Positions 1 to 64,000 of a stretch of DNA of 64,000 nt are shown piece after piece; positions within the stretch are counted from its first letter, which is position 1; each line of letters starts with the position of its first letter. The notes beneath the pieces were generated by a model. The model was not told where the DNA came from, did no database searches, and saw only the letters and a program-made list of their open reading frames with translations. The translations under genes were made by a program, and so were the position numbers. The DNA is from a virus, in IMG/VR virus record IMGVR_UViG_3300028908_000007, positions 1 through 64,000 of that record. One strand, written 5' to 3'.

Positions 1-1302
1 CCTCTTCCATACCCACACAATTGGACTACAAATCCAGTTAGGATTACCATTACTGCAAAGAATGAATCATTATTGTATTATGGAGTAACTGAGTTCATTC
101 TGGGAGAGTATCAGAAACCAATAAGTAATACTACAGATACAGTTAGTTCTTTATATACAGTACACACTGTAGTAAATAAAACAATAAAGAAACTAGATAT
201 AGATACCCTATCATTAGAACCTGTACAACTTCTAAACAATACAAGTGTTTTCAATAATGATTTTGAAGAAATATATGTAAAAGATGATAAGCTTATTGCC
301 GTTGGGTTCGTATCAGCCACCTATACTGATACCAATGGAAATACAGTAACAGCAACCAATGATAATATAGCTGTATTTGATATAGGTCTTAAATCATTAG
401 TAAAGACCAGTACGATTACAGGTACCGTAGTACAAGATGAAGTAACCAAAGAACTCTATACTATAGATCATTATACAGGCACTTTTTCTAGTCTGGATAT
501 TGATACCTTAACAGAATCAACGATTGTTGCTCTACCACAACCTACATATAGTGTATTGCTTCGTGATAAAGTAGCATATGTGTTATCAAAAGCACATACT
601 GTTGGCGGTGAGGAGCAACTATCTTTATATAAGATCGATATTCCAACAGGGACGTTTTCTGAGATATCGACAATAAAGAATTATAATCCAACTACATCTT
701 CTATGAATCCTTCTTTTAGTCCTGGAGATATAGCATACCAGAAAACAGATGATAAAGATTTATTAGTTATTAGAATTTTTAATACGACTCCGTTGAGTAG
801 CGATACTACCATACCCCAGGTAAATGGTATCAATCTTACAACAGATGTAGGTACTATAGATTCCGGTGTATTGAATTATGTGGTGGTAGATGTAGATGGT
901 GCGCCTTGGGTGGCTTTCCACTCTATGGCATGGGCAGTTCATCCAACCTTCTTACAAGAGCCAGGTATTGCTTCTATCCCAAGAAAAACATTAATGGTAG
1001 ACGATGAATATGTTTCTTATTTTTCATATAGGAAATCTCCAGACAATTACAGACTTTCCTACACACCAGTAACTTCCACTCTTAGAGGTGTAATTCAAAA
1101 TCCAGTATCAAAAGACCCAGTATATTGGACTAAGATTTCCGATATAGTACAGATATCGCCAGGCAAGTATTTGGTTATTGGTAAAGGACAACACAAACAC
1201 GGTGGGACACTTTCTACAACTAGTGCTGTAATGGCTATCTACACACCATCTGGTGAGATTATTTCGTATAAGATTGCATCAGGAGAGCTTGGTCGGGCGT
1301 GA
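1..1302 (+). CDS. Tail-fibre-like beta-propeller protein, 5' truncated by window edge
   Basis: The reading frame is open from the first base, so this is the last 433 codons of a longer gene. The protein is rich in short beta-strand segments with Thr/Ser/Val and resembles the C-terminal propeller halves of the tail-fibre paralogues at 52457-64000, though without clear GG Kelch signatures. Likely role: virion tail fibre or baseplate decoration (inference). It is followed without a terminator by the omega RNA and IscB gene. The last codons before the TGA at 1300 lie in sequence that may belong to the IscB element, so the native C-terminus may have been altered by the insertion. Confidence 0.55.
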   Translation, partial: PLPYPHNWTTNPVRITITAKNESLLYYGVTEFILGEYQKPISNTTDTVSSLYTVHTVVNKTIKKLDIDTLSLEPVQLLNNTSVFNNDFEEIYVKDDKLIAVGFVSATYTDTNGNTVTATNDNIAVFDIGLKSLVKTSTITGTVVQDEVTKELYTIDHYTGTFSSLDIDTLTESTIVALPQPTYSVLLRDKVAYVLSKAHTVGGEEQLSLYKIDIPTGTFSEISTIKNYNPTTSSMNPSFSPGDIAYQKTDDKDLLVIRIFNTTPLSSDTTIPQVNGINLTTDVGTIDSGVLNYVVVDVDGAPWVAFHSMAWAVHPTFLQEPGIASIPRKTLMVDDEYVSYFSYRKSPDNYRLSYTPVTSTLRGVIQNPVSKDPVYWTKISDIVQISPGKYLVIGKGQHKHGGTLSTTSAVMAIYTPSGEIISYKIASGELGRA

Positions 1303-1490
1303 TCGTAAAGTAGACTAAGTCCTTTTAGTCCGCTCCATGTGATCACTATCAGGAAGTAGTCCTGTACGTACCGACCAGCGCTCCCACGATAGTGGGAAAA
1401 CAGTGAAGTAAGTTTGGTCAGCTAGTGAGACCGCCCAAGACCTATCTGTTCAAGATAGCGTATTGTAATGTGTTTTTATCTAGGAGGTTA
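1280..1490 (+). ncRNA. Candidate omega RNA (IscB guide RNA)
   Basis: This stretch directly upstream of iscB is GC-richer than its surroundings and packed with complementary arms. GTGATC 1299-1304 pairs with GATCAC 1341-1346 and encloses GACTAA 1313-1318 / TTAGTC 1325-1330. Other hairpins are CAGGA 1350-1354 / TCCTG 1360-1364, TCCCAC 1382-1387 / GTGGGA 1392-1397, GGTC 1416-1419 / GACC 1429-1432 and CTATCT 1442-1447 / AGATAG 1453-1458. GGGCG 1295-1299 can close the scaffold with CGCCC 1432-1436. Known IscB loci have the omega RNA just 5' of the ORF, with its 3' end reaching the gene's ribosome site and the guide at the 5' end. The layout fits, including the final hairpin before the AGGAGGT ribosome site. 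Exact ends and guide length are inferred. Confidence 0.75.
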
Positions 1491-1493
1491 TTT

Positions 1494-3164
1494 TTGCCTA
1501 ACTATGTGCCAGTGTTATCTGACGATGATAGAATAATTGGCTATGGCCATCCATCTGTCATCCGAAAGATGTTTAGAGCAAAAGTAGCATTTGTATGCTC
1601 TCGTCACCCATTTATGGTGAAGATGAAGAAAGGCATCAAATGTAAACATGCTCTTAAGAAGTATGTAGAATATGGTATAGATCCTGGTGTACACCACACT
1701 GGAGTATCTGTAATATCTTACGATACGATACAAACTACTGAAGGTCGTATCTCTTTGCGAGATATATTAGCCATGTATGTATTGGAGCATAAGAAACTTA
1801 TTACTAGGAAATTAGAAGAAAGGGCCATGTATCGTCATCATCGACGACGTAGACAACAACGTAAAGGTACTAGATGGTCCAGACTAGGTAAAGAATTTCA
1901 CGTATTACCAGGAATAGATGAAGTTAGAGAAGACGGTACTAGGAAGTACCGTAAAGAGAAAGTAATCCTAGGATACAAAGAACGTAAACTACGTAACCTG
2001 GAATTACTAACAGAGTGGCGTAATTCTGGAAAGATTTCAGAAGAAGAGTATCGATCTAGAGCAAGACAGATCGATAAAGCTTTAAAAGAGCTAGATAGGA
2101 AATATTACAAGCCTAAGAGCTGGTTATCACCAGCTACTAGGAGTAGATTAGAAAACATAGGATATTTCATACATAAGATTTCTTATGGTTTAAATACTAA
2201 TAGACCTATGGTTATCTATTACGAAGATGTAAGATTTACACCTGAATTGGCAGAAGATATATTTAGAGATACCAATAGTATACTTAAACCCATACAAAAA
2301 GACTATATACGCTGGAGAGATAACTATCAGTGCCAGCTATGTGGCTATGATTTTATTAAGAATAATTTCAAAAGACAACCGCAAATAGACCATATCTATC
2401 CTAGGTCTAAAGGTGGTCCTAACGATAGGACTAATTTACAACTTTTATGCTCTAGCTGTAATCAGAAAAAAGATAATTATCTACCACATGAACTCTACTC
2501 TATATTCCCTAAGAAATACCATAAAGCTATAGACAAAATGCAAAATAAAACAAACCATACTAAGCAATATCAAACAAAATCCACTCAAACCAGGAAACTA
2601 TTTGCAAGATATCTGGAACTAGCCATTACAAAATCCAGACTAAGTCCTACTAGGCAAATAGATCTTAAATATCCTACCATTATGTTTAAGGATAAGATAA
2701 TTCATAATTCAGAATTAGTCTATGTCGATAGAGTACCTGGGTATTTTACATACTACTGTAGAAATTATAATAACTTACCAAAAGAACACTGTATAGATGC
2801 TGCCTGTGTATCTAGTAAACCAATACGAGTAAATATAAGATCATATCAGTATACTGAAATTAAAGTAAAGGGACATAGAGATAAATTATACATACGGCCA
2901 GATAAATATGGTTTTCCTAAGAAAACTAGACCTAAACCACGTACTAAGCGTATAAACGGATATCAATCTGGAGATCTAATAAAATATATTACCAAGAATA
3001 ATAATATCTGCAAGGCATATGTCTCTACATCAGCACAAGATGGTCGTATAGCGCTTAATAAAAATGGAAAACAAGTTTTTATGACTACCAAACGAATGCT
3101 ATCCATACTGCATAAAGCAGATGGATATCTCTGTAACCCTGTTAATTTTGGAGACCACTTATGA
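1494..3164 (+). CDS. iscB: IscB RNA-guided HNH/RuvC nuclease
   Basis: A 556-residue protein with all IscB parts in order. The N-terminal PLMP-like segment covers about residues 3-45. RuvC-I is YGIDPGVHHTG (Asp63). An Arg-rich bridge helix lies near 112-130 (HHRRRRQQRKG). RuvC-II is IYYEDVRF (Glu244). The HNH domain has CQLC at 280-283, DH at 299-300 and CSSC at 319-322. RuvC-III is HCIDAAC (His432, Asp435). A C-terminal TAM-interaction-like domain contains GYQSGDLI and DGRIALN. The TTG start at 1494 is chosen because a perfect AGGAGGT sits 6 bases upstream; the frame extends further 5' only through the omega RNA. All catalytic residues are intact. No TnpA transposase is nearby, so mobility, if any, would be by nuclease-driven homing (inference). 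Confidence 0.92.
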   Translation: MPNYVPVLSDDDRIIGYGHPSVIRKMFRAKVAFVCSRHPFMVKMKKGIKCKHALKKYVEYGIDPGVHHTGVSVISYDTIQTTEGRISLRDILAMYVLEHKKLITRKLEERAMYRHHRRRRQQRKGTRWSRLGKEFHVLPGIDEVREDGTRKYRKEKVILGYKERKLRNLELLTEWRNSGKISEEEYRSRARQIDKALKELDRKYYKPKSWLSPATRSRLENIGYFIHKISYGLNTNRPMVIYYEDVRFTPELAEDIFRDTNSILKPIQKDYIRWRDNYQCQLCGYDFIKNNFKRQPQIDHIYPRSKGGPNDRTNLQLLCSSCNQKKDNYLPHELYSIFPKKYHKAIDKMQNKTNHTKQYQTKSTQTRKLFARYLELAITKSRLSPTRQIDLKYPTIMFKDKIIHNSELVYVDRVPGYFTYYCRNYNNLPKEHCIDAACVSSKPIRVNIRSYQYTEIKVKGHRDKLYIRPDKYGFPKKTRPKPRTKRINGYQSGDLIKYITKNNNICKAYVSTSAQDGRIALNKNGKQVFMTTKRMLSILHKADGYLCNPVNFGDHL

Positions 3165-3303
3165 TACGATCACACTGGCTAGTCACTAGTCCACGTTCGT
3201 CCTATAACGATGCTATGCATCACGTCCTCACTACGACCACCTCTGCTCCGCGATGCTACACATCCGGGGTCTGGAGGTCGTAATATATCCGTATATTACT
3301 CCT
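3165..3303 (+). other. Structured GC-richer stretch downstream of iscB; candidate right end of the element
   Basis: This region is non-coding by my reading and much richer in G+C than its neighbours. It contains a GATGC-TAT-GCATC hairpin at 3209-3221, the near-inverted pair GGCTAGT / ACTAGTCC at about 3179-3194, and ACGACC near 3233 that can pair with GGTCGT at 3275-3280. A GGAGGT at 3273-3278 lies too far from the ATG at 3304 to serve it well. The composition matches the omega RNA region, so this is probably the right flank of the inserted element. The exact border cannot be fixed from one sequence. Confidence 0.45.
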
Positions 3304-3714
3304 ATGTCTGTCGTAATATTACCAACACTTAGTGATAAACATTGGGTAGTAGACCCCGTATCAAAAGCTGATATGTTATTTGCACATTTTATGGCAGGTA
3401 GTAATACACAAACCTATATGTATACATCGGAAGTATCTTCACTACCCTACCTATTACAGAAGTATGGTCATAATCCAAACGAATTTGCTACTAATGTAAA
3501 AACCAGATTACAAATCTACTATCAAAGGTACTATGACAATGTAGATATACAGGTCTATGCCAAAGAGGAAGTAGAAGGAACAAACAGATATAGCATACAT
3601 TTGGATATGATTGTTAGTGATGACGGTGGAAAAGAGATACAATTAGGAAGGATTTTGACAATTAATGATGGTAAAATGCAGAAGGTGGTAAAGTTAAATG
3701 CAACTGGATCCTGA
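3304..3714 (+). CDS. Virion/baseplate protein, possibly gp25-like
   Basis: The product has 136 residues from ATG 3304. An in-frame ATG at 3253 would add 17 residues, but those lie in the GC-rich flank of the IscB element, so the later start is preferred; neither has a well-spaced ribosome site. The pattern of a short N-terminal strand, a YLLQKYG segment, a helix FATNVKTRLQIYYQRYYDN and alternating beta strands resembles small baseplate wedge proteins of the T4 gp25 type (weak, by eye). It overlaps the next gene by 17 bases, consistent with one operon. The IscB insertion may have replaced its original translation start. Confidence 0.5.
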   Translation: MSVVILPTLSDKHWVVDPVSKADMLFAHFMAGSNTQTYMYTSEVSSLPYLLQKYGHNPNEFATNVKTRLQIYYQRYYDNVDIQVYAKEEVEGTNRYSIHLDMIVSDDGGKEIQLGRILTINDGKMQKVVKLNATGS

Positions 3715-4210
3715 CGAATTACTAGAGTTAGAAAAAGTAGAAGACCTAGCGTATAGCGGTTTGGTAGAAGACCAACCAAAAGGGAAGTTATCTGAGAAAA
3801 TATTTGTACAGTATTTTCTTCCTTATTTCTCAGGAAAGACCCCAATTACAGAGGAAGTTATCAATCAGTGGGTATCAGTAGCAGGAGGAATGACGAGAGA
3901 GGTAGATATTGTTGACGGAAAAGGAGAGTTTCTGTTTACGGTACCTGCATTATACGATACTGGTACAGTTACTGTTAGAGATGATAAAATATCGATATTT
4001 GATGTAGTAAGTACAGCAAACTTACATAATGAACGAGTTCCAGGTAGCGGAGATCCATATATTGCCAAGGCATCTGAAGAAACGGAGAAACTGGTAAACA
4101 AATCCAAGATTACACAGTTTTGGGAAGAGATGTCAAAACGCTATAATATTATAGAAAAGGAGAAAACTTCTGTAGAATCTGTAGAAGAGGACGATTTGTT
4201 TGACTACTAA
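3698..4210 (+). CDS. Hypothetical phage protein (virion block)
   Basis: An acidic, soluble 170-residue protein. No family recognised. It starts at ATG 3698 inside the end of the previous gene, with AGGTGG about 10 bases upstream, and its stop overlaps the TTG start of the SbcD-like gene, so the three genes are probably translationally coupled. The C-terminus is Glu/Asp-rich, ending in an SVEEDD run. No membrane segment or signal peptide is visible. A structural or assembly role is only suggested by position. Confidence 0.65.
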   Translation: MQLDPDELLELEKVEDLAYSGLVEDQPKGKLSEKIFVQYFLPYFSGKTPITEEVINQWVSVAGGMTREVDIVDGKGEFLFTVPALYDTGTVTVRDDKISIFDVVSTANLHNERVPGSGDPYIAKASEETEKLVNKSKITQFWEEMSKRYNIIEKEKTSVESVEEDDLFDY

Positions 4211-5390
4211 ATTTGACTATCTTGTCTATTCGGATATACACTTTGGTCATCGGAAGACCAGAATAGACAATACAATTCGGTCTATTGAGAACATATGGAA
4301 AGAACCTTGGTTTAGAGATCTAAAAGCAATATTTATTGCAGGCGACATATATGATAGAAAACTAGATCATGGTTCGTATGATGCTACTGAAGCCACACTA
4401 CACCTAATTAGATTAGGATATGTTTGTTTTAAGTATAATATAGAGCTTTACATATTAGAAGGAACACCATCGCATGATTGGAAACAAGCACAATCCGTTC
4501 CTGAGCTATATAGACATATGAAGATACCAATTACCTGCCACTATATTGATAAGGTAACAATAAAATACAGCAAAGCGTTAGAGAAGTATATTCTTTTTAT
4601 ACCTGATGAAATAGATACTCCGACCAATGTGTTTGATATGGTAAAGGAAGCAGTCCATAGTAAGGAACTGGATAAAGTTGATATTACGATTATGCATGGG
4701 GCTTTCAGATATCAACAATCCGGAGCTCCAGAAGAATATTGTCATTTAGAGATGGATTATCTAGCCATTACAAGATACTTGATACATCCTGGACATATCC
4801 ATCAACACACACATTATAAAAGGATTGTAGCACAAGGTAGCATTGATAGATATACACATGGAGATGAAGATCCAAAAGGATATGTTGTTGTAAGAAATAA
4901 TACCGATTGGATGTTTTATACCAATCCCACAGCTACCAAGTATGTTACAATCCCAATTCAGATAAAGACACTCGATGAAGCACGATCCGTGCTTTCAAAG
5001 CAAATTCAAACTCTTGACCTTCCAAAGAATAGTCACATTCGACTACAAATCCCAAAAAATAGTCCGATACCTTCTCTGATTTCAGAGATTAGAACACAGT
5101 TCCCATATTACCACATTACGTTTATTCGTGAAAAGGTGGTAGAGGAAGAGAAACCCAAAAGGTTATTGGAGGCTAAAGAATATGATTCTATCCAACTCAC
5201 TCCAGACAACATTATAGATATTGTTATGAAAAAACTGAACAGTTTAGACGTTTTTAGTACCGACCCAGTACCTACCATAGGGGTAGGTGATAAAAACGCC
5301 TCAGAGAGCCTCTCAGAGGCTCCTAGAGGGTATTCTGATGTACGTTCTGAGTATAAGAAACTACTATCCGAGATAATTTCAGATGTTTAA
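4200..5390 (+). CDS. SbcD/Mre11-like metallophosphoesterase (recombination nuclease subunit)
   Basis: A 396-residue protein carrying the calcineurin-like phosphoesterase motifs: SDIHFGH (Asp12, His14), IAGDIYD (Asp49), a GNHD-like EGTPSHD near residue 90, a MHG motif near residue 167, and PGHIHQH near residue 205. Such proteins form a double-strand-break nuclease complex with the SbcC/Rad50 ATPase; a matching SbcC-like gene lies at 39090-41513, 34 kb away on the other strand. The TTG start has GAGGA 8 bases upstream. The C-terminal 40 residues are encoded by a copy of a dispersed palindromic repeat (5247-5330), which looks like an insertion into a linker. The stop overlaps the next ATG. Confidence 0.85.
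   Translation: MTTKFDYLVYSDIHFGHRKTRIDNTIRSIENIWKEPWFRDLKAIFIAGDIYDRKLDHGSYDATEATLHLIRLGYVCFKYNIELYILEGTPSHDWKQAQSVPELYRHMKIPITCHYIDKVTIKYSKALEKYILFIPDEIDTPTNVFDMVKEAVHSKELDKVDITIMHGAFRYQQSGAPEEYCHLEMDYLAITRYLIHPGHIHQHTHYKRIVAQGSIDRYTHGDEDPKGYVVVRNNTDWMFYTNPTATKYVTIPIQIKTLDEARSVLSKQIQTLDLPKNSHIRLQIPKNSPIPSLISEIRTQFPYYHITFIREKVVEEEKPKRLLEAKEYDSIQLTPDNIIDIVMKKLNSLDVFSTDPVPTIGVGDKNASESLSEAPRGYSDVRSEYKKLLSEIISDV
5247..5330. repeat. Dispersed palindromic repeat, copy R1 (inside the SbcD-like gene)
   Basis: Two modules are visible. Module B (5247-5300) is an inverted repeat: CGTTTTTA at its left, TAAAAACG at its right, with an inner hairpin ACCTACC / GGTAGGT. Module A (5296-5330), read on the minus strand, is CTCTAGGAGCCTCTGAGAGG and continues through CTCTCTGAGGCG. 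Related copies are R2 at 31703-31785 and R3 at 50358-50418, with a degenerate one near 40999-41040. In R1, module A is inverted relative to B compared with the other copies. The repeat is translated in frame. Confidence 0.7.
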
Positions 5391-6222
5391 TAAGATTACA
5401 AACCTTTTAGCTTCTAGAGAAGTAGGAGAATATCCAATATCGATACCGACTTCCATAGTCCTGGAAGCAATATTCAATAATGGAGATATGTTTTACCCGG
5501 AGGATATCAAACCTCCAAATAGACCAAACCCATCAAACTACGATTACCACTACTTCTCAATACCTACAATGATACGGAATCTAATATCATCCGTAGGTGT
5601 AAAAGAGATATCGGAGATACAAAGGAACCCAACTACTGTAGCTGAAACAGTACTGGAAGAAACAGATGTTATCAGGGAACTATATCAAGGAACATCTTGT
5701 AAACCAATTTTCTACACACACGGACATAGGAGTGTTCTAAAGGATACAAATCCGAATTTAGAATTTCGCAGGATCAGAGGACAGTTATTAGTAGTGGAAA
5801 GTACTATAAAACAGATTACATCCAAAGTAATCAATGAGGATTTAGAAGATCATCTCTTGGTTATGAATAGCTTTAAAAAGAATAACGCCAAAATACTAAT
5901 TACCACACACTACCCTGTAGAGCTTTTAGAAAGGGATAAATTTTCAGAAATGTCATTAATAGAATCTCATACTGGATCGTTTAAACCTTTTTGGTTATTA
6001 TACACGAAATATGCACATTATAAAGAAGACCCTAGATATAGTTTATTACCATGGAACAAACTACTTCTTTACTTATTGGGAGACAAGATACAGATTAAAC
6101 CAAAACCAAAAGAACTACGACTAAAGGTACTAACAATGGCAGAAAGGAAAAATTTTACACCAAGAACAAGTAATTCAAAAGTAATGTTGAATCTTCGACA
6201 GCTTGGTATTAAACTGTTCTGA
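5383..6222 (+). CDS. Hypothetical phage protein
   Basis: A 279-residue protein with no family I recognise. It starts at ATG 5383, overlapping the stop of the SbcD-like gene by 8 bases, which suggests coupled translation. It is basic near the C-terminus (KPKPKELRLKV, AERKNFTPR) and has no signal peptide or membrane segment. A HGHRSV segment near residue 114 and ITTHYP near residue 174 are the only histidine-containing motifs that stand out. A DNA- or virion-associated role is possible from context only. Confidence 0.65.
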   Translation: MFNKITNLLASREVGEYPISIPTSIVLEAIFNNGDMFYPEDIKPPNRPNPSNYDYHYFSIPTMIRNLISSVGVKEISEIQRNPTTVAETVLEETDVIRELYQGTSCKPIFYTHGHRSVLKDTNPNLEFRRIRGQLLVVESTIKQITSKVINEDLEDHLLVMNSFKKNNAKILITTHYPVELLERDKFSEMSLIESHTGSFKPFWLLYTKYAHYKEDPRYSLLPWNKLLLYLLGDKIQIKPKPKELRLKVLTMAERKNFTPRTSNSKVMLNLRQLGIKLF

Positions 6223-6226
6223 CATG

Positions 6227-6249
6227 TTGGTATATTTACCTTGTGTGTC
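6227..6249 (+). promoter_or_regulatory. Candidate phage promoter motif
   Basis: TTGGTATATTTA at 6227-6238 followed by CTTGTGTGTCC closely resembles TTGATATATTTA followed by ATTGTTGTCC at 11234. It lies in the short gap between two genes, upstream of the GTG start at 6276. The motif recurs upstream of several units; promoter function is inferred. Confidence 0.4.
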
Positions 6250-6275
6250 CGATTTTTTATTCTTTGGAGCCTCAT

Positions 6276-7865
6276 GTGAAGTTATCGCTTAAACTTCTTC
6301 AAACACCAAGACATATAGAAATAGAAAACAATAATGAATCATTGACCATACCTATAGGTTTATTGAAACCAGGTATTATAAGTACCTGGAAAAAGGTAGA
6401 AGCTCAAGAACCAGAATTCTACTACTATATTAATAAGTATCTTGAAGAGAACAAGATCAATACAAACGCCATTATGGATATTTATAAGAAAGCAATAGAG
6501 CTTATAGACAACTCTTCTTCTTACAGGGAAGTAGAAGAACCACTACGTATGATTGTAAGTCAGCTTTACGATATATTCGTACCTGTGGATTTTAGGAATT
6601 GGTTCCTATCAAATGTAGAGATCAAGACACCTGTAGGAATCATGAAGGAAATGAATAAGACAAAGGAAGCAGAAGGTATGATGTCTAGGGAAAAGACATT
6701 CTTGGAGAGTGATTATAAGGAGTTATTTGTATTATCACAAGTACTACGTGTTTTCCTACCTATCTATGGGTACTATGATTACAAAAATGGAGATAGACTC
6801 ATCAGTAGCAAGAAGTCATACTTCTATTGGAAATGGTTGATGAAGAGTCGTTTCCTAGAACTCCCAGGATATCTTAAGCTAAAGACTTATGCAGAAGTCA
6901 TAGCCGCACCGAAATTAAAATACAGAGATGTAAGTAAGAAGATCTCCACGGAAGGATCTACATTATCAAAAGGAAAATCCATGATCATGGATGGTGTTTC
7001 CAGATCGGATAGGGTCATATGGGAAATCAGTAACCTTCTCTTATCATCCATTGTATTCAGAAAGCTACATAGTGGTGTTGGTGATAAGAATATGGTCGTA
7101 TCCATTTATACGGCCTTGAATCCAGCCGATCCAAATCGTGCTGGGTTATCTGACCAATACCGAACAAAGAGAGTTTCGGACTTGGATGGAGAGGAAGACA
7201 GACCTTCTGCTCTGGAGAGCTATAAGACTGGTACAGATCTATCCACAGGAGGGATAGAGGAAATGAACTTCTTAGCCGGAGACCCACATTACCTGCGAAA
7301 TACATTAAATACAGAGATACCTGATTCTCTATTGAATGCATTACTAGCCAACGCTATGGAATATATGCGTCTACACAGCGATAATAGCGTACAAGTACAG
7401 CTAAGGGATTGCCAAAGAAACCTGATAAGCTATATCATGTCTAAGATCATGGATCCGGAAGCTATACTATATGTAGACGTAAACAATATGGCAAACTTGA
7501 TTGCTGTATCTCAAGGACAATTGATACATCACGGATTTGGCGATATAGCAATGCTGCTTACCACCAAGATGTATATTGTCTCTACACCAAGTACAGAACC
7601 ACCTATAGTTCCAGATCAATACAAAGAACCACTACTATATAAATATCCTCCTATATCTACCGAAATGATTAATATATCTAATACAGAGTATGAGTTCAGT
7701 ATACTTGGACATATTTCTTATTTATCCAAAGATTGTACATCTTATAGATGGGGTGGAGTCGTCGGTGGTGATAGTGGAATATATCATCACAAAGACCATG
7801 AAGCCTATAAAAGACTCAAAACAACAATAATTGAAAGAATCGCAAATCTCTATTTGTCTCTTTAA
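6276..7865 (+). CDS. Hypothetical virion-block protein, 529 residues
   Basis: The GTG at 6276 is chosen because TTGGAG sits 6 bases upstream; the frame is open a little further 5' but without a ribosome site, and the ATG two bases earlier is out of frame. The protein is mainly helical by appearance, with a tyrosine-rich middle (KSYFYWKWLMKSRFLELPGY) and no membrane segment. I recognise no domain. Its place between the SbcD-like operon and two further virion-type genes suggests a structural or head-assembly role (inference). Confidence 0.65.
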   Translation: MKLSLKLLQTPRHIEIENNNESLTIPIGLLKPGIISTWKKVEAQEPEFYYYINKYLEENKINTNAIMDIYKKAIELIDNSSSYREVEEPLRMIVSQLYDIFVPVDFRNWFLSNVEIKTPVGIMKEMNKTKEAEGMMSREKTFLESDYKELFVLSQVLRVFLPIYGYYDYKNGDRLISSKKSYFYWKWLMKSRFLELPGYLKLKTYAEVIAAPKLKYRDVSKKISTEGSTLSKGKSMIMDGVSRSDRVIWEISNLLLSSIVFRKLHSGVGDKNMVVSIYTALNPADPNRAGLSDQYRTKRVSDLDGEEDRPSALESYKTGTDLSTGGIEEMNFLAGDPHYLRNTLNTEIPDSLLNALLANAMEYMRLHSDNSVQVQLRDCQRNLISYIMSKIMDPEAILYVDVNNMANLIAVSQGQLIHHGFGDIAMLLTTKMYIVSTPSTEPPIVPDQYKEPLLYKYPPISTEMINISNTEYEFSILGHISYLSKDCTSYRWGGVVGGDSGIYHHKDHEAYKRLKTTIIERIANLYLSL

Positions 7866-7880
7866 AACCGGAGAAACATT

Positions 7881-9320
7881 ATGAACGACGCTGTAATCGA
7901 ATCCGTTTCCCTAATGGAGATTCCACACAGCAGGAAGTACTATCTACGACCCTATGATGTTTCGGTATCTGTAGAGAACCTGAACGATTTGGAAGCATCT
8001 ATCGTGGATAGTAGAAATCGAGGAAACATGGCAATAAATCCAGCAGACATACCGGCTGGATTGATAATGCCTACAGCCACACCTACTAAAGACGTACCCA
8101 TACCTGGTACTTGGGAGGCTACAAGATATACCTTCATCATAAAGGTAATGGAGGATAATGCTGCCATACAATCAAGAATAGAACATTATATTACAGGATA
8201 TACAGAAGAAACCGAGCTGTCATATGCTGGTAGTGTAGATCCGAATATGATTATGTATATCAATAATGTAATGCAGATTGTTGGTAGAAAACGCTTGTAT
8301 GATATAAATACGATTCTACATACACATGCGGAGACAAATATAGGTGCATCCGACGAGAATATTACCTATCTGAGAATATACGATACCATACCTAGCGAGC
8401 TGATAGAACAAGGTGATTATACAGGAGGTCTAACAATACAAGCAAACAGAATGTCTGTATTGGATAGGGGCGGGAGAGCGATTAGTGCAGAAGAAACAGT
8501 AGGAACAAACTTTATATCCAGCGCTGTTAATATATGGTTACAACAAGTCTTGGCAACTATGACAGCGGAGCATATCGAAACAAATACATACGATCCGGAT
8601 AGTATAATCGATGTAGGTCAATATAGAAAAGCACCAACCGATATGCTTAGCTCAATACAAGTATTAAAGCCGTCCGGTGCCTATAATTATATCAGTAATA
8701 GTATAACATATGCTCAACTAGTGTCCAAGGATCCATCAGTACCTCAGAAGACGATTATTTCTGACTATCTAGAACAACCTGAATCCAATTTTATAATGCC
8801 GGAAAACTGTGAATCATGGAAGGCGTCCACACAAGAAGCTGTAATAGCTACCATTATATCAGAACAGATGCCGTCGATTATGCTGTCGTCTGGTCTTATT
8901 ACAGCTGGAGTCATTTTTACCAATATGACCACAGATGGAGAGCCATTCCATTTGAATATCACATTCCCAGTTACGTTTGGATCTTTGGATGCATCTATAT
9001 TCTCTACTATCTTTAGAAATAGACTAATAAAAGAAGTCATTCCTTCAATTACACAGAACAATACGATTCCAGTATCGTTTACTGCAACACTTAGTTTGGT
9101 AGCTCCTTCTACCGCAATAATTCAAATCAACGGACCAGTTGGTCCAGAAAGCACTCCGTTTAATCTCCCAACATTCAACACAGGTATGCATTCTTCAGTA
9201 CTTCTTCCCTCAATGTCCTACCACCACCGGTTACGACAAGAGCTCGGCACGCTGCGTGAGGTAGTACAAGATACAGCAACATCCGCTTTCCAGCAACAGC
9301 CCGAGGTTTTCTATGGCTAA
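7881..9320 (+). CDS. Probable virion structural protein, 479 residues
   Basis: A strong ribosome site CGGAGAAAC precedes the ATG at 7881. The protein is rich in alternating hydrophobic and Thr/Ser residues typical of beta-structured virion proteins, with segments such as SFTATLSLVAPSTAIIQING near the C-terminus. The C-terminal tail is short, charged and Gln-rich (AFQQQPEVFYG). No enzyme motifs are seen. It overlaps the next gene by 8 bases. The assignment as structural rests on composition and neighbourhood. Confidence 0.6.
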   Translation: MNDAVIESVSLMEIPHSRKYYLRPYDVSVSVENLNDLEASIVDSRNRGNMAINPADIPAGLIMPTATPTKDVPIPGTWEATRYTFIIKVMEDNAAIQSRIEHYITGYTEETELSYAGSVDPNMIMYINNVMQIVGRKRLYDINTILHTHAETNIGASDENITYLRIYDTIPSELIEQGDYTGGLTIQANRMSVLDRGGRAISAEETVGTNFISSAVNIWLQQVLATMTAEHIETNTYDPDSIIDVGQYRKAPTDMLSSIQVLKPSGAYNYISNSITYAQLVSKDPSVPQKTIISDYLEQPESNFIMPENCESWKASTQEAVIATIISEQMPSIMLSSGLITAGVIFTNMTTDGEPFHLNITFPVTFGSLDASIFSTIFRNRLIKEVIPSITQNNTIPVSFTATLSLVAPSTAIIQINGPVGPESTPFNLPTFNTGMHSSVLLPSMSYHHRLRQELGTLREVVQDTATSAFQQQPEVFYG

Positions 9321-10866
9321 TATTAACAACTTGTTGTCTTTCTATAGAAGCTTTCTAGAGAGCATCGGAATCTATATAAATAAAGACGGATATTTGACAG
9401 ACTCGGATGAGAAAATTATAACGGGAATAACGGATATTCCATTCAAGCTTCCTACAGAAGAAGCTTTGAAACATGTAATGGTCCGAGATGAGTCTCGGGC
9501 CAAATCTTCCTCAGAGCCATATGTACAGCAATATGAGATATATAATCCTCTTAATGAAATGGCTATTCTTGGAGGAACACATACTCCAGATATCCTACTA
9601 ACAGCAAAATACCTTTCTGATAAATATTCCACCTTGTTACATCACGCAGTAGGCGAAGTTATAAATGGACTTGGAAAAGAAGATGTCGCTGAGAATAATG
9701 AAGCTGTGGAATTACTTCTTGAAGTATCTTCAAGAGTAAGAGGTGGAAAGGATGTAATAGACAAATCATCATACAAGAATGTTAATAAGATATTCAACTC
9801 GATGTTTACCGATGATAATGGGCAATATCCCTTGTCCTTTATGGTTTCCAAAGGCGGTACCATCGATGGAGAAAAGTATAATCGAATTATTAGTGTATCT
9901 GTAAATATCTATAGACATATACACGAAAATGACTATAAGGCACTACGGGTACGGTCAAAAGACGTTATATTATTGGATGCAATACTCCAACATATATTTT
10001 CCAATATGTCCGAAAGTGGTATTATACTTGTTGGTAGTAAATCCAAAACATCTCCGTCTTTTGATGGTTTGGTAGAAGCAGCAGATATTATCGGTAATAT
10101 GATTGCCAGTGCAAGTTCGTTTATCGATGATGCAGATGTTCTAAAAGAAATCATCGCTGAAGATAGAGTAGTAGAGCGATATAAAACATCGAAAGATACT
10201 CTTATCAGAGAAGCTAAAATGATTGCTCCAATACGACATAGGCAGAAAGAGAAGAATTTAACACAGAAGAGGGAAAGTGATATGCCTTCAGTGCCAGACA
10301 CACCACCAACTCCCACTACTCCTACCAGGGAGAATAAGAAGGACCCAAGAAGTTTCTTTGGGAAACCAAAGGAAGATCCAGTAATACAGAGAGAAACTCC
10401 GAAAGAACCAGCCAAAGAAACGACGATGAATACACCATCTACGCCACAGCAACAAACACAACAGCAATATCATCAACAGACACAACCAATACAGCAGCAG
10501 TACCCTCAAACACCATACCCACAGCAAACTATGCCATACCAACCCCAACAAACACAACAACCCTATAATCCTACTCCATACCCACAACAAGCACCACTAT
10601 ATCAAACACAGCCAATGCAACAACAGTATCCTCAGACACCGTATCCACAACAGACCACACCGTATCAAACGCAACCAATGCAGCAGCCATACCAACAGAC
10701 GCCATACCCACAACAGGTACCGCTATATCAGACACAGCCAGTACAACAACCCTATACTCCTACTCCATATCCACAGCAAACTATGCCGTATCAAACACAA
10801 CCAGTGCAGCAACCATATGGAGAACCTCCTCTGAAGAGAAACGCATCACCATTTGGTCGGTATTGA
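9313..10866 (+). CDS. Protein with Pro/Gln-rich tandem-repeat tail
   Basis: A 517-residue protein in two parts. The N-terminal 310 residues are globular and helical with no recognised domain. From about residue 315 it is low-complexity: a basic, Pro/Thr linker, then about eight repeats of a YPQQxxPYQTQPxQQ type unit running to about residue 505. GAGG lies 6 bases before ATG 9313. A second protein with a similar Gln-rich tail is at 26482. Such tails may be flexible tethers in the virion or the infected cell; this is inference. The gene ends just before a strong terminator. Confidence 0.65.
   Translation: MANINNLLSFYRSFLESIGIYINKDGYLTDSDEKIITGITDIPFKLPTEEALKHVMVRDESRAKSSSEPYVQQYEIYNPLNEMAILGGTHTPDILLTAKYLSDKYSTLLHHAVGEVINGLGKEDVAENNEAVELLLEVSSRVRGGKDVIDKSSYKNVNKIFNSMFTDDNGQYPLSFMVSKGGTIDGEKYNRIISVSVNIYRHIHENDYKALRVRSKDVILLDAILQHIFSNMSESGIILVGSKSKTSPSFDGLVEAADIIGNMIASASSFIDDADVLKEIIAEDRVVERYKTSKDTLIREAKMIAPIRHRQKEKNLTQKRESDMPSVPDTPPTPTTPTRENKKDPRSFFGKPKEDPVIQRETPKEPAKETTMNTPSTPQQQTQQQYHQQTQPIQQQYPQTPYPQQTMPYQPQQTQQPYNPTPYPQQAPLYQTQPMQQQYPQTPYPQQTTPYQTQPMQQPYQQTPYPQQVPLYQTQPVQQPYTPTPYPQQTMPYQTQPVQQPYGEPPLKRNASPFGRY
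10420..10850 (+). repeat. Coding tandem repeat (Pro-Gln-Tyr units)
   Basis: Degenerate repeats rich in CAACA, CAGCA and TATCC triplets encode repeated YPQQ / PYQTQP / MQQPY units. Units vary in length and in synonymous bases, so this is a protein-level low-complexity repeat, not a CRISPR array. Confidence 0.75.
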
Positions 10867-10876
10867 GAGCATATAT

Positions 10877-10900
10877 CCCCGCCCGAATAACCGGGCGGGG
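10877..10900. terminator. Hairpin terminator between convergent genes
   Basis: CCCCGCCCG at 10877-10885 pairs perfectly with CGGGCGGGG at 10892-10900 around a 6-base loop. It separates the plus-strand Pro/Gln-rich gene from the convergent minus-strand gene ending at 10907, so it may serve both. The T-tract is weak (ATTATACTAT). Confidence 0.75.
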
Positions 10901-10906
10901 ATTATA

Positions 10907-11221
10907 CTATCGGAGTAATTTTTTTATTTTGTCTAAATTGGTCTGGAGTGGAATCTTGAACAATGTCGTTACGCCATCATAATCTTGGCTGGATGGTATA
11001 TTGTTCATTGCGAGAATAGAATATAATTCTACACTATCGATGTTTGGATTTATAAACCGAAGCAAACCAAATAAATCTCCAGTAAATGCTAGAGCTTCTG
11101 TAGGTGTTACTTCGAACGTATCATATTGGTTTATAGTGGAGAAATAATTTATAATTGTACGTATGTTTCGTTCATCATGTATTACTGGGTTTTCGCTTTT
11201 TATCAGGGAGTGAATTGACAT
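10907..11221 (-). CDS. Small hypothetical protein
   Basis: A 104-residue soluble protein with no recognised domain and no signal peptide or membrane segment. It is encoded opposite to its neighbours. The start ATG complements CAT at 11219-11221, with GAGACGAG just upstream on the minus strand. This start region overlaps the candidate plus-strand promoter at 11223-11250, so divergent control is possible. Length, codon usage like its neighbours and a terminator at its 3' end support a real gene. Confidence 0.6.
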   Translation of the reverse strand: MSIHSLIKSENPVIHDERNIRTIINYFSTINQYDTFEVTPTEALAFTGDLFGLLRFINPNIDSVELYSILAMNNIPSSQDYDGVTTLFKIPLQTNLDKIKKLLR

Positions 11222-11222
11222 T

Positions 11223-11250
11223 AACTCGTCTCTTTGATATATTTAATTGT
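11223..11250 (+). promoter_or_regulatory. Candidate phage promoter before RNA polymerase beta C-half
   Basis: AACTCG at 11223 followed by TTGATATATTTA at 11234-11245 and ATTGTT. Nearly the same arrangement occurs at 26392-26420, and related ones at 6227, 24465 and 50792. The downstream gene starts at 11276, leaving a short leader with GGGAGAA as ribosome site. Confidence 0.5.
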
Positions 11251-11275
11251 TGTCCAACCATCTGGGAGAACTTTC

Positions 11276-13417
11276 ATGCTTTCAAAGTCCGATATGCGAA
11301 TTGAGCATAGAGACTTATCCATTCATTCAACCAATCCATTCGTGGAACATAATTCATCTCCACGATCTTCTATGTATGCTTCTCATATCAACCAAGCTGT
11401 AGTACTGGAAGAAACAGATGTTCCATACATACTAACTGGTGGTGAAAAACGGGTCGGAGAACTCACAAAAGATATTGTCATACCAGAAGATGCTATCGTC
11501 GAAGCATGTATATATCGATATAATGGTGTTGGTACACCAGCATCAAAACGAGTAGAAACTCTGATACTCTACTATGGATTAGAGTCTACTACACTAGACT
11601 ATATCGTTATTCCTACTTTTGATAAGAACCATCAATACTTTGGATATTATTTACAACAGACAGATATATTCACACCTGGTATGAAGCTATACAAAGGACA
11701 GGTTTTAGCATCTACCCCATCAAAGACAAATAAGGAAGGATGGTATGGTTTTGGACGAAATTTAAATACAGCCTTTATGGATATGCCTGGTGTCGCAGAG
11801 GATGGATTTATTGTTTGTGAAGATGTATTAGAAAAGCTAGCTTTCCACGTATTTGAAAGAAGAACACTAGCTTTGAATATAAAAGGAGATGATTTAGAAG
11901 GAATTCCATCTATAAACATTCCGCTGAATTTATATGGGGATAGTGAGAAATATAAAGTATTTCCAGATATAGGAGAACCAGTAAGACCTGATGGTGTTTT
12001 GATGTCTACTCGTAGGATACGATTCAGTAGACTGGCAGCAGAAGCCAGTAGAGAACGACTCATGGTTTCAGAAGCCAAAACCGATTATGAAATCTTTACC
12101 AGAAATAATAATGGAGTAGTTGTAGATGTAGAAGTATTACGACAACCATATCTCAACAACAGTAGTCTTTTACCTTATGTACAATTGGATCATTATGCAA
12201 ATCTTTTCAAGAGCTTTTATAAGAAGATACTTGACGCAGAAACCTTGGTACGTCAGAAGTACTACAAATCAAAAGGAGAACTTAGACTTTCCAATAAATG
12301 TATAAGTCTATTTGAAAAGGCAAGACTTTATGCGGGTTCTTTATATAATAGCTCATCCAGAGGTATCAAGGAAAGAGCAATACGATTTGTAGAGAGGAAA
12401 GACTATAGCGGAGATTATCGCTTGTCTCTTACAGTAAACCACAGACTAATACCAGGTATTGGTTCGAAGCTATCCGACCGTGCTGGCGGTAAAGGTGTAA
12501 TTGTAGAGATACGGAAACCAGAACAAATGCCAGTCGATCAATATGGAGTTAGAGCCGATATCATCGTAGATAAAAATAGTATCATATCCAGAATGAATCC
12601 AGGCCGGTATTATGAGCAAACCTATAATTATACAGCAATACATACTACAAAGAAAGTAAGAGAAATATTGAACTTGGGACAAACAGAGAATAAGGAAGAC
12701 GCTAGAGAAAAATTAAGACAGGTAGATGATGCAAAAAAGAAAGAAGCAATACAATATTTGAAAGGTCTTTATAAGATAGTATCTCCAAAGCAATATAGAA
12801 AATTACAAGATAGTAGAAAAAGTATCAAAGATGAAGTATTAGCCACTATAGTAGATAACGGTGTTTTTATATGGAAAGATATCTCCGATCCCAGAGAACC
12901 TCTAGATATTGTAAGAAAACTGATAGAATCCGATTACTATCCAAAACCAACAACTGTATCATGGATGGGTTTCGATGGAAATATAAAGGAATCCAGAAAA
13001 CCAATACTTATTGCACCTACCTATATTATGTTATTGGAAAAGATAGGCGATAGTGGGATGGCATCAGCAAGTCCATTGATAAATCATGTTGGTGTCTTTA
13101 CAAAAGCTCCAAAACAATTTAAACACAGATATCCAATACGTTTAAATCCAGTAAGAATTATAGGCGAGTCAGAAACCAGAGTAATTACTTCATATACTGG
13201 ACCATTGGGAATATTAGAGCTTTTGGATCAGGGATCCAGCTTGCAGACACATAGAGAGATTTATAAGGTCTTTCTAAACCATGATAATCCTACCAACATA
13301 GACAGGATATTGGATAGAGACAAGTTCATTTACGGAAGATCTACACCAATACAGATTGTAGAACATGTTTATTTCTGCCAAGGCATTCATGATTTCTTTG
13401 TAAAGTGTGAGGAATAA
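11276..13417 (+). CDS. RNA polymerase beta subunit, C-terminal half (phage multisubunit RNAP)
   Basis: The product has 713 residues from ATG 11276 (GGGAGAA 5 bases upstream; an upstream in-frame TTG lies inside the promoter motif and is rejected). The RpoB signature is clear: GIGSKLSDRAGGKGV at about residues 394-408 matches the GDKMAGRHGNKG catalytic-lysine region, followed by MPVDQYGVRADI and SRMNPGRYYEQ, equivalent to the MPYDENGTPVDI and SRMNIGQ segments of bacterial beta. phiKZ-type phages encode beta and beta-prime each as two ORFs, in one virion and one non-virion enzyme; which enzyme this belongs to cannot be told from sequence alone. The beta-prime C-half follows 3 bases later. Confidence 0.88.
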   Translation: MLSKSDMRIEHRDLSIHSTNPFVEHNSSPRSSMYASHINQAVVLEETDVPYILTGGEKRVGELTKDIVIPEDAIVEACIYRYNGVGTPASKRVETLILYYGLESTTLDYIVIPTFDKNHQYFGYYLQQTDIFTPGMKLYKGQVLASTPSKTNKEGWYGFGRNLNTAFMDMPGVAEDGFIVCEDVLEKLAFHVFERRTLALNIKGDDLEGIPSINIPLNLYGDSEKYKVFPDIGEPVRPDGVLMSTRRIRFSRLAAEASRERLMVSEAKTDYEIFTRNNNGVVVDVEVLRQPYLNNSSLLPYVQLDHYANLFKSFYKKILDAETLVRQKYYKSKGELRLSNKCISLFEKARLYAGSLYNSSSRGIKERAIRFVERKDYSGDYRLSLTVNHRLIPGIGSKLSDRAGGKGVIVEIRKPEQMPVDQYGVRADIIVDKNSIISRMNPGRYYEQTYNYTAIHTTKKVREILNLGQTENKEDAREKLRQVDDAKKKEAIQYLKGLYKIVSPKQYRKLQDSRKSIKDEVLATIVDNGVFIWKDISDPREPLDIVRKLIESDYYPKPTTVSWMGFDGNIKESRKPILIAPTYIMLLEKIGDSGMASASPLINHVGVFTKAPKQFKHRYPIRLNPVRIIGESETRVITSYTGPLGILELLDQGSSLQTHREIYKVFLNHDNPTNIDRILDRDKFIYGRSTPIQIVEHVYFCQGIHDFFVKCEE

Positions 13418-13420
13418 TTC

Positions 13421-15379
13421 TTGATAAACATCCGAGATTTGGTAACACTCGAATTAGACCAGCTACAAGGTAAAATTCCGTCCTACTTTACTCTCCTCAT
13501 GGAAGATGGAGAGAAACTAAATACTACTTTTGCTGAGGCTTTTCTAACTACTCCATGGCTTAGAGTCTTACGAGAGTATCCGAAAGTAGTAATTACCAAG
13601 AAATTATACATACATGAATATCTACAAAACAACTTAATAAGCATTGGAGATATAATCAAGCTAGCCTCTGCTATACGTAAGGCAATAATTCTTACATACA
13701 ATATTACAGACCCTAACGATATCGTAGAGTTAAATGATAAAGTAGCCGCATGTAGAAATGTATTCTATAACTCTATTATCTATCTAGAACCTTATATGAG
13801 TGGTGGGTGTTTAGAAGATTTTATAGAGATACATAATAATAAAAGAATAAAGAAAAATCTTTCTCAGAGACTACAATACACAGAATGGGTAGAACAAACC
13901 CACAACATCATTATGGACGAGTTAATAAAAGCAGATAGTATTTCTTTAGACAATGAAATAAGGAAAGCAATTCTAGCAAGAAATGTAAATACTACACAAG
14001 CATTACAATGTGTAGGTCCTAGAGGAGTATTAGCCGATATCGATGGTACGATTTACCCGACTATTATCACACGAGGATATTCAGAAGGTCTTGAAAATAT
14101 TGTATTCATGGCACTAGATAGTCGAATGGCTGCCAAAGCATTGTTCTTAGCAGACGATATGATCAGGAAAGCTGAGTATTTTGCCAGAAGACTACAAGTA
14201 GTAGCCATAGGTATAGAAAGAGCAGAAGGAGACGATTGTGGTACGAATAACTATCTAGAGTGGGATGTAGAAGGAATGCTTTATGAAGATGGAAGTGTAA
14301 AGAGTTGGGGTACATTACCCTATTTGATAGGATCTTACTATCTCGACGACTCTGGAGAACTAAAAAGGATAGAAGGAAATGAAAAACATCTTATAGGAAA
14401 GACTATACGAAAAAGATGGGTAGTAGGATGCAAGAATAAGAACCCGCATACGAAGTGTAGAAAATGTTTAGGAGATATTGTATACAACGTACCACCACAG
14501 GCAAATATAGGACATCTGGCTGCTGCTGTAATGACAGAGCAAACCACACAGCGTGTCTTGTCTGCCAAACATAAAATGGGCAGTACAATTGAAACAAACC
14601 CATTTATTACAGATGTAGCCAAAAGATATTTTCAATTTGAGGATGAAGCGTATTGGATAAAAGATAACACATATACACATATCGGTATCAATATACAACA
14701 GCTTAGGAATTTAAGTATGAAATCTATTATAGGTTCTGTTGAGATAGGTAATATAGATACTGTATCTTTGTATAAGGATAATGATTTAGAGAATCCAAAA
14801 CGTGTACGCATTATCAACACCAAAGGAGGATTGATTCTATCGAAGGATTTTATTAAATACATTAATAATATTACAATAAACAATAATGGAAAGGAATATA
14901 TATTTACATTAGAGAAGTGGAAGTTTACCAAACCTATCTTTAGATTGATACCAAAGGAATATGGGTATCAGGAGCACTTGGCCGATATAGAATCTGTGCT
15001 ATTTAGTCTATCGAAAAACAATAGCTATAGAAGCAATAAGATCCTCGATAGAGATCCTAGAGAAGGACTATTGGATTTTTACCATAAGATAAACCCAGAT
15101 CTACAGATGAATATATCCTTTTTGGAAGTTATAATCTGTGCATTGTGTGCTAGAAATCCCACAGTGGGAGACTATAGACTACCAATTGGAAATCCAGAAG
15201 CAAAGATGGTAAAGATATTGGAAATCTCCAGAAATCGCTCTAAGGCCCTACTATACACATATGAGAAAATGACAGATCCGATTTATAGCCCAGAGGGAAT
15301 AGGTTGTAAGGTAAAAGATGATCATATATACGATGTGCTTATCAAACCACACGATGTTTACAAATCTCTAACATCTTAA
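13421..15379 (+). CDS. RNA polymerase beta-prime subunit, C-terminal half
   Basis: A 652-residue protein from a TTG start with GAGGA 8 bases upstream. It holds the trigger-loop region GLENIVFMALDSRMAAKAL (about 221-239; compare [20 protein letters not shown] of beta-prime), the DDCGT motif near 270, a Cys cluster at about 336-349 (C..C pairs in HTKCRKC), and the bridging segment NIGHLAAAVMTEQTTQRVLS at about 361-380, equivalent to [20 protein letters not shown]. The beta-prime N-half with the metal-binding DFDGD motif is not in this window. It is co-transcribed with the beta C-half, 3 bases apart. Confidence 0.88.
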   Translation: MINIRDLVTLELDQLQGKIPSYFTLLMEDGEKLNTTFAEAFLTTPWLRVLREYPKVVITKKLYIHEYLQNNLISIGDIIKLASAIRKAIILTYNITDPNDIVELNDKVAACRNVFYNSIIYLEPYMSGGCLEDFIEIHNNKRIKKNLSQRLQYTEWVEQTHNIIMDELIKADSISLDNEIRKAILARNVNTTQALQCVGPRGVLADIDGTIYPTIITRGYSEGLENIVFMALDSRMAAKALFLADDMIRKAEYFARRLQVVAIGIERAEGDDCGTNNYLEWDVEGMLYEDGSVKSWGTLPYLIGSYYLDDSGELKRIEGNEKHLIGKTIRKRWVVGCKNKNPHTKCRKCLGDIVYNVPPQANIGHLAAAVMTEQTTQRVLSAKHKMGSTIETNPFITDVAKRYFQFEDEAYWIKDNTYTHIGINIQQLRNLSMKSIIGSVEIGNIDTVSLYKDNDLENPKRVRIINTKGGLILSKDFIKYINNITINNNGKEYIFTLEKWKFTKPIFRLIPKEYGYQEHLADIESVLFSLSKNNSYRSNKILDRDPREGLLDFYHKINPDLQMNISFLEVIICALCARNPTVGDYRLPIGNPEAKMVKILEISRNRSKALLYTYEKMTDPIYSPEGIGCKVKDDHIYDVLIKPHDVYKSLTS

Positions 15380-15386
15380 TTTTCCT

Positions 15387-17171
15387 ATGTCTGATTTTAC
15401 CTTAGAAATACATAAATATCCGAGGTTCGTGGTGTTAAAAACCACGAACCCTACCATTCTTACTGATATGTATCAGTTAGTAAATAAGTTTTCTGTTTAT
15501 AATTTCTTTCAAAAGAAACAACTTTATAGTAAGAAAGTATCTCCAAGGGAAAAAGCCAATATAAAACCAGCCAGGTATTTTGGCGGTTTATACGATAACA
15601 CAGAGTTACGTTTTCATATATCCGATTACAAAGATATCAAACTCTGGCTTGAAGTAAACAATATAAAGAATATTGACGTATACGAACATGAGTGTTGTCC
15701 TGGTAAGGACATTGACCTTGAATTGAAAGAAGGATGGGTGCCTAGAGATTACCAAGTAGAACCGATAGAATGGATAACGAAACCAGGAGATAAGATACTT
15801 ACCTTTCAACCAGGGGATGGTAAGACATTTATGTGTGTTGCTGCATTATCGAAATTAAAGAAGAGAACTGTATTTGTCATAAAGCCGAGATATATCGACA
15901 AATGGATAGGTGATTTACAAGAGTTATCGAATACCACAGAAGATCGAATACTTCCAATACAGGGAGGCTATTCTCTAAATGAGTGGTTAGAAGCTTATCG
16001 TGAAGAAGATCAGGGACACGATTTTGTACTCATCAGTAACCGTACTTTCATGGACTATTTAAAGAAATATGAACAAGGTTTTGGATCTGATATCGATCCA
16101 CAGGATTATTGTAATGTGTTAAATGCAGGTATTCTTGTAGTTGACGAGGTCCATCAAGACTTTAACTTCAATTATAGACTTAGTACTTATACCACAGCAT
16201 GTAAGTTTATAGGGATGTCGGGTACGTTTATATCCTCAGATAGGGATATATCTTCCAAGATGTGGAGATTATTTCCTAAAGATACTAGATTAAAGCCAAG
16301 GACAAAACCAGCGTATATCGACATATATGCGGTTCGTTATAAGTTCGCATTTACACATATCCCAAAAGAATACCACTATACCTTGGCCGGTGCTTATAAT
16401 CACATTCGCTATGAGCGCTTTATAATGGCAAATATCTATAGACTTTACGACTATGTAAAACTTATAGAGGAGTACTTCCAAACATATATCGATCGTAGAG
16501 AAGATGGAGACAAATGTCTTATATACGCAGCTAGTATAATGATGTGTCATTTCCTAGCGAATTATATAAAACTAAATTACCCGGAATTTAAGACCACTAC
16601 GAAGGTCGAAGGAGATATCTACGACGTTATTATTGAAAATGATATCATAGTCAGCACAGTACAAAGTAGTGGAACTGCCTTCGACATACCAAACTTAATC
16701 ACCGTAGTACAAACGATGTCTATTGATACATCACAATCCAATTTACAAGCTTTGGGTAGATTGAGAGATCTAAAATCGAAAAAGATGGAGTTTTATTATC
16801 TCTATAGCACAGATGTCCAAAAACATACCACATACCATTTTAATAAGAAGGAACTCTTCCAATCACTAGCAAAGAAGTTTCGGTCTATTGCGTATGATAA
16901 ATCACTAGGTGATAGTTATAATGTAGCCAGGACAAATAAGAAAGTAAGAAGTGAAGTGGCAGAACTTGAAATACTTAGAGATTATATCTTCCTTAGAGAT
17001 ATAAAGATAAACTATCCTAAACAGATAAAACAGACAAAGGAAGCCATTACAAAATCGGCTGGTAAGAAAAAGGGATGGTTACGAAGAAAACTCAATAATC
17101 TTGAACGAGAGTATAGAGAGTATCTCTCTAAGGAAAAAGAAATCATCCAGTCCTTTGAGGACTTGTTCTGA
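15387..17171 (+). CDS. SF2 DNA/RNA helicase (UvsW-like)
   Basis: A 594-residue ATP-dependent helicase. The Walker A-type motif I is FQPGDGKT (about 141-148), motif II is the DEVH box VVDEVH (about 252-257), motif III is GMSGT (about 277-281), and motif VI is QALGRLRD (about 454-461). The arrangement is that of SF2 helicases such as T4 UvsW, used in recombination and branch migration. The ATG is at 15387, 7 bases after the beta-prime C-half, with no strong ribosome site, so coupled translation is likely. The C-terminus is basic (KKKGWLRRKL). The operon closes with a strong terminator. Confidence 0.85.
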   Translation: MSDFTLEIHKYPRFVVLKTTNPTILTDMYQLVNKFSVYNFFQKKQLYSKKVSPREKANIKPARYFGGLYDNTELRFHISDYKDIKLWLEVNNIKNIDVYEHECCPGKDIDLELKEGWVPRDYQVEPIEWITKPGDKILTFQPGDGKTFMCVAALSKLKKRTVFVIKPRYIDKWIGDLQELSNTTEDRILPIQGGYSLNEWLEAYREEDQGHDFVLISNRTFMDYLKKYEQGFGSDIDPQDYCNVLNAGILVVDEVHQDFNFNYRLSTYTTACKFIGMSGTFISSDRDISSKMWRLFPKDTRLKPRTKPAYIDIYAVRYKFAFTHIPKEYHYTLAGAYNHIRYERFIMANIYRLYDYVKLIEEYFQTYIDRREDGDKCLIYAASIMMCHFLANYIKLNYPEFKTTTKVEGDIYDVIIENDIIVSTVQSSGTAFDIPNLITVVQTMSIDTSQSNLQALGRLRDLKSKKMEFYYLYSTDVQKHTTYHFNKKELFQSLAKKFRSIAYDKSLGDSYNVARTNKKVRSEVAELEILRDYIFLRDIKINYPKQIKQTKEAITKSAGKKKGWLRRKLNNLEREYREYLSKEKEIIQSFEDLF

Positions 17172-17181
17172 AAGATCATAT

Positions 17182-17238
17182 CCTCCTCACACCAGACTAG
17201 GTGTGAGGAGGTAGATCATACTGAGTATTTTTTTTTTG
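17182..17238 (+). terminator. Rho-independent-type terminator after helicase gene
   Basis: CCTCCTCACACC at 17182-17193 pairs perfectly with GGTGTGAGGAGG at 17200-17211 (12 bp, 6-base loop). A run of ten T follows at about 17229-17238. The spacing to the T-run is longer than usual, but the stem is strong and lies exactly at an operon boundary. Confidence 0.8.
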
Positions 17239-17249
17239 AGGGGTTTTGA

Positions 17250-17846
17250 GTGTCTGAAATAGCTTCATATTCGAACTATCGACCAAATTTACGGTCTGGT
17301 GATCTGGTAGCTTGGGGAACTGTCCCAGATAACTTATCTTTGTTTTCAAAGATTGTCGTATGGATCGTCACGAAAGCTTTAAGAAGTCCGTATTATCATG
17401 TAGGAATTGTATGGCGTACGAATAACAGAGTCTTAATAGTAGAGGCAAGTCCTCCAAGATGTAGAATAGACGTATTGTCTCGTCGAGGAGATTTCGTACA
17501 TATACCAATGCCTACTGTATGGAAGAAGAGTTCAGAAAACTACCTACTACAATATGTAGGTAAACCATATAGTATATGGGAAGCTATGTTAGTACCATTT
17601 AAGATAGGTGGTGTAAAGAACAGAGCATGGTACTGTTCTGAGTTGGTTTCGGATTTCTACAATGGACAAGGTTATTATATGGAGGGTATATCCCCAGAAG
17701 ATGTCTTGGTATCTGCAATCAAGGAGTATGAAACAGAATTGGTTCCTGTAGTAATGGAAGATGAAGATTCTCCAGATTTTGAAAAGAGAAGCAAGAAAAT
17801 TGCTGGTTTGGTGCAGAGAACGTTGAGGAAGGCCAATGTTACGTAA
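17250..17846 (+). CDS. Permuted NlpC/P60 (YiiX-like) cysteine peptidase
   Basis: 198 residues. GTG start with GAGGGG 6 bases upstream. The permuted papain-fold signature is visible: SGDLVAWG near residue 16, the catalytic His in YYHVGIVW (His50) before the catalytic Cys in WYCSELVSDFY (Cys129). Proteins of this family cleave amide bonds, often in peptidoglycan or lipid contexts. It heads a cluster of overlapping genes with a membrane protein and a transglycosylase, so a role in cell-wall digestion at lysis or entry is likely (inference). No signal peptide is seen. Confidence 0.75.
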   Translation: MSEIASYSNYRPNLRSGDLVAWGTVPDNLSLFSKIVVWIVTKALRSPYYHVGIVWRTNNRVLIVEASPPRCRIDVLSRRGDFVHIPMPTVWKKSSENYLLQYVGKPYSIWEAMLVPFKIGGVKNRAWYCSELVSDFYNGQGYYMEGISPEDVLVSAIKEYETELVPVVMEDEDSPDFEKRSKKIAGLVQRTLRKANVT

Positions 17847-18168
17847 GAGAAGTTTTTTCATTTGGGTAGGTTTATTACTGACGACTGTTTTGTGGCTTTC
17901 CACAGATCCAGATCTCGGACTATATCAAGATCTACCATTTGGTAGTTCTTTTGTAAGCCTTATTACGATTATCGTTTCTACCGTACCATGGTTGGTATTG
18001 TTACATATTGCAAGAAAAGCTTTATTCGATTATAAAGAGGCCGATATACGAAGAACAGCACTTATTGCACTAAAATCTCCTACAGGAGCAGGATTAGTAG
18101 TAGTAGGTATTGCTATTGGTATATTGGCTATTGCTATCATCATAGCTGCTGTGGCTGTAAATGTCTAG
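17836..18168 (+). CDS. Small membrane protein, holin candidate
   Basis: A 110-residue protein with three predicted membrane segments (about residues 7-22, 37-58 and 84-108, the last being GVAIGILAIAIIIAAVAV). The N-terminus is MLRKR, followed by a hydrophobic stretch. It overlaps the peptidase gene by 11 bases and the transglycosylase gene by 8. Size, three membrane spans and neighbours fit a class I holin, but holins share little sequence, so this is an inference from context. Confidence 0.55.
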   Translation: MLRKRSFFIWVGLLLTTVLWLSTDPDLGLYQDLPFGSSFVSLITIIVSTVPWLVLLHIARKALFDYKEADIRRTALIALKSPTGAGLVVVGIAIGILAIAIIIAAVAVNV

Positions 18169-18862
18169 ATTATTACTCACCATACTGTTACTGTATCCTC
18201 TTTTTGGGTACAGTAACAGTATGACGACATATATACCAGATAAAGCATATAGATACCTAGATGATGTCTATAATGAACAGAAACGAATATTTCCAGATCA
18301 TCCACTCCCTCCTTATTTCCCATCCCTAATAGAGCAAGAATCCTGCATACATCTAAAACATAGAAGATGTTGGGATCCTACCTCAGAATTGAAATCACAC
18401 AGAGAGCAAGGCGTAGGGCTAGGTCAACTAACCAGGACCTGGAGGAGAGATGGGTCTATACGATTTGATACTCTAACAGAACTCAGGAATAGACACATGA
18501 ATGAGTTACGAGATCTTACATGGAAAAACATAAAATATAAACCCGATCTGCAAATAAGAGCTATATTACTATTATACAAGGACAACTGGGATAAACTACC
18601 AGGAACTATAAAAGATCCAATAGATAGACTAGCTATGACAGATATGGCTTATAATGCAGGAATTGGTAGAATATTCAAAGATAGGAGATTGTGTGGTTTG
18701 AAGAAAAACTGTGATCCTACGAAGTATTGGGGAAATATGGAATATGTATGTACTGCTTCCAGGAAAATACTATATGGAAATAAATCAGCTTGTGACATTA
18801 TGAAGGATCATGTAGAAAAGACACTACTGAGAAGGATTTGGAAGTATGCGCGTATTTATTAG
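18161..18862 (+). CDS. Secreted lytic transglycosylase-like endolysin
   Basis: A 233-residue protein with an N-terminal signal sequence (MSRLLLTILLLYPLFGYSNS). It has the SLT lysozyme-like fold motifs: catalytic Glu in SLIEQESC (Glu60 likely), GVGLGQL at about 84-90, and MAYNAGIGR near residue 166. It cleaves peptidoglycan glycan strands. Six or more cysteines downstream of the signal are consistent with a periplasmic protein. An 18-bp perfect-to-near-perfect inverted repeat lies inside the signal-peptide codons (18181-18223). It overlaps the flanking genes on both sides. Confidence 0.8.
   Translation: MSRLLLTILLLYPLFGYSNSMTTYIPDKAYRYLDDVYNEQKRIFPDHPLPPYFPSLIEQESCIHLKHRRCWDPTSELKSHREQGVGLGQLTRTWRRDGSIRFDTLTELRNRHMNELRDLTWKNIKYKPDLQIRAILLLYKDNWDKLPGTIKDPIDRLAMTDMAYNAGIGRIFKDRRLCGLKKNCDPTKYWGNMEYVCTASRKILYGNKSACDIMKDHVEKTLLRRIWKYARIY
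18181..18223 (+). promoter_or_regulatory. Strong hairpin within start of transglycosylase gene
   Basis: CATACTGTTACTGTA at 18181-18195 is the exact reverse complement of TACAGTAACAGTATG at 18209-18223. Adding TCC/GGG gives an 18-bp stem with one G-U pair and a 7-base pyrimidine loop. It begins 20 bases after the ATG, is wholly coding and is not followed by a T-run, so it is more likely a translation or mRNA-stability element than a terminator. Confidence 0.7.
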
Positions 18863-19424
18863 TTTCTTATTACTACTTATCACTAGCAACATATATGCAT
18901 CAGATAGCTACTATCTGGTAAAACCAAAAGGTAATTATTCTAAGAACGAACCAACTACTACAATATTATACAGAATATCGAAATTAGCCACTAATAAATA
19001 TAATAGGCCTTATATGGAACGTAAATACATTACAAATACAATATTACAACTCTCATATACAGTATGGTGTATGAATCAAAATAGAGGTATAGATATGGAT
19101 AAGATAGCAACGGATATTATGTATAAAGCACAAAATATAGAAGTATTACCTCTTTTACGAGAATACAGCGAATGTTGGGTTAGTGATAAACAAACCACTA
19201 GTATAATACTAGATAGAAACGATGATAGCTTCTTGAGAGCAATCAAAGCTTCTTTAAAAGCTTATAATAAAAAGGATTTTACAGATTATGTATTTAGAGA
19301 TGATAACGTAGGGAAATGTGAGATACATACTTGTGGTAGTGAGACTGATGAAGGATTAGAAGTACTATTAGAGAGACTTAGAGCAATTGCCAGAGAAAAA
19401 GGCTTTAAAGTTATAGATTTTTAA
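18846..19424 (+). CDS. Secreted hypothetical protein of the lysis cassette
   Basis: 192 residues with a clear signal peptide (MRVFISFLLLLITSNIYA, cleavage after the Ala). The mature part has four or five cysteines (for example near ECW and GKCEIHTCG), suggesting disulphides in the periplasm. I recognise no domain. It overlaps the transglycosylase gene by 17 bases, so it is probably co-expressed with it. It could assist or regulate the lysin; no lipobox is present, so it is not an o-spanin. Confidence 0.65.
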   Translation: MRVFISFLLLLITSNIYASDSYYLVKPKGNYSKNEPTTTILYRISKLATNKYNRPYMERKYITNTILQLSYTVWCMNQNRGIDMDKIATDIMYKAQNIEVLPLLREYSECWVSDKQTTSIILDRNDDSFLRAIKASLKAYNKKDFTDYVFRDDNVGKCEIHTCGSETDEGLEVLLERLRAIAREKGFKVIDF

Positions 19425-19447
19425 ATTAATTTATTTTATTCGTATAT

Positions 19448-19491
19448 ATAAGGAGTGTCTTTAACATAAGTTAACCTAAAGGGGGTTTAAA
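19448..19491 (+). promoter_or_regulatory. Leader with AT-rich motif and extended ribosome site
   Basis: GTATATATAAGG near 19442-19453 resembles the candidate promoter at 50801. The bases AAAGGGGGTTTAAAATGCC spanning the start codon at 19492 recur exactly at 37619-37635 before another gene, a duplicated translation-start module. Confidence 0.4.
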
Positions 19492-19818
19492 ATGCCTAAT
19501 TCAGATGTTAGGACCTGGATGACCAAGGATCGGTATAAGAAAATATATGGAGAGTACCGTAGAGATGTGAAAGAATGGAGTTGTGATTGGACTGCGCAGG
19601 AGGCGCTTGGTGAAAAATACAGGGATGTGATGTGTGTAGTTAACCCGAACATGGAAGTCTGGCCGTTGGATCAGCGGCGTGGAACCGACCCTAGGTTCTA
19701 CTCACCGAAGAACATGGTATGGTGGTGGAGGACATACTACAATGTCCCCACCTATCGTAGGGAAGCGATCAGTTTGAGGGATTTTTATAAGAAGTCAGTG
19801 AGTTTGGATCCTTATTGA
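19492..19818 (+). CDS. Small Trp/Tyr/Arg-rich hypothetical protein
   Basis: 108 residues with eight Trp and ten Tyr, basic, no membrane segment or signal. It has a strong ribosome site (AAAGGGGG, 8 bases before ATG). Codon choice is more G+C-rich than in neighbours (CCG, CTG, CGG, GCG), as in the capsid gene, suggesting high expression or a different origin. Bounded downstream by a very strong terminator, it forms a single-gene transcription unit. No family recognised. Confidence 0.65.
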   Translation: MPNSDVRTWMTKDRYKKIYGEYRRDVKEWSCDWTAQEALGEKYRDVMCVVNPNMEVWPLDQRRGTDPRFYSPKNMVWWWRTYYNVPTYRREAISLRDFYKKSVSLDPY

Positions 19819-19833
19819 TCCAGACTTGCTAAT

Positions 19834-19879
19834 GGCAGCAGGTAGCGGTGTACCGCTACCTGCTGCCTTATTTTTTTTT
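19834..19879 (+). terminator. Rho-independent terminator
   Basis: GGCAGCAGGTAGCGG at 19834 pairs with the mirror arm ending at 19867 (CCGCTACCTGCTGCC), about 15 bp with a tiny loop, followed by TTATTTTTTTTT. It closes the gene at 19492 and separates it from the convergent helicase gene. Confidence 0.88.
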
Positions 19880-19880
19880 G

Positions 19881-21410
19881 TTAAAAATCGTCGGAATCCG
19901 AAACTCCGGTTTTTAATTCCTGCACCGTCCTGGCGCCCTGTTTTATTTCTTCAGTATCTGGAGGTATGGGCATAGATTCTGGGAATTCGAATACCAAATA
20001 CTTATCTTTTGTAGGAATGATTCCAGTGCCTCTATGTTTTCCTCGACACATATGTAAATATGTCTTCCCGACTCTTTTATCTTCTTCTAGTGCGATATAT
20101 AATTCTAAGTCGATTTCTGTATCTAACTGCCTTGACTTTGCGTAATAACCGCCGCCGTTGATTTCTTCGAGAAGTTTTCTTCCACGTATTCCTTCTCTCC
20201 ACAGTTGTTTTGCCTCTGTTGAGAGTTGATGAGGTGTAATGAAACATATCTTTTTACTACTAAAGAAGTTTCTTACACGTTTGAACATATCCTGCACGTC
20301 AGTGCCAGCAGCTCCACTTCGATCACATCCATAGGTAGGTAGCATTGAAAGATAATCTACCATACACATATGGACTTCATATCCTTCTGCTTCATAGTTT
20401 AATATAACATCCAGAAGATTTCTATAAGTCCATTCGGAAGGATTTACACGCAACATCTTTATATGATATCCATTTATCTCTAATTGTTCTTTGACATAGG
20501 ATGTCATTTCCTTATAATCGTATTGGTATGGATCTACGTTTTCTCGGGTTTCTGCATATTTGAGGTAGGTAAACAACATCGAGAAGTTATGATGAAGTTC
20601 GTCTTCGAGAGATATTCTTAATAAGAGGGGCTTGCGATCTTCATTTATCATGGATGGTTTATTGCACATAGCGATTTGTGCAAATAGACTTAAACCCATT
20701 CCTGTCTTATAGTTATGTTGTAATGCTGCGAGAGTTACAAATTCTCCTCTACGGAATCCACCTTGAAGAGTCTTATTTAGTACTTCCCATCCAGTTTTCA
20801 GTATGGCAGTACCATCGTGTTCTTCTCGCGCTCTTTTGTAGATCTCTTCCAATGTGTTTGGATCGTCAAGATTTACTTTGTCAATAATGGCTGGATCTTC
20901 TTCACCAGAGCTTATCTCTCCTTCGATTTCTCCTATCAGAGTACTAATGGTAGTCTTTAGTGGTTTTCCACCTTCTGCTAACTCTCCATAAGCTCTAGAT
21001 ACGACATTGATCAGTCTTTGTCTTCTTATTTTTTCATTGAGTTCTCTTTTTATCGTTATTATTCTTTTTGTTACGGCTTCTGGAGTCATAACTGAACTAT
21101 CTTGTATAGCTGATCGCAATGTGCTATACAATGCGTCTTTATGACCCATCGTAATAAATTCTATATCGGCTAATATATCCTCTCTCGAATACTCTATATC
21201 TGGAGGATCATTACACATATCATATACTGTTTTAATCAATAATCCAGTACCATCCATATTATGCACGCCTGGTCCTACCAGACGCTGGATCATTTTGTCA
21301 TTGTCGAGTAATTCCTTTACCAGTTCCCTGCTATCAGACTGTCTTGGTTTTATAATGGTCTCTAGATATAACAGGATATAGCATTTTGATAAAATTCTTC
21401 GTTCTTCCAT
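19881..21410 (-). CDS. DnaB-like replicative helicase
   Basis: A 509-residue RecA-fold hexameric helicase of the DnaB/T4 gp41 type. The P-loop is divergent: ALQHNYKTGM (Lys235) in the place of the usual GKT/GKS, preceded by GFRRGEFVTLAA. Walker B is HMCMVDYLSML near residue 344. ITPHQLSTEAK near residue 395 corresponds to DnaB motif H3 and GGGYYAKSRQLD to the H4 region. It would unwind phage DNA at replication forks. It is the only gene on the minus strand between 11.3 and 31.8 kb; its start lies about 55 bases from the divergent gene at 21467. Confidence 0.82.
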   Translation of the reverse strand: MEERRILSKCYILLYLETIIKPRQSDSRELVKELLDNDKMIQRLVGPGVHNMDGTGLLIKTVYDMCNDPPDIEYSREDILADIEFITMGHKDALYSTLRSAIQDSSVMTPEAVTKRIITIKRELNEKIRRQRLINVVSRAYGELAEGGKPLKTTISTLIGEIEGEISSGEEDPAIIDKVNLDDPNTLEEIYKRAREEHDGTAILKTGWEVLNKTLQGGFRRGEFVTLAALQHNYKTGMGLSLFAQIAMCNKPSMINEDRKPLLLRISLEDELHHNFSMLFTYLKYAETRENVDPYQYDYKEMTSYVKEQLEINGYHIKMLRVNPSEWTYRNLLDVILNYEAEGYEVHMCMVDYLSMLPTYGCDRSGAAGTDVQDMFKRVRNFFSSKKICFITPHQLSTEAKQLWREGIRGRKLLEEINGGGYYAKSRQLDTEIDLELYIALEEDKRVGKTYLHMCRGKHRGTGIIPTKDKYLVFEFPESMPIPPDTEEIKQGARTVQELKTGVSDSDDF

Positions 21411-21439
21411 TGTGGTAATAGAGTTGTTGGAGGTCAGAT

Positions 21440-21460
21440 TATCACTTGAGTATTTCGGAG
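21440..21460 (+). promoter_or_regulatory. Shared ACTTGAGTAT motif
   Basis: TATCACTTGAGTATTTCGG here and ATTACTTGAGTATGCGG at 22023 share ACTTGAGTAT. One precedes the gene at 21467, the other the capsid gene. Possibly a late promoter element; with two copies this is weak. Confidence 0.3.
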
Positions 21461-21466
21461 AAAATT

Positions 21467-22018
21467 ATGGGCCTTAAGATTTCGTTTGTTCCTGAGTGGA
21501 TGGCTCGGAAGCTTACAGATAGCGGATATCCTATACGTGATATATTCAATAAAAAAGTAGTAAATAAATTATTATCCAAGACATCTATTAGTGAGTTGTA
21601 TTACCTTAATAATATGTATAGTTATCTACATAATAAAGTATTTGGTACTGGGAGTAATTATGTAGATTTTAGAGCAGAGGTATTGGTATCTGATAATGAC
21701 TATCCAGAATCTCCTAACCTGATAGACGGTCACCATAACCATTCATCAAAGGTAAGAGACATATTAGAGAGTTATAAAGAGTCTGAGTATATCGTAAATA
21801 TTGCTGAAACATATGAAATTATCCATTCTGAAGAAGATTTATTCATCCTTATGAAGCCTGATTTTTACTATGTTATCTATACTGATCCCAAGTATCTAAG
21901 AGCATTATTTAAAGAAATATTGGATTACTGTATGAAGCATCGCAAACATACCCACCATTATGAATTGTATTATTGTTCGTCATTTAAACTTTTTCTTAAC
22001 ACCGCTTCTAAAGTATAA
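21467..22018 (+). CDS. Hypothetical protein upstream of capsid gene
   Basis: 183 residues from ATG 21467, chosen because CGGAG sits 6 bases upstream; a TTG 21 bases earlier lacks a ribosome site. Tyr- and His-rich (GHHNHSS, RKHTHHYELYY), soluble, no recognised domain. Located immediately before the major capsid gene and divergent from the DnaB-like gene. Role unknown. Confidence 0.62.
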   Translation: MGLKISFVPEWMARKLTDSGYPIRDIFNKKVVNKLLSKTSISELYYLNNMYSYLHNKVFGTGSNYVDFRAEVLVSDNDYPESPNLIDGHHNHSSKVRDILESYKESEYIVNIAETYEIIHSEEDLFILMKPDFYYVIYTDPKYLRALFKEILDYCMKHRKHTHHYELYYCSSFKLFLNTASKV

Positions 22019-22161
22019 TTATTACTTGAGTATGCGGTTGAGAGTCGAGCTTGCTCAATCCGTCGGGTTTTTGATCTGATATGCTTAAACCTGTCAAAAG
22101 TTTTTTTACTCGTTGCTCGTCAGCGAGAGTTTTGTTTGAATATTTTTTCTGGAGAAAATAA
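22019..22161 (+). promoter_or_regulatory. Leader region of the capsid gene
   Basis: 143 non-coding bases with the ACTTGAGTAT motif (22025-22034), a TTGAG...CTCAA stem near 22035-22056, a T-run, and CTCG-TCAG-CGAG near 22120-22131. CTGGAGAAAATAA gives a good ribosome site before ATG 22162. Probably contains the end of the previous transcript and the capsid promoter. Confidence 0.45.
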
Positions 22162-24354
22162 ATGCATTTAAAAGACATCGTTGTCGGAAGGCGAGGTTAC
22201 TCCGATAGCACCTCTGCGCTCATTGGCGAGCTTCAGCGAGAAGTTGAAGACAGGCAGGTGCTTCGTGAGGACATCGCACCTATCGTTGTAAATACAGAGT
22301 CTCTTGACGAAGTAGCGAAGACCCGTCTGCAATCTGCTGCCAGCACCATGATCGATTCCTTCGAAGCGGTTACCGCTAGCCTGGGTATTGATGTGCAAGC
22401 AGAAGAACACAACGTACAAGCTGCTGTCGTTGCTTCTCTGCTGGCTACTGCTGGTCGCAAGGCGCTGGCCAACAAAATCAGCACGCCGTCTGCAAACGGT
22501 GAAAATGTAGTAGTTATGGAATCGGCTACTGCTGAAGATTCCTATATCTCTCGGAATGTAAATTTCGAAGCATACGATGAAACTGAAAACAAGCAATCGG
22601 CTGTTTACAGCTTCTTCTACAACTTGATTTCCTCTACACAGGATCCGGTTGCCGAGCTGTTCTTCCCGACCATTGTTATCAGTCCTGACCAGCATGGTCT
22701 TGAGATCAATGTTACGCTGCTGCGGATCTTCGACGAGGTAGAGCACAGCACCAGCGGCGCCGTAGCTGATTTCAAATTCAAGAACGTTCTTCGCGCTTAT
22801 CGCGATTACACTGTTTTAAAGTCCGACGTGACCAAGATCGTACCTGTGTTCCGCAGTGGTGTCAACGACACCAACTTCATGAGCACGGATCTGACGGTCG
22901 GTGTTCCGAATGTAAACACCAATGGTAGCTGGAATACCACTGTTGGTGGTGAAACTGTCGAAACCCTGCCGCTGAAACCTGGCGTACGTCTTGACCTGAT
23001 CGGTCTGTCTCAGACCAACGCACTGCTTGCAAAGGGTGTAATGGATGAGACTGACGCAGTCGACACTGCTATCTACCTGGATAGTATTTATGTCAATCTG
23101 GGTGATGATGGTGCAAGTCCTCCGGGCGATGTTGATGTAATCAAGCTGTCGACCAAAGGTCTGCCTGAGTCCAACTTTGTATATGGTCCGCAGGGCGATT
23201 ATCGTAACATGATTCTGGTCATGGATAACACTGGTCTGGTTATCAGTGATCCGACCTGCATCGACGGTGCTGCTCCGTCCAATGTTACCTGGCCGAACGG
23301 CTATAGCGCTCGTATCCATATCGAAGCAAGTGGTCAAGTACAGACTCAAACTGGTCGTGCTGTTGTTTATATCACTCGTTTCGAGCTGGATTCTGTATAT
23401 GACAGCAACAACCAGATCGTTGCTACTACTGACACCAACTATGCTGCAATCAAGACCATCATCGATGACGCAGAAGTTGTTGGTTATGAGCTGGATGCCA
23501 ACCGCACCAACACGAACCGTCGTCAGCGTGGCCAGATCATCGACGTTAATGTGAAGACTGCGATCTTCCCTGTTCGTCTGCGTAGCCCGATCAGCTCGAT
23601 TCGTCCGATTGGATATGGCGATGATGAAGACGCCAAAGCAATGACGGCTCTGAATACGACTACTCGTATTCGTACCAGTAAGGATGCTATCACCGCACTT
23701 ATTGGTGCTTCTGATGTTCTGTCGGCTTGGGAAGCTCTGCCGAATACGAACTCTGAACTGCCTGAGATTCTGGGTGTTGGTCGTTATCTGGTGAAGCCGT
23801 ACTACATGCAGGAAAGCATCGATATGACCACGATTGTGGACAGTGTCATGTCCTCCAATCGTCAGGAAGACATCCGTGCAGCCCTGATGGGTAAGATCAT
23901 GGACCACGCTTACCGCATGTGGAGTGAGTCCGAGTACAGTGCAGCGTTTACTGCTTTCGCCGGTACTGGTGCTCGTCCGACCGTTATTGTTGCAACAGAT
24001 ACCGTTCTGTATCGCTATCTGAAGCCGCAAGAAGGTTCGGATATCTCTACCGATGCTTTCGACGTACGTATCGCTGCCGATCCGGATAGCCGTCTGTCGG
24101 GTAAGATCTTTATTTCGTTCGGTATCTTCGATGATACCCGCAATAAAGAGCCGAATCCGTTGCAGTTTGGTAACATGGCCTGGGCTCCGGAGGTCACTGC
24201 CGTACTTCCTGTTAGCCGTGGTGGTCAGATCTCGAAAGAGCTGACTGTATGTCCTCGCTATCAGCATGTTGTTAACCTGCCGGTTATGGTACGACTGGAT
24301 GTTAGCAACCTTGAGAGCGTCCTGAATAAGGTCACTATCAACAACTCTGTATAA
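22162..24354 (+). CDS. Major capsid protein (phiKZ gp120-type)
   Basis: A 730-residue protein, close to the length of phiKZ gp120, beginning MHLKDIVVGRRGYSDS. The N-terminal 150 residues are helical and probably a prohead/delta domain removed at maturation, as is usual in this family. The rest alternates beta strands typical of an HK97-fold shell protein, with conserved-looking FFPTIVISPDQHGLEI near residue 172. Codon use differs sharply from neighbours (CTG Leu, CGT Arg, CCG Pro, GTT Val), as expected for the most abundant virion protein. It has its own leader and terminator, so it is expressed as a single-gene unit. Confidence 0.85.
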   Translation: MHLKDIVVGRRGYSDSTSALIGELQREVEDRQVLREDIAPIVVNTESLDEVAKTRLQSAASTMIDSFEAVTASLGIDVQAEEHNVQAAVVASLLATAGRKALANKISTPSANGENVVVMESATAEDSYISRNVNFEAYDETENKQSAVYSFFYNLISSTQDPVAELFFPTIVISPDQHGLEINVTLLRIFDEVEHSTSGAVADFKFKNVLRAYRDYTVLKSDVTKIVPVFRSGVNDTNFMSTDLTVGVPNVNTNGSWNTTVGGETVETLPLKPGVRLDLIGLSQTNALLAKGVMDETDAVDTAIYLDSIYVNLGDDGASPPGDVDVIKLSTKGLPESNFVYGPQGDYRNMILVMDNTGLVISDPTCIDGAAPSNVTWPNGYSARIHIEASGQVQTQTGRAVVYITRFELDSVYDSNNQIVATTDTNYAAIKTIIDDAEVVGYELDANRTNTNRRQRGQIIDVNVKTAIFPVRLRSPISSIRPIGYGDDEDAKAMTALNTTTRIRTSKDAITALIGASDVLSAWEALPNTNSELPEILGVGRYLVKPYYMQESIDMTTIVDSVMSSNRQEDIRAALMGKIMDHAYRMWSESEYSAAFTAFAGTGARPTVIVATDTVLYRYLKPQEGSDISTDAFDVRIAADPDSRLSGKIFISFGIFDDTRNKEPNPLQFGNMAWAPEVTAVLPVSRGGQISKELTVCPRYQHVVNLPVMVRLDVSNLESVLNKVTINNSV

Positions 24355-24376
24355 CGACTAAGTCGTGTACTAACTG

Positions 24377-24428
24377 CATCCCCTGTCCTTCTTGGGCAGG
24401 GGATGTATATTACCTCTCCTTTTTTTTT
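24377..24428 (+). terminator. Terminator of the capsid gene
   Basis: CATCCCCTGTCC at 24377-24388 pairs with GGGCAGGGGATG at 24394-24405 (12 bp, one G-U), followed after 15 bases by a run of eight or more T. It lies 22 bases after the capsid stop. Confidence 0.85.
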
Positions 24429-24464
24429 GTGTCCTTCCTTTTTTCCTTTTCCAAATTAAATCAA

Positions 24465-24482
24465 ACTCTTGATATATTTAAA
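24465..24482 (+). promoter_or_regulatory. Candidate phage promoter
   Basis: TTGATATATTTA at 24469-24480 is identical to the motif at 11234 and 26403, with AACTC just upstream. It ends only 4 bases before the ATG at 24485, so a transcript starting downstream of it would be almost leaderless for that ORF and would chiefly serve the RNA polymerase gene at 24726. Confidence 0.45.
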
Positions 24483-24484
24483 AC

Positions 24485-24745
24485 ATGAGAAGAATAAAAG
24501 ACGGTTATCTTATAGAACATTTAGACGAGTTATTAATCTTATTTCAAAATAACATTATGTATGATAAGGTAAAGGCAGTTATAGATAAGGCTGCTGAGAA
24601 CGGACATAAGTGGTGCAAAGTTGTAGTTGATAAGAATATACGTATTAATCCAAAAGTTCTATATGTAGAGACAAAACCTTCAATTTCCAATAAAGATCAG
24701 AATTTCATCCGGCGTGAGAAACTCTATGGATCCGATTATATCTGA
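24485..24745 (+). CDS. Small hypothetical protein ahead of RNAP gene
   Basis: 86 residues, basic, soluble. It starts 4 bases after the candidate promoter motif and has no upstream ribosome site; a later in-frame ATG at 24557 is possible. It overlaps the RNA polymerase beta N-half by 20 bases. Codon use matches neighbours. Unknown function; translational coupling to the polymerase gene is possible. Confidence 0.5.
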   Translation: MRRIKDGYLIEHLDELLILFQNNIMYDKVKAVIDKAAENGHKWCKVVVDKNIRINPKVLYVETKPSISNKDQNFIRREKLYGSDYI

Positions 24746-26393
24746 ACTGACCGAAGAAGAAGTTCCTAGAGGACATAAGGAACTCTTGCATGGATTGGCG
24801 AAGACGCAGCTAATGGATAGTGCTTTAGTGGTAGATAAAATCTTTAGGGAGGCTAGTAGATCATTTCCTTCTTGCTTACAATATGAAGGTTATAAGGTAT
24901 TAACTCCAGACGAGTGTTATAAATCTTTATTGGATATATCTGGTAATAAAGAATATGATATAGCCAAATGTAGTCTGTACATGGCTGAATTTGTATTTAG
25001 CACCGATATAGATGGAGAACGAGTTTATATTCCTAGGAGGATCTTTTTACCATATATAGAGAACGACGGATCGATATACTTAAGTGGAAATAAGTATTAC
25101 TTCAAGCCAGTACTTACGGATAGAATTATATCTGCCACAGGTGGAGGATTCTTTATAAGACTCATGCAGGATAAGTTTCCATGCGGTGAGAAAGGATACA
25201 ATATTTGTATCAATAATGAAATCAAGATGGTATTTGTATTGGAAGTACCTGTATTTAATAAACTTAGACCCAGACGTGGGCGGAAGACACTAATAGAAAT
25301 TCCAAATGCAGTACACTATATACTTTCAAAATACGGATTACAAGATACATTTTCTAAGTATTTAAAGAAAAAGAATATTAAGATAATACCCAAATCCTCT
25401 ATCACACCTTCCCATATGGATGATTTTTATGTATATACTTCCGCAAAACACATAGATTTGGATATTGCATTCATCATACCAAAGGATGATGTAAAGACGA
25501 TATCTGATAGGGAAACTATAGATGCGTATATGGCTGGGATATTTCAAGTGTTGGATCGCTATGGAGTATCTAACCGAGATAAGAAACCAACGATTACTAT
25601 GGAAAACATCTATGATAAGAGATCATGGAAGAATGCTCTTACGAACTTATTGATTACCAGTACTTATAGTGGTAAAGTCGTCACATATCCATCTACAGTA
25701 TTGCTTAGAGAAATAAGTATACACTATGAAAGATTGGATACCTATCTAGAAAGACAATTACAAGACTATCTCTCACACATCGGCGTGAGAATAGAAAACT
25801 TTTATGATCTTCTCCATTATATCATCTCCCACTCCAAACACCTCCGAGCTGCCAATAACGTCTGGATGAAGTATCTTGACGTATCCTACTACATTTTCTA
25901 TAAGTTTATCGAGACGATTTTTAGTGTCAAGAACACAATCGTAGGTAAGCTTGCGGCAGGTAATAGGGTAACTTCGAAAGACATTTCCAAACTCTTGCAA
26001 AAACTATCCACACGAATGTTTCTAAACATAACGAAAGGCGGTAGTAGAAACATAGTGTTAGACACGGTAGATTACCCAGGAGATAATATCTATCTGGGTA
26101 TGACACAGTTGATCACATTGCAGGAATTAGGGGATGGTGTGGCACAAGGAGGCAGAAATACGACATCGGTACTTCCTCCAAGTGTAAAGAGACTACACTC
26201 CTACGATATAGCTGTAGGTAGTCTATTAGCAGTATTCAAGAGTAGACCTACACCAAGGGTACGTCTGAATCTCTACGTACAATATGATATCAAAACAGGA
26301 AAAGTGGTCACAAGTCCAAGATACAGGAAGAAGATGGATACACTACAGAAGTTGATTGATGGTAGTCTGCGGTGGGAGCGATTACCAGATTAA
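24726..26393 (+). CDS. RNA polymerase beta subunit, N-terminal half
   Basis: 555 residues from ATG 24726 (GAG 7 bases upstream; an in-frame GTG four codons earlier is less likely). The segment VYIPRRIFLPYIENDGSIYL followed by SGNKYYFKPVLTDRIIS (about residues 100-132) matches the bacterial beta region [21 protein letters not shown]. The later portion holds basic DNA-facing stretches (FNKLRPRRGRK) and an N-x-x-GG motif near 440. Together with the gene at 11276 it would make a complete beta subunit if both belong to the same enzyme; this pairing is not proven. Confidence 0.72.
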   Translation: MDPIISELTEEEVPRGHKELLHGLAKTQLMDSALVVDKIFREASRSFPSCLQYEGYKVLTPDECYKSLLDISGNKEYDIAKCSLYMAEFVFSTDIDGERVYIPRRIFLPYIENDGSIYLSGNKYYFKPVLTDRIISATGGGFFIRLMQDKFPCGEKGYNICINNEIKMVFVLEVPVFNKLRPRRGRKTLIEIPNAVHYILSKYGLQDTFSKYLKKKNIKIIPKSSITPSHMDDFYVYTSAKHIDLDIAFIIPKDDVKTISDRETIDAYMAGIFQVLDRYGVSNRDKKPTITMENIYDKRSWKNALTNLLITSTYSGKVVTYPSTVLLREISIHYERLDTYLERQLQDYLSHIGVRIENFYDLLHYIISHSKHLRAANNVWMKYLDVSYYIFYKFIETIFSVKNTIVGKLAAGNRVTSKDISKLLQKLSTRMFLNITKGGSRNIVLDTVDYPGDNIYLGMTQLITLQELGDGVAQGGRNTTSVLPPSVKRLHSYDIAVGSLLAVFKSRPTPRVRLNLYVQYDIKTGKVVTSPRYRKKMDTLQKLIDGSLRWERLPD

Positions 26394-26420
26394 CTCGCTT
26401 CTTTGATATATTTAACTGTT
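26392..26420 (+). promoter_or_regulatory. Candidate phage promoter before Q-rich protein gene
   Basis: AACTCG followed by TTGATATATTTA at 26403-26414 and ACTGTT. Except for a few bases this matches 11223-11250 over nearly 30 positions, the best-conserved pair of this motif in the window. Confidence 0.5.
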
Positions 26421-26423
26421 AGT

Positions 26424-26455
26424 ACGATTTGGTGTGCACGCCAATCGTCTTTTTT
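26424..26455 (+). terminator. Hairpin with T-run in leader (terminator or attenuator)
   Basis: CGATT plus GG at 26425-26432 pairs with CC plus AATCG at 26441-26447, with further G-T/A-C pairs near the loop and one bulged T, followed by TCTTTTTT. It has the look of an intrinsic terminator but lies downstream of the candidate promoter and upstream of ATG 26482. It may terminate the upstream RNA polymerase transcript or attenuate the new one. Confidence 0.55.
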
Positions 26456-26481
26456 GTTCAATAATCTCCAGGAGAAACAAC

Positions 26482-29400
26482 ATGACTGAATCAGTCGAAA
26501 CAATTCAACTTGTAGAACCTATTCCTTATTGGAATAGGCAATCTTTGCGTCTCTCGAAGTATGAGGCGAGTGAAGCCGCGAGAGCGGCGATTATTACAGA
26601 GAATACTACACTTGAAGAAATAAAAGAGCTTTCCGATAAGATACGAGAGACATATTATAATATAGAGCTTTATCCCTATCAAGATGAAAAACTAAACTAT
26701 CGTGAAGATGGTTCTCTGGATCTGGAAAATCCGACTATTACAGTGGATGATGTTCTAAAAACAACTGTTCCTAAGGAAGGCGTTGATCCTGATTATATAT
26801 ACGTAGCTCTATATAATACCGAGAAGAAAACAATCTGGCTTATGACTCTAGAAGAGTTTTTACGTGTTTCTGGAGAAGCGCCAGAAGTCATAAAGAAAGC
26901 AGTAGAAGTATCAGATGTGGAAGATATCACAAAACAACTTCTTAATAGCATTGGTCTTAAATATGACCGTAGTACATATGAAGGATATGTAGAAAATTAT
27001 GTAGAAGGTGAAACAAATTTCATGTCAAATGGTGTGGAGGTCTTGCGAGAGCTCAAGAAGGAAATGAAAAAGGCTCAGAGCCCTGAGAAGGATTCTACCG
27101 AACTGCTTTCGGATGAGGACTCCACAAAAGAAGACTTTGATATTGTTCCCATAGAATACATATCCAGTGTAGGTGTTGTAGAGTATAAAGACTATGTAGA
27201 AGGTGTAGAGCATTATAATTTTATTACACAAGTCATTAGACGATTCGAGTATGAGTTCGAAGCTAAAGAAGGTGAGAATAATATATACACACTTCCGGAG
27301 CCTTGGTGTGGGACGGATGTTTTATATTATCGTAACAATGATGAAAGGGATTTTATCGATAATAAACTTCAAAGTAAACCAAAATACGGATATGGTTTAA
27401 AACATACTGCAAATTTCAAAGCAAAGATAGCTACAATCTACGACCAAGAGTACAGAAGAAAGAAATATGACGAATATGTAGAATCTGGACGTGGTATTGA
27501 TGATACAGACATTGCTACTGTTATTGAAGTCGACGAAGATGATATTATCTCTAGTAGCGATATTTATCAAGAGAAGAACTTTGGTACCGCAGAGTTTGTA
27601 AAGCTCAATACGACAGAAGGATATGAAATCATCCTTTACTTGGATGAATTCCAAGAACTCCTGAACACTACACTTGTATTAATGCCTAGCGGTTTTTCAG
27701 AAGAAGAGTATCTGTCATTTCTGGCAGAGCAGATCAACATCTCTGTAATTGAAGGTCGTTTGGCAGTTGTATACTATACTGGTGTAGATAAGGAACTCCT
27801 TATCGAAGTGCTGGATGGAATGGAAGTATATTACAATAAGTATCCTATCGATGATACGAAGAAGCGTTTGAGAGTTCTTAGCTCGAACCACATTCCGTAT
27901 GCGGTTGCGCATGTAGACGCTCTTTATACAGAAACACCAAAGGTAACTTGTAAAGATTTCATCAAGAACGGTTATCGTTGGGTAAAAGTCATTACAAAAG
28001 ACAATAATTCTTTATTATTGAATATTACAGAATTGAATAGCATCGAGAATAATGAATATTTACAGAAGCTTTTACAGCGTGATGAAATCGATTACGAGAC
28101 TGCTAGAAGAATAGAAAAACGTATTATGTATAATTTCGAACCTATCCGTGGAAGAATTCCCATGGAGATCAAGGAAGAGATGGTTATCGAACCAAAAGAA
28201 CCAGAACCTTCTGTAATGAAAAAACCGGTATTGGAAGTAACAAGACCAGAAATTCCAATTACAGAAGAAACGGAGTATAACGAAGATGATATCGATATTA
28301 CGGTTACCAGCACACTGAACGATCCTATACCAGAACCAAAGATTCAGCGACCTGACAGGAAACTGACGGTAGAGCTCATCTACGAGAATATGATCGAGAA
28401 TGTTCGCGATCAGTTAAAGCGTGGTGAGCCTGCGCCTGGTGCTGATAGAATCGTTCGGGATAGTATCGAACCGAATATCGTAATCCGTAATCTGGATGGA
28501 ACACTAACTACTGTCGATTATTGCGGCGATTATGAAACAGTTTATGTATTAGACTATAAAGGTATGGTACATAGACTGTCTGTAGAAGAAGCCATTCTTT
28601 GGTTTAATACAATTAAGATTATCAATAATAAGTACGAGTCTATTAAGGTAATACCCAGGAAGATCTATGAGATCGATCCAAAAGAAGTAGAGGATCTCAG
28701 GGAACTCAACTCCAGAATACATGTCGTAGATAGAGCGAAAGCAATGCTTCGCCAGTTCATTGATAGACAAATTAACCCAGCATTCAGAAACACTGAAGCA
28801 AATTTCGAAGCTGGGAAAGATATGTACAGGCCTACAGCGCCATATACCAATATCACTTCCTCTAATCTACATACCGATATGTACCAAGAATATGTTAGAA
28901 GTCAGGAAGCACAAGGTAATAATGTAAGGAACAAGAAGAACTTTTATGAGAAAATGGCAAGAGCAAAAGAGGAGGCAAGTAGAGAAGAACCCAAAACTCA
29001 GACTGAAGCACCAACAAACCAGCCAAGCAAGAGCTCTGTAAAGAAGAAGATCGATAATCTTCTTAGCAAAGTACCTGAGGAAATCCGAGACGTTATGTTG
29101 GAGATTGCTCAGAGAGCTGCTCAGAATAACGGTATTCTTCCGAAGAGCTCTAGACATGTTACAAGTTCGCCACACTGGCCAATTTGTAACACAATCATTC
29201 AACTTTTGATGGGAGAAAACGGAACAACACAAACACAACGTCCACAACAGCAATATACCCAACAACAACCTACACAACAATCCACACAACAACAGACATT
29301 TACTACCCAACAGAGACCGCAGTATACACAGCCTAATACTATGGCAAATCGTTTATATACTACACAACAGGGACATCCATCCACGCTTTATGGACAGACA

Positions 29401-29895
29401 CCTACACAACAGCCTATGATGCATACACAGCAACCACAGCAACAATATACCCAACAACAGTATCCACATCAACAATACCAACAACAACATCCCCAACAGC
29501 AGTATGGACACCAGCAATATCCACAGCAACAATACGGACATCCGGGGTACGTACAGCAACCGTATCAACCGCCAAGAGTACATAACGGTATGAGAGGTCA
29601 GCAAGTGCCACACCATCAGTACTACCAGCAACCTACTCAGCCGTACCATCAAACACAACAGCCTATGATGTATACACAGCAACCACAGCAACAATATACC
29701 CAACAACAGTATCCACATCAACAATACCAACAACAACATCCTCAAACACAACCTATGATGCATACACAGCAGACACAATATCAAGAACACTACCCGCATA
29801 CTGCATCGCAGATGCCACAAACACCGCAAGTCGCAGTACAAATGGTTCAGTCAGCTAGACCTGCGACGGGGTATAACGGCGGCCCTTTAGACTAA
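26482..29895 (+). CDS. Large protein with Gln/Pro/His-rich tail; possible -1 frameshift at its end
   Basis: 1137 residues from ATG 26482, preceded by GGAGAAACAAC; an in-frame ATG at 26434 lies in the leader hairpin and is rejected. Residues 1-860 are acidic and globular, with no domain I recognise. Residues about 840-900 are charged and Pro-rich. From about 915 to the end the chain is Gln/Tyr/Pro/His-rich (QQYTQQQYPHQQYQQQHPQ units). The last codons read GGC CCT TTA GAC TAA, containing the CCCTTTA slippery heptamer at 29883-29889; a -1 shift would add about 178 residues. Similar in style to the protein at 9313. Role unknown. Confidence 0.75.
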   Translation: MTESVETIQLVEPIPYWNRQSLRLSKYEASEAARAAIITENTTLEEIKELSDKIRETYYNIELYPYQDEKLNYREDGSLDLENPTITVDDVLKTTVPKEGVDPDYIYVALYNTEKKTIWLMTLEEFLRVSGEAPEVIKKAVEVSDVEDITKQLLNSIGLKYDRSTYEGYVENYVEGETNFMSNGVEVLRELKKEMKKAQSPEKDSTELLSDEDSTKEDFDIVPIEYISSVGVVEYKDYVEGVEHYNFITQVIRRFEYEFEAKEGENNIYTLPEPWCGTDVLYYRNNDERDFIDNKLQSKPKYGYGLKHTANFKAKIATIYDQEYRRKKYDEYVESGRGIDDTDIATVIEVDEDDIISSSDIYQEKNFGTAEFVKLNTTEGYEIILYLDEFQELLNTTLVLMPSGFSEEEYLSFLAEQINISVIEGRLAVVYYTGVDKELLIEVLDGMEVYYNKYPIDDTKKRLRVLSSNHIPYAVAHVDALYTETPKVTCKDFIKNGYRWVKVITKDNNSLLLNITELNSIENNEYLQKLLQRDEIDYETARRIEKRIMYNFEPIRGRIPMEIKEEMVIEPKEPEPSVMKKPVLEVTRPEIPITEETEYNEDDIDITVTSTLNDPIPEPKIQRPDRKLTVELIYENMIENVRDQLKRGEPAPGADRIVRDSIEPNIVIRNLDGTLTTVDYCGDYETVYVLDYKGMVHRLSVEEAILWFNTIKIINNKYESIKVIPRKIYEIDPKEVEDLRELNSRIHVVDRAKAMLRQFIDRQINPAFRNTEANFEAGKDMYRPTAPYTNITSSNLHTDMYQEYVRSQEAQGNNVRNKKNFYEKMARAKEEASREEPKTQTEAPTNQPSKSSVKKKIDNLLSKVPEEIRDVMLEIAQRAAQNNGILPKSSRHVTSSPHWPICNTIIQLLMGENGTTQTQRPQQQYTQQQPTQQSTQQQTFTTQQRPQYTQPNTMANRLYTTQQGHPSTLYGQTPTQQPMMHTQQPQQQYTQQQYPHQQYQQQHPQQQYGHQQYPQQQYGHPGYVQQPYQPPRVHNGMRGQQVPHHQYYQQPTQPYHQTQQPMMYTQQPQQQYTQQQYPHQQYQQQHPQTQPMMHTQQTQYQEHYPHTASQMPQTPQVAVQMVQSARPATGYNGGPLD
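29404..29496 (+). repeat. 93-bp coding direct repeat, copy 1
   Basis: A segment beginning ACACAACAGCCTATGATG recurs at 29653-29745 with only two or three differences. Both lie in the Gln-rich tail. The near-identity at the DNA level points to recent duplication within the gene. Confidence 0.8.
29653..29745 (+). repeat. 93-bp coding direct repeat, copy 2
   Basis: The copy lies 249 bases downstream of copy 1, in the same reading frame, with single-base changes (for example GCATAC to TATAC and CCCC to CTC). Confidence 0.8.
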
Positions 29896-29912
29896 TCGGG
29901 GAGTTATACCCC
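29883..29912 (+). promoter_or_regulatory. Candidate programmed -1 frameshift signal
   Basis: C CCT TTA (29883-29889) is in the exact phase for simultaneous P/A-site slippage. Eight bases downstream, GGGG at 29898-29901 pairs with CCCC at 29909-29912 around a 7-base loop. The -1 frame stays open from here to 30425. The stem is short, so efficiency may be low. Confidence 0.5.
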
Positions 29913-29963
29913 AATCTCCTGGAGAGTGCACAGACCTATCTGGAGTCTAAAGCAAACGGATAT

Positions 29964-30425
29964 GTGAATCCTTACTTTGTTAGGGATGTCGTCAAGGAAG
30001 ACGTTATTCACTCCGGAGAGAAGGTTACGTGGCTTGGTGTTGACATTACACCACACGATTACCATCCAGATTATTCAGCACCTGGTATGGTATTGCCTCC
30101 TCCATCAGATCAAAATACGAGATACGATTTATTTACAGAGATGGAAACTACCGCGAAGACATATCTAATACTGGATAAACTTAATAGTAATCGAATTGAA
30201 AGATTGTTACATCAACGACCGAGGCTTATAAAGGTATTGCCACATGGGTCTGGTGAGACAGATTATTACATTCTGACATTACCAGAGTTCCTGTGGTTAC
30301 TGTATAACTATTTCATGGACATGCATCGACATAAAGTATTAAGTTACGATATGATACTGCGTCTCCTTGAATATGGTTTTTATAAGCTCCCCCATTCACC
30401 AGAACATATAGGTTTCTTCTTATGA
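29964..30425 (+). CDS. Hypothetical protein, perhaps expressed as a -1 frameshift extension
   Basis: If started at GTG 29964 it has 153 residues, but that codon has only a poor ribosome site. The frame is open further upstream without any ATG/GTG/TTG start, back through the stop region of the preceding gene, and reads like real protein (YPNLLESAQTYLESKANGY). This supports translation as an extension of the 1137-residue protein by -1 frameshifting at 29883-29889, or initiation from a non-standard codon. Soluble, with a hydrophobic aromatic segment LPEFLWLLYNYFMDMH. No domain recognised. It overlaps the next ATG by 4 bases. Confidence 0.6.
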   Translation: MNPYFVRDVVKEDVIHSGEKVTWLGVDITPHDYHPDYSAPGMVLPPPSDQNTRYDLFTEMETTAKTYLILDKLNSNRIERLLHQRPRLIKVLPHGSGETDYYILTLPEFLWLLYNYFMDMHRHKVLSYDMILRLLEYGFYKLPHSPEHIGFFL

Positions 30426-31606
30426 GCGATATCAAAATAGTCGATATACAATACCATTCCATACATCCATGCTACAAGAAAGCAGATAACATCTTAGATA
30501 AATCCATGAATCTTCTCTTGAGTCAGATGGCTTACTTCTATCTGACTCTTGAGTATCATGGAGTAGTAAAACAGATCGATATGTCGGATCCTGTAATTAC
30601 TACATCATACGCCATGTGGAATATGTCTCTTCGTGAGTGGATTAACCAACATGGTCCTTATTTTAAGATCTATCGTTCACCATCTGTCGTTGCGAAGGAG
30701 GTAATATCGTCAACCTACACACTGGTTAAGTTTGTTGGAATGCCGTATTTACAAGAAGTATATTCCAAGGATATATTTGGCAGGGATAGACAGTTCCACA
30801 TACACGATTATACAAAGTCCGATTATCAGGAATACTACGATACCCACTTATTCTTTGTAAATGGATACTACCACAAGGCAAGCACAAACCCAGATGGAAA
30901 GGGTATAACAATTCATGACGCAACAAGCACTGCTTCTCATTCAAAAGTAAAGGAGGTGGTCCATCTAAATTGTAAGAAACCAGTCAAACGGCTTCCTATT
31001 GAAGCCTCACATATTGTCCAAACAAACCCAAACATGCTGAATGGTTTTACCATCCAGATTCCAACAACTGAGGAGGTGCAAAACCCAATAGTATTTATCT
31101 GTGGTATGCTGCTTGATAATGAATTTTATCAGGTGGTTTCAAAAAGCCCATCGCTTCTTACTTTGGAAATAAATCCATTTGTATTGGATTTCAAGAAGTT
31201 CTTTTATCACGCTAGCAGATTTCTCGATCTGAAGGAGGTGTTTCAATACCGTATCCCAGCCACTTACTTTGAGACTCTCAATTTTTGGGAGGATTTGTTA
31301 ACATCTAACTATTCGGAGGTAATTGATATCGGAGAAAACTCAGAACTTGTACATACTCCCATAGAGCATATACTTTGCGATCTTAAAGATTCGTTAATCA
31401 AAACCGAATACTACCAGATAGTTCCGGTAGAGAACTTTCATAAAACAATGTACGGGATAACAGATGCTGTAGATTTCGATTTTCAAGATCCTACAAAGAC
31501 ATACCGTTTTAATCCAATACAAATAATGGTCGGAAGTGATTACATTCGCTACGACTACAACGCAAAACCAAAATTCATTTTTCAAGTCGCTCACACCGTT
31601 TACTAG
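30422..31606 (+). CDS. Hypothetical virion-block protein, 394 residues
   Basis: ATG 30422 overlaps the previous stop (ATGA), the classic coupled arrangement. The protein is Tyr/His/Phe-rich and soluble, with no signal peptide, membrane span or recognised enzymatic motif. A central His-containing region (FHIHDYTKSDY) is notable but not diagnostic. It ends before a strong terminator, closing the unit that begins at 26482. Confidence 0.65.
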   Translation: MSDIKIVDIQYHSIHPCYKKADNILDKSMNLLLSQMAYFYLTLEYHGVVKQIDMSDPVITTSYAMWNMSLREWINQHGPYFKIYRSPSVVAKEVISSTYTLVKFVGMPYLQEVYSKDIFGRDRQFHIHDYTKSDYQEYYDTHLFFVNGYYHKASTNPDGKGITIHDATSTASHSKVKEVVHLNCKKPVKRLPIEASHIVQTNPNMLNGFTIQIPTTEEVQNPIVFICGMLLDNEFYQVVSKSPSLLTLEINPFVLDFKKFFYHASRFLDLKEVFQYRIPATYFETLNFWEDLLTSNYSEVIDIGENSELVHTPIEHILCDLKDSLIKTEYYQIVPVENFHKTMYGITDAVDFDFQDPTKTYRFNPIQIMVGSDYIRYDYNAKPKFIFQVAHTVY

Positions 31607-31627
31607 CCACATATTACACATTCTTGT

Positions 31628-31658
31628 CCCGCCCTTCGGGGCGGGTGTGGCTTTTTTT
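31628..31658 (+). terminator. Rho-independent terminator
   Basis: CCCGCCC at 31628-31634 and GGGCGGG at 31639-31645 form a 7-bp all-GC stem closed by a TTCG tetraloop, followed by CTTTTTTTCTTTATTTA. Confidence 0.9.
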
Positions 31659-31702
31659 CTTTATTTAGCGTATTTTTACATCCAGATGCCTATCCAAATA
31701 TA

Positions 31703-31785
31703 CCTCTAGGAGGCTCTCAGATGCGTTCTAAGGCGTTTTTAGACATCTACCCATACCTACCTACAGGGTAGGGGTCTTTAACGTC
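31703..31785. repeat. Dispersed palindromic repeat, copy R2 (intergenic)
   Basis: Module A CTCTAGGAGGCTCTCAGATG and CGTTCTAAGG is followed by module B: CGTTTTTAGAC, an inner hairpin CCTACC / GGTAGG, then GTCTTTAACG. This copy lies between two terminators in a gap of 244 bases and is the only copy not in a gene. Similar to R1 and R3. Confidence 0.7.
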
Positions 31786-31808
31786 TTAAATGTCGTAGGG
31801 GAAAGACT

Positions 31809-31839
31809 ACCTCTGCGGACCAAAACGGCCCGCAGAGGT
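31809..31839 (-). terminator. Hairpin terminator of the portal gene
   Basis: ACCTCTGCGG at 31809-31818 pairs with CCGCAGAGGT at 31830-31839, with inner CC/GG pairs. It lies 12 bases beyond the portal stop on the minus strand. The T-run in that direction is short (GTCTTTCC). Confidence 0.65.
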
Positions 31840-31850
31840 AATAGGAGTAA

Positions 31851-34220
31851 TTAAAACTCAGGTTCTTCCTCAGCGCCGCCAGTATCACCACCAGCAGCAG
31901 GTTCTTCCTCACCTTCTTCGCCTTCTTCTAAGCGATCCAGCTTTTTCTCCAGCTTCTTTTTGACCGGATTGATATTCTTAAGGTAATCGTATATTGAATT
32001 CATCAACTTAGTACTGTGCTCAGAAGTAATTTCTGACAGAGGTATCACCGGCTTGCCTTCTCCGTCTGTATTGATAATATCGAATAGCTCTGGCAAGTAG
32101 TTGTTGTCTGCCATCCATTTCCTTAAGAAGTACGCCTTATACACTTCTATAATGACAGGTAGCTTATCTCCAATATCTCCAACAACTTGTGAATCCAACA
32201 GCTCTTCTTTCAGTAGAGCTTCCACAGCTTCATCAAGAGCGCTCTTATATTCATTATACTGTTCTGTAAGGTTTTGCAGAGTCGTAGTTTCTGGACTTGG
32301 TAATTTTATAATAATATTGTCTATAAATGCCTCAGTGATTGTATTTATTGCAACAGGATTATCCAGATTTTTCCTATGTTCTGGTGGTAATTGTTTTTTG
32401 ATAGAAGGGAGGTTATCCTTTACAATTTCCCGTAAGTTGTCTTTGATAATTTCGTCATAGCGTACCAACTTTCTAACATGGTCTGTAATGAATCGATTAA
32501 ATACCTTCTGATACATACTGATTCGTTTACTGAGCAAGATATTGTTTGCTACTACAGTGGTGGCGAAGTCTCCAGAGAATCCATTGTCTACTACTTCAGC
32601 AGGAAGACCCAATGCCATAAAGGATCTTTTCCTTAGATTCTCATCGAGTTCATCATCTGGTAGTTCGTGATTTATTTTAGTACTTTCATAATTTATGTTC
32701 GTAGTAGGAATACGAGGATGTCCACTAAATTCGAACTCATATCCTAATTGACTTGCCCAGTTGGCTAGGTCTGAAATATTAGTAGAACCAACAGGCAGAT
32801 AAGTCCTTTGTGATCCTAATATGTAGGATACGATAGTCTCTATTGTTTTATCTGGATCTGGATCTGTTTCATCCAACTCTACTTGTACTTTTGTAGTAGG
32901 TATAGTATTCTTTACCATTGCCATTAATTTAGCAAAAAGTGTCATTGCTCGTATAGACGAAATTACTAAAAGGTCATCCGTAAGACTTTTACCTACACCG
33001 TTTGGATAGTATTTGTATGCATAATACACCATAACTTCTTGTGGAATATACAATATTTTTGTTTTCATCTTAGACATATGTCTAAAGAGTAATAGTTTGT
33101 ATACTTCGTCCTTATTACTGATTTCTATTTCTTCTTTCTTATATACTCCATTCTTTAACTTTTCTACTAACTCTTTTTCCACCAAATCCTTGTAGAAGCT
33201 CAATACTTCTGGCATATTCTTGGTGCCTTTCTTATTTATATTTAATGCCTTCTTGGCTTTCTTTATGATTCGAGAGGTTTCTACTTCACCACCTAACTGT
33301 GTGTTGAAAACTTCTGAAAACTTCTTATCGCTAAACTCTTCTGTATGTTTTCTTGTAATTGGATTACCAGTATTATCCAGTAATACGAAGATGCCGAGTT
33401 TCTTATCTAATCGACCAGGAGATTGTACTGGAATAACAGCCTCTGATGGTAAGTTTAATACCATAGGACGCCCAATACTTTCTCGTTCTCCAGTAGTCGG
33501 CATAGTTATCATTGTCTTGTCTTTGTTTGCAATATCTGCATTATAGAGCCAAGACATTCCAGCCCTTCTCGTTCTTGTACCAGTAATAATAGATTCTACC
33601 GTTACTTCTCTTTCTATTTCGTAGAACTTCGGTAACTTTAATTGGTCGAGATTATCCGATATTTCCAAATACTCGTCTACAGTTTCAGTGTTAGACAATA
33701 TGCCTTTATTGGAGCTAATATGATATTTTCGTTCCAATACACTTTCTGTAGTAACTTCCTTATTGGCTAGTAAACGATCTAGGACGTTTTCTGGAATAAT
33801 ACATACGACATGACTTCCCTTTTCAAATAAGACATTTCTGATGATCTCTGGTAGTTGACTTCCAATATCATAAATTGTGTTTATATTCTCTTTAACATGA
33901 CTTAAAAGCTTATTTACCAAGTCATATGGTAGGTTAATTTTATCAACTGAGTATTGGAGTTCCTCAGACATCATGTCCTTAGGAGACATGATGGAAGATA
34001 CTAATATCTGTATTGCCAGCTCCATATCTGGGAACAGACTGGTAATATCTTCCAGGACTTCCTGCCGTTTTATAGTTCCTTTAGAGATATTGCTTAACGC
34101 GTCTAACGGTGGCGTTGTAATCTTTTTATTTTTTTCCTTTACACCTTTTGCTAGTAATGAGCCAAGATATGGTGTTTTGCTGGCAGTATCTTCTATCTGA
34201 ATGTTAGTGGTTTTTGTCAT
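31851..34220 (-). CDS. Portal protein (head-tail connector)
   Basis: 789 residues from the ATG complementing 34218-34220; an earlier in-frame start (34271) would run into the divergent gene. The core has the portal signature order of large myoviruses: ILYIPQEVMVYYAYKYY followed by GKSLTDDLLVISSIRAMTLF and AKLMAMVKN, resembling the helix-rich stem region of T4 gp20-type portals. The C-terminus is a Glu-rich acidic tail (EEGEEGEEEPAAGG). It would form the dodecameric ring through which DNA enters and leaves the head. Encoded divergently from the next virion gene. Confidence 0.65.
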   Translation of the reverse strand: MTKTTNIQIEDTASKTPYLGSLLAKGVKEKNKKITTPPLDALSNISKGTIKRQEVLEDITSLFPDMELAIQILVSSIMSPKDMMSEELQYSVDKINLPYDLVNKLLSHVKENINTIYDIGSQLPEIIRNVLFEKGSHVVCIIPENVLDRLLANKEVTTESVLERKYHISSNKGILSNTETVDEYLEISDNLDQLKLPKFYEIEREVTVESIITGTRTRRAGMSWLYNADIANKDKTMITMPTTGERESIGRPMVLNLPSEAVIPVQSPGRLDKKLGIFVLLDNTGNPITRKHTEEFSDKKFSEVFNTQLGGEVETSRIIKKAKKALNINKKGTKNMPEVLSFYKDLVEKELVEKLKNGVYKKEEIEISNKDEVYKLLLFRHMSKMKTKILYIPQEVMVYYAYKYYPNGVGKSLTDDLLVISSIRAMTLFAKLMAMVKNTIPTTKVQVELDETDPDPDKTIETIVSYILGSQRTYLPVGSTNISDLANWASQLGYEFEFSGHPRIPTTNINYESTKINHELPDDELDENLRKRSFMALGLPAEVVDNGFSGDFATTVVANNILLSKRISMYQKVFNRFITDHVRKLVRYDEIIKDNLREIVKDNLPSIKKQLPPEHRKNLDNPVAINTITEAFIDNIIIKLPSPETTTLQNLTEQYNEYKSALDEAVEALLKEELLDSQVVGDIGDKLPVIIEVYKAYFLRKWMADNNYLPELFDIINTDGEGKPVIPLSEITSEHSTKLMNSIYDYLKNINPVKKKLEKKLDRLEEGEEGEEEPAAGGDTGGAEEEPEF

Positions 34221-34226
34221 ATAAAA

Positions 34227-36221
34227 ATGGGGCGGTTGTTGATCGTGAAAAAACTCGAATTGATTCTGCAAGATTACATACTATCTACCTTTAAATTGGC
34301 AGGAAGTATGCAGATAAAAAATATAGATGCTGTAGAGAGCATCAATGACTTTTTACGCATCACACACGGTGATAGTAGTGTCGGCAGTGACCCGCTTACA
34401 TGGAAATACTATTTAAATGTTTCCGGGGAATACCACAGCACAGATAAACCAATGTCTGTAAATTCTGTGGAATTACAAGGATTGGTCATTCCATTTACTA
34501 AAGCTTCTTTAGATACCTATAAATTAACGAAAGATGTATACTCTTATGGAACCGATAAGTATTATCAGTTGGTAGAAAAATATCCAGAACAAGAACTATT
34601 AATAAAAGGAATTCTATACCCAACAGATATCAATAGAGCCATTTCTGCTCAAGATGGTGAAATACTCGCCTATGATGAGCGATATGTGCAGAGTAATGAA
34701 TGGGGTCTTATTGAGGAAATAAACCAGTGGATTTATAACTGGCTGAGTCGTTGGAATGAGCGAGGATTCACTTTAACAGACGAGCTTTATTCTGCGGCCA
34801 GACATGGTATTATGTCGATGTATCTTCCCCTGAAAATAATGGATATACGTCAAAGAAAAATAGGGACGATACATGCTCATGATTTTCATAAGAAGTTATA
34901 TATCAGTAGCAGGATGTCTGAGGATATTGTAACTTCTGTACTGAACGAATATAGCATACAATGGATCTATAGAAATCTTCGATATATCAATGCTCAAAGA
35001 GGGAAGGCTTTGACTAGCGATATCATAATAGATAATTTATTGGAACTGAACAAGATACCAATCTCATGGACTACCAGGACACAGGTAAAACAACCGTATC
35101 CTAGTCTTCTTCCAGATATACTTTATAAAGATAAAGCATTGACGACTCGTTGGAATACAGCAAAAGAGCTATACAGGACAGAAGCAGAAGTTATCGATTT
35201 AGAAAAAGACGAAGCATACTATAATGCAAGCTACCTGGATTATCATACGAAATCTTTATCGAAATATACGAGATTTTCCTCTATGCCTACTAAGGTTCTG
35301 TTATCATACATAATAGATAAAGGAGACTATGTATCACATACCTATAAACATATCTTAATAGAGCATTGGGGATATATGGTAGCTTCCAATGATTATAAAG
35401 GCAATGTGGTATGGAAGAATACCTACAATGATTTAGAACACACTCTTACTATGTCAGAAGCTTTTGCTCTATACATGTATTTCACTTTGAAGAAACTCAA
35501 TAGTTCTTTGGAGCCTGTCGGGTTCCCGAGATGGTACTACACCCATATAGCCAATAATACAGATACTGCTACAGTATTAACCAACATGCCAAAGGATGTA
35601 AAGGTAGACACAGATATACAAGACTATGGCGACCAACACACTGTAATTGATACAGTAATTGGTGGTGAATTGTTTAAGACACAGATAAAAAAGATATATG
35701 AATCAAATATCTATGGTTGGAAAAAGGTATTATCAAAAGGAAATCTATATTCAAATGGCATTATGCGTAACATGTGGTTCAAGTACTATAAGTATGGAAG
35801 CATACCTTTAACAGATTATCCGGATTACAACACAATGTTCACAGCACTAAACATTACAATGCCTGATAACATGTCCATGAGTTATATAGATACATCGTTA
35901 AACGAGTTACAAAAGTTATGTATTGGAGACGTAGATGAAGACACTTTGAGGATATTGCAAGAATCTGTATTAAGGATATTTGATCTGTCTACTTCCTATA
36001 GGACACAAACAATAAGTAAGATAACCAATACGTTCTCATATTACGGAAGACATTGTGGTGTGAAATACACACCAGGAAAGATTAGCCAGTACTATTCTAA
36101 GGTTCATCCAGTGATAAGTGAACCACCACATGAAGACATCCACGTAACAGGAGATTGGTTTCTAGTGTCTTTTGATCAATTAACACCAGCCCAACAAGCA
36201 CAAATCGGAGATATTTACTAG
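34227..36221 (+). CDS. Virion structural protein, 664 residues or slightly shorter
   Basis: Three possible starts: ATG 34227, GTG 34245, or an ATG near 34306 with AGGA just upstream (MQIKNIDAVESIND). The protein is Tyr- and Trp-rich, mixed alpha/beta, soluble, with no enzyme motif. It begins 7 bases from the divergent portal start and is followed 2 bases later by another virion-type gene, so a tail or baseplate component is likely from position. No family recognised by name. Confidence 0.6.
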   Translation: MGRLLIVKKLELILQDYILSTFKLAGSMQIKNIDAVESINDFLRITHGDSSVGSDPLTWKYYLNVSGEYHSTDKPMSVNSVELQGLVIPFTKASLDTYKLTKDVYSYGTDKYYQLVEKYPEQELLIKGILYPTDINRAISAQDGEILAYDERYVQSNEWGLIEEINQWIYNWLSRWNERGFTLTDELYSAARHGIMSMYLPLKIMDIRQRKIGTIHAHDFHKKLYISSRMSEDIVTSVLNEYSIQWIYRNLRYINAQRGKALTSDIIIDNLLELNKIPISWTTRTQVKQPYPSLLPDILYKDKALTTRWNTAKELYRTEAEVIDLEKDEAYYNASYLDYHTKSLSKYTRFSSMPTKVLLSYIIDKGDYVSHTYKHILIEHWGYMVASNDYKGNVVWKNTYNDLEHTLTMSEAFALYMYFTLKKLNSSLEPVGFPRWYYTHIANNTDTATVLTNMPKDVKVDTDIQDYGDQHTVIDTVIGGELFKTQIKKIYESNIYGWKKVLSKGNLYSNGIMRNMWFKYYKYGSIPLTDYPDYNTMFTALNITMPDNMSMSYIDTSLNELQKLCIGDVDEDTLRILQESVLRIFDLSTSYRTQTISKITNTFSYYGRHCGVKYTPGKISQYYSKVHPVISEPPHEDIHVTGDWFLVSFDQLTPAQQAQIGDIY

Positions 36222-36222
36222 G

Positions 36223-37047
36223 ATGGATTACGTAGTCCCAACTATCTATCAAGCGCAATGTACTACAGCACAATTACTCGGGAAGCCATATGTTCCTTTA
36301 CAGAATACTACTCTAAATGAAAAGTGGGGTATCTATGATACGCTTATTCCATCATCGTCTACATACCCGACATTAAAATATCTTGCCATTGGAAATGGAG
36401 GCCACAAAGTATTGGATACTTCTGGAGGTCCGCCATATAGCATAAACCCAGTACAACATAAACCAATCAATGTAAGTTTGTATAATCATCTTCCATGGAT
36501 AATACGTCCTGCCAATAATGATTTAACACCCACTGAAAGATTACAATATCGTATGCGAGTACCTGTCACCATACAAGGTGATGATTATATTGCTTATTAT
36601 TTAAAGTTAGTTGATACTTCAAGCACAAACCCAACAATAAATGTAGTTACCTGGAATACCACAAGGGTATCTTCCCCACTATCAGGAGGTGGTAGCGTAT
36701 TGAACCCAATTCCTACTACTAACAATAGTACTGCTGGGGACGATTATGTTACCGTAGATGCTGAACTACCAATAAGAATAGACAATGCACAACAAAATGA
36801 AATCAGGAATGCTGGGAATCTTATATATGGAGATATGGCAAAGGTAGTGATTAGCGAACTCGGTCTTTACATGGGCATAGATACTGTAGTAAATGCAGTA
36901 GATAGTAGTTCAAATCCTTTTACATATACAGAAACCATTTATACACAACCCACAGTATTGATGAATACTTTTATCTCTTTACAACATAGTGTAAACAATA
37001 TTGAATTAGATCTCGGCATAGGCTGCGCAGAACCCATGCAACTATGA
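36223..37047 (+). CDS. Probable tail/baseplate structural protein
   Basis: 274 residues, beta-rich, Thr/Asn/Pro-rich, no signal peptide. It starts one base after the previous stop region and overlaps the RuvC-like gene by 4 bases (ATGA). The overall composition (repeated NPT, SSSNP and TTNNS turns) is that of an extended virion protein. No further assignment is possible from sequence alone. Confidence 0.6.
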   Translation: MDYVVPTIYQAQCTTAQLLGKPYVPLQNTTLNEKWGIYDTLIPSSSTYPTLKYLAIGNGGHKVLDTSGGPPYSINPVQHKPINVSLYNHLPWIIRPANNDLTPTERLQYRMRVPVTIQGDDYIAYYLKLVDTSSTNPTINVVTWNTTRVSSPLSGGGSVLNPIPTTNNSTAGDDYVTVDAELPIRIDNAQQNEIRNAGNLIYGDMAKVVISELGLYMGIDTVVNAVDSSSNPFTYTETIYTQPTVLMNTFISLQHSVNNIELDLGIGCAEPMQL

Positions 37048-37565
37048 TATCTCATATTTTAGCACTAGATCCAGGCTTAGTATCCACAGGTGTTGCCATT
37101 GGAAACATTGATTCAAACACACTTGAACTGAAGGAGGTTGATACACGAACAGTAGAGTTGGAGTTTTTGGAGAATATGATACTTCCGGAACACGGAAATG
37201 TCAGGGATCAAAGACTGTTGGGATTTAGAAATTGGCTAGTAAGTTTGATTGAAGAGTATGATATTATTACGGTAGGGTATGAAACACCCTTTTATGATAG
37301 AAGAAAACCAAATGCCCATGAGAGTCTGGTAGAGGTTTGTATGTCAATACGTATGGCGGTGTGTGAATACAATCCAGCCATACCAATACACGGGTTTTCT
37401 CCGGCAGCAGTAAAGAGGGGAATTGGTTTAAAAGGTAATGCAAAGAAAGAGGAGGTGGAAAGACGAGTAAGAGAACTATACCCGGATCTTGTTAGGAATA
37501 TCTCACAACATGAAGCAGATGCCGTAGGGGTGTTGCACACGTTACTTCAAAAATTAGGAGGGTAG
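37044..37565 (+). CDS. RuvC-like Holliday junction resolvase
   Basis: 173 residues, the size of bacterial RuvC. The RNase H-fold catalytic set is visible: Asp9 in LALDPGLVSTGVAI, Glu80 in VGYETP, and His156/Asp159 in QHEADAVGV; GLKGNAKKEEV at 128-138 matches the RuvC segment before the last helix. It would resolve four-way junctions during recombination-driven replication or before packaging. The start overlaps the preceding virion gene. Distinct from the RuvC domain of IscB. Confidence 0.85.
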   Translation: MISHILALDPGLVSTGVAIGNIDSNTLELKEVDTRTVELEFLENMILPEHGNVRDQRLLGFRNWLVSLIEEYDIITVGYETPFYDRRKPNAHESLVEVCMSIRMAVCEYNPAIPIHGFSPAAVKRGIGLKGNAKKEEVERRVRELYPDLVRNISQHEADAVGVLHTLLQKLGG

Positions 37566-37618
37566 TCTATCAAATAGTTTATCTTTTCTGTTTGTGTTCT
37601 TTTTGTTTGATTGTTTTT

Positions 37619-37636
37619 AAAGGGGGTTTAAAATGC
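37619..37636 (+). promoter_or_regulatory. Duplicated translation-start module
   Basis: AAAGGGGGTTTAAAATGCCT is the same as at 19477-19497, giving an unusually strong ribosome site with 7-8 base spacing. Only two copies are seen. Confidence 0.55.
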
Positions 37637-38367
37637 CTATTTTTACCGATACTCCAAGAGAAGTCGTTTATACGGAAGATATTACTCTGGACGACTTGGA
37701 AAAAATGACAGAACTCGAATTTAGTAAGTTGTTATTCTTTAGATCAGATATTTCACACGCATTGTGGTTTGCAATCGCTACTGTTATTCTTACATTTGTT
37801 ATAGGTTATAAGATGTACCATAAAATTACTACAAATTCAGTACAAGTTACTGTTAATGAAGCAATAGAAAAAATAGAGACACAACACCAACAGGAATTTA
37901 GGAAACAGGAGAAGGTACATAAAGTATCCAGGAGAGTTGTATCCAAAACAATGGTACAAGAAGCAAAGGCTGCACAGTCCTTCGATGAAATTAAAAGACT
38001 CATGCTGAAGACATCTACAGAAGACGAACGATATGTGTTAATAAAGAGAGCATTTGATTTGTTCGACAGCTTGCATCCTTCAGAGTCGTCTGAATTCAAG
38101 AAACGAATCTATAATGCTAAGACAGTAAATGAGATGTATGAGATTACATACGAATATATGATACTCATGCATCCTGATTATGGAAGAGAAGCTTTAGAAC
38201 GTTATCGTCAGGGCAAGCCTTTAAAGAATAAAATCACTGTAACGAAAGTAAAACCAAAAGGAGGACTTGTTCATACGGTCTACAAAGGTGTTGGAAAACC
38301 AATTTCCATTGCTGCACCTACTATTGATCCGAACAACCCAGACACATGGTTAAAACCGTTTGTATAA
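37633..38367 (+). CDS. Membrane-anchored protein, inner-membrane spanin candidate
   Basis: 244 residues with one membrane segment (about 41-59, HALWFAIATVILTFVIGYK) after an acidic N-terminus, then a long charged helical region (TVNEAIEKIETQHQQEFRKQ) that could be coiled-coil. The end overlaps the start of a lipoprotein gene by 22 bases. An inner-membrane protein with a helical periplasmic part overlapping a lipoprotein fits the Rz/Rz1 spanin arrangement, though the membrane segment is further from the N-terminus than in typical Rz. Alternative: an unrelated phage membrane protein. Confidence 0.5.
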   Translation: MPIFTDTPREVVYTEDITLDDLEKMTELEFSKLLFFRSDISHALWFAIATVILTFVIGYKMYHKITTNSVQVTVNEAIEKIETQHQQEFRKQEKVHKVSRRVVSKTMVQEAKAAQSFDEIKRLMLKTSTEDERYVLIKRAFDLFDSLHPSESSEFKKRIYNAKTVNEMYEITYEYMILMHPDYGREALERYRQGKPLKNKITVTKVKPKGGLVHTVYKGVGKPISIAAPTIDPNNPDTWLKPFV

Positions 38368-38684
38368 CATTTCTTATTCTTCTAGTAGCTAACGGCTGTT
38401 CTATATTCAGTAAACGAAAACCTATTATAGTACAACAACAAAAATTATCGACAGTACAGATACCTGAAGAATTACTGAAACCATGTAAGTCTTTTAATCT
38501 TCCGAATAATGAGGAGTGGAAAAATCTATCACCAACTCTTAGAGGTATGGTGTTGTCATTGACAGTGGTGGAGTTATTGAACAGAGTTGCAGAATGTAAT
38601 AGTAGGATAAGTGGAATAAGAGAATGGAACGAAGAAATTATAAAGGTCTTAGGTGATGAGAATACATCTGCCGTCGCACAGTGA
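38346..38684 (+). CDS. Lipoprotein, outer-membrane spanin (Rz1-like) candidate
   Basis: 112 residues with a lipoprotein signal: MVKTVCITFLILLVANGCS, lipobox VANGC with the modified Cys at about residue 18. The mature part includes a helical segment ending AECNSRISGIREWNEEI, a pattern common in Rz1/Rz-type lysis proteins. It would sit in the outer membrane and connect to the inner-membrane partner to disrupt the outer membrane at lysis. It overlaps both neighbours. It is far (about 19 kb) from the transglycosylase cassette. Confidence 0.7.
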   Translation: MVKTVCITFLILLVANGCSIFSKRKPIIVQQQKLSTVQIPEELLKPCKSFNLPNNEEWKNLSPTLRGMVLSLTVVELLNRVAECNSRISGIREWNEEIIKVLGDENTSAVAQ

Positions 38685-39093
38685 CGATATACGGATATTT
38701 TATAAGACATATAAAGAAGAATTCTCTAAATGGCTAGAAGATGAGGATATATCAAAGTCTTCACTAGGTAGAATACACGCTGCCTTTAAAGAACTCGATA
38801 GTAAGGATCAAGAAACAATTATATACATACTTCTATTAGATGTAATACGCTGTTATAGAATACCTGATAAAGCTGCCAGAGAAGCTGAAATCGAATTCAG
38901 CTATCTCCGGAAGCTTAGTCAGGTAAAGATTAACTTTATAAGAGTATTTGGCTACCTGATGATTGGTATCCTAGTATTTGGATTGGTAATTGCTATAGCA
39001 TCGATACTGAGTTTGTATAACTGGAACATAGTAGATCTTATAAAAGATCTGGCCACACATATTGGTATTTTTGGCATGAGTTCTAAATACTAG
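38656..39093 (+). CDS. Hypothetical protein with C-terminal membrane segment
   Basis: 145 residues from ATG 38656 (AAAGG 9 bases upstream; an overlapping GTG one codon earlier is possible). The N-terminal 90 residues are soluble and helical; a membrane segment spans about 98-121 (YLMIGILVFGLVIAIASIL), leaving a short C-terminal tail. It overlaps the lipoprotein gene, so it may belong to the same membrane-acting cluster. Its end overlaps the convergent SbcC-like gene by 4 bases. Confidence 0.6.
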   Translation: MRIHLPSHSDDIRIFYKTYKEEFSKWLEDEDISKSSLGRIHAAFKELDSKDQETIIYILLLDVIRCYRIPDKAAREAEIEFSYLRKLSQVKINFIRVFGYLMIGILVFGLVIAIASILSLYNWNIVDLIKDLATHIGIFGMSSKY

Positions 39094-41513
39094 CCAAGCA
39101 ACATAACGTCGTCGTTGTTGACTATATTGAATAGATTCGTATCTCTACTAAGAGAAACCACGTCTCTATTTTTAAAGTAACCAAAATCCTCTATATAATG
39201 GCTTATAAGAAATACTTGACTAAACTCTTCACTCGTTGTCAGTTCTTTATATACCATCTCATAGGCTTTATCCCGATGTGGACCGTCAAAACTTCTTCCG
39301 AACTCGTCTAGGTATAATGGGTAATCCGTTATACCTAGACGAGATAATATCACAATTTTAAATACTAGGTTTATAATTTCCTGCATAGAAGAACTTACTT
39401 TCGATACATCACTACTAACATGATTCTCAAGACGTACTGGGAAACGGTATGATAAATCGATATCATCTCCTTTACTACAAGGCAAGACTTCTATATCATA
39501 TCGCCATATTTTACTAAGAAGATTATTCATATCTTCCAGTATATAAATAATACCATTCATAATACTTTCTCCTATTATTCCTTCTGTAGGAGAAATAGTC
39601 TTTAATAGTGTCTTAAGTCTGACCTCTTCTAAGCTTAACTTCTCTATTTCCTTTATTGTGTCAGTCAGCGTTCTTTTGATTCTTTCATTTTCTTGTAATT
39701 TATACCTAACCTTTTGCTCTTTCTCTTTGAATTCAGTAATTAGTTTATCGATGGCGATTTGTCTGGATTTTTCAGACATCTGTTTATGAAGACTATTATA
39801 TTTTTTAATTACCTTCTCTCCTTCCTCCATTAATCCTTTTACTGTATTCTTCTTTTCTAAAACTTCCTTATCTGCTTTGATTCTTGTTAAAAGCTCTATT
39901 CTCTCATGAGTCAGTTTGGTTTCTTTCTGTATTAACTCTTCCAGTTCTTTTTCTAACAATTCTACAGTTTCATTAGTTTCTTCAGAAACAGAATTGTTTT
40001 CGATTTCTTCTAACTGTTGTCGTAGCTTCTTATACGAAATAATATCTCCAATACTATTATTTAAGGTAATCCATTTATTTAGAGCACTATTAGTGTCTGT
40101 TAACAATTCCTCTATTGTTATATATTTCCAAACCATAGAGTTATTTATAATAGATTTTATTTGCTGGGCTAGATGATATCTATTGTAAATATCTTCATAT
40201 TTCTTCTTCTCTATTTCTAATTCTTTACGCAAATCTTCTACTGAAGTTTTTTTGGAAGTATTTTCAATATTGAGTTGTCCTATATCTGATATCCATCGAT
40301 GTTTACAATTTGGACACTCCATATGAACTTTCAAAGCGTCTTTCATTTCCTGTAAGTTAATCAAACCAGCTTCCCTTAACTCAGTAGTACGTATTATATC
40401 TTCTAAATGTTGTATTCGTTCTTTTTGGTTTTGTAAATCACTATTTGTGATAGTGCCATAATTATTAGTTTCCAAATAGCTTTCTAATAGATCTCTAAGC
40501 TTATAAGAAATAGATTCCCAATATTCTTGCAATGCGTCGTCTATTTCCCTGGAATGAAACCAAGGATCAATAAGAGATTTTACTTTCTCTATTTTCTTTT
40601 TAATAGATTCTTTATGGTCTTCTAATTCTTGAAGAGTATTTAGCTTTAATTCTTTCTTGAGCTTTAGCTGTTTTGTTTTTCTATCAATACTCTCTCTAAT
40701 TATTTTTAGCTCTCCATTGATTTTTGCTACCAGTTCTTGTAGCTTTTCTATGTCTTCTTCCGAGACAGACTTTCTAAGACTAGGGTCTTTCATTACTCGT
40801 CTGATTTTTGAACTGATCTGTTCAGCTTGTTTTCCATACTCTTCTTGAAGTTTTATATTATCGATAGTATTTCTATTTGGACGTATCTTTCGTAAGTCTT
40901 CAATGGCTGCATTGAAGTAGCAGTCATATTTTTCTAATGTTTTTAATTCGTCATCAGAGAGGATTTTATCCTCTTCTAATACCTTCTTATGTCTTAGGTG
41001 CTTTAAAACGCTCTGTGTGGCTCTCAGACGCTCTGAAATAGCCTTATAGACAGCCAAACCGTATGTGTGATCCTTACCAGATGCCTTTGTAAACCACATT
41101 TTTCTATCAGCCAGTGACATCGTAGTAAATTTATCTATACCAATCATTAATGTCATGGTTTTCGTATCAAAACCAAAATGATCTTCAGCCAAAATAGCTT
41201 GTGTGGATTTATTACCAGACTGATTGAGTTCTTCACCGTCTACGATAAAATGGTACTTTGGTGTCTTTGTAAAGATGCTTTTTAACTCGTATAGTTTTCT
41301 ATTATGTTCGATCTTTAGGATTTTATATCCGTTTTCTTCATAATCGTTCCTATTTGTTGGAAATGGTGTAAGTTCTTCCAATAGAGAACTCTTCCCAGAA
41401 CCATTAGGACCGATGATAATTTGAAGTTTTTCATAAGGCCTATATAGAATTTTATGGGTATTATGTAAATTCGTTCGTTTAAAACCAACGATTTCAATTT
41501 CGGAGAACTTCAT
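39090..41513 (-). CDS. SbcC/Rad50-like ATPase (recombination nuclease subunit)
   Basis: 807 residues from MKFSEIEIVGFK; longer in-frame starts would run antisense through the spike gene and are rejected. Walker A is GPNGSGKSS (about 35-43). Long coiled-coil arms flank a zinc-hook ECPNCKHRW near residue 398. The signature-like SSSMQEIINL and Walker B LYLDEFGRSFDGP (about 729-741) lie near the C-terminus, followed by the His switch FLISHY. With the SbcD-like protein at 4200 it should form the Mre11/Rad50-type complex (T4 gp46/gp47 analogue). The start codon shares bases with the divergent gene (CATG at 41511-41514). Confidence 0.88.
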   Translation of the reverse strand: MKFSEIEIVGFKRTNLHNTHKILYRPYEKLQIIIGPNGSGKSSLLEELTPFPTNRNDYEENGYKILKIEHNRKLYELKSIFTKTPKYHFIVDGEELNQSGNKSTQAILAEDHFGFDTKTMTLMIGIDKFTTMSLADRKMWFTKASGKDHTYGLAVYKAISERLRATQSVLKHLRHKKVLEEDKILSDDELKTLEKYDCYFNAAIEDLRKIRPNRNTIDNIKLQEEYGKQAEQISSKIRRVMKDPSLRKSVSEEDIEKLQELVAKINGELKIIRESIDRKTKQLKLKKELKLNTLQELEDHKESIKKKIEKVKSLIDPWFHSREIDDALQEYWESISYKLRDLLESYLETNNYGTITNSDLQNQKERIQHLEDIIRTTELREAGLINLQEMKDALKVHMECPNCKHRWISDIGQLNIENTSKKTSVEDLRKELEIEKKKYEDIYNRYHLAQQIKSIINNSMVWKYITIEELLTDTNSALNKWITLNNSIGDIISYKKLRQQLEEIENNSVSEETNETVELLEKELEELIQKETKLTHERIELLTRIKADKEVLEKKNTVKGLMEEGEKVIKKYNSLHKQMSEKSRQIAIDKLITEFKEKEQKVRYKLQENERIKRTLTDTIKEIEKLSLEEVRLKTLLKTISPTEGIIGESIMNGIIYILEDMNNLLSKIWRYDIEVLPCSKGDDIDLSYRFPVRLENHVSSDVSKVSSSMQEIINLVFKIVILSRLGITDYPLYLDEFGRSFDGPHRDKAYEMVYKELTTSEEFSQVFLISHYIEDFGYFKNRDVVSLSRDTNLFNIVNNDDVMLLG
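40999..41040. repeat. Possible degenerate copy of the dispersed repeat (R4)
   Basis: TAAAACGCTCTGTGTGGCTC followed by TCAGACGCTCTG resembles module A of R1 read in the same orientation (TAAAAACGCCTCAGAGAGCC, TCTCAGAGG). About three quarters of positions match by eye; it lies inside the SbcC-like gene. It may be chance. Confidence 0.3.
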
Positions 41514-42552
41514 GGATTTAACAAAATTCCAGGTTTTTTCATTAGCTATTGTCGCTGAGAACAAAGAAAGAGATTCGGTAGATATCTCTGCATTACCTAT
41601 AGAATATCTACCTTTTGTGGATGGAAAGCTTACAGAGGTCGTAGAAGAACAAGCAGAATATTTCTTGGAAAATGAAAGACTTTCGACTACTATCAAAAAG
41701 GAAAATGTAGTAATAGCCAAATGGCTTCCATTCGGTCATAGTAATAGAGTTACACCACCAGATTTAATAAAAGGAGAGACCGTATTACTATTTACCTATG
41801 GAGATACGGGAGAATACTACTGGACAACTATTTTCAACGAACCTATCATACGTAGACGAGAGCGAGTAGTATATCTATATGGAAACATGGATGAAGATAC
41901 AAAATACAAAGAAGTCCTTGGTGAAAATAACTCCCATTGGATAGATATAAACGCATATGATAAATATATAAGACTGCATACGTCAGATAACGCAGGAGAA
42001 GCCACTGCGTATGATATCATTCTCGATTTAAAAGAAGGAGTACTTACAATACGTGATGCACAAGAGAACAGCATCGTATTGGATAGTGTAAATGGTGTTC
42101 TAACTGCACAAATCAATGAAAAGATACATGCTATTACAAAAGAAGTCGTAGTGGATTGTGATAACGCTACTGTAAATGCATCTGAAGATATTAAGGCACT
42201 TGCAAAGGGAAATGTTGTGGTAGATGCTGGAAAGAATATATCTGCTACTGCTGGGTCTAACATTAGTGCCAATGCAAGTGGAAACATATCTGCCTCAGCA
42301 GGTGGAAATGTATCAGTACAAGCTTCTGCTGTGAGTATTCAGGCTCCAAACATAGCGTTACAGGGAAATGTAACAATCAGTGGTAGTTTAGCAGTAGCAG
42401 GAGGAATGGCAGTAGGTGGCGGTAGTCCAAGTAGCGGGCAGTTGAGTATCAATGGGAATTTGGTTGGAACTGGTAGCATTAATATCAATGGTGATCTCAC
42501 AGCAAATACACTAACTGCCTTGGTTTCCTGTTCTTGTCCTAACTATCCATAA
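41512..42552 (+). CDS. Baseplate central spike protein (gp5/gpV-like)
   Basis: 346 residues. CGGAG lies 7 bases before ATG 41512. The N-terminal half (about 1-140) is consistent with an OB-fold spike domain (EYYWTTIFNEP region). From about 200 the chain becomes a repetitive beta-helix: DIKALAKGNVVVDAGKNISA, then repeated SNISANASGNISASAGGNVS units, the pattern of trimeric cell-puncturing spikes. The C-terminus ends SCSCPNYP, which could bind a tip ion or tip protein. It would pierce the outer membrane on tail contraction. Head-to-head with the SbcC-like gene. Confidence 0.78.
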   Translation: MDLTKFQVFSLAIVAENKERDSVDISALPIEYLPFVDGKLTEVVEEQAEYFLENERLSTTIKKENVVIAKWLPFGHSNRVTPPDLIKGETVLLFTYGDTGEYYWTTIFNEPIIRRRERVVYLYGNMDEDTKYKEVLGENNSHWIDINAYDKYIRLHTSDNAGEATAYDIILDLKEGVLTIRDAQENSIVLDSVNGVLTAQINEKIHAITKEVVVDCDNATVNASEDIKALAKGNVVVDAGKNISATAGSNISANASGNISASAGGNVSVQASAVSIQAPNIALQGNVTISGSLAVAGGMAVGGGSPSSGQLSINGNLVGTGSININGDLTANTLTALVSCSCPNYP

Positions 42553-42596
42553 TTTTTTGACTAGTCATATTTCGTTTTTTAATTCCGGAGTTTTTC

Positions 42597-43277
42597 ATGG
42601 CAACACCTGTAACAGCCACAGAATTTAGCAGCGCTAATACCTTTAAGCTTATGTATGAGTGTCCTTCTACGAGCACTTATGCGATCGTAGCTGTAAAGGT
42701 ACTTAATACAGATCCAACGAATAATGCTATTATACGCATTGCTGTATCAACACAAGCAACGACTGCGAACCCATCTCCAGCAAACGATGAGTATATTGAA
42801 TATGCTACCACTCTTGCACCAAAGACCGGTATGGAGAGGGGTAGTATCATTATGGCTCCTGGAGAGAAACTGGTAATCTGGTCTAATACTTCAACAGTAG
42901 CGTTTAGAGTACATGGTTTGGAGAGAATTACCAGCAATCAGGCAGTGAGTGTGGCAAAATCCAGTCCATCTCAAGGAAGCTGGAATACAATCTATACTAC
43001 TCCTACAACAGCAGGAACAAAAACAGTAAACTATGGAACATACCATATCAATATTTTGAACAATGGCGGTAGTGCAGGCGATCTGGATCTTGCCATTTCT
43101 CCAGCCTCTCCTCCACTGAATAAAACACTGATCGAACGCGAACAAACCCTCCAAGCCAACGGAGATGGTCTTATTCACACATGCAATATCATGGTGCCTG
43201 GTGAGAAAGTATTGATCAAACCAACCATCGGTACTATGATTATTCGTGTGGCTGGTATCATGGATCTGAATCCATAG
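42597..43277 (+). CDS. Virion protein with two related beta domains
   Basis: 226 residues in two similar halves: residues about 20-105 (strand-rich, with MAPGEKLVIWSNTSTVAFRV then HGLE) and about 130-222 (MVPGEKVLIKPTIGTMIIRV then AGIM). The repeated PGEK(L/V)xI segment at the end of each half shows internal duplication. Such domains are common in tail or capsid decoration proteins. CCGGAG precedes the ATG. The codon use is slightly GC-richer than average here. A strong bidirectional terminator follows. Confidence 0.65.
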   Translation: MATPVTATEFSSANTFKLMYECPSTSTYAIVAVKVLNTDPTNNAIIRIAVSTQATTANPSPANDEYIEYATTLAPKTGMERGSIIMAPGEKLVIWSNTSTVAFRVHGLERITSNQAVSVAKSSPSQGSWNTIYTTPTTAGTKTVNYGTYHINILNNGGSAGDLDLAISPASPPLNKTLIEREQTLQANGDGLIHTCNIMVPGEKVLIKPTIGTMIIRVAGIMDLNP

Positions 43278-43288
43278 GACGACATATT

Positions 43289-43319
43289 CCCACCGCTCCC
43301 ACAGATTGGGAGCGGTGGG
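43289..43319. terminator. Bidirectional terminator between convergent genes
   Basis: CCCACCGCTCCCA at 43289-43301 pairs perfectly with TGGGAGCGGTGGG at 43307-43319 (13 bp, loop CAGAT). It lies 12 bases after one stop and 11 bases before the other. Confidence 0.85.
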
Positions 43320-43329
43320 TAGTATAAAA

Positions 43330-44196
43330 TCAGGTAAGATTTTTGTAGAAGATAGATGCGGCATCTCCCTCACCACACGGTCCTACCTCAGACAAGAACA
43401 GCTCTGGGTCTTCTGGGAATATGTCTTCTGGTATTGTAGGATTCCATATTGGTCCTGGATCCATTGTCTCCCCTCTGACATGCTTGTCATAGAAAAGATC
43501 ATCCCCATCAATTGCACAATCTGTATAACAGAGCTCGACAGTCTCATCCTGAACGATTGACGGTCCTCCAGGACTATCACAATCATGACCACAACAACCA
43601 TTCAGCAATAGACATTCCATACTATCCATAACTGTCTGATCAAGCGCCATAACATTTTGTAATTCTATATAGCGCTGTTTCCAACTCTTTCGCACAGTAA
43701 TGGCGTTTTGTCTCATAGTTAGAATCTGTTCATGATCGTCATATGGGACTTTCATTACTGCTGAATTCAATACGACTTCAATGCCAGGTGTAATACCTAT
43801 TCTGTCATGAATAACTTGTGCTACTTCATTCACCAACGCAGATAAATCATAATCCACTGGAAGTGGACCAATATCTATCGCCAATGCTTTCGACTGATAG
43901 CGTACACCACTTACTACAGGATACGACAAGACATATGGTTCTGGTATATGTAATACTTCGTTGCCATCCCCTATAAAGGTAATAATCGACTTACCTTCGT
44001 CCAAATGTTGTTTAAAAACACTCTCTGGTACACCTACAGGTTGATAGATTTCTTCATATGGGTTTTCCCCACTAATCTTCATGTCCGGTAGAAGCCGGAT
44101 GGAATATACCTGATAAATTCTAGATGGATTAATTAAAGTGTCAAAAGGTGCTGCTACAGTAATACAGCCTTTTGCACCAATTGTTGGAAGCGTCAT
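43330..44196 (-). CDS. Hypothetical protein with Cys-rich C-terminal segment
   Basis: 288 residues from MTLPTIGAKG, the start complementing 44194-44196; a longer frame exists upstream but overlaps the divergent gene. The N-terminal two thirds are mixed alpha/beta (possibly a baseplate or tail assembly protein). A cysteine cluster (CLLLNGCCGHDCDSPGG, then CYTDC) at about 202-237 might bind metal or form disulphides. No family recognised. Convergent with the previous gene. Confidence 0.6.
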   Translation of the reverse strand: MTLPTIGAKGCITVAAPFDTLINPSRIYQVYSIRLLPDMKISGENPYEEIYQPVGVPESVFKQHLDEGKSIITFIGDGNEVLHIPEPYVLSYPVVSGVRYQSKALAIDIGPLPVDYDLSALVNEVAQVIHDRIGITPGIEVVLNSAVMKVPYDDHEQILTMRQNAITVRKSWKQRYIELQNVMALDQTVMDSMECLLLNGCCGHDCDSPGGPSIVQDETVELCYTDCAIDGDDLFYDKHVRGETMDPGPIWNPTIPEDIFPEDPELFLSEVGPCGEGDAASIFYKNLT

Positions 44197-44220
44197 TTCG
44201 CAATCTCGGGTTTTTAAATC

Positions 44221-44484
44221 ATGAAATTTGGCATAACGATTATAATCGGCTTGATTATGCGATTTCTCCGGGAGTCCTATATTGAGGAAGACGGATATTC
44301 TTTTCACTCCCCAAGATTTGATTTATTCAACTGGACTCTCATTATTGCTTTGGTTATCTCTATTTGTTTAAATTTATATGCGTTTGTAGGATTCATAAAA
44401 CTATCAAAAACATTGTCAGACATCGAGGAGATGATACATGTCGATTGTGCTATACCTAAATCTTCTGTCAGAAGAAAGAACTAA
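44221..44484 (+). CDS. Small membrane protein
   Basis: 87 residues with one clear membrane segment (about 38-59, WTLIIALVISICLNLYAFVG) and a possible shorter one at the N-terminus (GITIIIGLIMRFL). The C-terminus is basic. It overlaps the next gene by 47 bases, in a different frame. Unknown function. Confidence 0.55.
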   Translation: MKFGITIIIGLIMRFLRESYIEEDGYSFHSPRFDLFNWTLIIALVISICLNLYAFVGFIKLSKTLSDIEEMIHVDCAIPKSSVRRKN

Positions 44485-45655
44485 AATCTATATTGGTGGT
44501 TTTGGTTATCAATACTCTGTAGGTGATAAAAAAGATAAGGGAGTGTCTTCTTATAAAACAAGAAAAGCCACAAAAGAAGGATTAGTAAAGAAGGCAGAAG
44601 ATGAAGCAGAACTCGTAACCATTGAGAAGTATATCGACCTATATTGTGTAACCGATAGAATACCTCTCACATATAAGAATATCAAAGAGTTAAACCATAT
44701 ATACGAAGCTATAGAAAACCTTATAGGAGACGAACACTCTATAACAAAGATAATTACCAATAGTAATGTCATTGCAAGACTCTATAGAAATCATAAAGTA
44801 CCTATCGAATACATACGAAGTAATTCAGACGAAGAACTATTACGTATTGCTGAGCTTAACGCAAAGTACGCATATAAAGTAAAAAAATCAGGAATCGATT
44901 ATAGCGATAGGGTAAGTAGATGGAAACCTAAATATGAGAAATCTGACCTATTTATTAACCAGAATCTGCTCTACTTTACTACAGATAACATCGATACGAG
45001 TAAAACAATTTATATTACATATAAGACAGTAAAGGATACTGATTTTGGTCAGAAACACAATAGCACTATCTATAGCCTATTTATTCCAAATAAACGAGAC
45101 GAGTTAATCGATAGAATTACTGCAAAACGACTTGAAATATCGGATTATAATACTTTAAGTGCTTTATCACTACAACGACTTTACGATGTCGAAGTACAAC
45201 GACTTCTTTATAAAGATTTTGACTCTGTCATAGAAGTTAAATCATCAAGAAGTAATAATCCTCCAAGATACATTACTTGTTTGGATTATATAACTCTGTC
45301 TTGGGATATACTACCTCCAGGCTTGGGGATGCGTATCCTTAACATAGAGAATCAATTAGAACGTTTGATGAAGGAGTGGCTTTCCTGGCTGAATACTCCA
45401 AATAACTTAACATGCTACGAGATAACAGATTCTATAAATGAGTCATTAAGTCCTAAAGATAAGGATGTGTATATAAAGAAATTAAACAAGAAACTCATTT
45501 ATGGTTTGGATCTGCCACCAAGAAATAATTTGAAGAGATTACAAAAACTAAACTATCGCGTCTATATCATAGAACAGGATGAGAGGTTTTACACAGGCAT
45601 CGTTACAGATGAGGGATCTATATTTTGGACAGCGTACTACTCAAATTTCAGTTAA
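44438..45655 (+). CDS. Hypothetical protein, possibly RNase H-like fold at N-terminus
   Basis: 405 residues; GAGGAG 9 bases before ATG 44438. The first 140 residues show a strand-strand-helix order (YLNLLSEERTKIYIGGFGYQ ... LNHIYEAIENLIG ... KIITNSNVIARLYRN) that resembles phage RNase H-like proteins, but the usual first catalytic Asp is not evident, so nuclease activity is doubtful. The rest is charged and helical with no recognised motif. Basic overall. Confidence 0.55.
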   Translation: MSIVLYLNLLSEERTKIYIGGFGYQYSVGDKKDKGVSSYKTRKATKEGLVKKAEDEAELVTIEKYIDLYCVTDRIPLTYKNIKELNHIYEAIENLIGDEHSITKIITNSNVIARLYRNHKVPIEYIRSNSDEELLRIAELNAKYAYKVKKSGIDYSDRVSRWKPKYEKSDLFINQNLLYFTTDNIDTSKTIYITYKTVKDTDFGQKHNSTIYSLFIPNKRDELIDRITAKRLEISDYNTLSALSLQRLYDVEVQRLLYKDFDSVIEVKSSRSNNPPRYITCLDYITLSWDILPPGLGMRILNIENQLERLMKEWLSWLNTPNNLTCYEITDSINESLSPKDKDVYIKKLNKKLIYGLDLPPRNNLKRLQKLNYRVYIIEQDERFYTGIVTDEGSIFWTAYYSNFS

Positions 45656-45711
45656 CATTTCTAAACACTTTCATCCCGTTTTGGGTTCATCAACTTTGCA
45701 GATAGTTTTTT

Positions 45712-46179
45712 ATGTGGATATTGTTAAAAGTATTTTCCAAGATACTCGGAGATACAGCAATCCATCGATTGATTGTTGGAGGAGTATTAGGATTACTGGT
45801 AGATAGAAATTCGTCCTATGAAGAAATAAAACATATTGTCGATAATATCAATAGGAAACGTGAATTAGCCCACGATCCAGAATCATTGATACTTCCGATC
45901 TGGTTGGCTACGGAAATGTGGAAAGCACCTACAATATGTGAGTTTACGAAGTCGTTTGAATTAAACAACGACTCAGATTGCTCTACACTGAGAGATGCAG
46001 TGCTCCATTCGAATGTAAGTCATAGACAGATCGCTGCTTGGCTGATAGATCGGTTAAACCCGGTATTGCGAAAGCGCATTAGCGGAAAGGAAGAAACATA
46101 TATACACGATATTGTACATCTTTTAGATGACTTTGCTAGTCTTACTACATCCACTACAACCCACGCTCACGCAGCGTGA
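45712..46179 (+). CDS. Hypothetical protein, 155 residues
   Basis: Helical protein with a short hydrophobic N-terminal stretch (IHRLIVGGVLGLLV), not a convincing signal peptide. No strong ribosome site precedes ATG 45712, and a nearby later start is possible. The C-terminus ends with a TTSTTTHAHAA tail. It is followed by a strong terminator. No family recognised. Confidence 0.5.
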   Translation: MWILLKVFSKILGDTAIHRLIVGGVLGLLVDRNSSYEEIKHIVDNINRKRELAHDPESLILPIWLATEMWKAPTICEFTKSFELNNDSDCSTLRDAVLHSNVSHRQIAAWLIDRLNPVLRKRISGKEETYIHDIVHLLDDFASLTTSTTTHAHAA

Positions 46180-46198
46180 TTGTGATGGAGATAAAACA

Positions 46199-46231
46199 CC
46201 CACCCTCTCCCAATCCATGGGAGAGGGTGGG
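46199..46231. terminator. Bidirectional terminator between convergent genes
   Basis: CCCACCCTCTCCCA at 46199-46212 pairs perfectly with TGGGAGAGGGTGGG at 46218-46231 (14 bp, loop ATCCA). Confidence 0.88.
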
Positions 46232-46246
46232 ATAAATAATACTAGA

Positions 46247-47053
46247 TCAGATCTGATCAGAAATCATCTTCATTCCAACATAAAATGCAGAAACGGTATC
46301 TATAACTATTGTGTTATAATATGCCGTGTTTTCTACTGCATTTATTGTAGCTTCCAACAATCCCTTTATGACGATCAACTCCCTGTCGTCGAGTTTCTTG
46401 GCATTTTTATAAAGCTTGTCAACTTTTGAATCAACCGCTTTTATGATCCCATTTACTCTGGATAAGTCTGGAGTAGGGTCTTGCTTTTCAAGTAAGAAGT
46501 GATTCTTTATTGTGCTTACCAAGAGTTTTTCATTTCCATATGCATTCGATACGGTAGATATTTCTACTTTTGAATCCATTTGAAAGTGCGATCGTATATC
46601 ATCATCTACGACTCTATTTATCTTTTCACATTCATCCCTTATTGACTTAATTCTACCATGCTCGTCTACCATTTCTTTCCCATAGACTTTTACTGCGATA
46701 TATTTGTCTAATTGATCTAATATGTCTGCCATAGTGGCTGTTAAATAACTATTCTTTGCTAAGTCCGGATATAGTTTATACATTGGATCTGATAGACCAA
46801 TTGGTATAGGTACGGTATTTGATCTAAGTTTATAGAAGTTTTCCCGAGTTATACGTTTACTCACATACCTTAATGTATTTCGTACAGTAGGAACACTATC
46901 AGGCAGTTGAGTATAGATAGAATTTGTACGGCGAAATATATCAAAAACACCCAACAGATTTGAGAAGCTTCGACTTAGAAAGCCAATGGCTTCCAAACTA
47001 TCTGTTATATTGGTGTAGTCTTCGGAGGAAAAATCCGTAATCTGAATGGACAT
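46247..47053 (-). CDS. Hypothetical virion-block protein, 268 residues
   Basis: Helical soluble protein, no recognised domain. Start ATG complements 47051-47053, 58 bases from the divergent RecA-like gene. The last 160 residues contain heptad-like leucine/valine patterns (GIIKAVDSKVDKLYKNAKKL) that may form a coiled coil. A 14-base perfect palindrome GATCAGATCTGATC (46245-46258) straddles its stop codon. Confidence 0.6.
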   Translation of the reverse strand: MSIQITDFSSEDYTNITDSLEAIGFLSRSFSNLLGVFDIFRRTNSIYTQLPDSVPTVRNTLRYVSKRITRENFYKLRSNTVPIPIGLSDPMYKLYPDLAKNSYLTATMADILDQLDKYIAVKVYGKEMVDEHGRIKSIRDECEKINRVVDDDIRSHFQMDSKVEISTVSNAYGNEKLLVSTIKNHFLLEKQDPTPDLSRVNGIIKAVDSKVDKLYKNAKKLDDRELIVIKGLLEATINAVENTAYYNTIVIDTVSAFYVGMKMISDQI

Positions 47054-47111
47054 ATTAAAAACCTAAAAAATGACATAGTCAGAGAATTTCATCAATTTTG
47101 GGAGAAACAAC

Positions 47112-48497
47112 ATGGCAAAACATTCAATAAGTGAACTTCGACAAGTACCAGGGATTCGTCCAATTATCAACATTGGTGCTTGTCTTGATATACCTACATC
47201 CTTGATTACCACAGGTGCTAAAGGAGAAACCATCATCAATGGCGGATTATCCATGCTGACAGGCATTGTTGGTGATGGTAATCTATTTAAATCTACTATT
47301 ATGCATTATATGGTATTAACCGCAGCCGATAGAATTGCTACAGCAAAACCAAATATCTTTACTTATGATACAGAAATGAATATGCATGTAGAGAGACTAT
47401 TTAGTCTTGCTTCTGGTCTAGAACATCTTAGTATAGAAGAGCTGGAAGACCTATGGATTATTACAGATAAAACACAACATCTAGGGGAAGAGTGGTTTGC
47501 TATTATGAAGGACTATATGACATCAAAGAAAAAAGAAGTTACTACACCTTTTGTAAACAGGAAAGGTGAACAAGTAAAGATTATAAAACCAGACTTTATT
47601 GAAATAGACTCTTTGACAGACTTTGAAACATCGAACCAGATGGACTTGTATGACAAATCTGACTTAGGTGAAAGTGGAGGGAATACACTATTCTTACGGG
47701 CGGGTCTGATTAAGACAAGACTTATTCTTGAGTTGGTAAATCTTGTTTACAGATATTCCACATATACTTTGTTTTCAGCACACATGGGTGAAAAGGCAGA
47801 ACTCAATGCCAGACCTGGTATGCGACCAAAGAAGAAGATGCAGTATATGGAAGCAGAAACAAAGATCAAAGGTGTTTCTGATAGAGTATACTATAGTCCT
47901 TCCATCGTATGGAGGCCTAAGAAAGCTGTCAATATGAAAAAAGCAGATAGCCTTAGTCCTGAGTATCCAATAAGAGCAGCGGAGGATGGCAAAGGCGATT
48001 ACACAGAACTCAACTTGGTAACGCTTGTAGCAATGCGATCGAAGAGTGGTAGAAGTGGCTATAGCATAGATTTGGTAGTAAGTCAAGATGAAGGTGTCTT
48101 ACCTACATTGACAGAGTTTCATTTCCTAAAAAGCAATAAGAAGTATGGTATGGAAGGAAACAATGTTCGTTATCATATGGTGTTGTATCCAGAAGTGACA
48201 ATTACAAGACCGTCTGTAAGAGAATTGATTTCTGGTGATCCATTGCTTAGACGAGCTATCAATATCACATCAGAACTACTACAATTACATATCTTTAAAC
48301 CAGAGTTAAAAGCCCAGGGATTACTGTGTAGCCCAGAAGAACTCTATAATGATTTAAAGAAGAAATATGATTGGAAGGAATTATTGAAGACAAGAGGCTA
48401 TTGGACACTGGATCAATATGAGAACAAAGTACCGTATTTAAGTATTATTGACCTGTTAAAGATGCGTACAGGTGAATATACTCCTTACTGGCTCTAA
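47112..48497 (+). CDS. RecA/UvsX-like recombinase
   Basis: 461 residues; GGGAGAAACAAC precedes the ATG. A RecA-fold core is seen: P-loop GIVGDGNLFKST (51-62, Lys60), FTYDTEMNMHVERL with the likely catalytic Glu near 88, Walker B DFIEIDSLTD (Asp166), and a later loop region rich in Arg/Lys (RPKKKMQYMEAETKIKG) fitting DNA-binding loops. The family promotes strand exchange, needed in phage recombination-dependent replication alongside SbcCD, RuvC and UvsW-like proteins in this window. The P-loop is slightly divergent from GxxxxGK(T/S). Confidence 0.72.
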   Translation: MAKHSISELRQVPGIRPIINIGACLDIPTSLITTGAKGETIINGGLSMLTGIVGDGNLFKSTIMHYMVLTAADRIATAKPNIFTYDTEMNMHVERLFSLASGLEHLSIEELEDLWIITDKTQHLGEEWFAIMKDYMTSKKKEVTTPFVNRKGEQVKIIKPDFIEIDSLTDFETSNQMDLYDKSDLGESGGNTLFLRAGLIKTRLILELVNLVYRYSTYTLFSAHMGEKAELNARPGMRPKKKMQYMEAETKIKGVSDRVYYSPSIVWRPKKAVNMKKADSLSPEYPIRAAEDGKGDYTELNLVTLVAMRSKSGRSGYSIDLVVSQDEGVLPTLTEFHFLKSNKKYGMEGNNVRYHMVLYPEVTITRPSVRELISGDPLLRRAINITSELLQLHIFKPELKAQGLLCSPEELYNDLKKKYDWKELLKTRGYWTLDQYENKVPYLSIIDLLKMRTGEYTPYWL

Positions 48498-48522
48498 ACT
48501 TTTTTTTGAGAGATTTTTTCAC

Positions 48523-49182
48523 ATGAGAAAGACTGTTCAGACAAACGACAACGGACTTATCAGCTATAAACTGGACAAATACCTGATTTCCATACCAGAA
48601 TTACCGCCCAGCTTGATTAGGAATACAGAAACACTTGCGACAGCTCCTGATCTTACCTCCCTATTTTTTATACCAACTGGTTATACAGTAGTTACCTCTT
48701 TTGAAAGTATCTATACTGGAAAGACTATTATCGTTTATCAGGACGATAACAATAATTTATTACTTATGGCAGGGTTTTATAAATATGCTAATATGAATCC
48801 AGCATCCCTACATATGGAGGCGTATGGTGTAAGTAGTAATAAAGGAAAAATAGGGGACCAAGTAGATGTTACTTTCGTACAAGAAGATCTTGAAGAGGGA
48901 AGCAGTGGATTCCCTGCACCGATTCCGGCTGGTGGGATTACTGCTGCGTTGCTGAATACTGTAGAGATGGGTAATCCAGATCTTTCAAGAGCCAGTATTA
49001 TTAACACAATGACTGGTAATCGAATTGTAGTACAGTCTACGATTCCGGTTCTCACACTGAGCTTGAATGCTCCTGTAAAGTATCATCCTTGGTTCATTGT
49101 ACCTACAGTAGGTACTGGACATAAGTTTATGAAAGGACAGCTTGGGGAGTATAATGAGATCAGTATACCCGTTCTTCTCTGA
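48523..49182 (+). CDS. Virion structural protein, 219 residues
   Basis: Start ATG 48523 with GAGAG about 10 bases upstream; the frame is open a little further into the RecA-like gene but without a ribosome site. Beta-rich, Pro-containing (IPELPPSL, FPAPIPAGG), no enzyme motif. The stop overlaps the next ATG (TGATG). Tail or baseplate role is inferred from composition. Confidence 0.58.
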   Translation: MRKTVQTNDNGLISYKLDKYLISIPELPPSLIRNTETLATAPDLTSLFFIPTGYTVVTSFESIYTGKTIIVYQDDNNNLLLMAGFYKYANMNPASLHMEAYGVSSNKGKIGDQVDVTFVQEDLEEGSSGFPAPIPAGGITAALLNTVEMGNPDLSRASIINTMTGNRIVVQSTIPVLTLSLNAPVKYHPWFIVPTVGTGHKFMKGQLGEYNEISIPVLL

Positions 49183-49844
49183 TGTCTCGCAAGAAAGCTG
49201 AAGATATTATAATAAAATACATTAATAAAATCTATCCAAATGGGAAGGCAGTAGAAGCATACAAAGAAAAGTTCAAAAAGATGAGTGACAAGGAATTCAA
49301 AAAGTTCATGGAAGAACTTCGAGATGGGAAAAGAGAACTAGTAGTTATTGCACCACCGTATGGGAAATCCAAATTATCAACAGAGAAGAATATATCCATT
49401 GCAAAAGAACTTGGATATACATTTCACCAGCATTTATGGATTGGTCCTACAAAAACACTACCAAAATATAAAACACCAGTTAAATATTTGGTATTAGAAT
49501 TGCCTTACAAGAGAGCAGCACAGACACTTACAAAAAAGATATCGGTACCATCTACTAGCAGGATAGTTGACACATTGACAGGACAACCAGCTGGTTCATC
49601 AAAAGGAGCAGCAGTAACCTATCCAGAACTGATGGTTCTTAGTGGAATGGGTTTGGATAAGTCAATCGAAGAATTGATTAAATATCGAGGAGGAGATAAG
49701 GGAGGATACCAGGCTTTCTTAGGAATGGCTGATGCAAATGGAATTATTCGCCAGGAATCTATAAAGTTATTTGCTACAGATGTATCCAGTAAGACTAGTT
49801 TAAAGCATTACCTTCAAGCGGCTCTACTTAGGAATAACTTGTGA
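49182..49844 (+). CDS. Possible detached RpoB C-terminal domain protein
   Basis: 220 residues. The segment SRIVDTLTGQPAG (residues about 125-137) followed by SSKGAAVTYPELMVLSGMG resembles the C-terminal end of RNA polymerase beta, which reads LVTQQPLGGKAQFGG then QRFGEMEVWALEAYGA; the LTxQPxG core, the later Glu-Leu/Met-x-Val-Leu and Gly spacing all line up. The preceding LWIGPTKTLP and KYLVLELPYKRAAQ fit the strands before it. The gene at 11276 already has a C-terminal region, so this may be a subunit of a second RNA polymerase, or a related fold. By-eye similarity only. Confidence 0.5.
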   Translation: MSRKKAEDIIIKYINKIYPNGKAVEAYKEKFKKMSDKEFKKFMEELRDGKRELVVIAPPYGKSKLSTEKNISIAKELGYTFHQHLWIGPTKTLPKYKTPVKYLVLELPYKRAAQTLTKKISVPSTSRIVDTLTGQPAGSSKGAAVTYPELMVLSGMGLDKSIEELIKYRGGDKGGYQAFLGMADANGIIRQESIKLFATDVSSKTSLKHYLQAALLRNNL

Positions 49845-49854
49845 TACTATTTAT

Positions 49855-49894
49855 ATACCCAGCCCGACAGCTATTTGTTTGCCGGGCTGGGTAT
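49855..49894. terminator. Terminator between convergent genes
   Basis: ATACCCAGCCCG at 49855-49866 pairs perfectly with CGGGCTGGGTAT at 49883-49894, 12 bp around a 16-base loop. It lies between the stop at 49844 and the convergent stop at 49899. Confidence 0.82.
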
Positions 49895-49898
49895 GAAA

Positions 49899-50276
49899 TT
49901 ATTTTATAATTTGATCCAAACTTATATCGGTTTCTCCGATACTCAACTCTCCAGGAACATCCATTGGATCCACCTTCTTTGTTTTTGTTGGAGCCTGTTT
50001 TCTTTCAGTTAACGTAGTTTCTACGGTTTTCATTTCCCGAAGTATATGTGCAGCAAGTTCTGCTGTTCTCTTGTTTTGTTCATCTTGAGTTTTTATAGAT
50101 GCTTTCGATAGAATCTGTCTATCCAAACCATCTATAAGATCGATGAAGAATCTGTTGTATTTCCTATCCGGGAGAGGATTGTCTTCATCCACCAAGGTCT
50201 CTAATGCTTTTCTTCTTAGACTTCTTGTATAATTAAGATCGTCTATATCGGAAGGACCGAAAAGGGTATCTGACAT
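49899..50276 (-). CDS. Small hypothetical protein
   Basis: 125 residues from MSDTLFGPSD (ATG complementing 50274-50276; a TTG two codons earlier is less likely). Charged and helical, with a Lys/Thr-rich linker (ERKQAPTKTKKVDPMDVPG). The gene is convergent with the RpoB-like ORF and divergent from the next gene, 15 bases away. No family recognised. Confidence 0.55.
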   Translation of the reverse strand: MSDTLFGPSDIDDLNYTRSLRRKALETLVDEDNPLPDRKYNRFFIDLIDGLDRQILSKASIKTQDEQNKRTAELAAHILREMKTVETTLTERKQAPTKTKKVDPMDVPGELSIGETDISLDQIIK

Positions 50277-50291
50277 AATCAAAAACCAGTC

Positions 50292-50801
50292 ATGTTGTTA
50301 AAAAAACTATTCAGTAAATTTAAAGATGAGGCTGTCTCTAAGAAAGACGATAAAAAGCCTTCTAGGAGCTCCTCAGAGGCTCTCAGAGACGTTTTTAGCG
50401 ACATAGATAGGGTTAGGTATTACTTAGCCAATATAGAGTCTAAGATTGCTTTAGATATCCATAAGAACAAATATAGCCTGATCAAATTACCTACTAATAT
50501 TAAAAACATAGTAGAATATCGAAACATTCTAGGAACCATTATAAACAACAACAATAATGATCTATATAAACACTATGGTATGTTAAATAATAATAGAGAT
50601 GTTTATCTACAGGAATGGTTTACACTAAATGGATATTACATAGAAGATCCTGTAGAGGAACTTAGGCTATTTTTAGACTATGTAAAGTTATTTATAGAAC
50701 ACCTAAATGACAATAAAAATCTTACAGTTTCTAACCAACTAGCCATAACTAATATAAAAGATATACTAGAAGTTTTCTATCAAATCAGCTCAACTCGCTA
50801 G
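50292..50801 (+). CDS. Hypothetical protein carrying a dispersed repeat near its N-terminus
   Basis: 169 residues, helical, Asn-rich, basic N-terminus (MLLKKLFSKFKDEAVSKK). Residues about 22-42 (KPSRSSSEALRDVFSDIDR) are encoded by repeat copy R3, which also encodes a DVFS-containing stretch in the SbcD-like protein (DVFSTD). The remainder shows no recognised domain. The inserted repeat falls between the basic N-terminus and the folded part, consistent with a tolerated insertion site. Confidence 0.58.
   Translation: MLLKKLFSKFKDEAVSKKDDKKPSRSSSEALRDVFSDIDRVRYYLANIESKIALDIHKNKYSLIKLPTNIKNIVEYRNILGTIINNNNNDLYKHYGMLNNNRDVYLQEWFTLNGYYIEDPVEELRLFLDYVKLFIEHLNDNKNLTVSNQLAITNIKDILEVFYQISSTR
50358..50418. 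repeat. Dispersed palindromic repeat, copy R3 (inside a gene)
   Basis: CCTTCTAGGAGCTCCTCAGA, then GGCTCTCAGAGACGTTTTTA and GCGACATAGATAGGG. The module A plus start of module B order is as in R2; the second half of B is lost or diverged. Confidence 0.65.
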
Positions 50802-50819
50802 TATATATAATAACTGTCC
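50792..50819 (+). promoter_or_regulatory. Candidate phage promoter
   Basis: AACTCG followed by CTAGTATATATAATAACTGT and CC. It is a relaxed version of the motif at 11223 and 26392, and shares the TGTCCAA that follows the motif at 11234. Ribosome site CGGAGAAACAAC and ATG 50842 follow. Confidence 0.4.
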
Positions 50820-50841
50820 AATAACTTGTCGGAGAAACAAC

Positions 50842-51327
50842 ATGACTAATATTTCCATTGCCGCCATCGGAGTCGATGTAGTAAAAGACGTTAGCAAATA
50901 TCTGGATGAAAATAAGGAAACATATCCAAAGGCTATGGAAGGGTTGGAGGAACTATCCAAAATAACAGTATCTATGTTTCTACATCCTAGATCGATGAAA
51001 AAGATACAGAAACTTATGGAAGAGAATCAGGAATTCAGAGACATGGTTTTTACTACTTATACTCGTTTCCATATGAGACTTAAATATGACTATGAGCGCT
51101 TGGGTGTAACAACTGATAAGTTAATTTCTTCCATAGTCGAATCTGTACAGTACTATGGAGGAAGCTCATACATGGGATATGTAGAGAAACATGAAATGCC
51201 TGAGACCAGCACAAGTCAGATACTCTGGGAACGATATAATTCATCTGAAGCAAATGTATGGATCAAGTACAATCCATACGCTATTGTTTTGTTTCTTATT
51301 CTGGTTTATTATAACGATAATTCGTGA
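50842..51327 (+). CDS. Hypothetical protein with C-terminal hydrophobic segment
   Basis: 161 residues; strong ribosome site. Mainly helical and soluble, with a short hydrophobic C-terminus (YAIVLFLILVYY) that could be a tail anchor in a membrane. No recognised domain. Its stop overlaps a GTG of the following frame. Confidence 0.6.
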   Translation: MTNISIAAIGVDVVKDVSKYLDENKETYPKAMEGLEELSKITVSMFLHPRSMKKIQKLMEENQEFRDMVFTTYTRFHMRLKYDYERLGVTTDKLISSIVESVQYYGGSSYMGYVEKHEMPETSTSQILWERYNSSEANVWIKYNPYAIVLFLILVYYNDNS

Positions 51328-51431
51328 TAAAAAAAATGTCAAATCGATTTAACACATTCACATATTTTTTAAGTGAGAAGGTTAGAGATCTTCTCAAATT
51401 CACCCACAACTCAACTAGAGGTAATATCCTT

Positions 51432-52160
51432 ATGGCAAGTATCAAAGACCAAATGAAAACCATCCAAGAAAACCCGAATTTCGAGCCGAGAATCATTGGC
51501 TCTGTATTGGATAAATGCAAACAGGTTCCAGAGCTCTATGAGGAGCCGCATATCAATCTTAACCCAGACATGTACTCACACGGTCCAAATGCTGAGGATG
51601 TGGAACTGGGCAGGAAGCTGAGTCCGTTCTGGTTCAGGAAGTTCGAGTATCTCGGGAATATTTACCCGAATATGGACTTTTTTATGAACACCATCAACAT
51701 TGCCAGAGGGGATCTTCGTGAAAAGATCCGTCCCTCAGCTTCTCGATCCATTGCCGGTTTTGTTCGGAGGAACAAATATAAAAAGATACACCTTCCGAAC
51801 TACTGGGCGCTCGTCACAGACGCAATGATTGCATCTATAAAGAAAGACGAGAAACTCATGGCGATGCTGTATGAGAGCAAGGCGCCCTTCACCATGTACT
51901 CGATGAAGGACGCAGAGGTACACGGCTGTACATATAGCGTTGTCGAATATAACCCTGTACTGGCGAAGTATGTCGGTATGATGGAGGAGATCAGAACTGT
52001 TCTGAAGAAAGGAGGTGGTGTTTTCGACAACGATCTCGTTCTGGAGCTGTTGGAGAATATCAAGGCAGACAAAGAAGCCGACATGCTCGAAGGCATCATG
52101 TCCGTGCTCTTCATCAAAGAGAAGGATGGTTCGAACAAACAACAGGACGAATCCGCTTAA
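51432..52160 (+). CDS. Hypothetical protein with capsid-like codon usage
   Basis: 242 residues from ATG 51432, chosen for AGAGGT 9 bases upstream; the same frame is open from a GTG at 51324 (36 residues longer) without a ribosome site. From about 51540 the codons become much more G+C-rich (CTC, AAC, CCG, GAG) than in neighbours, as in the capsid gene, suggesting high expression. The protein is charged, helical at the C-terminus (LLENIKADKEADMLEGIMSV), with no recognised domain. A hairpin at 52170-52194 and tRNA genes follow. Confidence 0.6.
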   Translation: MASIKDQMKTIQENPNFEPRIIGSVLDKCKQVPELYEEPHINLNPDMYSHGPNAEDVELGRKLSPFWFRKFEYLGNIYPNMDFFMNTINIARGDLREKIRPSASRSIAGFVRRNKYKKIHLPNYWALVTDAMIASIKKDEKLMAMLYESKAPFTMYSMKDAEVHGCTYSVVEYNPVLAKYVGMMEEIRTVLKKGGGVFDNDLVLELLENIKADKEADMLEGIMSVLFIKEKDGSNKQQDESA

Positions 52161-52169
52161 CTGTTAGTC

Positions 52170-52194
52170 GGGCTTTGTTTTGCAAGCAAAGCCC
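52170..52194 (+). terminator. Hairpin before tRNA genes
   Basis: GGGCTTTG at 52170-52177 pairs with CAAAGCCC at 52187-52194, loop TTTTGCAAG. No T-run follows, so it may be an RNA-processing or weak terminator hairpin ahead of the tRNAs. Confidence 0.45.
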
Positions 52195-52199
52195 TAAAC

Positions 52200-52276
52200 G
52201 GGCCTTTAGCTCAGTTGGTTAGAGCAGTCGACTCATAATCGATTGGTCGCAGGTTCGAGCCCTGCAAGGCCCACCA
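52200..52276 (+). tRNA. tRNA-Ile(CAT), AUA-decoding type (Ile2), rather than Met
   Basis: A full 77-base cloverleaf with encoded CCA. Acceptor GGGCCTT pairs with AAGGCCC; D-loop AGCTCAGTTGGTTAGAGC; anticodon loop CTCATAA with anticodon CAT; T-arm CAGGTTCGAGCCCTG. The anticodon arm and following GACTCATAATC...TTGGTCGC closely match bacterial tRNA-Ile2, whose CAT is modified to lysidine and reads AUA. AUA is very common in this genome. A Met tRNA cannot be fully ruled out. Confidence 0.9.
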
Positions 52277-52277
52277 T

Positions 52278-52362
52278 CGGGGTGTGGCGAAATTGGCAGA
52301 CGCAAGGAACTTAAGATTCCTCGGTTTTTACCGTGTCGGTTCGAGTCCGACCACCCCGACCA
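52278..52362 (+). tRNA. tRNA-Leu(TAA)
   Basis: An 85-base class II tRNA with encoded CCA. Acceptor CGGGGTG pairs with CACCCCG; D-arm GCGAAATTGGCAGACGC; anticodon stem-loop AGGAACTTAAGATTCCT with anticodon TAA; long variable arm CGGTTTTTACCG; T-arm TCGGTTCGAGTCCGA. It reads UUA/UUG, abundant in this AT-rich genome. It lies one base after the tRNA-Ile. Confidence 0.95.
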
Positions 52363-52371
52363 TTGCCTATT

Positions 52372-52416
52372 ACTGTCTCCCTCGCCTAACGGTGGGGGAG
52401 ACAGTATTTTTTTTTC
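52372..52416 (+). terminator. Rho-independent terminator after tRNAs
   Basis: ACTGTCTCCCTCGCC at 52372-52386 pairs with GGTGGGGGAGACAGT at 52391-52405 with one or two wobble/mismatch pairs, followed by ATTTTTTTTTTC. Confidence 0.88.
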
Positions 52417-52456
52417 TTCCTTCGGAATTTTATGAATTTTGGCTTGGAGATTTTAA

Positions 52457-54439
52457 ATGCCTCTTCGCTACGAAGAATTTCAATTACCTACAGAAGGTCA
52501 AATCCTTTCAGACGTTCTGACAAAACAAGGAAGGTTGAGTAATTATACTCCAGACCTTTTAAACGGACAACCTATAAGTAATTACCTTACAAAAGGAGTA
52601 TTAGAAGAAAAAATAAAGAATACACCTAGAAAGGACTTTTTAGAATACTTTACTATTGATATTAGAGAACATACCGGGTATACAGATCCAGATGTGACTA
52701 GGACAGGGATATTAGCAACTGGTTATATAAGTGCCGATGGATTAAACGGACACTATGACGATGTATCTGGTGTAGAATGGAGATACAGATATGTAGGACA
52801 AGATTGGATATATGAGAAATACCCATGGATACAGACATATATTACTGTTCCTCTCAATAAACCAGGAGCTACTGTAGAAGTACAATGTAGAGTACAATTT
52901 GGTACACATCAAAGTGCCTGGTCTGATACATTTACTTATACCTTAAGTATGACAAATGAAGTATTACCCATTCCTAGACTATGGAATTCAGAGATTACGG
53001 TAGATGGTAACTTTATTATTGATGTAGAAAATAAAGACTACTACAAAACTATAATTACTAGGTCTTATGTTTCTTTATATACGTTAGATGGACGTTTTAT
53101 GTATACTAGAAGTACTGCTATTGGTTTCGATCAATGTTACCTTCCTCCAAATGTACCTGCTGGAGAATACTACGCATTAACACGTTATAGAACCGACGGT
53201 GCTAGAAACTATAGTCCTTTTGGGCTGGATAAAGTCTATATAAAAGAACGTGGTCGTAAATGCGTTATTGTCGATATGAAGAATACAAACAAATGGGCAC
53301 AACCTCCATACGATATGTTAGATGTTCGCTCTCCCTCCATATGCGCCTATGGTGAAGACGGTGACTTGGCAGTCGGTTTCAATGGTGGTTTAAACGCTGT
53401 AAACAATACGACTTTCCCGAATGACTATGGTTTTACTCATGTAACTATCTTAAACAAAGACAATGAAGTCGCAGAGATAATACCATTTGATGTAAAATGG
53501 CCTTCTGATATCGATCCCGCGTCAGGTCCTCCAAATTATACTATAAACAGAACTCCTATTTTATTAGGTCTTACCTATGAGGGAGGTGCGTTATATGCAT
53601 TATGTATGGATTTGACAAATGCACCAGTAAGTGGGTCTATATATACTACAGTAATTTATAGATACAAGGCGGTGAAGGATACAACCTATGAAACACATTG
53701 GGAGTTATTTAAAGTAGTCAATAGTCCTGCTGTAGGTGATTCATTTAAAGGATATACTATATGTCATTCATTTGTTGGATTAGGAAATGGGTATATAGCT
53801 TGTAATCTTGGCAGTTTTACAGGAAGAACAAACTGGCTATATGTAATAAACACTAATACTGGTAATATACGAGCTACAGTAAACAGGAATACGAATGGAG
53901 ACTTACTGGCTACAGATTATAGGGGAACCCTTTATATATTGGATATCATTGGTAACAAAATGTACAAATCCACAGATGGTGGAGTAACGATTACTCAAGT
54001 AACCTACACTAGCGGTACTCCTATTCCAGTAATTGGAAATACATATAATACATACGGATGGACTCCAATTGAAGTGTCGTCTTGTATTAGTGTTGCTAGC
54101 TCACAAGACGGACGTATAATTATTACACATCCAAGAGAAGTATTGGATAGAATACCTCAGATTCGTGGTTTTAATATACATAGGGGATTTTGGCAGTATT
54201 ATTACGATGCTGCGCACTATTATACAAACCAAACCAATATCAACCTAACGACACCTAGCCAGAATCATAACAACCTCAGAGGAGGTGATAGCAAGTATCA
54301 ATACAAAATAAATACAGCAGTTACCAATGGTAGTAGACTGTATTTGATAGGTGGAACTGGGTTTGTAAAAACAGTGACTTGGACTGATGGTGGAAATCAA
54401 AACAAGCATTTTCCTGTTCTGAGGCAGTATAACGTTTAG
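52457..54439 (+). CDS. Tail-fibre-like protein, paralogue 1 of the array
   Basis: 660 residues; CTTGGAG precedes ATG 52457. The N-terminal segment SNYTPDLLNGQPISNYLTK resembles the LDAxxLDGxxxxxYLxK motif at the start of phage tail fibres. A fibronectin-type-III-like region (about 95-250, VEWRYRYVGQDW, WSDTFTYTL) is followed by a beta-propeller-like C-terminal half with strands such as SRLYLIGGTGF near the end. Likely a host-recognition fibre, first of six consecutive related genes in one operon after the tRNA terminator. Confidence 0.7.
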   Translation: MPLRYEEFQLPTEGQILSDVLTKQGRLSNYTPDLLNGQPISNYLTKGVLEEKIKNTPRKDFLEYFTIDIREHTGYTDPDVTRTGILATGYISADGLNGHYDDVSGVEWRYRYVGQDWIYEKYPWIQTYITVPLNKPGATVEVQCRVQFGTHQSAWSDTFTYTLSMTNEVLPIPRLWNSEITVDGNFIIDVENKDYYKTIITRSYVSLYTLDGRFMYTRSTAIGFDQCYLPPNVPAGEYYALTRYRTDGARNYSPFGLDKVYIKERGRKCVIVDMKNTNKWAQPPYDMLDVRSPSICAYGEDGDLAVGFNGGLNAVNNTTFPNDYGFTHVTILNKDNEVAEIIPFDVKWPSDIDPASGPPNYTINRTPILLGLTYEGGALYALCMDLTNAPVSGSIYTTVIYRYKAVKDTTYETHWELFKVVNSPAVGDSFKGYTICHSFVGLGNGYIACNLGSFTGRTNWLYVINTNTGNIRATVNRNTNGDLLATDYRGTLYILDIIGNKMYKSTDGGVTITQVTYTSGTPIPVIGNTYNTYGWTPIEVSSCISVASSQDGRIIITHPREVLDRIPQIRGFNIHRGFWQYYYDAAHYYTNQTNINLTTPSQNHNNLRGGDSKYQYKINTAVTNGSRLYLIGGTGFVKTVTWTDGGNQNKHFPVLRQYNV

Positions 54440-54448
54440 GAATATCCG

Positions 54449-56446
54449 ATGGGGCGAATCAGAAGACAGAATACAGTATTTTCCAAAGACGACTTACTTG
54501 GCTTGATTTCCAGTAAGAAAGTCTTGGATGCAAAAACCATAGACGGCTTTAGTGCTGGGGAATTCATGACCAAGGAAGAATGGTATATGTGGATAAAGAA
54601 TCTTTCCATGGAAGGAAGGGAATATGTTTCTGGAGCAAAAGTAGTTTACCCAGTACATGGAGATATTGACGTAGATGATTTATTTCAGATAGAAGTACTT
54701 CCTAGTGGAGAATATAGTAATAATAAACACAGAGCTACTTCTTGGTATGTGTTTAAAGATCCAGGACTTACCAAACTACTAGATTGCAGTATAGAGGATG
54801 TAGTTAATCTTACTTCCTGGAGGCCTCATATGCGTGGTCTTCAAACAGGCTATTTGGTAGTAAAGATACATCACGACCTTATGAATAGTTGGTATAGCGT
54901 TCCCGTGCGATTTAAAACCAAGAGCGATTATACTAACATCTCAGCGCCTGAACCCTATATAGTAAAAGGAAGTACTAGTCTCAATAGAACGATTGTGCGA
55001 ATAGACGGGCGGTCATATGGAGAAAATCCTACTATAGATCCAGATAATGTAGATTGGGTATTATCCAAGAAAAGATTAAACGGCTATTATGAGGTAGTGC
55101 GTAGTGAGTTAGATTCCACACAGTTTAAGAAATATATCGATATATGGTCTGGTGAATTAAAACCAAATACAGAAATACGTATAAAGACAAGGTACCAGAT
55201 TAACGGTAAAAAAGGACCATGGGGATATGTAGATTTTAAAATACCTTATAATGCAGTTTCGTATAAATATAAGAAGTTGATGAATACACCATTAATTATA
55301 CAACACATAGTACCACTTGGTGGTGATGAGTTTGTATTCTTTACTGGAGAAACTTCCTTAAAAAGAGGACCTATAGACATAGAGAGAGCTGGTAACGTAT
55401 GTAGCGTATTTATATATAATGCCAAAACAGGAGATATTCGCTCACTTCCAAACCTACCCACAGCGATGCAGAAAGATTACGGGGTAGGATATCATCCACG
55501 AGAGAATAGATTATATATCGTAGGTGGGTTTTCATTACAAGATTCTTTTTATCCGAACAGTATTAAACCTACCAAAGCATCTAGAGCTGTTTGGTATCTT
55601 GAATTAGATAGGGTATTAGGGAGAAACCATCCATATGTCAATGGCAAATATGGAAGAACAGAAGATACAGCCGTTTATAAACATCCGTCGAGTATGGAAA
55701 ATGAAGCACAGTGGAAAGTATTTGGACAGCTTTACGATACAACGAGTGGAAAGAGTCCTATTGTAATAGAATTTACAAGAAGAGGAGTATACAATCCTGC
55801 TACCAATAAATTGTACTTTATTGCTAGTCATAGTTGGAACTATGAGAACAACTCTACTTTTGATGATGGAAATAAAACTTACCTTATTGGTATAAACGCT
55901 AGTGGAAAATCTTATACAATAGATCCTTTTCCAACGACATATAATTCAAGACGCACAGCATTTACAAGACTTGCGGATGGTAGAGCTTTGGCTACTACTT
56001 TTCATCCAAGATTACCGAATAGTCCTAATGAAGCCCCATCAAATACAACAACATTTGTTACTAGTGATCCTACAGACTGGGAAGGTAGTTGGGTGCCTGC
56101 GCCTGCCAGACCTGGAGGTCCTGGCTTTCCAGCCACACATGGTGGATATATGGATACGACAACGGAAGGACTTACTCTCTTTATAGGAGACTATAACTAT
56201 GGCGGGAGAGCAGACTTTGGAGTATTAACCAATTATGCCTGCCAATATGATTTTGTTCAAGATAAGTGGTATCTTGTTTCAAATATTCCGTTGGCTGGAG
56301 CAAATTCGATCTTGGCAGCTGGAGATGATTATTTTCTAATCGCTCAGCGGACAACTTCTGTATTTGGATTTAGTAATGGTAATCCAGGGGAATTTCCACA
56401 TTCTGAAGCAAACACAAACATCATCAAGGTTTCTCTATGTACGTAG
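54449..56446 (+). CDS. Tail-fibre-like Kelch protein, paralogue 2
   Basis: 665 residues. N-terminal motif VLDAKTIDGFSAGEFMTKEE, a FN3-like middle, then a propeller with a Kelch signature ENRLYIVGGFS near residue 355 and later strands LYFIASHSWNYENN, PNSPNEAPSNTTTF. Overlaps the next gene by 10 bases. Members of the array share layout but little exact sequence, suggesting diversifying evolution of receptor-binding surfaces (inference). Confidence 0.72.
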   Translation: MGRIRRQNTVFSKDDLLGLISSKKVLDAKTIDGFSAGEFMTKEEWYMWIKNLSMEGREYVSGAKVVYPVHGDIDVDDLFQIEVLPSGEYSNNKHRATSWYVFKDPGLTKLLDCSIEDVVNLTSWRPHMRGLQTGYLVVKIHHDLMNSWYSVPVRFKTKSDYTNISAPEPYIVKGSTSLNRTIVRIDGRSYGENPTIDPDNVDWVLSKKRLNGYYEVVRSELDSTQFKKYIDIWSGELKPNTEIRIKTRYQINGKKGPWGYVDFKIPYNAVSYKYKKLMNTPLIIQHIVPLGGDEFVFFTGETSLKRGPIDIERAGNVCSVFIYNAKTGDIRSLPNLPTAMQKDYGVGYHPRENRLYIVGGFSLQDSFYPNSIKPTKASRAVWYLELDRVLGRNHPYVNGKYGRTEDTAVYKHPSSMENEAQWKVFGQLYDTTSGKSPIVIEFTRRGVYNPATNKLYFIASHSWNYENNSTFDDGNKTYLIGINASGKSYTIDPFPTTYNSRRTAFTRLADGRALATTFHPRLPNSPNEAPSNTTTFVTSDPTDWEGSWVPAPARPGGPGFPATHGGYMDTTTEGLTLFIGDYNYGGRADFGVLTNYACQYDFVQDKWYLVSNIPLAGANSILAAGDDYFLIAQRTTSVFGFSNGNPGEFPHSEANTNIIKVSLCT

Positions 56447-58398
56447 AACCATATAAAAGACCGGATATCACAGTTAGTGATATAACTCAACTCCTAGGAA
56501 ATAACCAAGGACATGGAAAAGGATTGGATGCCGGTTCTTTGGAAGGACTTAGATTATCAGACTTTGTTTTGAAGGATGATGCTTTTACAGGATCTGATAT
56601 AAACTATACCACACACGATGATATTACAGAACCACCCATGGGTATTATAGAGCAAGATAATAATACATGTGTGTGGTTATTGACACAAATACCAGAACAT
56701 AATAAGAAGTATAATATAGAATTTGATACTCTTCGAGTTATCTATTACGATAGTTCACAAACTTACATACGATTTGTCGATTATAGTGCGTTATTCAATA
56801 AAGTACGTTTTATGGATAGTATAGATGGTCATAAGACCATGCTTACTGAATTGAATACAAACACTACGTATTATATACGTTTCTTCTACTCTGATAGTCG
56901 TACTGGTTGGAGATCACACTACAGCGATTATATAGAAGTTAATACTACTGCTGATTATAATTATACAAAAGATCCTGAAATTACGTTCTATAATAATAAG
57001 AAAAAACAATCTACATATCCTTCCATAGGTGTCTCTGTAAATATCACAGATGACTTCAAAGGTGTTGGAGGGATACGAAAGATACAATGTATCGTAATAG
57101 ATAAAGAAACTACAGAAGTAGCATATTCAGACATACAAGGTCAACGAAGTGGAAATATACATATTCCTCCAGGTAAATTGGAACCTAACACCGATTACAT
57201 CATAGCTGTAAGATGGTTTAATGGATTTGTTTGGTCTAATTGGATAAGTGACACATTTACTACACATTATAAAGGAGTAATAAAAAGATTATACGCATAT
57301 ACATACTATTCAAGTGGACTTAGCTATGTGGCAAATACCGATACAGCTACCTTTGATGATAGAGAGGGAATTGTAGCTACTTTTCCAGGACGACATGTTG
57401 CAGATAATAGAACAATAACTTCTATCTCTGCTAACATATCTCCGAAAATGTCATACTGGTTACGTAGAAGATCTTATCCAATTAATAGTAATACTGGTGT
57501 ATACAATGTTACAGACCCTACTGGACCAGGTGTCATAGGAGCTGCTGCTGCGTTATATTACAAAAATGGTACTATAAAAAGAGCTATGACTTATGGAGGT
57601 ATTAACATAGGTAGTGGTTTTTTGGTTAGGAGACCACACATAGTTGAATATAACGGACTTAATATGTATACCGCTACCACCAGTACAGGAAGTTGGTTAT
57701 CTACATGGGGTGTAGCATTTCATACACTTACTGGCGTATTAGACTACCAAGCAGCATACTTAATTGGTGGGGTAGCTGTAGGTGGAGATGCAGCACCTCC
57801 TGCTACGAATCCCTATCTGTTTGGTACTGATGAAATGTCTGGGTTTTCAATAGTAACAAATATATACGAGGTTACAGAAACCGGTATAGTAAAACATATG
57901 AAAAAAGCAATAGATAGACCAACTTCTCATGCTGCGGCTACACTTGTAGATACTTTTAAAATTCTATATTTTGGAGGTGTAGATAAATATGGAACACCTT
58001 CTAAACGAGCATACCTGGTAGATGTGAAAGCACGTACAGTAACAAGGTTACCAGATCTTCCATTCCCTATCTACAATCATAGAGCAGTAACAGTACGAGG
58101 AGATAGAGTTATCGTATACGGAGGTGTTGTTTCTACTTTATACAATACAGCCACGGGTACTGATTACATCGTAAATGATCTGGTAGATAATAGTGGTTGT
58201 GTTTATGATTATGACTGGAGGAGGGGAAAAATGGAAATTATTGATATCTTACCAGGCTTCAGAGAGCGTGGTATTATGGGAGTTCCCTATGAAAACAATG
58301 TTGTTGTTCGAGGCGGTGGTAAATTCTCTACTGGAAGATCTGGAGATACTACCTATTCAAACTCAGCAGCCGAAATAACGTATGTTTACGAGGTTTGA
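56437..58398 (+). CDS. Tail-fibre-like Kelch protein, paralogue 3
   Basis: 653 residues. N-terminal motif GLDAGSLEGLRLSDFVLKDD; FN3-like domains with TTYYIRFFYSDSRTGWRSHY and TDYIIAVRWFNGFVWSNW; propeller repeats AYLIGGVAVGGD, KILYFGGVDKYG, DRVIVYGGVVST. The GG after hydrophobic residues is the Kelch-repeat mark. The start overlaps the previous stop region. Confidence 0.75.
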   Translation: MYVEPYKRPDITVSDITQLLGNNQGHGKGLDAGSLEGLRLSDFVLKDDAFTGSDINYTTHDDITEPPMGIIEQDNNTCVWLLTQIPEHNKKYNIEFDTLRVIYYDSSQTYIRFVDYSALFNKVRFMDSIDGHKTMLTELNTNTTYYIRFFYSDSRTGWRSHYSDYIEVNTTADYNYTKDPEITFYNNKKKQSTYPSIGVSVNITDDFKGVGGIRKIQCIVIDKETTEVAYSDIQGQRSGNIHIPPGKLEPNTDYIIAVRWFNGFVWSNWISDTFTTHYKGVIKRLYAYTYYSSGLSYVANTDTATFDDREGIVATFPGRHVADNRTITSISANISPKMSYWLRRRSYPINSNTGVYNVTDPTGPGVIGAAAALYYKNGTIKRAMTYGGINIGSGFLVRRPHIVEYNGLNMYTATTSTGSWLSTWGVAFHTLTGVLDYQAAYLIGGVAVGGDAAPPATNPYLFGTDEMSGFSIVTNIYEVTETGIVKHMKKAIDRPTSHAAATLVDTFKILYFGGVDKYGTPSKRAYLVDVKARTVTRLPDLPFPIYNHRAVTVRGDRVIVYGGVVSTLYNTATGTDYIVNDLVDNSGCVYDYDWRRGKMEIIDILPGFRERGIMGVPYENNVVVRGGGKFSTGRSGDTTYSNSAAEITYVYEV

Positions 58399-58401
58399 TC
58401 C

Positions 58402-60243
58402 GTGTCCATAAAATACGATTACGAAACAGTAGGTCCTGATGAACTTACTGTTCTTGGTATTGTAGCTGATTTAGACGATACTGGAAATTATGACGCTGAC
58501 TCCTTAGATGGGAAACACGGGGAAGATATACTACGAAAGGATCAATTACAAGAACTCATGGATGAGAAAGTAAATCGCTTTACTACGACTACTGCATTAG
58601 TTACTCCAATAATTCTATCTCCAGCTAACGGTGCTTCTAACATTAAAGAAGTTATAATAGAGATTTCTGTTAAGGATTCTTGGAACGTAGATATTGATTT
58701 AATACAAAAAGATTTATACTGGGATGTAGAAATTGCTACCGATAGTGCTTTTACCAATATCTTTAGATCTATATATAACGATGCTGCAAATCTTCCAGTA
58801 TGGCGTCCTGATCTATTGGATAATACGACATATTATGCAAGGGCACGGATAATACAAAATGGTATAAAAAGCAACTGGTCTCCTATAGTTACATTTACTA
58901 CAGGGACTACGCAGTATGCAAAAATCACAAATGATTCTGCTAAAGCTATCCATAGGGAAGATAACTCCAGGACATCATCAGTGCCTGTTGTTAGAATACC
59001 TAGCGCAAATACTATTATAAAAAAGAATGTTGGTAACTATATTCGTACGGAAATTTCAGTATTTAAAAATAATAAAAGAGCAATGAAATATGGTAGTGGT
59101 ACTCCTAGTACTGCTACCACACCTCCAGACGCTGTATGGAACGATGTAGTAACCAATTCAACTTCTGGTATTTCATATATACTTATAGATCCTACGGTTC
59201 TTGAAGCAGATACAGAATATTACTGTAAGATTCGGTATGTATATCAAGGTACGTCAGGAATTAGTGAAATAAAAACCAATGCTACTGGATTTGTATTCAA
59301 AACTAAAAAGTACATTAGAGATGTATCGCATATTCAATTACCCACTTATTTTACAAAAGGGCTTTATACTGGTCCTGGTGTTACTATCCAAACAACACAA
59401 CCTCCAGTAGGAAAAATCGATAGCACTACTATTGTAATGCAAGCACATATTAGTGCTGCTGAAACTATATTATATCGAATGGAGGTAAAACCAGAAGGAT
59501 TTGTACCCTATAGAGTCATACCGAATACTAATGGTGTTTTACAACAAAAACAAGCGCTCTGTTATCTTGCATCTGGACAGTGTCTGATGATTGATACTAG
59601 CACACTTGAGACGCATATATTGCATCTGTGGGGTGCTGTTCAACAAGTAGGATCATTGGAGGCTGTCTCTACACCATCCAATAGAAAACATCCTGGATTG
59701 GTACGTTTGTATAATGGAGACATATATGCTATATACTCAGCACAAGGTGGTGTAAACGACAAGAAGTTAATGAAGTTTGATACTACTACCAATACATGGA
59801 GTTCTGCTGGTTTGAATCAGGGATTTACAAAACGAGATGCCTTTACAATTGCCGCTATAGATGAACGATATTTTATGGTGTTTGGCGGTTATAATCCAGA
59901 CGATAACACCAGACCTACATTCGCAGAGATATATGATTCTGTAGACAACCAATGGTCTATGACTCCTACCATACCTCAAATGGCATATAATTATGCCTAT
60001 AATGTAGGTAATGGTATTCCTGTAGAATTATACACAGGTATCGTAGCGTTCGTTGGAGTAGAAACAATACAAAACAACGCTGCAACATACGTATGGGATA
60101 ACCACAAACAAACATGGACTTTTTACATAACAGACGATGGAGCTCTTGGTAGCGGAGGCGGTGGAGCTACATTGCATCCTGGCGAAGCATATGGATTCTC
60201 AGGATACAAACTAATAACAAGCCTTGTCAAGGTGGAGTTGTAG
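58402..60243 (+). CDS. Tail-fibre-like Kelch protein, paralogue 4
   Basis: 613 residues from GTG 58402, 3 bases after the previous stop. N-terminal motif NYDADSLDGKHGEDILRKDQ is the clearest of the tail-fibre N-terminal type in the window. FN3-like region with TTYYARARIIQNGIKSNWSP; propeller with ERYFMVFGGYNPDD and Gly-rich end GALGSGGGGATLHPGEAYG. The stop and next start are adjacent (TAG ATG). Confidence 0.75.
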   Translation: MSIKYDYETVGPDELTVLGIVADLDDTGNYDADSLDGKHGEDILRKDQLQELMDEKVNRFTTTTALVTPIILSPANGASNIKEVIIEISVKDSWNVDIDLIQKDLYWDVEIATDSAFTNIFRSIYNDAANLPVWRPDLLDNTTYYARARIIQNGIKSNWSPIVTFTTGTTQYAKITNDSAKAIHREDNSRTSSVPVVRIPSANTIIKKNVGNYIRTEISVFKNNKRAMKYGSGTPSTATTPPDAVWNDVVTNSTSGISYILIDPTVLEADTEYYCKIRYVYQGTSGISEIKTNATGFVFKTKKYIRDVSHIQLPTYFTKGLYTGPGVTIQTTQPPVGKIDSTTIVMQAHISAAETILYRMEVKPEGFVPYRVIPNTNGVLQQKQALCYLASGQCLMIDTSTLETHILHLWGAVQQVGSLEAVSTPSNRKHPGLVRLYNGDIYAIYSAQGGVNDKKLMKFDTTTNTWSSAGLNQGFTKRDAFTIAAIDERYFMVFGGYNPDDNTRPTFAEIYDSVDNQWSMTPTIPQMAYNYAYNVGNGIPVELYTGIVAFVGVETIQNNAATYVWDNHKQTWTFYITDDGALGSGGGGATLHPGEAYGFSGYKLITSLVKVEL

Positions 60244-62277
60244 ATGGGAATTTTCAAAAGAGATGATTTAGTAAACACTATAGTAAACTACGCATTACAA
60301 GCTGTAAAGAATACCCCACTGGATGTAGATTATGCCTCAGATACCGATTCTACGTATTTACAAACTACTGAGGCTGCTTTTAGACTCTATCAGAGTGTTG
60401 AGTTCCATGGTTATTTTCCAGAGCTTATTCTTAAGGTAAAAAGAGTAGACGGAATTTATAAAGCAGCTCTTGCTCCCGTTTGGACAACTGCTGTAAATTT
60501 GGAAGTTAAACACAATATTACAGAATGGCAGTTATCGACTACGAATACATTTAGTAATGGTCCAAATACATATTCCTTTATTACCAGACATCCCGATGAT
60601 TTACTGGAAATCGATATACCACAATCCTTCTTACTTACTAATCCTACGTCTACTATTTATCTTAGAGCTAGAATTGCATCTGGTAATATTTCGTCTGATT
60701 GGAGTAATACGGCTACACTTCCACCGATACAGGCAATAACAGATCCATCAAATGCTATTGTTAGGAATAACTTAATACCTTACGATGTATACCTCAGATT
60801 TCGATATGTAATTGGTGGAATAGAAGGCGAGTATTATATTACAGATATTAGTGGCGCTGAATTGACAGATTCCTCGTTTAGTAGTGATAGAATTTCTCAT
60901 GTAGAAATTGCTGTAGAAAAACCAGGAGAAGGGATACTATTTAGTAGAAAAACTACTGGCGGAAATGTCCTTATTAGGACACCAAAAGAGATTGACAAAG
61001 AAGGACAGTATAGAATATGGTATCGTGTATGGAGTGGTAAACATAAGACCATTTGGAGATACAATAATATATATGTGGATAGGGTACAACCGACTGTTGT
61101 TACAAAGATGTATAATCGCTGGGGTAAGGCTTATGGAGTAATAACAGAAGTATTTGATAGTATTGTATTTGGAGCAGGACGAGCAATACGAGATTTAGAT
61201 GGATCTGTGTACAGCGAAGAAAATAAAATGTTTATACATCCCGTATATGAGACAGAAAATGATTACTTTATGGCAAACAACGGACTTCCTGCTGGCGCTA
61301 CCTGGGGTGGTAGTTTTGTGGCGTCGCATCATCCAACAGCACCGCATACGGATATAAAGAAAGGGGTAATATATGATACTCCAAATCTGGATGTAAGTGG
61401 TGCCAACTTCACTACGCCGACGCGTAGAAGATTTCGTAAATTTAATTTACAGGATAATGCTGCTGGAAATGTAATATACCAGAGTAGAAATTATACCAAC
61501 TTTTCTGTTAGAAGAACGTATGTACAAAGTTGTTATATCGGTACTAGGAATATGGAATCTAACCCAACATACCAAAACGCCGCTGCATTTCCAAACTCTG
61601 ATGGCTCGATATATGCCAGTAATTTTATATTTGTCTGTGGTGGACTTTACAGACCAAATAACTCCAACGATGTTTATCCAGCTAGAATGGCAAAACTCAT
61701 TAGAAGAAATCTAGCAAATAATGGTTGGGACACTATCCCTCTCCCAGGAATGCCTAGATACCTATGGCATCATTCAGTAACCGATGTAGGTATAGGTGCG
61801 TTAGTTACAGGCGGCTATTACTGGCCATATGATCCGGCTGTTACACCTCCAGTTTATGGAGAGGATGACGAAGACACTGTGCGTATGTCCAATCGTACCT
61901 ACTTATGGCGCCCGAATAAATCTGGCGCTGATTATTGGACAGGACATTGGTATAGAATGGCAGATCTTCCATTTCCTATATCCAGCCATTGTATGGAGCA
62001 TTTACGGGATGATACTGTATTGATTATAGGCGGTCAAATAACAGAACATAATAAATATTTGGAAGGTAAATACTCATCTCCTATTATCTTTGAATTCAAT
62101 TATGTAACAGGAGAGTATAACATAATAGGATATCTTCCAGAACCGCTGTACGCGGCTGCTTCTGTGAAAGATCAGTTAGGGAGGATTTGGATATTCGGAG
62201 GAGAAGGTCTGAGAGCTCGACCTGGATCATATACGAATGTCCAACCAATTCGCAATGGTCTTCGGTTGATTTATTAG
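60244..62277 (+). CDS. Tail-fibre-like Kelch protein, paralogue 5
   Basis: 677 residues, starting directly after the previous stop. N-terminal VDYASDTDSTYLQTTE replaces the LDG motif. FN3-like domains (STIYLRARIASGNISSDWSN; GQYRIWYRVWSGKHKTIWR). Propeller repeats with FVCGGLYRP, LVTGGYYWP, VLIIGGQITEHN and IWIFGGEGLRA give at least four Kelch blades. Probably a trimeric or monomeric receptor-binding fibre at the tail or baseplate. Confidence 0.77.
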   Translation: MGIFKRDDLVNTIVNYALQAVKNTPLDVDYASDTDSTYLQTTEAAFRLYQSVEFHGYFPELILKVKRVDGIYKAALAPVWTTAVNLEVKHNITEWQLSTTNTFSNGPNTYSFITRHPDDLLEIDIPQSFLLTNPTSTIYLRARIASGNISSDWSNTATLPPIQAITDPSNAIVRNNLIPYDVYLRFRYVIGGIEGEYYITDISGAELTDSSFSSDRISHVEIAVEKPGEGILFSRKTTGGNVLIRTPKEIDKEGQYRIWYRVWSGKHKTIWRYNNIYVDRVQPTVVTKMYNRWGKAYGVITEVFDSIVFGAGRAIRDLDGSVYSEENKMFIHPVYETENDYFMANNGLPAGATWGGSFVASHHPTAPHTDIKKGVIYDTPNLDVSGANFTTPTRRRFRKFNLQDNAAGNVIYQSRNYTNFSVRRTYVQSCYIGTRNMESNPTYQNAAAFPNSDGSIYASNFIFVCGGLYRPNNSNDVYPARMAKLIRRNLANNGWDTIPLPGMPRYLWHHSVTDVGIGALVTGGYYWPYDPAVTPPVYGEDDEDTVRMSNRTYLWRPNKSGADYWTGHWYRMADLPFPISSHCMEHLRDDTVLIIGGQITEHNKYLEGKYSSPIIFEFNYVTGEYNIIGYLPEPLYAAASVKDQLGRIWIFGGEGLRARPGSYTNVQPIRNGLRLIY

Positions 62278-62286
62278 GATTTCTTA

Positions 62287-64000
62287 ATGGGTAGAGAAAG
62301 AAAAGGTAAATTTATTAATTGGCTTCCTCAAACATCGCGTGGTGGTGTTTTACACAATTCAGGTGCAGGAGCCATAGTCAATGCCGATAAGATACGTTCG
62401 ACTTTAGTAACACAATTAGCCAGAGAAAGTATAGTTGATTCAGATATCAATAATCTCGTTAATAGCACCAATACTTACTTTATAAAGAAGCCAGAAATAC
62501 TTACACCTACAGATGGACAGGTATTAACTGGAAATGATAAGATATTGCTTGTACCTCCAATACTAGGAAACTATGTAACCGGACAACATATTGCTACACA
62601 TTGGAGAATATTAAATAGTTCTTCTAACTCTCTTGCCAATTCTATCTATAACGAAGTGGTGTATGGAGAGGGTTTGGTAAGTCTTCCTCTTCCTGAAGGA
62701 TTATCTCCAAATACAGATTATTGGGTAGTAGCAAAAATACACATAGCTTCTAAAGAAAATGAATTCGATAACTGGCTACCTAGTGAATGGTCAAATATTG
62801 TTAGATTTAGAATTGATAATAATGCGACATTACAACCCATTCCAGACATAGAAGAACTCATACCTTACGAAAATGCCGACCATATAAATAGATTTCGTTT
62901 TAAAGAAAATAATAAGGAAACATATGCAGCGGGTTCTACTTATAAAGTATTAAAGGTACGTGCTGAGATTACTTCAAACGAAATGTCACGACCTAATAAT
63001 AGTAATGTAATTCTGATTAACAAAACCATAACCAATTATGGAGTGGATCTTACTTTCCCGGAATATGGAAATACTGATCCAGTAGAAACAGAATTAGCCA
63101 GAAGAATATTAGAAAAAGAAAATACAGCCCGATGGAAAGGTATTTTTACATTCTGGTATGAAGACTTAAGTGGGAATAAAGGACTACCAATAACTAAGAA
63201 AGCACAACTAGTATATAAAGAACCAAAATTACTTAACCCATTTCCATACGCTCTTAAGGTAGCCAAAAATACTACGAGTATGGCCACACTTATCGGTAGT
63301 GGCGCTGATAAAATAGGTCATGGATCAAATGCTGATAGATCAAGAAACATAATGCTGATACGATATGATTATACTACTGCAAATGGAGGCATTACTCGTT
63401 TCTGGATGTATGATAAGGTACGGAATACTTGGCTATGGAGAGGATCTCATCCAGAAACAAATTACTATACAAATATGCATAATATTGCTTTTATAAACTC
63501 AGAAGAAGTATTGATTGCAGGAGGTTGTAAAGATAACACCTCATTAGCCAATCCTACAGTTAGTAATGTATTAAATACTACCTATGTTTTCAATGTACGT
63601 ATAAATACATGGACACAGAAAGCTAACTTACCTACGCGGTTATTCTCCTCCAATAGTGTAATTACGAAGAACGGCGACATATACATCGTAGGTCTGGATA
63701 GAAACAATTCCTATAGATTAATGATAATACATTATGATCTAGCAACAGATACACATACTGTTGTTTATACAGAAACCAACACAACACCAAACGTACAAGT
63801 ATACAACGTTCTTCCATTTAAAAATGGTTTTATCTATAGTCTTACCAAAAAATATGCGGGTAATTCGGATCTTAGAACACACTTCTACTATGTTGATATC
63901 ACTGGTACTTCGTATAATGCAACTTATACACTACTGAATTCGTTAAATGATCCTACGCAGAGAAGACATAGATATCCTCTAGCACCTGCACCAGGCGGTG
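62287..64000 (+). CDS. Tail-fibre-like Kelch protein, paralogue 6, cut by window end
   Basis: Starts at ATG 62287 (MGRERKGKFINWLPQTSRGG) and stays open to the window end, at least 571 codons. FN3-like segment NTDYWVVAKIHIASKENEFD and later a propeller with VLIAGGCKDNTS. Same layout as its upstream neighbours and 9 bases after the previous stop. The 3' end is outside the window. Confidence 0.72.
   Translation, partial: MGRERKGKFINWLPQTSRGGVLHNSGAGAIVNADKIRSTLVTQLARESIVDSDINNLVNSTNTYFIKKPEILTPTDGQVLTGNDKILLVPPILGNYVTGQHIATHWRILNSSSNSLANSIYNEVVYGEGLVSLPLPEGLSPNTDYWVVAKIHIASKENEFDNWLPSEWSNIVRFRIDNNATLQPIPDIEELIPYENADHINRFRFKENNKETYAAGSTYKVLKVRAEITSNEMSRPNNSNVILINKTITNYGVDLTFPEYGNTDPVETELARRILEKENTARWKGIFTFWYEDLSGNKGLPITKKAQLVYKEPKLLNPFPYALKVAKNTTSMATLIGSGADKIGHGSNADRSRNIMLIRYDYTTANGGITRFWMYDKVRNTWLWRGSHPETNYYTNMHNIAFINSEEVLIAGGCKDNTSLANPTVSNVLNTTYVFNVRINTWTQKANLPTRLFSSNSVITKNGDIYIVGLDRNNSYRLMIIHYDLATDTHTVVYTETNTTPNVQVYNVLPFKNGFIYSLTKKYAGNSDLRTHFYYVDITGTSYNATYTLLNSLNDPTQRRHRYPLAPAPGG

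Follow-up and report, generated by a model that had tools for sequence, protein, structure and literature searches.

The gene at 1494..3164 (+ strand) in the 64,000-nt stretch of viral DNA analyzed here (the window) encodes an IscB-family protein with a split RuvC domain, a bridge helix, an HNH domain, and a C-terminus like the TAM-interaction domain. The gene is best read as a highly diverged, intact, free-standing member of this family. Phage carriage and a missing TnpA transposase are ordinary; what is unusual is that HEARO, the known guide RNA of IscB, is undetectable and that the protein has an insert at the REC position. We hypothesize, at roughly even confidence, that this strongly diverged protein is a homing or interference nuclease whose guide RNA has been reduced or rewritten.

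An intact and diverged IscB-family protein

The 556-aa frame begins with a TTG codon behind a Shine-Dalgarno sequence read from the DNA (AGGAGG, 1482..1487, +), and domain, alignment, and structure evidence all bear on its identity. Pfam recognizes RRXRR (E 3.4e-16, 60.1 bits against a gathering threshold of 25) and HNH (E 1.2e-13, 51.4 bits against 21.4). The NCBIfam model guided_IscB matches at E 1.5e-36, yet its 126.1 bits fall below the cut-off of 175, and CRISPR_Cas9d, the type II-D Cas9 model, reaches 42.6 bits, far below its cut-off of 375. The original prediction that every RuvC and HNH catalytic residue and the bridge helix are present was confirmed by alignment of 45 sequences and by codon checks (alignment A6; all features on the + strand). 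The catalytic columns are filled by D63 of RuvC-I (1680..1682), E244 of RuvC-II (2223..2225), H300, N314, and N323 of the HNH domain (residues 280-328, 2331..2477, from Pfam and alignment), and H432 and D435 of the RuvC-III HxxD motif (2787..2798). These residues, the cysteines C280, C283, C319, and C322, and the bridge-helix arginines R110, R114, R117, R118, and R123 are invariant over the 45 sequences, except for the nearly invariant N323. The C-terminus (approximately 2946..3146, +) can be aligned with other IscBs as well as with IscB and IsrB structures, in agreement with its proposed likeness to the TAM-interaction domain. At the proposed PLMP-like N-terminus the domain aligns and is modeled, but the literal motif is degenerate (IGYGHP); the alignment also indicates loss of the NPEISGxEYQQG linker motif.

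Identity to the 44 other sequences is 24-32%, with a maximum of 32% in alignments A1 and A6. Retention of the catalytic residues and bridge-helix arginines at this distance is expected if RNA-guided cleavage is still under selection. The branch leading to the phage protein is very long (length 10), so its position in the tree is unsure. The G+C content of the gene (0.343), its GC3, and its codon distance all lie inside the range of the other phage genes, which suggests that it is not a fresh arrival. The long branch, the missing HEARO, and the odd linker could also describe the decaying, functionless remnant of an IscB insertion whose guide RNA is gone; we regard this as very improbable given that, in an AT-rich genome, the frame stays open for 556 codons, has a Shine-Dalgarno sequence, and keeps every catalytic residue.

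A predicted model of the protein (pLDDT 71, pTM 0.65) matches IsrB and IscB structures best. Among Foldseek's own top matches, to which VIA-align was applied, IsrB/IscB entries occupy ranks 1-9 (Z 18.9 to 15.6; top six 17.3-18.9), while whole-model superposition by Foldseek is loose, TM normalized by query length being no higher than 0.39 in the matches listed. In a library of viral structures, the named matches at E of 0.001 or less belong to HNH proteins, and no whole-length IscB-like match stood out. Alignment, model, and residue spacing together place an insert of about 72 extra residues after the bridge helix, at the REC position (approximately 1884..2117, +), where a helical hairpin is predicted (helices 154-178 and 183-204). 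The spacing from R118 to W210 is 92 residues; in the 125 other ORFs measured it never exceeds 48 and is mostly 20, where the count takes in frames that have a residue in each of the two columns.

Two further signals within the frame were set aside. Matches to TAL effectors (E down to 4e-18) are an artefact produced by adding up many weak repeat hits in the C-terminal domain, none of which passes individually (those listed have i-Evalues of at least 13). An apparent structured RNA at 1900-2160 (z -5.8 by dinucleotide shuffle) is not claimed after synonymous-codon shuffles, under which the best in-frame window (1974-2123) has z -3.55, the tenth lowest of 670 phage coding windows. The iscB gene's mean of -1.1 is the lowest of 25 genes in the synonymous-codon test.

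Phage context and the insertion site

The source is a fragment of a PhiKZ-like phage. We infer the jumbo size class proposed for it from at least 30 listed records with a homologue of gene 6243, which span 225-322 kb; the record itself measures 75,388 bp and is probably incomplete. Placement of the gene among virion genes was a loose description, in that the neighbors include an SbcD-like gene and RNA polymerase subunits, the major head protein lies at 22 kb, and many genes of no assigned function stand in between. The searches agree with the predicted lack of a transposase, as no Y1 TnpA was found in the 75-kb record (the search covered Y1 transposases). The surprise originally attached to this lack and to phage carriage does not survive comparison: 14 of 15 viral iscB records searched, the phage record included, are without Y1, and one has it. 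From the viral scan, which kept the best 80 of 414 matches, the loci with a long IscB-like frame (L012-L022, L024, and L025) were counted. Moreover, over 16% of published HEARO-nuclease fragments are given as viral or prophage-like in PMC9755519.

The upstream gene (1..1302, +) has its 5' end off the contig and no homologue in the two collections searched. Downstream lies a conserved phage gene, phrog_3294 (3304..3714, +; start set by homology), separated from iscB by a foldable stretch of 50% G+C (3165..3303, +) for which none of 200 shuffles folded as well, and where the insertion may have its right end. No Intron_gpI match was found around the gene, where a missing match is not proof of absence, and no CRISPR-array-like direct repeats occur in the 64-kb window, the record ending 1.5 kb before iscB.

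No iscB match was found in any of 80 related phage loci (the best 80 of 266). The downstream flank gene is present in 54 of these, and in 47 it is on the same strand with at least 2 kb before it. Neighboring proteins in the related phages reach no more than about 44% identity, and a different gene lies upstream; these phages are too distant to supply an empty site at the nucleotide level. Scanning viral contigs with one protein at a time, namely IscB and the products of the downstream and upstream genes, revealed no close relatives, and the sole match to a pattern describing how the upstream gene ends (L252) proved unrelated on inspection. A role in homing or as a weapon, as suggested, would be compatible with absence from all 80 loci and with the precedent of gp210 from the PhiKZ-like phage PhiPA3.

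The search for a guide RNA

The original prediction of a complete IscB locus is not upheld, since neither Rfam nor model R1, a HEARO model that we built, detects a HEARO upstream of the phage gene, and model R1 finds none anywhere in the 75-kb record. A HEARO lies ahead of iscB in 119 of the 126 comparison loci, and the other seven are all cut or damaged at their 5' end; wherever the 5' end of a comparison locus is intact, Rfam and model R1 together find it. The distance from its end to where the iscB match begins is 17-127 nt (median 32) in 118 of the 119, and in the remaining one (L139) a damaged iscB follows 18 nt after it. These counts leave out L103, a duplicate of the plasmid of L008, and include apparent near-duplicates (L270/L271, L262/L273, L263/L264, L259/L284, and L025/L279/L280), and 12 of the 119 HEAROs were also used to train model R1.

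The region 1292..1493 (+) is an unproven candidate for a diverged or reduced guide-RNA scaffold, to which folding and a P1-like motif point and against which the HEARO models speak. Its only HEARO trace is a 5-bp P1-CAG-like motif just upstream of iscB, made of a P1-like stem (1292-1296/1371-1375) and CAG at 1376-1378 and followed by a hairpin (1383-1387/1392-1396), all on the + strand. With both strands of the 64 kb considered, the P1+CAG signature has a single occurrence, at 1292-1375; it appears in 205 of 20,000 shuffles of the region, for a motif chosen after seeing the sequence and a pattern that 4 of 18 true HEAROs fail. By analogy with HEARO layout, the guide would be the 16 nt directly before the motif (1276..1291, +). 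These bases fall within the 3'-terminal part of the upstream gene, the final codons of which run into the candidate RNA. The claim of a structured upstream RNA is partly borne out: the region is somewhat more foldable than expected by chance (z -2.4, equaled by 3 of 200 shuffles), but it is not a recognizable HEARO, and its 120-nt windows starting at 1261, 1321, and 1381 rank 97th, 453rd, and 134th of 1065 across the 64 kb, which is unremarkable for this genome. Counts from a promoter and terminator scan are similar to those in shuffles, and a RAGATH-12 match at 1354-1410 (19.2 bits against a gathering threshold of 75) was treated as chance.

An ordinary phage IscB with a HEARO too diverged for recognition, involving no new mechanism, would account for the P1+CAG signature at the expected place, for AAACAG at 1398, and for an upstream gap of 191 nt, near HEARO length; an Rfam match is moreover reported in only 65% of HEARO-nuclease 5' UTRs (PMC9755519). 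We consider this rather unlikely. Model R1 detects a HEARO for the divergent L025 protein (46.9 bits) and another at L011 (48.8 bits), neither of which reaches the Rfam gathering threshold. At the candidate site, however, its score is -2.7 bits, and there it pairs GTC at 1328 and not GTC at 1292. The HEARO blocks CUACGUUA, GAUAAC, and GGCGAGG are absent from 1270-1500, AAACAG is all that is present of AUUAAACAG, and the start codon lies 97 nt from the CCCAC hairpin, compared with about 136 Rfam-model positions past the equivalent hairpin.

A guide RNA acting in trans, from a HEARO in the unsequenced part of the phage or in the host, would fit an incomplete record and the stand-alone omega RNAs reported to function with IscB (PMC9581776); it is highly unlikely in view of the close spacing of HEARO and iscB in the comparison loci and the lack of a HEARO in the record. 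Only slightly less doubtful is an RNA-independent IscB, a protein-only HNH/RuvC homing endonuclease that reads its site directly. Homing endonucleases are described as common in phages (PMC12908238), and the lost linker motif and the lack of a guide RNA recognizable by the models used are in keeping with it, but a protein-only cutter would not need all of the bridge-helix arginines, C-terminal domain, and two active sites that are kept.

We return to a nuclease with a guide RNA that is, as we infer, reduced or unrecognized. In the mechanism that we propose, the iscB gene would have inserted between genes of a PhiKZ-like phage, and the protein would still depend on a guide RNA. The most likely template for this RNA is 1276-1493, its guide portion coming from the 3' end of the upstream gene. 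The RNA scaffold may have shrunk or been rewritten as the protein acquired its REC-like helical insert. During co-infection, the complex could cut related phages having an uninterrupted site, after which recombination might copy the iscB gene in (homing) or the rival might be damaged (interference). A bolder version, which we offer tentatively, is an independent IscB-to-Cas9 step in a phage, whereby a REC-like module was gained and HEARO was cut to a short guide RNA of a new type, yielding an RNA-guided nuclease, adapted to the phage, that serves homing or interference and has neither CRISPR nor a transposase.

Comparison with known RNA-guided and homing nucleases

Structural work (PMC9581776) proposes that Cas9 evolved from IscB as RNA elements yielded to a growing REC region of the protein; it describes degeneration of a pseudoknot, for which an enlarged REC probably made up. 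A naturally occurring IscB that has a REC-position insert, lacks a recognizable HEARO, and scores far below the type II-D Cas9 model would provide a second case for testing such a trade of RNA for protein. The extra protein part and the lack of a recognizable guide RNA may represent a naturally remodeled RNA-guided DNA cutter against rival viruses. If true, PhiKZ-like phages would have in it a candidate RNA-guided weapon, in a group in which the homing endonuclease gp210 has been shown to act in competition (PMC11620839); we found no paper on IscB in jumbo phages in the literature library searched.

Compared with IscB-HEARO systems (OgeuIscB, HEARO nucleases, and the phage or viral copies L004, L005, L012-L022, L024, and L025), the phage protein shares the split RuvC, bridge helix, HNH, zinc-ribbon cysteines, and C-terminal domain, a gene directly behind a non-coding stretch, and the usual lack of TnpA. 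It differs in its extra REC-position residues, its degenerate PLMP and linker motifs, its undetectable HEARO, and its identity of at most 32%. REC-like inserts are reported for OrufIscB, TbaIscB, and CzcbIscB, alongside early type II-D Cas9 (PMC13180657), and the insert of the phage protein may be comparable; unlike these, the phage protein is carried by a virus, has no CRISPR-array-like repeats in its window, and has only a candidate guide RNA. IsrB (8dmb), the best VIA-align match (Z 18.9), has the core fold in common but lacks HNH (PMC9581776), which the phage protein possesses. The HNH homing endonuclease gp210 of PhiPA3, itself a PhiKZ-like phage, confers an advantage over a co-infecting phage. 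It lies within what is putatively a group I intron in a gene for RNA polymerase, and PMC11620839 describes it as an HNH endonuclease only. The phage IscB resembles it as an HNH nuclease on a PhiKZ-like phage, with homing-type targeting and interference being shown for gp210, and differs in being free-standing, in its added RuvC domain, and in having no intron signature found around it.

An IscB-like protein with an insert behind the bridge helix

The open frame at 1494-3164 (+) begins with TTG behind a Shine-Dalgarno sequence (AGGAGG, 1482-1487, +) and encodes 556 residues, in which the Pfam RRXRR and HNH models both match above their gathering scores, while the NCBIfam model guided_IscB reaches an E-value of 1.5e-36 yet falls below its cut-off. 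Aligned with 44 further sequences, to which it is 24-32% identical, the protein retains D63, E244, H300, N314, N323, H432 and D435, as well as the bridge-helix arginines and four cysteines of the zinc ribbon. With the codons of the catalytic residues checked, this bears out the original prediction of intact RuvC and HNH residues and a bridge helix. The linker motif NPEISGxEYQQG, otherwise found before HNH, is gone. By its protein, the gene belongs to the IscB-like RRXRR/HNH family. The suggested structure prediction and comparison with OgeuIscB points the same way, as the best matches of the AlphaFold2 model (pLDDT 71, pTM 0.65) are IsrB and IscB complexes (8dmb, Z 18.9 over 292 residues, rmsd 5.2; OgeuIscB 7xht, Z 17.3 over 285 residues, rmsd 5.5). 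The Foldseek superpositions are loose, with a TM by query of at most 0.39 among the matches listed.

The distance from R118 of the bridge helix to W210 at the RuvC-II entry is 92 residues, against 20 in 107 of the 126 measured ORFs (this one included) and at most 48 in the remaining others, the maximum being that of locus L171. The frame of 556 residues compares with 376-482 in 93 other full-length frames, lengths that depend on the chosen starts. The insert is predicted as two long helices (residues 154-178 and 183-204; block-mean pLDDT 83-93 over residues 161-200), a model weakly backed by the alignment because no other aligned sequence carries an insert of such length. Its position is not new, since REC-like inserts at the same place are described for some IscBs and early Cas9s (accessible text of PMC13180657). 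The sequence coding for the insert (1900-2160) contains several near-perfect RNA hairpins, with a z of -5.8 against dinucleotide shuffles and of -3.55 at best against synonymous shuffles, tenth of 670 windows.

Guide RNA at comparison loci and upstream of the gene

Rfam detected HEARO, the known IscB guide RNA, ahead of iscB in six of seven phage and plasmid loci and in 12 of the 13 loci from viral contigs; a repeat search alongside the latter gave no Rfam match at locus L011. A model built from those 18 HEAROs (6 + 12), R1, also detects HEARO at two further loci, L011 and that of the divergent viral protein L025. Among 126 iscB loci found by protein patterns, which are not all independent, 119 carry HEARO (12 via Rfam, 107 via R1). 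In 118 of these, the distance from the end of HEARO to the iscB match is 17-127 nt (median 32), and in L139 it is followed by a damaged iscB. Six of the seven HEARO-less loci (L096, L104, L133, L149, L163 and L170) have an iscB match that is partial or lies no more than 181 nt from the 5' end of the retrieved DNA; in the seventh, L126, the protein match begins only at profile position 121. Viral contigs thus encode another divergent IscB-like protein, L025 (3158-4942; also L279-L281), which differs in its C-terminus, stands on a tRNA-rich contig and has a HEARO that is too weak for Rfam and scores 46.9 bits in R1.

At the window locus, HEARO was found neither with Rfam, even when E-values up to 10 were admitted, nor with R1 over 1000-3600 with filters off (best 1.9 bits, located elsewhere), over 1270-1500 (-2.7 bits across the P1/CAG region) or across the whole 75,388-bp record. 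Absence by Rfam alone would say little, since Rfam matches just 65% of the 5' UTRs of published HEARO nucleases (PMC9755519, in the part available). With both models failing here, against 119 positive loci of 126, the original prediction of a complete IscB locus is not supported as worded. Given this result and the NCBIfam score, we do not class the locus as a canonical IscB-HEARO system, though it may still operate like one.

HEARO opens with a P1 stem (GUC...GAC), after which comes CAG. Upstream of iscB, GTCGG (1292-1296) is complementary to CCGAC (1371-1375) with CAG directly after, the sole such site on both strands of the 64-kb window. This pattern, picked after inspecting the sequence, is present in 14 of the 18 true HEAROs and arises in 205 of 20,000 shuffles of the region (~1%). 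R1 pairs another GTC (1328), rather than that at 1292, with the site, at a negative score. Of the other conserved HEARO blocks AAACAG alone is present, at 1398; CUACGUUA, GAUAAC and GGCGAGG were not found in the candidate region upstream of iscB. A HEARO trace may have been left here, a reading of the sequence to which we attach modest weight. On that reading, the candidate guide would lie at 1276-1291 (+), within the end of the upstream gene, a layout known for IscB, and the 97 nt from a CCCAC-GATA-GTGGG hairpin read at 1383-1396 (+) to the start codon would contain a shortened second half. The stretch at 1354-1410 also weakly matches RAGATH-12 (19.2 bits against a gathering score of 75), which may merit comparison in relatives, as an association of RAGATH-18-derived RNAs with IS607 TnpBs has been reported (PMC11061315, accessible text).

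Phage setting and flanking genes

The missing transposase highlighted by the original prediction is confirmed, no Y1 transposase being found in the 75,388-bp record whose first 64 kb form the window, but it is not special: of 15 viral iscB records searched, counting the present one, 14 are alike, and the sole record with TnpA carries it at 107 kb of 185 kb, with iscB near 19-20 kb. In published work, over 16% of the fragments with a HEARO nuclease came from viral or prophage-like sequence (PMC9755519). Full IscBs with HEARO also occur in a Microcoleus phage and a 484-kb phage (L004, L005), so a phage-borne IscB lacking a transposase is nothing new in itself. One 29,878-bp "viral" contig, IMG/VR 2914811602_000002 (L014/L022), holds several iscB copies, two in L014 alone, and could be bacterial or prophage sequence.

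Downstream of iscB lie a phrog_3294 gene (3304-3714, +; gene 3304), an SbcD-like gene and genes of unknown function from families common to PhiKZ-like phages, as well as genes for beta-type subunits of RNA polymerase, for a divergent DnaB and for a major head protein. The order of gene 3304 and its neighbours is matched by their homologues in Burkholderia phage FLC9 and, for the homologues compared (3304, SbcD-like, 5383), in Erwinia phage AH06; judged by these relatives, the phage would be a jumbo phage. In 80 related-phage loci picked by their SbcD-like neighbour (flanks up to 6 kb, E up to 0.01), neither iscB nor a homologue of the upstream gene was found in any; a gene 3304 homologue occurs in 54, on the same strand in 49, and 47 of those have at least 2 kb ahead of it. 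The proposed comparison with relatives lacking the insertion yields no empty site that can be aligned, because identity between neighbouring proteins does not exceed 44% (39% for the SbcD-like gene). In codon usage and G+C, iscB resembles the rest of the phage, which suggests that it is not a recent arrival.

The downstream intergenic stretch (3165-3303) is foldable and has 50% G+C in a 37% genome. Just ahead of gene 3304, TATATTAC occurs on both strands (15 copies in the window against 7.5 expected), where it may resemble a PhiKZ early promoter. Third-position G+C is 0.51 in the major head protein gene (22162-24354) and 0.56 in the gene at 51324-52160, against 0.21-0.40 in the other listed genes. 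A scan of the window places its strongest predicted RNA structure at 19801-19920 (z -10.9), in or at the edge of a gap beside the minus-strand DnaB-like gene.

Proposed mechanism and known systems

The most likely scheme is that of an RNA-guided homing or interference nuclease. Its observed part comprises the architecture, the insert, the missing HEARO, the lack of a Y1 transposase and the absence from the relatives searched. RNA from 1276-1493 would be transcribed, processed and bound by the protein, and the complex would find and cut a target which, like the outcome of cutting, we infer. That RNA scaffold gave way to REC protein may be proposed here from the reasoning published for Cas9 (PMC9581776 and PMC9755519, accessible parts). 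What may be new is that a phage protein pairs a REC-position insert with the lack of any recognisable HEARO: we found no report of it, or of such a protein, in the literature searched on IscB with phage, homing, jumbo phage or REC, whose coverage is thin for subscription journals and preprints, so that novelty is weakly supported. A precedent comes from the same kind of phage, PhiPA3 and PhiKZ, in which an HNH homing endonuclease can target the homologous gene of a co-infecting relative and lower its progeny (PMC11620839; review PMC12908238; both in the parts available).

Follow-up and report, generated by a model that had tools for sequence, protein, structure and literature searches.

The closest described systems to the locus analysed here are the IscB/HEARO OMEGA elements (NF040563, RF02033; OgeuIscB and OrufIscB), in which an RNA lies directly upstream of iscB and ends before its ribosome site. 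In the canonical HEARO RNA, a helix P1 (beginning GUC..) encloses two hairpins and closes on GAC, followed by an unpaired CA and a G-starting stem around P4. The present locus shares this position and this order of parts, including the GACCAG sequence, a left end at P1, a two-stage hairpin at the right end, and a protein with PLMP, bridge helix, RuvC and HNH motifs, and its guide is likewise predicted to derive from the flank. It differs in that its RNA has neither a HEARO covariance match nor the conserved core, and in having a larger P2 with an extra apical helix. The protein also differs, being 556 aa as against approximately 430, and falling below the NF040563 cut-off at 24–32% identity to a sample of other IscBs. 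Comparison can also be made with REC-bearing IscBs and type II-D Cas9s (PMC13180657), in that the engineered OrufIscB-REC complex is the top structural match to the protein. However, the insert in the present protein belongs to no recognised family and no CRISPR array was seen. The omega RNA of IsrB (DtIsrB, PMC9581776) shows the same order of S1 stem, unpaired CA nexus and S2 stem, together with NTG-type TAMs, although IsrB has no HNH domain and its RNA is roughly 300 nt long.

The window, by which we mean the whole stretch of DNA analysed, comprises the first 64,000 bases of the 75,388-nt viral record IMGVR_UViG_3300028908_000007. Judged by its genes, the carrier is a phiKZ-like jumbo phage: the RNA polymerase subunit genes are approximately 30% identical to those of phiKZ-like jumbo phages, and the gene order past 3304 (a 136-aa gene, a 170-aa gene, an SbcD-like gene and RNA polymerase) is that of the phiKZ-like group. 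Between the left-flanking ORF and the 136-aa gene lie a structured RNA, an ORF of 556 aa and a further structured stretch (3232–3299). We consider that the structured RNA is probably the omega RNA scaffold of a phage-borne, diverged IscB (OMEGA) element with a predicted self-derived guide and, by inference, a homing-like mode of spread. The features of the locus are collected in Table 1. Elsewhere in the window, two tRNA genes (52200–52359), whose anticodons read CAT and TAA in the alignment, stand directly before an array of long genes of 610–680 aa that reaches the window end.

Table 1. Features of the iscB locus and its flanks, in window positions.
Feature	Position	Strand	Remarks
Left-flanking ORF	1..1302	+	5' end cut by contig start
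Predicted 16-nt guide	1276..1291	+	GCATCAGGAGAGCTTG; directly 5' of P1; contains AGGAG (1281-1285)
Omega RNA scaffold, structured core	1292..1461	+	transcript probably runs on to iscB ribosome site
P1	1292-1296/1371-1375	+	sixth pair 1291/1376 possible; encloses P2 (1299-1346) and P3 (1350-1364)
P2	1299-1307/1338-1346	+	apical helices 1309-1311/1332-1334 and 1313-1319/1324-1330
P3	1350-1354/1360-1364	+	
GACCAG	1373..1378	+	P1 end, unpaired CA and start of next stem; nearly invariant in HEARO RNAs
P4 hairpin	1382-1387/1392-1397	+	TCCCAC-GATA-GTGGGA
Hairpin	1416-1419/1429-1432	+	GGTC-AGCTAGTGA-GACC
Last hairpin	1442-1447/1453-1458	+	CTATCT-GTTCA-AGATAG
iscB ribosome binding site	1482..1487	+	AGGAGG; precedes TTG start at 1494
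iscB	1494..3164	+	556 aa, TTG start
IscB parts			RRXRR/PLMP region; RuvC-I D63; two-helix insert ~154-204; RuvC-II E244; HNH H300; RuvC-III H432/D435; C-terminal target-motif region
Right-end two-stage hairpin	3232..3282	+	outer TACGACCACC/GGAGGTCGTA; inner CTCCGCGATG/CATCCGGGG
Small palindrome	3280..3299	+	GTAATATA-TCCG-TATATTAC; at right end
ACTCCT	3298..3303	+	probable last bases of element; also before downstream ATG in L308
Predicted TAM	3304..3308	+	ATGTC; opens with downstream start codon; fits NTG-type TAM
Downstream phage gene	3304..3714	+	136 aa, phrog_3294; 5' end intact

By its domains and fold, the 556-aa protein is a member of the IscB family. PF14239 (RRXRR) was matched at 60.1 bits against a cut-off of 25, and the HNH domain was also matched in Pfam. 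The NCBIfam model NF040563 (guided_IscB) scored 126 bits, under its cut-off of 175; the protein is therefore kin to guided_IscB below the equivalog threshold. Residues D63, E244, H300, H432 and D435 align with positions that are invariant or nearly so across 47–49 IscB sequences. All catalytic motifs are kept, and a two-helix insert lies behind the bridge helix, at the position where the mini-REC domains of larger IscBs and II-D Cas9s sit (PMC13180657). An AlphaFold model of middling quality (pLDDT 68.6, pTM 0.55) gave IscB and IsrB complexes as its best PDB fold matches (E 4e-14 to 9e-10), with the engineered OrufIscB-REC complex (9nvu) on top and other IscB and IsrB complexes next. For comparison, bacterial genomes and viral contigs supplied approximately 120 further IscBs, most of them 420–490 aa long. 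In a FastTree phylogeny the window protein has an end branch of 3.24 changes per column, where the median is 0.18, and because this branch is so long its placement in the tree is unreliable. No close relatives were found in the viral or genome collections searched. A phmmer match of residues 505–546 to TAL effector repeats was discarded as repeat inflation, single repeats scoring 1–7 bits.

At least six complementary arms had been predicted upstream of iscB, and helices P1 to P4 together with two 3' hairpins confirm them at that place on the plus strand. The last hairpin ends before the iscB ribosome site, as foreseen, at 23 nt ahead of AGGAGG. The unconstrained minimum free energy (MFE) fold of this region has P1 enclosing P2 and P3, one free C, and then a helix that closes around P4, which is also the HEARO arrangement. 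The folded block has an MFE of -64.4 kcal/mol, compared with -54.4 +/- 4.0 in shuffled sequences (z = -2.5, 4/200 shuffles as low). Moreover, 190-nt pieces at this block reach approximately -61, where the mean for the genome is -37.6 (sd 9.6), and equal or stronger folding occurs at some 17 further places in the record. The strongest folding in the record is found at the intergenic stretches 19681–19950 (MFE -75 to -88) and 46161–46350 (-74 kcal/mol), and Rfam gave no match at either.

The omega RNA identity was examined with covariance models, the check that the original prediction had named, and here the outcome was negative. The Rfam HEARO model (RF02033) gave no match at the folded RNA even at E = 10, let alone the at least 83 bits of a member. 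Our own covariance model, R1, built on 27 canonical IscB 5' domains, likewise gave no match there. In R1, RNAalifold had retained only P1, and the RNA was missed because the remainder of the model is sequence signal that the window lacks. Across the window and a short region, Rfam searches at gathering and at E = 10 returned chance matches only (RAGATH-12 at 0.09). Among the other viral IscB records tested, all 31 were matched by HEARO, 28 of them above the cut-off. The conserved HEARO core (ACGUU, CACC..AUGC, GCUCUG, UAACA) is absent from the window RNA. However, the Rfam model matched just 65% of the HEARO-nuclease leaders in one published survey (PMC9755519), so that a HEARO miss does not exclude an omega RNA. 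The RNA lies outside Rfam HEARO as that family is modelled, but most likely works as the omega RNA.

The arrangement of helices was therefore also searched for directly, using a strict descriptor (GTC, with two or more additional pairs to the bases that precede GACCAG). This was written after the locus had been seen, and its genome-wide match count is small: it occurs once in both strands of the 75,388-nt record (1292/1376), directly upstream of iscB. The same descriptor is found upstream of 70 of the 112 other iscB genes. The hairpins inside P1 come to 12 bp and P4 to 6 bp, the medians in other loci being 11 and 6. When 1280–1493 was shuffled 40,000 times with dinucleotides preserved, the P1 motif arose 466 times, 146 times with modest hairpins, and once at the observed strength. 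The specific helix arrangement is thus rarer than the folding energy. The fourth P1 pair is A-U in most IscB loci, G-U in L308 (a phiKZ-like contig described below) and G-C in the window. In a set of nine distinct P1 sequences, pairing holds in 96% of cells, four of the six pairs have changed on both sides, and the covariation score was reached by none of 500 shuffles, a figure to be read with the caution that the window and L308 rows were picked by complementarity. Taken together, the descriptor, the shuffles and the unconstrained fold bear out an order of parts like that of omega RNAs, the 5' topology of IscB omega RNAs being present.

These results bear on readings in which the RNA has no part in guiding a nuclease. 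That AT-rich phage sequence has folded by accident is extremely improbable; the MFE z-score taken alone is modest, but the full arrangement arose in a single one of the shuffles, and the one match in 150 kb of strand falls directly upstream of iscB. Considerably less improbable, if still doubtful, is that the fold belongs to an mRNA leader regulating how the nuclease is translated, or to some unrelated RNA of the phage; IscB would then be an HNH/RuvC nuclease of the plain kind. Both negative covariance models and the equally strong folding of other phage intergenic regions speak for such a leader. Against it, P1, GACCAG and P4 stand in the right place and on the right strand, with GACCAG nearly invariant in HEARO RNAs, and IscB retains all of its omega-RNA-binding and catalytic regions.

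For an omega RNA, the ends of the element define the guide. Near-identical IscB copies in different flanks occur in Desulfobacter latus (five copies) and Baaleninema simplex (four copies). In these, left homology begins at HEARO base 1, within 0–3 nt, and the right end falls approximately 90–95 nt past the iscB stop, after the two-stage hairpin, at ATGG or ATGAA. Known IscB systems have a guide of 16 nt. Applying the multi-copy boundary rule to the window places the left end at G1292 and the predicted guide in the 16 bases before it. The original prediction had also drawn a 5' guide from the left flank, which fits the multi-copy boundaries. However, its register of about 1280–1296 overlaps P1 by five bases and had to be moved, because 1292–1296 belong to P1.

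The element spans about 1292–3303, with an uncertain right boundary between approximately 3290 and 3303. We had initially placed this boundary at about 3290, which lies 7–9 nt past the hairpin as in the bacterial copies. It was given up for 3303 because the downstream ATG marks the end of the phage elements L308, L296 and L299, and because ACTCCT/ATG is common to the window and L308. In the record, ACTCCT/ATG (3298–3306) has its only plus-strand copy here. At the right ends of both the window element and L308, ACTCCT is a complement of the ribosome site and stands where the ribosome site of the downstream gene is expected. A loose descriptor of the right-end hairpin proved unspecific, being found at 110 of 115 loci, and we therefore relied on the CTCC..GGGGT motif, which is present in the window hairpin and follows 21/115 iscB genes versus 12/2272 background windows. 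Structured RNA on both sides of the ORF would also suit a group I intron or IStron whose homing ORF, iscB, is set between the two folded halves, yet this is very unlikely. On the right side the RNA takes the shape of the right-end hairpin of IscB elements, and Rfam, searched at gathering and at E = 10, showed neither a group I nor a group II match. Moreover, the downstream gene is complete and begins at its own conserved Met, from which its homologs align, so that there is no split exon to join.

That the TAM would come from the right flank near 3300 had been anticipated, and this agrees with the right ends of the multi-copy elements. The TAM is likely the start codon ATG at 3304 of the next gene. 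Its opening ATG is in keeping with the ATGG and ATGAA that follow the bacterial copies and with the NTG-type TAMs of IsrB, for which NTG, NTGA and NTGG have been measured, one of these IsrBs coming from viral metagenome data (PMC9581776). When 1291 is joined to 3304, the result is CAGGAGAGCTTG-ATGTCT, that is GGAG, six bases and a start codon, and those genes of this phage that have a clear ribosome site mostly show GGAG plus seven. At present the 3304 gene has no ribosome site, as would be expected had the element separated it from one. A Shine-Dalgarno-like (SD) sequence next to ATG is likewise obtained on joining the flanks of three phage IscB elements: L308 (AAGAGGAAAGCA/ATGACG), L296 (GGGAGTTGAT/ATGAAA) and L299 (AAAGGAGTCACA/ATGATA). 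In L308, sharing of one A would also give the left gene back a stop, within an ATGA overlap. Nevertheless, SD-like guides are found in 7/36 viral and 3/34 genomic elements versus 7.8% of background, so the enrichment in viral elements is only modest and the SD/ATG geometry is not general. In the right flank of L299, the gene parted from its ribosome site reads by eye like an RNA ligase (MIKFQKYNSIENSY..).

An element-free junction was sought among relatives. The left-flanking ORF runs into the element, its last three codons being GGT CGG GCG before the stop TGA (1300–1302), and a simple join of the flanks leaves it with no stop for approximately 10 codons, into the next gene. Its description as an interrupted tail gene was not supported: the ORF gave no family match and no homolog in the searches run, and the window cuts off its 5' end. 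The left-flank protein found no match in IMG/VR, in phage records, among paralogs in the same record or in 50 phiKZ-like contigs, nor did the left-flank 19-mer in IMG/VR. The search for phages with an empty site, a further check named in the original prediction, thus yielded none with the left flank in IMG/VR, phage records or the 50 contigs. In those phiKZ-like relatives that hold the downstream gene, the upstream gene is mostly a different one of approximately 210 aa, where readable, and they are therefore uninformative as empty sites. The downstream gene of L308 matched only itself in IMG/VR, and the joined flanks of L299 and L296 had no match in phage records.

Canonical IscB/HEARO elements were found at gene junctions in 2/50 phiKZ-like contigs, L307 (G057) and L308 (G066). 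Both resemble the window element in their jumbo phage host lineage, and L308 also in its SD/ATG junction and terminal ACTCCT. However, they differ from it in having clear HEARO RNAs (100 bits in L307, 109 in L308) and ordinary IscBs (402 and 332 bits), and in L307 the right-end hairpin is not evident. The L307 element is flanked by homologs of two genes, those at 34227 and 36223, that adjoin in the window. L292 and L293 (2827–4234 and 6165–7572) are IscB elements approximately 74% identical and 3.3 kb apart, in contigs of 101–105 kb that also have a distant RNA polymerase beta homolog.

Lastly, we considered what the element would do. An omega RNA that is real but belongs to a domesticated IscB, which targets a site in a rival phage or the host or regulates a phage gene, so that the flank guide is incidental, is an unlikely reading, if less so than an mRNA leader. 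The very long branch and the lost HEARO core suggest an unusual constraint, and none of the ORFs around the element encodes a transposase, such as the TnpA of an IS200/IS605-type transposon. The guide also has a 3-mismatch match within an RNA polymerase subunit gene of the phage (14965–14980, GTATCAGGAGCACTTG). However, this site is within chance (0.25 expected), most IscBs have no neighbouring TnpA (PMC9755519), and the two ends of a mobile element can still be made out.

Under the favoured reading of a mobile OMEGA element, read-through transcription from the left flank would carry the iscB leader into the element; since transcription would run in this direction, the 16 bases before P1 would, after processing, become the guide. 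IscB would then bind the RNA and seek DNA that matches the guide and is followed by the TAM. The carrying genome would be spared, because the element parts the guide-matching DNA from the TAM. A co-infecting, element-free relative would have GCATCAGGAGAGCTTG joined to ATGTC.. and would be cut there, and its repair would copy the element across from the carrier, in the manner of homing or a gene drive. One report describes RNA-guided nucleases as enabling gene drive of insertion sequences in plasmids (PMC11870625).

More tentatively, and with rather less than even confidence, the locus may represent a new class of omega RNA. In such a class P1, P2, P3, the nexus and P4 would be kept while the HEARO core is lost or replaced, in company with an IscB bearing a REC-like insert in a jumbo phage, and its elements would lodge between a ribosome site and its start codon, the latter serving as TAM. 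If true, nature would here have paralleled the reduction of the RNA and the acquisition of REC that have been proposed for the path to Cas9.

If the interpretation as an omega RNA is right, this IscB and its RNA would be among the most diverged of such pairs, with an RNA that standard searches miss. It would help to define which parts of the RNA are essential, and how loss of the core accompanies a REC-like insert. The DNA of phiKZ-like phages is shielded in a nucleus during infection. RNA-guided elements would be added to these phages, and homing between jumbo phages that co-infect a cell would have an exact target sequence open to testing.
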